Positions 1 to 10,623 of a stretch of 10,623 nt of DNA are shown here, in pieces (within the stretch, counting starts at the first letter, position 1; each line of letters starts with the position of its first letter). The DNA lies in NCBI GenBank assembly GCA_005888755.1, contig VBBQ01000006.1, positions 1 through 10,623 of the forward strand, written 5' to 3'. Both the position numbers and the translations under genes were made by a program. Source of the stretch: Candidatus Bathyarchaeota archaeon. GTDB lineage: Archaea; Thermoproteota; Bathyarchaeia; 40CM-2-53-6. Below the pieces are notes generated by a model. That model made no database searches. It saw only the letters and a list, made by a program, of their open reading frames with translations, and had not been told where the DNA came from.

Positions 1-210
1 TGCCAGACAGATTTGACAGCCAACACAATAAACGACAAGAGCCAAAATCCTAGCTATAAGTCAGAGAGGCATCCGACGATAAGTTAACAGAGCCTGTCCC
101 AATAATTCCCCTAAAAAGAAGGTTTCTCCAGAATAGGAAGTACCGGGTACCACGCGCTCGTGAGTTATCCAGGATCTATTTCTCACAAAAAAAGTGCGAA
201 GAGAGAATCG
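1..210. other. Left edge, no recognised gene
   Basis: I see no recognisable gene here. On the minus strand a short open frame (60 down to 1) reads hydrophobic residues into the window edge and could be the start of a gene lying to the left. A TATA-like stretch at 55-59 (minus) is followed about 30 nt later by a GTG at 26-24. This is too short to call. Confidence 0.3.
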
Positions 211-381
211 TTACCTGGTCCATTTCTTCCGGTTCTCGCTCAACCACTCCGGAATAATCACGGCTCTCAAAAGCTCCTGAACTGTCGCGCCCCGGTGCGA
301 AGCCTCCTTCGAAATAGTATGATACGTCTCCGTCTCAAGAGTCTGCATGAACTTCTTGTTATTCCGCGGCACTTTCTTCAA
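211..381 (-). CDS. Small ribbon-helix-helix (RHH) DNA-binding protein
   Basis: A 56-residue protein if it starts at TTG 381 (53 residues from GTG 372), ending with TAA at 213-211. An in-frame TAG at 384-382 excludes a longer form. It reads as a minimal RHH fold: a basic N-terminal arm (KKVPRNNKK), a short strand (FMQTLE), a helix (TYHTISKEASHRG), then a turn and second helix ending in TVQELLRAVIIPEWL. That ending is typical of small archaeal RHH proteins. Such proteins dimerise, insert a two-stranded sheet into the DNA major groove and usually act as local repressors. A GGGAG lies just upstream but is badly spaced for TTG and better for GTG, so the start is uncertain. A 13-bp palindrome about 40 bp upstream (423-435) could be its own operator; that is inference. 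It was recognised by reading the complement of an otherwise empty stretch. Confidence 0.72.
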   Translation of the reverse strand: MKKVPRNNKKFMQTLETETYHTISKEASHRGATVQELLRAVIIPEWLSENRKKWTR

Positions 382-422
382 CTACTCCCAACTCAGCAAC
401 ACCGTTGAGGGTTCTTGTAAGA

Positions 423-435
423 GTTTGGGCCAAAC
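423..435. promoter_or_regulatory. 13-bp palindrome, possible RHH operator
   Basis: The arms GTTTGG and CCAAAC are perfect inverted copies around a single central G. It lies about 40 bp upstream of the candidate starts of the minus-strand RHH gene. Because RHH dimers bind short palindromes, autoregulation is plausible, but nothing in the sequence proves binding. Confidence 0.25.
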
Positions 436-701
436 GCCCTGCCCAGTACAGATACAGATCCTCTGCCCTTACGAAACCCAAAGAAAAACCGAAGCCCGAC
501 GCACGGAATGATCTCCCTTTATGGAACACTATGACTTCTGGAGACGAAGATCACGCAAGGAGCAGACACGCGGCAAGACAACCGCCACAACGGTCTCGAT
601 TAACACGTTTCAGGCAAGCAACAGACGTATCGATATTCGCTATGTGATCCGAACTTGCTGTCGCATTGTAACCTGCCCAAGATATTCTAGGTTTCAGCGT
701 A

Positions 702-710
702 TTCTTTATC
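702..710 (+). promoter_or_regulatory. TATA-like element for a leaderless transcript
   Basis: The stretch TTCTTTATC is centred about 27 nt upstream of ATG 734. That is the distance expected between an archaeal TATA box and the transcription start, so the mRNA would begin at or very near the start codon. No Shine-Dalgarno-like sequence precedes the ATG, which agrees with leaderless initiation. Confidence 0.45.
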
Positions 711-733
711 AGCGCTACCCGGAACCGCGCGTC

Positions 734-1615
734 ATGCAAACGAGAAAAATCGTAATCGCGTCTCTAAGCCTACTTATTGTAGGACTCGCACTACCAGCCG
801 TCAGCCTCCCACCAGCAAATGCGTTCCACAACGGCACAATAGCAGTCACCGTCGGCGGCATCCTCCGAAACGTCCAAGACCCTGCAACAGGCTTCGTAAA
901 CGCAGCCCAAGCAGGCTCAACGATAACAGTCAACTTCGTCATCCAAGGAAGCAACTTCACACCAACATACCAAAGGAACGTAACCTTTGGATTCAAAGGC
1001 GACTGGATGAACAGTTACCAGAACGTCAGCGGCAGCGCTACAACACCAGTGCAATCTAACCAGGTCGGATCTGGAACAATCTCAGTGAGTATACCCGCTG
1101 CAGGCCAAGGACCAGGGAGCCCAGCCCACACCTGGACAGTCGCCGTCTGGGATGGACCTGCGAACGCATTCGTCGGGGTCTCATGCCCTAGTGGCGATGC
1201 TGAGAAAGCACCCGCCTGCGTGACCGTAAACAACCCCGGCCCAGCCCTTACATTCTACACCGCCGACCAGTTCAACGGCCTGCAAAACCGCCAGCTGTTC
1301 ACCACAACATCAGGCTTCAGCACCTCAGGCAACCCAACCGCTGCAGGCCAAGTCGCCCAGGCAAACAGTGAACTTGCTCTAGGCGATAATTCCTGGCGAA
1401 ACGGGGACTACGCCGGCGCCAAGGGACACTACCAGAACGCACTCAACGACCTCAATGCGGCTGAACAAAGCCTCGTCAACCTCGGAGGCGGCTCCGCAAA
1501 CGCAAGCATAGTTCAGCAACTCCTTCAAGGAGCCGGATATGCAATGTTTGGCTTCGGTGGACTTCTGGGTGGCATAGGTGGATTCTTCTACCTACGACGC
1601 AAGCCAAAAGCCTAA
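734..1615 (+). CDS. Secreted surface protein with C-terminal membrane anchor
   Basis: A 293-residue protein. I chose ATG 734 because the signal peptide begins exactly there (MQTRK, then a hydrophobic core at about 6-24, likely cleavage after PANA near residue 30). The in-frame extension upstream is arginine-rich and not protein-like. Residues ~31-170 are rich in Val, Thr, Asn and Gly and look like a beta-sandwich domain, with one close cysteine pair (C151, C162) that could form a disulfide. Residues ~200-255 are charged and Ala-rich and resemble a helical hairpin or single TPR-like unit (NGDYAGAKGHYQNALNDL). A Gly-rich hydrophobic segment at ~264-287 followed by LRRKPKA is a membrane anchor with a cytoplasmic basic tail. 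N-glycosylation sequons occur at about N33, N74, N82, N97 and N256. The protein is therefore most likely outside the cell and membrane-tethered. I do not recognise the family, and no archaeosortase signal such as PGF or PEFG is visible. It is monocistronic: a terminator follows 9 bp after the stop. Confidence 0.82.
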   Translation: MQTRKIVIASLSLLIVGLALPAVSLPPANAFHNGTIAVTVGGILRNVQDPATGFVNAAQAGSTITVNFVIQGSNFTPTYQRNVTFGFKGDWMNSYQNVSGSATTPVQSNQVGSGTISVSIPAAGQGPGSPAHTWTVAVWDGPANAFVGVSCPSGDAEKAPACVTVNNPGPALTFYTADQFNGLQNRQLFTTTSGFSTSGNPTAAGQVAQANSELALGDNSWRNGDYAGAKGHYQNALNDLNAAEQSLVNLGGGSANASIVQQLLQGAGYAMFGFGGLLGGIGGFFYLRRKPKA

Positions 1616-1624
1616 ACTCCCAAA

Positions 1625-1664
1625 TTGCCCGTTTTTCACACCGGGCAACCACCTTCTTTTCTGT
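1625..1664 (+). terminator. Hairpin plus pyrimidine-rich tract
   Basis: TTGCCCG (1625-1631) and CGGGCAA (1642-1648) are perfect inverted repeats with a 10-nt loop. A T-rich stretch containing TTCTTTT runs to 1664. It lies immediately after the surface-protein stop codon and probably ends that transcript. Confidence 0.6.
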
Positions 1665-1693
1665 TACAACTCGGATGAATCTTCCCGTGAAAA

Positions 1694-1727
1694 CTCCACG
1701 CTAGACAATACCAATACTAGCGTGGAG
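1694..1727. repeat. Perfect 11-bp inverted repeat
   Basis: CTCCACGCTAG (1694-1704) is mirrored perfectly by CTAGCGTGGAG (1717-1727) across a 12-nt loop. It has no T-tract, so it is not an obvious terminator. The 10-mer TCCACGCTAG recurs at 3351-3360, which suggests a shared operator or RNA element. Confidence 0.7.
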
Positions 1728-1777
1728 CGTCTACAGCTGTAAGGACTTCGTCGAAACCAAAACAGTTACGCGAGACC

Positions 1778-1799
1778 TATTCCCGCCGAGCCGGGAATA
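1778..1799. repeat. Perfect 8-bp inverted repeat
   Basis: TATTCCCG (1778-1785) pairs with CGGGAATA (1792-1799) across a 6-nt loop. It is the third strong hairpin within 175 bases of non-coding sequence, after 1625-1648 and 1694-1727. It may belong to a structured leader or small RNA. Confidence 0.55.
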
Positions 1800-1852
1800 C
1801 AGCCAACAGGATCCGAAACGTCCCTACGGTCCTGGACACTTAAGACTAGTGA

Positions 1853-2002
1853 AAGACAACGGAGACTTCAGCTCAGAACTCTGACCAGAAGATTCTCCAG
1901 AGAATCGATCTGCCAAGTTTCATCGCAGGTCTAGTCGCGGGCTTCCTCGCCCTCAGCAATGAACCCTGGTGGACTCTCACAAGCCCGACAAACAGCCACG
2001 TC
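1853..2002 (+). other. Probable N-terminal extension of the membrane protein
   Basis: The frame of the downstream gene is open from just after TGA 1850-1852 and reads a convincing first membrane segment (LPSFIAGLVAGFLAL) followed by NEPWWTL. There is no ATG, GTG or TTG in this stretch. Candidate unusual starts are ATT 1892 and CTG 1910. A GTG at 1849 lies one frame off, so a one-base indel would also explain it. Adding this segment gives four membrane spans with both ends in the cytoplasm, which fits the cytoplasmic C-terminal domains better than three spans. A 7-bp palindrome (GATTCTC-CA-GAGAATC, 1891-1906) overlaps the ATT candidate. Confidence 0.6.
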
Positions 2003-3310
2003 TTGTCAATCCAAGTCTCTCCGTTCTACCTTCAGATCGCTGCGACCGGAATCCCTACAACTTCTCCGTTCGCGTCAATCGTAGGCGCGCTCACCCGCAT
2101 TCTCCTAATCCTATGCTCTTTGGCTCTGCTCGCATCGTCTCTTCGTCCAACCGCCTGGTGGCGTCCCATAGCGACATGGCTTGGTCTCGCAAGCCTCACC
2201 GAACTCTTCTTCAGCCTCCTCCTCCTCGTTCACGCCGGCCAGGCCGGGCTACTCGCCGCATACGGCGCAAACCCTCCTACGAGCGGTACAATATTGTATC
2301 CTGCGAGAGTCATTGGAACCGATCTCAGCACATACCAGAGCCCATCTCTCACTGCCTCGTTCAACCTTGATTTTTATCTTGGACTCCTAAGCCTCACAAT
2401 CGTTGGGACAGGTACAATTCTCAAGATGCTTCAGGAACGAGGAATATTAGCCGCCAGTGCCATCCCCGGCGTCAAGGAGTTCTTCCTCATACCACCCTAC
2501 AGACACGCATGGATCTCAACAGGCGATCGAGATCTAAATCCTCTAAGTCAGGACCCTGAAAACACAACAGACGACCAGTTGCTCAACTCGTTTGGAAAGA
2601 TCTATCGTACCGTTCAACCGGGCGGAATAATCAGCATCATCTTGCCCTCGTGGGCCTCTACACTAGGCGACCGGTTCCAGAAGCTCCTCACATGGACAGG
2701 CTTCTCCGTCGAGGACACAGAAACCATCTACCGGGCTCCAGGGAAGCCTGAGACACAACTACGATTCAAGAAACCTCTCTCGCCTTCCGGATCAGATGTC
2801 CAAGATCCTGAAAAGACGCCAGTCCTTGAACAGGCCATCGAGAGCGAATCTTCTTTCCCGGACATTCCTCCACAGCTCACCGTCAGCACCCAGCCTGACT
2901 GGGGTCTGACCAAGATGACGAAAGAGGAAAGAGCCATGCTAAGATCCGCTCTCTCAATCCTTTCAAAAAGTAGAGAACCGATGCCCTATCACGAGCTCCT
3001 AAACCAGGTCTACATGGAGCTCGTCGAGAGAAAGGTACAGTTCGACTCGGCCAGAAAGATAGAATCAACTCTCCTCAAACACTCAGGGCAAGAACTATCG
3101 CTAACAGAAGAAACGGATGAGCAAGGTCTCAAGTCTGTCAAGCGGTGGAGTCTCGGAACAGACGATCTTTCACCTGATCACGAAGGGAAAGTGTCGATTT
3201 TCAGGAAACTGTCCAGCCATCGCCCTAGAGTCCCGCCCGTTATGCGGTTGTTGAAGAAGTGGCAGAGGAAGCCGAAGTACCGGCCCAGAGCAAGTAGAGA
3301 AGAGGAATAG
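2003..3310 (+). CDS. Multi-span membrane protein with methyltransferase-like and winged-helix-like C-terminal parts
   Basis: 435 residues from TTG 2003, the first usual start codon; the real start is probably 100-150 nt upstream (see the 1853-2002 entry). Membrane segments lie at about residues 26-46, 56-77 and 123-143. A polar loop (80-120) between the last two is predicted to be outside. The C-terminal ~290 residues are soluble. Residues ~192-257 resemble the last strands of a class I methyltransferase: a VQPGG turn, then SIILPSW, GFSVEDTE and a final RFKKP. The SAM-binding glycine motif is absent, so activity is unlikely or the resemblance is only structural. After an acidic linker (260-300), residues ~306-385 look like a winged helix with two helices and a wing ending in KRWSLG. 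The tail is very basic (RPRVPPVMRLLKKWQRKPKYRPR), possibly nucleic-acid binding. I do not recognise a named family. A membrane-tethered regulator is an inference. It shares a palindromic motif with the downstream gene's promoter region. Confidence 0.75.
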   Translation: MSIQVSPFYLQIAATGIPTTSPFASIVGALTRILLILCSLALLASSLRPTAWWRPIATWLGLASLTELFFSLLLLVHAGQAGLLAAYGANPPTSGTILYPARVIGTDLSTYQSPSLTASFNLDFYLGLLSLTIVGTGTILKMLQERGILAASAIPGVKEFFLIPPYRHAWISTGDRDLNPLSQDPENTTDDQLLNSFGKIYRTVQPGGIISIILPSWASTLGDRFQKLLTWTGFSVEDTETIYRAPGKPETQLRFKKPLSPSGSDVQDPEKTPVLEQAIESESSFPDIPPQLTVSTQPDWGLTKMTKEERAMLRSALSILSKSREPMPYHELLNQVYMELVERKVQFDSARKIESTLLKHSGQELSLTEETDEQGLKSVKRWSLGTDDLSPDHEGKVSIFRKLSSHRPRVPPVMRLLKKWQRKPKYRPRASREEE

Positions 3311-3341
3311 CTTGCCTTCTCTCAGGCTGCACGGAAGCTAC

Positions 3342-3360
3342 CGTGGAGGGTCCACGCTAG
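3342..3360. repeat. Inverted repeat sharing the TCCACGCTAG motif
   Basis: CGTGGA (3342-3347) and TCCACG (3351-3356) are inverted copies around GGG, and the right half continues as TCCACGCTAG. The same 10-mer forms part of the left arm of the 1694-1727 inverted repeat. It lies 56 bp before the start of the small secreted protein gene, a position suited to an operator. Confidence 0.45.
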
Positions 3361-3415
3361 TAACGTGTGGCTTATCGTTTGCGATATTCTCTTCGTCGAA
3401 ATAAGGGATCGAAAA

Positions 3416-3934
3416 ATGAGCAATCTAAGAGCTAAGATAAGCCAAGTAACCACCAAAAAAGTGCCCATACTCGCTCTGGTTGTCGTAGCCATGTTAGGAA
3501 TGGTCGCCGGCGTTCTCGCAGCTAATCTCACGGTAACGCCTACCGCGAATACAGGCGAGATCGGCACCTATCACACAAGCACTGGCAGTATGACGGTGAC
3601 TGACAACGGCCTAGGAGTTGTAGCCAATACCGTAGGTGCTGTCGCCTCTGCAACATTTCCGACATCCGGAAACAACAACAACGCCAACAACGCGCTTACC
3701 GCGGGCCACTGGTTTGACCAAGTAACCTTCACTGACACACTAACCGATAGCACAGCCCATACAGCGACGGTTACCATTCGCAACGGGACAGGACCTGCAG
3801 GAACCCTGCTGGTCATCGCGACCTTCACCCTTACAGGTCCTGGTGTTTCAAGCACCGGCACCATCACCGCATACGTTGACACCGGTGCAACATCTTTGAC
3901 GTCCCCAATAACAGTCTATGTAGCGATAACATAG
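3416..3934 (+). CDS. Small secreted beta-rich protein, candidate filament or coat subunit
   Basis: 172 residues from ATG 3416. AGGGA lies 7 nt upstream, and the ATG sits just before a signal-peptide-like N-terminus; an in-frame GTG at 3365 would add 17 unrelated residues. The N-terminus is basic (MSNLRAKISQVTTKK), followed by a hydrophobic core at about 17-36 and a possible cleavage after VLAA. The mature part is nearly all Thr, Val, Ala, Gly and Asn, with alternating strand patterns and an Asn-rich loop near 85-93. It has no cysteine and few charges. Sequons occur at N37 and N123. It lacks the class III signal motif of archaeal type IV pilins. Length, signal peptide and beta-only character recall the AbpA/TasA-like donor-strand filament subunits described in archaea and bacteria, but I cannot demonstrate homology. 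A second protein of almost the same size follows at 4426. A hairpin terminator lies 28 bp after the stop. Confidence 0.75.
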   Translation: MSNLRAKISQVTTKKVPILALVVVAMLGMVAGVLAANLTVTPTANTGEIGTYHTSTGSMTVTDNGLGVVANTVGAVASATFPTSGNNNNANNALTAGHWFDQVTFTDTLTDSTAHTATVTIRNGTGPAGTLLVIATFTLTGPGVSSTGTITAYVDTGATSLTSPITVYVAIT

Positions 3935-4425
3935 ACCAATCTTCCCGGCTCTAAGCTGGATTTCCGGGTAAGACCCCGGAAGCCCCTTCCTTTTTCTCCG
4001 AATGAGGCAGCCGTACGACCGCTGATTCCACCCAATATCTGAAAGAAATAGGGCTACAGCGAACAAACTCGCCTATAATCAGCCCTGATCCCGAATCTGT
4101 GATGGGGTCTCTAGATTTCCCTGATAGTCTTTCGTGAATCGGTCTAAATCTCCCGGCTTTTTGTCATCTCGTCCAAGCCCAGACCCTGCCCTGATCAGCC
4201 TGTCTCGCCCATTATCGGTTCCAGATAGGAAATTGGCTCGTCAAAAAGGGGAGGGGGTATTGCGTGGAGCATCTCGCGCCGGATGAGAGGAGTTCCGGGA
4301 AGCGCACTCCAATCCGTATCGCCCCTACGATTCGCATTTGCCGATCAGATTTGTTACCCACATGTGCTAAGCGAAGGTACCGAACACTCAAACGGCTCCG
4401 AAGCCTGGAAAGCAGAGGCGCAAGC
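3935..4425. other. Intergenic region between the two small secreted proteins
   Basis: Apart from the terminator at 3962-3995 I see no gene. A purine run GGGGAGGGGG (4248-4257) precedes a GTG at 4264 that is in frame with the next gene, giving a possible but unlikely longer start. An alternative pairing of CCCGG (3944-3948) with CCGGG (3964-3968) competes with the terminator hairpin. There is no clear TATA box at the usual distance from ATG 4426. Confidence 0.4.
3962..3995 (+). terminator. Hairpin plus T-rich tract
   Basis: TTCCGGG (3962-3968) pairs perfectly with CCCGGAA (3975-3981) across a 6-nt loop. A pyrimidine tract ending in five T residues (3991-3995) follows. It lies 28 bp after the stop codon of the small secreted protein. 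Confidence 0.65.
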
Positions 4426-4947
4426 ATGAACAAAGCGTCGAAGCTCGGCAATCGGCTCCGAAGAACATTCACCTGGTATCTTTCCGGCAAGATTGTGCTC
4501 GCTCTCTTGATCGTAGCCGTATCTGCCACATCCATTGTGGTCACTTCGACCACATATCAGGCTGAGATTGGCGGCGAACTGAACGTCACAAACAGTCTCG
4601 TAGCAATCGACAAAGGCTTCTCCGTCGCTGGTTCCAATGTCGTCGCCGCTGGAACCTCATGCAGTAGCCCTACCATTTTTGGAGTTGACACCATTGCCAA
4701 CACAGGGATAACGCAGCAGGATCTTGTCTACGATGTTCAAGTGAACGAGACCTTGACCACGAGCATCAACACTTGCTACCGAGCGACCCTGGTCGTGACG
4801 CCCAACGGGGGTTCCGCGACAACCTACGGCCCAGTGTACATGAACAGTACCAGTTCGATTCTCCCAACTTTTCGGATAAACTGCGAGTTTGATATTGGAG
4901 CCAACCCCCCAGCCTCTCCCTACTCGTTCCAGCTGACCGTTCAGTGA
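4426..4947 (+). CDS. Second small secreted beta-rich protein, candidate filament or coat subunit
   Basis: 173 residues from ATG 4426, with AGAGG about 8 nt upstream. An upstream GTG at 4264 has a strong purine run before it, but the extra 54 residues are arginine-rich and would sit before a signal peptide, so I reject it. The basic N-terminus (NKASKLGNRLRR) is followed by a hydrophobic segment at about 22-40. The rest is Thr/Ser/Val/Asn-rich beta-type sequence. Unlike its neighbour it has three cysteines (C79, C117, C153), allowing one disulfide. Sequons occur at N53, N107 and N140. Length, layout and charge pattern match the 3416 protein, although I see little direct residue identity, so they may be distant paralogues or two different subunits of one surface structure. 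It converges on the GT2 gene, with only 44 bp between them. Confidence 0.74.
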   Translation: MNKASKLGNRLRRTFTWYLSGKIVLALLIVAVSATSIVVTSTTYQAEIGGELNVTNSLVAIDKGFSVAGSNVVAAGTSCSSPTIFGVDTIANTGITQQDLVYDVQVNETLTTSINTCYRATLVVTPNGGSATTYGPVYMNSTSSILPTFRINCEFDIGANPPASPYSFQLTVQ

Positions 4948-4991
4948 CCTCCACATCAGTTCCTAATAATACCCGAACATGTCTGAGCTTT

Positions 4992-6251
4992 CTATTGACG
5001 GGTTTTCGTGAGACTTGCACACAAGGTAGGTGAATCCACATAACCTGTTTTTTCTGTCTTCAGCCAGAGCTTTCGTCCCATTATCAGGACGGAGACGAGC
5101 CCTACAAAGTTTGCGACTGAGAGCAGGGTCGCGTATGGATATGTGGCTATCATAAGGGTGAGATATGATACGATTCCGGTTTTCGCCTGGGCGACCACAA
5201 CGGTTAGGAGTGTCCCGAAATAGAATATGTTCAAGGCTCCCATCACAACGAGCAACGGTACCAGCTCAGCAACAGGGATTCCAACATGGGCTACCCCGAG
5301 AGCGAGCAATGCCCAGCCTACGAAAGCGAGGATAGCCATAATCGGGCTCATCATAAGCACCTCCATATCGAAAGCCTTCACGGGCGACATGGATCTCCAG
5401 GCGTCCCAGTGCTTCAAGCCAGTCTGAATATTCCCCCCACTCCACCTGATCCGCTGCTTCAACAAGCTCGTGACCTTGGCCGGCATCTCCTGCCAGCTCT
5501 CCACCGGAGCCAGTTTCGTTGGAATGCCGGCTCGCGCGAACCTGACCGCCAGCTCCGCATCCTCCACAATAGAGTTCGGGTCCCAGAGTCCCACCTGCTC
5601 CAGAGCGGTTCGTCGGAAGAAAGTGTTTGAGCCGGAGAATGCCACGAACAATTTCAGTGCGTACTTCCCATCATTCGCCAACCGATACAGAAATGTCTCG
5701 TACGCTGCCAACCTCGCGACAATGCTCTCCTGAAGGTTAAGGGTACGATGGTAACCGTGCACCGCACCAACCTTCGCGTCGAAGTAACGCAGTGCCTTGG
5801 TGATCGCTAAGGGTTCTGGAATATCGTCCGCGTCGAATGTAGCAATAATCTCTCCAGTTGACTGAGCGAATCCAAAGTTCAGAGCATCTCCCTTCCCGAC
5901 GCTCGCCGCTCTGTGGAAGACTTTGATCCAAGGATACTGCCTGGCAAACCCTTGGCAGATCTCCAGGGTTCGGTCTTTCGATTGATCTTCCACCACAATT
6001 ACCTCAAGATTCTCTCTAGGATAGTCCAGTCTGGTAATTGCATCGAGTAACCTTCCAACCACTTTTTCTTCGTTCTTTACCGGAACGAGTATCGAAACGT
6101 TAGGTGGATCCCAATCCTCCCCCGGTTCCTCCGAAGCAAACCCATGCTTCTTGTATCGCCAAACGCCAACCATGATGATTGGAGTCGCATAGGCGAAGTA
6201 GGCTAGAAAGATTATTGTCAACGCGAGAACGAATCCGTCTGCAAAATTCAT
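4992..6251 (-). CDS. Membrane-bound GT2 family glycosyltransferase
   Basis: 419 residues from ATG 6251. An N-terminal membrane segment (about 7-30) precedes a GT-A domain: the nucleotide-binding strand VSILVPVKNEE (52-62), VVEDQS (86-91), the metal-binding D-A-D-D (140-143), the IVED catalytic-base region (228-231) and the QRIRW motif (266-270). This set, including QxxRW, marks processive or hyaluronan/cellulose-synthase-like GT2 enzymes. Three or four C-terminal membrane spans follow (about 300-320, 328-353, 362-392). The enzyme would transfer sugar from a nucleotide-sugar donor at the inner face of the membrane to a lipid or growing glycan. The acceptor cannot be read from the sequence. It is divergent from a GT-C enzyme and lies next to secreted proteins with glycosylation sequons, which suggests surface glycan or glycoprotein synthesis. 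All key residues are present and its length is normal. Confidence 0.9.
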   Translation of the reverse strand: MNFADGFVLALTIIFLAYFAYATPIIMVGVWRYKKHGFASEEPGEDWDPPNVSILVPVKNEEKVVGRLLDAITRLDYPRENLEVIVVEDQSKDRTLEICQGFARQYPWIKVFHRAASVGKGDALNFGFAQSTGEIIATFDADDIPEPLAITKALRYFDAKVGAVHGYHRTLNLQESIVARLAAYETFLYRLANDGKYALKLFVAFSGSNTFFRRTALEQVGLWDPNSIVEDAELAVRFARAGIPTKLAPVESWQEMPAKVTSLLKQRIRWSGGNIQTGLKHWDAWRSMSPVKAFDMEVLMMSPIMAILAFVGWALLALGVAHVGIPVAELVPLLVVMGALNIFYFGTLLTVVVAQAKTGIVSYLTLMIATYPYATLLSVANFVGLVSVLIMGRKLWLKTEKTGYVDSPTLCASLTKTRQ

Positions 6252-6328
6252 TGTGTGTGCCTTAGACTCGTCTTAACGTTCTGGATTGAAAGGCTATTTA
6301 GCATCTTAGAACGCGCTCGACTAGGCAA
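6252..6328. promoter_or_regulatory. Divergent promoter region of the two glycosyltransferase genes
   Basis: These 77 bp separate two genes reading outwards. For the plus strand, the TATA-like GCTATTTAGC (6293-6302) is centred about 31 nt before ATG 6329, so a leaderless or nearly leaderless mRNA is likely. For the minus strand, GTTAAG (6272-6277 complement) is centred about 23 nt before ATG 6251; GCTAAATAGC (complement of 6293-6302) is a second option. Tight sharing implies co-regulation. Confidence 0.5.
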
Positions 6329-7648
6329 ATGCTGGAGTCTCTAAGACTACGCTTGCACTCGAGCCTCGCCACGCTTGACGTTCTGATCGACAATTGTTGG
6401 CCAGTAATTCTGGGCGGGCTGATAGCACTAACGACCTTCCAGAAGCTCTCGCTGATCCTTCACACAGACGGCGGCGGCGACCTGTTAGGCGCTGACATCC
6501 CGAAGAGCATGATGCTGATAGCAGGACAGAATCCCTACACCTCGAATCCTTGGGCTTCTCCATACCCGCCCTTTCTACTAGCGGTGGTAGGAGGCATTAT
6601 CAGGCTAACATCAAGCAACGCAATCCTCGCGCCGGACACAATCGGCGTGATTTCTCGAAACGTCAGGATGACGGGTCTCTGTGCTGACGCCACCGTTGCG
6701 CTCCTTGTATTTCTCACTCTACGCGCGAAGAGGGTTTCCGGTCTCTCCGGAATTGTCCCGCCAGCCCTATTTCTTACTCTACCCTCGATAAGCCTCTCTC
6801 CCTACTACTGGTTTAACAGCGACGTTCTTGGCTATCCTATTCTCGCCGCGTCCGTTCTCGCATTAGTCCTAGGGCGTTACTTTTTGGGTTCCGTATTGCT
6901 TGCGACAGCAACGGTCTTCAAGATTCACCCAATACTCGCGGTCCCCTTGGTACTCGTCTGGCTAGCAAAGCGGCAAGGAATCGCGAAATCGCTCCCTACC
7001 ATCATGACAACCGGATCGATTCTTTCATTCGGCTTGGTGGCTCCTGCCGTCTTGCCCGGCTATCTTGAATCTGTTCTGGGCTTCAATCTATCCTCTGGAT
7101 TTGGGGGAGGAACGTCCAGTTTTACGATGATGAATTTGCTTTACGCAATATTTCCCCTAGTCTTTCATCTCTCTCTGCCCACGAGTCTGGAGAATCAAGT
7201 ATGGTTGGCTGCGACAGCAACGCTCTTTGTAGCCGCGTTGAGCATTGTATGGTCCAGAGCCCGAGTGCTGAACCCGGTTGACGCCGTGGCAATTGGACTA
7301 TTAGTATGGCTCATTCCACTTCGTCAGATTTACACGCACTATCTTGTGTGGGCTATCGTTCCATTTCTGATGCGTGGTCGTCTGCGTCAAACCCTAATGG
7401 TGGGCTCTCTTCTGGAGATCGCGAACATTATGTCTTCGTGGTCGTGGGATCTTCCCCCGGACCCTTTCCCAGTTCTGGCCACGGCGTATGGTTTCTTCGT
7501 TACGAGTTTAGCCTACCTTTCCGTAAGTGTTACTGCTCTCGTTTTCGTATTGAGAGAAATTGGCGTGAGACGACAGCCTGACACTCAGGAGGCAGATGGC
7601 TCGGTGATTCTCGAGAGATATCCGATCCCGACGATACGATCGACTTGA
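6329..7648 (+). CDS. GT-C fold polytopic membrane glycosyltransferase (GT87/DUF2029-like)
   Basis: 439 residues from ATG 6329, with roughly ten hydrophobic spans throughout. After the first span (about 25-45) comes an outside loop with acidic residues (D51, D56), then AGQNPY (65-70) and YPP (79-81). This spacing is characteristic of polyprenyl-phosphate-sugar-dependent GT-C enzymes. Further family-like signs are D120 in a span (RMTGLCADATV), FKIHP at 197-201 and the polar loop LRQIYTHYLVW (331-341). Such enzymes use a lipid-linked sugar, often dolichyl- or polyprenyl-phosphate mannose, on the outer face of the membrane. Which sugar or acceptor is used is unknown. The soluble C-terminal tail (about 408-439) has no recognisable domain. 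It is divergent from the GT2 gene, which could supply or extend the same glycan. Subfamily assignment is tentative. Confidence 0.83.
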   Translation: MLESLRLRLHSSLATLDVLIDNCWPVILGGLIALTTFQKLSLILHTDGGGDLLGADIPKSMMLIAGQNPYTSNPWASPYPPFLLAVVGGIIRLTSSNAILAPDTIGVISRNVRMTGLCADATVALLVFLTLRAKRVSGLSGIVPPALFLTLPSISLSPYYWFNSDVLGYPILAASVLALVLGRYFLGSVLLATATVFKIHPILAVPLVLVWLAKRQGIAKSLPTIMTTGSILSFGLVAPAVLPGYLESVLGFNLSSGFGGGTSSFTMMNLLYAIFPLVFHLSLPTSLENQVWLAATATLFVAALSIVWSRARVLNPVDAVAIGLLVWLIPLRQIYTHYLVWAIVPFLMRGRLRQTLMVGSLLEIANIMSSWSWDLPPDPFPVLATAYGFFVTSLAYLSVSVTALVFVLREIGVRRQPDTQEADGSVILERYPIPTIRST

Positions 7649-7954
7649 GAGAATTGAAGCTCATACTGAGTATCTCACCCTATCTCGCGCGTCAAGTCTG
7701 CGTTTTGGTAGGGATTTGCCGTGTTTGCCCGGTGAAACGGAAATTTGGTGTGAGTGAGTGCATGCGTGATTCGCTTTTTGACTATTTATATGCAATTTAC
7801 ACGTTCTCGCGTTGAAAAATTGAGTCAGACGCGCCAGATCATATAGTCAGCCGCAAGTTGCTGTAGATATCCATAGTCTCCCTTGTATAGGATTTAGCGA
7901 TTTCCGTCAAGAATTGTCAATCTTGCAGCTTGTTCTGACACATTCCGGTCGAAA
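7649..7954. other. Intergenic region with strong TATA box and long leader
   Basis: This holds no protein gene that I can support. A clear TATA-like element lies at 7782-7792, and a weaker one (TTGTATAG) at 7883-7890. Transcription from the first would give a leader of roughly 140 nt before ATG 7955, which is long for an archaeon. It could hide a small RNA or a regulatory leader. Confidence 0.45.
7782..7792 (+). promoter_or_regulatory. TATA box
   Basis: CTATTTATATG is close to the archaeal TATA consensus and sits in an A/T-rich stretch preceded by CTTTTTGA. The expected transcription start is near 7812-7818, about 140 nt before the next start codon. Confidence 0.45.
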
Positions 7955-8149
7955 ATGGGCAAAATGATGATCTCCCTGAGCGATCAGGCAGAGGATCTAG
8001 TGCGCCACGAAGTCGAAAAAGTCTACCACGGACGAGTTGGAGGTCTCTCGATATTCTTCGAGCAGATCCTTCGAAATTACTTTCAAGGCAATGGCAATGG
8101 CAATGGCAAGCCTTCGAAGACCGTCCGGATGAAGAACGGCAAATCCTAG
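7955..8149 (+). CDS. Small ribbon-helix-helix-like DNA-binding protein
   Basis: 64 residues from ATG 7955; ATGs at 7964 and 7967 would remove three or four residues. Residues 3-8 (KMMISL) form a strand, 9-25 (SDQAEDLVRHEVEKVYH) a first helix, then a GRVGG turn and a second helix at 31-44 (LSIFFEQILRNYF). This is the standard RHH layout with the usual SLSD and LS(x)FFEQILR pattern. The tail has a GNGNGNGK linker encoded by a hexanucleotide repeat and a basic end (KTVRMKNGKS). It probably acts as a dimeric repressor or, with an unseen partner, an antitoxin; no toxin gene is adjacent. It converges on the Toprim gene. Confidence 0.68.
   Translation: MGKMMISLSDQAEDLVRHEVEKVYHGRVGGLSIFFEQILRNYFQGNGNGNGKPSKTVRMKNGKS
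8087..8110 (+). repeat. Hexanucleotide tandem repeat within the RHH gene
   Basis: GGCAAT occurs three times and is followed by GGCAAG, encoding alternating Gly-Asn. Unit changes keep the frame, so the linker length could vary between strains. Confidence 0.75.
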
Positions 8150-8257
8150 CCACCTCGCGCACACCCGCGGGTCCGAGACGGACTGCATGGGACATTCAGA
8201 CGTATTGTAAATTCGCAATTTTGAGCTAGATAATTGGAAGACATCCGCAAGTCCCGT

Positions 8258-8722
8258 CTATGGTCTTAGTCCTCTAGATCGTATCTCCAGAGCTCTCACG
8301 AAACTTGGGAGCTCTTCTACGCTACGGATTTCAGTTCGGGCGAGGCCTCGGATCTTATGCCACAATCGGTTGTCGGCGCGGATTCCGCGGTGCGATAACT
8401 CTTGGTACAGCCAGCTTCCAAGCTCTCCGCCTTCTCTGTCGAAATCGGTTAGCACGATCGCACGCTTGGACCCGTCAAGCCGTTCTATGAAACTGAACCT
8501 AGGCTCGCCCGTTGCTTTGAGGCAGAAGACTGTTCCTTTCACTCCGAATTTTCTCAGGGCAGCTTCGTCTCTTCTACCCTCAACAATGATGGGTACTCCT
8601 GCGTCAGATTGTTCCTGCAGATCTTGGAAAATCTTCGTCGCCCTCTCCATTTTTCGGGTGTAGAGATCGGTCCGCGGGTTTCGAGTGTGTGTGGGGTATC
8701 TTCGCCTGATCGGAGCTACCAT
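8258..8722 (-). CDS. Small Toprim-domain protein (UPF0292 / RNase M5-like)
   Basis: 154 residues from ATG 8722. GAGGT (8735-8739, minus), overlapping the end of tyrS, supports this start; a shorter start at M25 is possible. The Toprim core is clear: PIIVEGRRDEAAL with the catalytic Glu (E48), a middle strand VFCLKATG, then AIVLTDFDREGGEL with the D-x-D pair (D93, D95) and a further Glu (E100). The C-terminal part (DNRLWHKIRGLARTEIRSVEELPSFV) matches the layout of archaeal proteins of COG1658 type, usually about 130-150 residues. Bacterial relatives (RNase M5) mature 5S rRNA. The archaeal role is not settled, so I avoid a specific function. The gene is 10 bp after the tyrS stop on the same strand and almost certainly cotranscribed with it. 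Confidence 0.85.
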   Translation of the reverse strand: MVAPIRRRYPTHTRNPRTDLYTRKMERATKIFQDLQEQSDAGVPIIVEGRRDEAALRKFGVKGTVFCLKATGEPRFSFIERLDGSKRAIVLTDFDREGGELGSWLYQELSHRGIRADNRLWHKIRGLARTEIRSVEELPSFVRALEIRSRGLRP

Positions 8723-8732
8723 TGTTGTATGG

Positions 8733-9847
8733 TTACCTCGCTTCTATCCTCTGCATCTGTTCCAGGGGTTCGGGATGCTTGTCGAAATAGTCTCGTACTC
8801 CTCTAAGCATGTCAGCTAGGATTCTAGCCATGTTTGCTTTGAGGTCTTGCGGGTGGATCTTTTCGGCTTTGTATGCTTCTTCGAGTTCGTTGAAGTTGGA
8901 GAATTTCAAGTCTCCCCCGTACTTCTGGTCGCGTTTCAGAACGACTGTCTTGTTTGCCGGGAAGGCGAGGAGGCGGTAGTATTCTATCACCGGGTTTCCC
9001 TCGACTATCTTGGGTGGGCAGTATGCTCGGCGAAGCTTCTCTTCGATGAGCTCAGGAGTGTCATGGAGTAGTATCGTGTTTTCGGGTTTGCTCTTCGACA
9101 TCTTTGCTTCAATCACACTGCTCAGTTTAGGATCCTCATCATAGCTTCCTTTGTCGGATCCTTGTATGCCGGCTAGGCCCATTAGCATTGGGGTGTGGAG
9201 GGCGACGGGTTTTCCCCATTTCAGTTTTTCGCCGGCTTCTCGCGCTAGAACGTGCGCTTTCCTTTGATCTATTCCGGCGCAGGCTAAGTCTAGGTTCATC
9301 TCGAATATGTCGGCTGCTTGCATGCAGGGGTAGAAGAGGCTGGCGGCTTCGACGTCTTGCGTTTTCATGTCACGGCCCATGATGGGCAGTGCTCGCATGG
9401 CCCGTTGCGCTGTGATGGTTTTGGCGATTCTGATGACTCGTTCCCAGTAGTTTGGCTTGCTAGCGAGTTCTGAGGCCCAGACGTATTCGACCTTGTTCTC
9501 TGTTAGTCCGAGGGCTGTGAAGCAGTGTTTGAAATATTCGCCAGCTGTTTCGATCTTTTCCATGTCGCCGCCGAACTTGTTGTTTATCATGCTGTGCCAG
9601 TCTGCGAGGAATATGATGAAGTGGAATCCTGCTTGGATCATATCTTTGATCTTTGTGCCGCAGACGAGTCCTGTGCCGATATGCATCATTCCAGGCAGCT
9701 GTGCTAGGAGGGCTGCTTTCCGGAGCATTCGAAGCCCCAATACGCCCGAGGCTTCTTCTTCTCTTCCAGGACGCGTTCGAGTTCTGTAGGCTGGATGATC
9801 TCCACCGTTCCCCTAGTAACTAGTTCGAGGCGCTGTTCTTGGCTCAT
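8733..9847 (-). CDS. tyrS: Tyrosyl-tRNA synthetase, archaeal type, interrupted by 29 nt
   Basis: Charges tRNA-Tyr with tyrosine in the cytoplasm. The start is ATG 9847, with a perfect GGAGG five bases upstream (9853-9857). The first 43 codons read a normal N-terminus ending RAYWGFECSG. The frame then runs into TAG at 9706-9704. The rest of the enzyme continues in another frame from MMHIGTGLVCG onward. Removing 29 nt gives a 361-residue protein of usual length. In that numbering the HIGH motif is HIGT (46-49), the tyrosine-pocket set is Y36, Y163, Q167, D170 and Q185, and KMSKS is at 239-243. LADWHSMINNK and the C-terminal PCPPK-like turn (YCPPKIVEGNP) are also intact. Every other part is preserved, so this does not look like an old pseudogene. 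Likely first gene of an operon with the Toprim gene. A start at 9740 or later would miss the essential N-terminal strand. Confidence 0.86.
9693..9721 (-). other. 29-nt interruption inside the HIGH region of tyrS
   Basis: On the coding strand, codons GAA TGC TCC GGA are followed by 26 extra bases and then a second GGA leading into ATG ATG CAT ATC GGC. Excising 29 nt joins SG directly to MMHIG, the spacing seen in archaeal TyrRS (SG-x-x-H-x-G). The repeat GGAA flanks the insert, so its exact edges are ambiguous by four bases. The insert has an in-frame TAG, and 29 is not a multiple of three. A hairpin (GCAGC 9716-9712 with GCTGC 9699-9695), extended by CCGG/CTGG pairing across an AAA bulge, spans it. 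Confidence 0.72.
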
Positions 9848-9852
9848 CCAAT

Positions 9853-9857
9853 CCTCC
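9853..9857 (-). promoter_or_regulatory. Shine-Dalgarno site deciding the tyrS start
   Basis: GGAGG on the minus strand lies five bases before ATG 9847. It fixes the tyrS start there and excludes longer in-frame extensions. A complementary CCTCC occurs at 9711-9707 within the 29-nt insert. Confidence 0.7.
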
Positions 9858-9881
9858 AAGTATTTCGGTCGGTTGCACGGT

Positions 9882-9890
9882 ACAAAAAGC
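9882..9890 (-). promoter_or_regulatory. TATA-like element of the tyrS operon
   Basis: GCTTTTTGT on the minus strand lies about 26 nt before position 9860, giving a short leader that still contains the GGAGG. This is a weak match to the archaeal consensus but correctly placed. Confidence 0.35.
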
Positions 9891-10354
9891 CTCTCCGTGT
9901 CCCGGTTTTGGAGCGGGGTTTTGCCTTCAGCCCTTGTTTGGAGGGTGTCTGTCGCCCGCGTCACTAACACCCAAGCCTCACCGTGAAGATCTCTGTCTTC
10001 CCTCAGCCCGGCTCTCTCGAGGCAGGCGTCTAGCAACCCGCTCCAACACCTGGCTCGCGTGTTTTGTTCTTAATTGTTCCAGCGGGGGGATTCATGCGAC
10101 GAGAGGTCGAGTCGCTAAGACACCGATTCTCCTGGAACATTTTCTGTCTGGCAAGGACATTGGGTGAGACGGGACTGATCAGGAAACGGTCCGGGCTTAG
10201 ATCGATTGCGGGATTATCCACGTTTACAGCGTGAATTATCCCATGTTCGAGAGGTGCTTGTTCAGACCTTGAATCAAGGCTGACAATGACCGATTTGACT
10301 CATGTTTCTTCCTCCCGGACCCGGACTTGCCTTGCGGGGACCATTATCACAGCC

Positions 10355-10370
10355 TGGATTTTTTTTCCAG
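10355..10370 (+). terminator. Possible T8 terminator with small stem
   Basis: CTGGA and TCCAG enclose a run of T residues (eight in a row, 10359-10366). Archaeal RNA polymerase can stop at such runs alone. No assigned plus-strand gene ends nearby, so its client is unknown. Confidence 0.3.
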
Positions 10371-10623
10371 AACCTATTTCTGTCCGAGCCTGATTGTGAG
10401 CTCGTTTCCACGAGACGGGCGCGTAATCAGCTTCTCTGGCCTTTCTCGACCCTCGTGTGATCCCCAAGGGATCAGCGTGAAAATGACGTTTCTAGAAATC
10501 GTGGGCTTAGATCCGGAGTCAGGGCTGATTCTAGGTGAACTCGTGCCTATCTGTTGGCGACCATGATGTGCGATGGTGTTACTTCAGAGGCACGTACATG
10601 CTAGAACGGGAGGCACCGATACC

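Follow-up and report, generated by a model that had tools for sequence, protein, structure and literature searches.

The closest described counterpart of an intron in an archaeal mRNA is the bulge-helix-bulge (BHB) intron of cbf5. The cbf5 introns are 16-44 bp in length, have been placed in Desulfurococcales and Sulfolobales, and follow a cut rule in which cleavage falls between bulge nucleotides 2 and 3 (PMC2738675). Most of these introns also have a relaxed BHB motif. According to a 2020 study, no archaeal gene other than cbf5 had been reported to carry a BHB intron in its mRNA (PMC7714728), and a BHB in the 5' UTR of the HVO_1309 mRNA of Haloferax volcanii was reported to be cleaved by EndA (PMC7714728). 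Among the papers found, the cbf5 intron is the one archaeal mRNA BHB intron for which splicing has been shown, and earlier predictions for other genes are unverified.

The window, i.e. the whole 10,623-nt stretch of DNA analyzed, is a contig (C47) of an uncultured soil Bathyarchaeota MAG with a genome (G000) of about 2.0 Mb and 95% completeness; among named genomes, soil 'Candidatus Bathyarchaeota' MAGs stand nearest to it. The tyrS gene was located on the minus strand, with the ATG at 9847-9845, a Shine-Dalgarno sequence GGAGG upstream, and the stop TAA at 8735-8733. The 43 codons from the ATG ended in ...YWGFECSG. Behind them came 29 nt in which an in-frame TAG was present, followed by MMHIGTGL..., and the downstream part was open in a frame different from that of the first 43 codons. 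After removal of the 29 nt, a 361-aa protein was obtained which matched the archaeal tyrosine--tRNA ligase model NF006330 over 1-357 with 418 bits, whereas the downstream part by itself reached 370 bits. The interruption of tyrS by 29 nt between SG and MMHIG, as claimed in an earlier note on this DNA, was thus confirmed, and 32 further genes of the class were found to be interrupted at the same site. The interval given there, 9693-9721, was one of five equivalent registers, because GGAA flanks the 29 nt on both sides, but the BHB cut rule set the intron at 9717-9689 instead.

Under this rule (PMC2738675), exon 1 (43 codons plus 1 nt, the N-terminal part of the NF006330 model) would occupy 9718-9847 of the minus strand, the 29-nt BHB intron with the TAG inside would occupy 9689-9717, and exon 2, which carries the NF006330 match, would run from 9688 to 8733. 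The predicted intron was in phase 1, with the codon ATG split after its A, and the predicted spliced junction ...TCC GGA A/TG ATG CAT... encoded SGMMH. In the joined sequence TCCGGAA was followed by TGATGCAT, and the predicted junction peptide was ECSGMMHIGTGLVCGTK, with ECSGMMHIG across the site.

The BHB layout of the site was [CCGG]AA^A(GCAGC)ccuccuagcaca(GCUGC)[CUGG]AA^U, all on the minus strand. The 5' strand CCGG of the central helix was in exon 1 (9720-9723), and its 3' strand CUGG was the 3' end of the intron (9691-9694). The inner (intron) helix was composed of the 5' strand GCAGC (9712-9716) and the 3' strand GCUGC (9695-9699). The 5' bulge AA^A (9717-9719) had a predicted cleavage at 9718/9717, and the 3' bulge AA^U (9688-9690) at 9689/9688. 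The outer helix past the 3' bulge was weak or absent, so that the strict hBHBh motif of canonical tRNA introns was not formed and the tyrS motif was assigned to the relaxed BHB type. The folding energy of the site was ordinary (z -0.2 to +0.5), and the case for an intron therefore rests on geometry and comparison rather than on stability. A canonical BHB with such spacing occurred at an arbitrary position of this genome with a frequency of about 1.7e-4. Group I and group II self-splicing introns were rejected as candidates in view of the size of the tyrS inserts, just 21-53 nt, and no Rfam match was obtained in the window.

TyrRS genes were fetched or scanned first in 61 genomes of the class and later in 256, and 67 of these genes were readable at the site. 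An insert was present at the identical position in 33 of the 67 genes, distributed over at least 7 families (f1, f2, f4, f5, f9, f21 and f25), and no insert was present in the other 34. All congeners in which tyrS was found carried it, with a length of 22-24 or 29 nt and a varied sequence. An assembly or sequencing artefact, one of the options raised by the earlier note, might be suspected, as the sequence comes from a short contig of a MAG; but the same site was occupied in 33 genomes from different samples, and these independent MAGs carried inserts which had diverged in sequence while compensating changes preserved the structure, leaving a negligible chance for this option. Some relatives did lack an insert, which the earlier note would have taken as a sign of an artefact, but an artefact is not implied by this, because intron-bearing and intronless tyrS were interspersed among relatives, as was also the case for the cbf5 intron. 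On the TyrRS tree, about 10 changes of intron state were needed, at least 6 of which were forced by well-supported branches.

The inserts fell into all three frame classes (7, 5 and 21 genes). The frame was changed by 26 of the 33, and all 7 frame-preserving inserts contained an in-frame stop. A broken frame in a genome about 95% complete could also be explained by a pseudogene or a recent lesion, provided that another TyrRS took over the function. When the genome was searched, however, a single TyrRS was found and the second PF00579 match was TrpRS. Furthermore, the exons were intact and were conserved at 87-91% identity between close congeners, and the insert was old and structurally conserved. 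A recent lesion backed by a second tyrS copy, likewise proposed in the earlier note, is accordingly extremely improbable. No tyrS intron was found outside the class by a phylum-wide pattern, which needs Trp before GFE and hence missed many archaeal TyrRS, and no relative was found in an IMG/VR scan. In another genome (G065), which also has a 34-nt insert, a further tyrS-like site was observed (L241, C4:17223-17276), whose BHB-like insert has 19 nt; this site could represent a paralogue or contamination.

The BHB geometry was recovered in all 33 intron-bearing genes, with a 4-bp central helix, two 3-nt bulges and an inner stem. In each gene C(C/U)GG of exon 1 paired with the final bases of the insert, and the second 3-nt bulge fell at the start of exon 2. 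All four pairs of the central helix were formed in 27 genes and three of four in the other 6, all of family f1, which had CCGG:ACGG with one G-A mismatch. Compensatory changes were detected in this helix (CUGG:CCAG, CCGG:CUGG and CCGG:CCGG). The inner stem, of 3-9 bp (just 3 pairs in L011), closed a variable loop. When the BHB cut rule was applied blindly, the frame was restored in 33/33 genes with CSGMM, CSGLM, SSGLM or PSGLM before H, and the residue at the junction was always L or M, where intronless homologues had L, M or F. In the inner stem, 90 of 95 pairs were formed over 19 distinct arm pairs (20,000 re-pairings gave a mean of 70.5 and a maximum of 82), and the codon literally downstream of the insert would give I or V at the junction in 13/33 genes versus 0/34 intronless ones (Fisher p = 2.3e-5), the sequences being related and uncorrected for relatedness, so that the re-pairing and Fisher figures both overstate independence. 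The Ser-Gly codons of exon 1 were invariably TCY GGA in intron-bearing genes and variable in intronless genes, a constancy which is attributed to the requirement of exon-intron pairing.

These comparisons bear on translational bypassing. The bypass of T4 gene 60 has a GGA...GGA arrangement. A similar event at tyrS would have the ribosome stop at GGA, hop over 29 nt with the hairpin and resume after a matching GGA, and the window does offer a GGA to either side, together with a hairpin and a UAG close by; GGA-UAG also followed exon 1 in several relatives. In most families outside f1, however, the landing GGA was missing and replaced by AGA or AGU, and landing would produce the I or V not seen in any intronless homologue. 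Bypassing also leaves unexplained why the bulges always have 3 nt, why the central helix between exon and intron covaries, and why the same architecture occurs at the unrelated cbf5 and pcm sequences described below. The BHB geometry and covariation thus argue for splicing, and bypassing of the T4 gene 60 type is very unlikely. Removal at the RNA or translation level, the remaining option of the earlier note, was upheld in this way and narrowed to BHB splicing of the pre-mRNA. A two-piece TyrRS was also considered, composed of a short N-terminal peptide and a C-terminal polypeptide initiated at ATG ATG CAT. The ATG codons at the start of exon 2 and the open downstream frame are in line with it, but such an enzyme would be split in the HIGH nucleotide-binding site, intronless sisters encode a single chain, and the BHB geometry, the covariation and the constraint on the Ser-Gly codons would have no explanation, which makes two separate chains highly improbable. 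Splicing of a BHB intron is the reading followed below.

Two further putative mRNA introns were detected in the same genome. In cbf5 (C4:17753-17775), a 23-nt BHB intron split the catalytic Asp codon behind its first base, at the position reported for Crenarchaeota. The cbf5 intron was present in all 30 Bathyarchaeia cbf5 loci fetched first, with lengths of 17-30 nt, and was absent in genomes of families f10, f13, f14 and f17. In pcm, encoding protein-L-isoaspartate methyltransferase, a 21-nt BHB intron was located within GQTISAPHMVA (C46:36191-36211, minus strand); the joined product matched PF01135 with an E value of 3.6e-67, and the halves with 3.4e-11 and 2.4e-48. The pcm intron was found across f1 and also in members of f11 and f15, and was absent in other families. 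The tyrS, cbf5 and pcm introns were all in phase 1, i.e. after the first codon base, and all were within highly conserved or active-site motifs. A separate observation was made in the cbf5 of another genome (G042, C11:291700-295300, minus strand), where a 22-nt BHB intron was accompanied by an in-frame insertion of several hundred residues, which resembles an intein bearing a homing-endonuclease-like domain (797-aa frame).

Scans combining BHB geometry with coding potential took in about 35% of G000 and about 26% of a second genome (G029). In the G000 stretches tyrS, cbf5 and pcm were recovered, and the other top matches resembled gene boundaries or noise. In the G029 stretches tyrS was recovered; decoy geometries gave 2-3 matches each versus 3 for the true geometry, so introns cannot be counted by the BHB scan alone. 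A homology-based search for split genes yielded just a tRNA and an antisense pair.

The genes for a splicing machinery were also present. G000 encodes two EndA-type proteins, one with the catalytic Tyr/His/Lys (judged by eye) and one without, a pair which, as judged from sequence, fits the (alpha-beta)2 hetero-oligomeric architecture. Efficient cutting of relaxed BHB has been reported for two EndA types, of which this architecture is one (PMC6379350). A gene for the RtcB ligase was found as well. Most tRNA genes found in the G000 stretches read carried inserts: on about 0.69 Mb, ARAGORN called 2 tRNAs without introns and 14 when introns were allowed (one of the 14 being counted twice through overlapping stretches), which indicated that the tRNA genes of G000 are intron-rich.

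The features by which a pre-mRNA BHB intron is recognized, namely a complete protein after joining, BHB geometry, a frame restored by the cut rule, and genes for endonuclease and ligase, were found together at tyrS. Geometry, site conservation, compensatory variation, frame restoration and the EndA and RtcB genes were observed directly and support this assignment, and we are highly confident that the 29 nt represent an archaeal pre-mRNA BHB intron removed by the tRNA-splicing machinery. The cleavage and ligation of the tyrS pre-mRNA are inferred by analogy with cbf5. In the proposed course, CCGG of exon 1 in the tyrS transcript would pair with CUGG at the 3' end of the intron, and the intron hairpin GCAGC/GCUGC would stack inside, producing a BHB with a weak outer helix. 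EndA alpha and beta would then cleave after nucleotide 2 of each 3-nt bulge, and RtcB would ligate the exons into an mRNA for the complete 361-aa TyrRS. An unspliced mRNA would give a short truncated peptide only.

These results suggested that Bathyarchaeia carry mRNA BHB introns in at least three genes, tyrS (almost certainly), cbf5 and pcm. One tentative possibility is that the introns of these three genes, and perhaps of more, make up a small group that is still active in evolution, occupies the best-conserved active-site codons and has been gained and lost repeatedly. Such introns might be left over from formerly mobile ones, or might act as switches tying the output of TyrRS and Cbf5 to the capacity for tRNA splicing; a regulatory role is speculation. 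The tyrS and pcm introns, together with the cbf5 intron in a new class, suggest a wider use of the tRNA machinery for mRNA splicing among Archaea. Genes of this kind are easily misannotated as frameshifts or pseudogenes, and a single-copy essential synthetase that could not be made without splicing would provide a clean test system.

The tyrS intron is almost certainly of a known kind, the BHB intron of archaeal pre-mRNAs, here seen in genes and a lineage that are new for it; no report of tyrS or pcm introns was found in the open-access literature, so priority is not proven. With the crenarchaeal cbf5 intron (Watanabe 2002; Yokobori 2009, PMC2738675) it shares a short length, phase 1, a relaxed BHB, a position within the catalytic motif that an essential gene encodes, cleavage behind nucleotide 2 of the bulge, a patchy pattern of gain and loss, and a hetero-oligomeric EndA. 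It differs in the gene and in the lineage, Bathyarchaeia, and cbf5 splicing was verified by cDNA whereas tyrS splicing is inferred; the Bathyarchaeia cbf5 intron itself lies outside the crenarchaeal orders reported for cbf5 introns. The motif, cut rule, size range and machinery are common to tyrS and the archaeal tRNA BHB introns (Marck and Grosjean motif), but the host RNA of tyrS is an mRNA, with no tRNA body to aid recognition. In HVO_1309 the BHB is likewise in an mRNA, but in the 5' UTR rather than within the coding frame. The GGA...hairpin...GGA order of T4 gene 60 also occurs in the window, but its landing codon in tyrS is not conserved in relatives.
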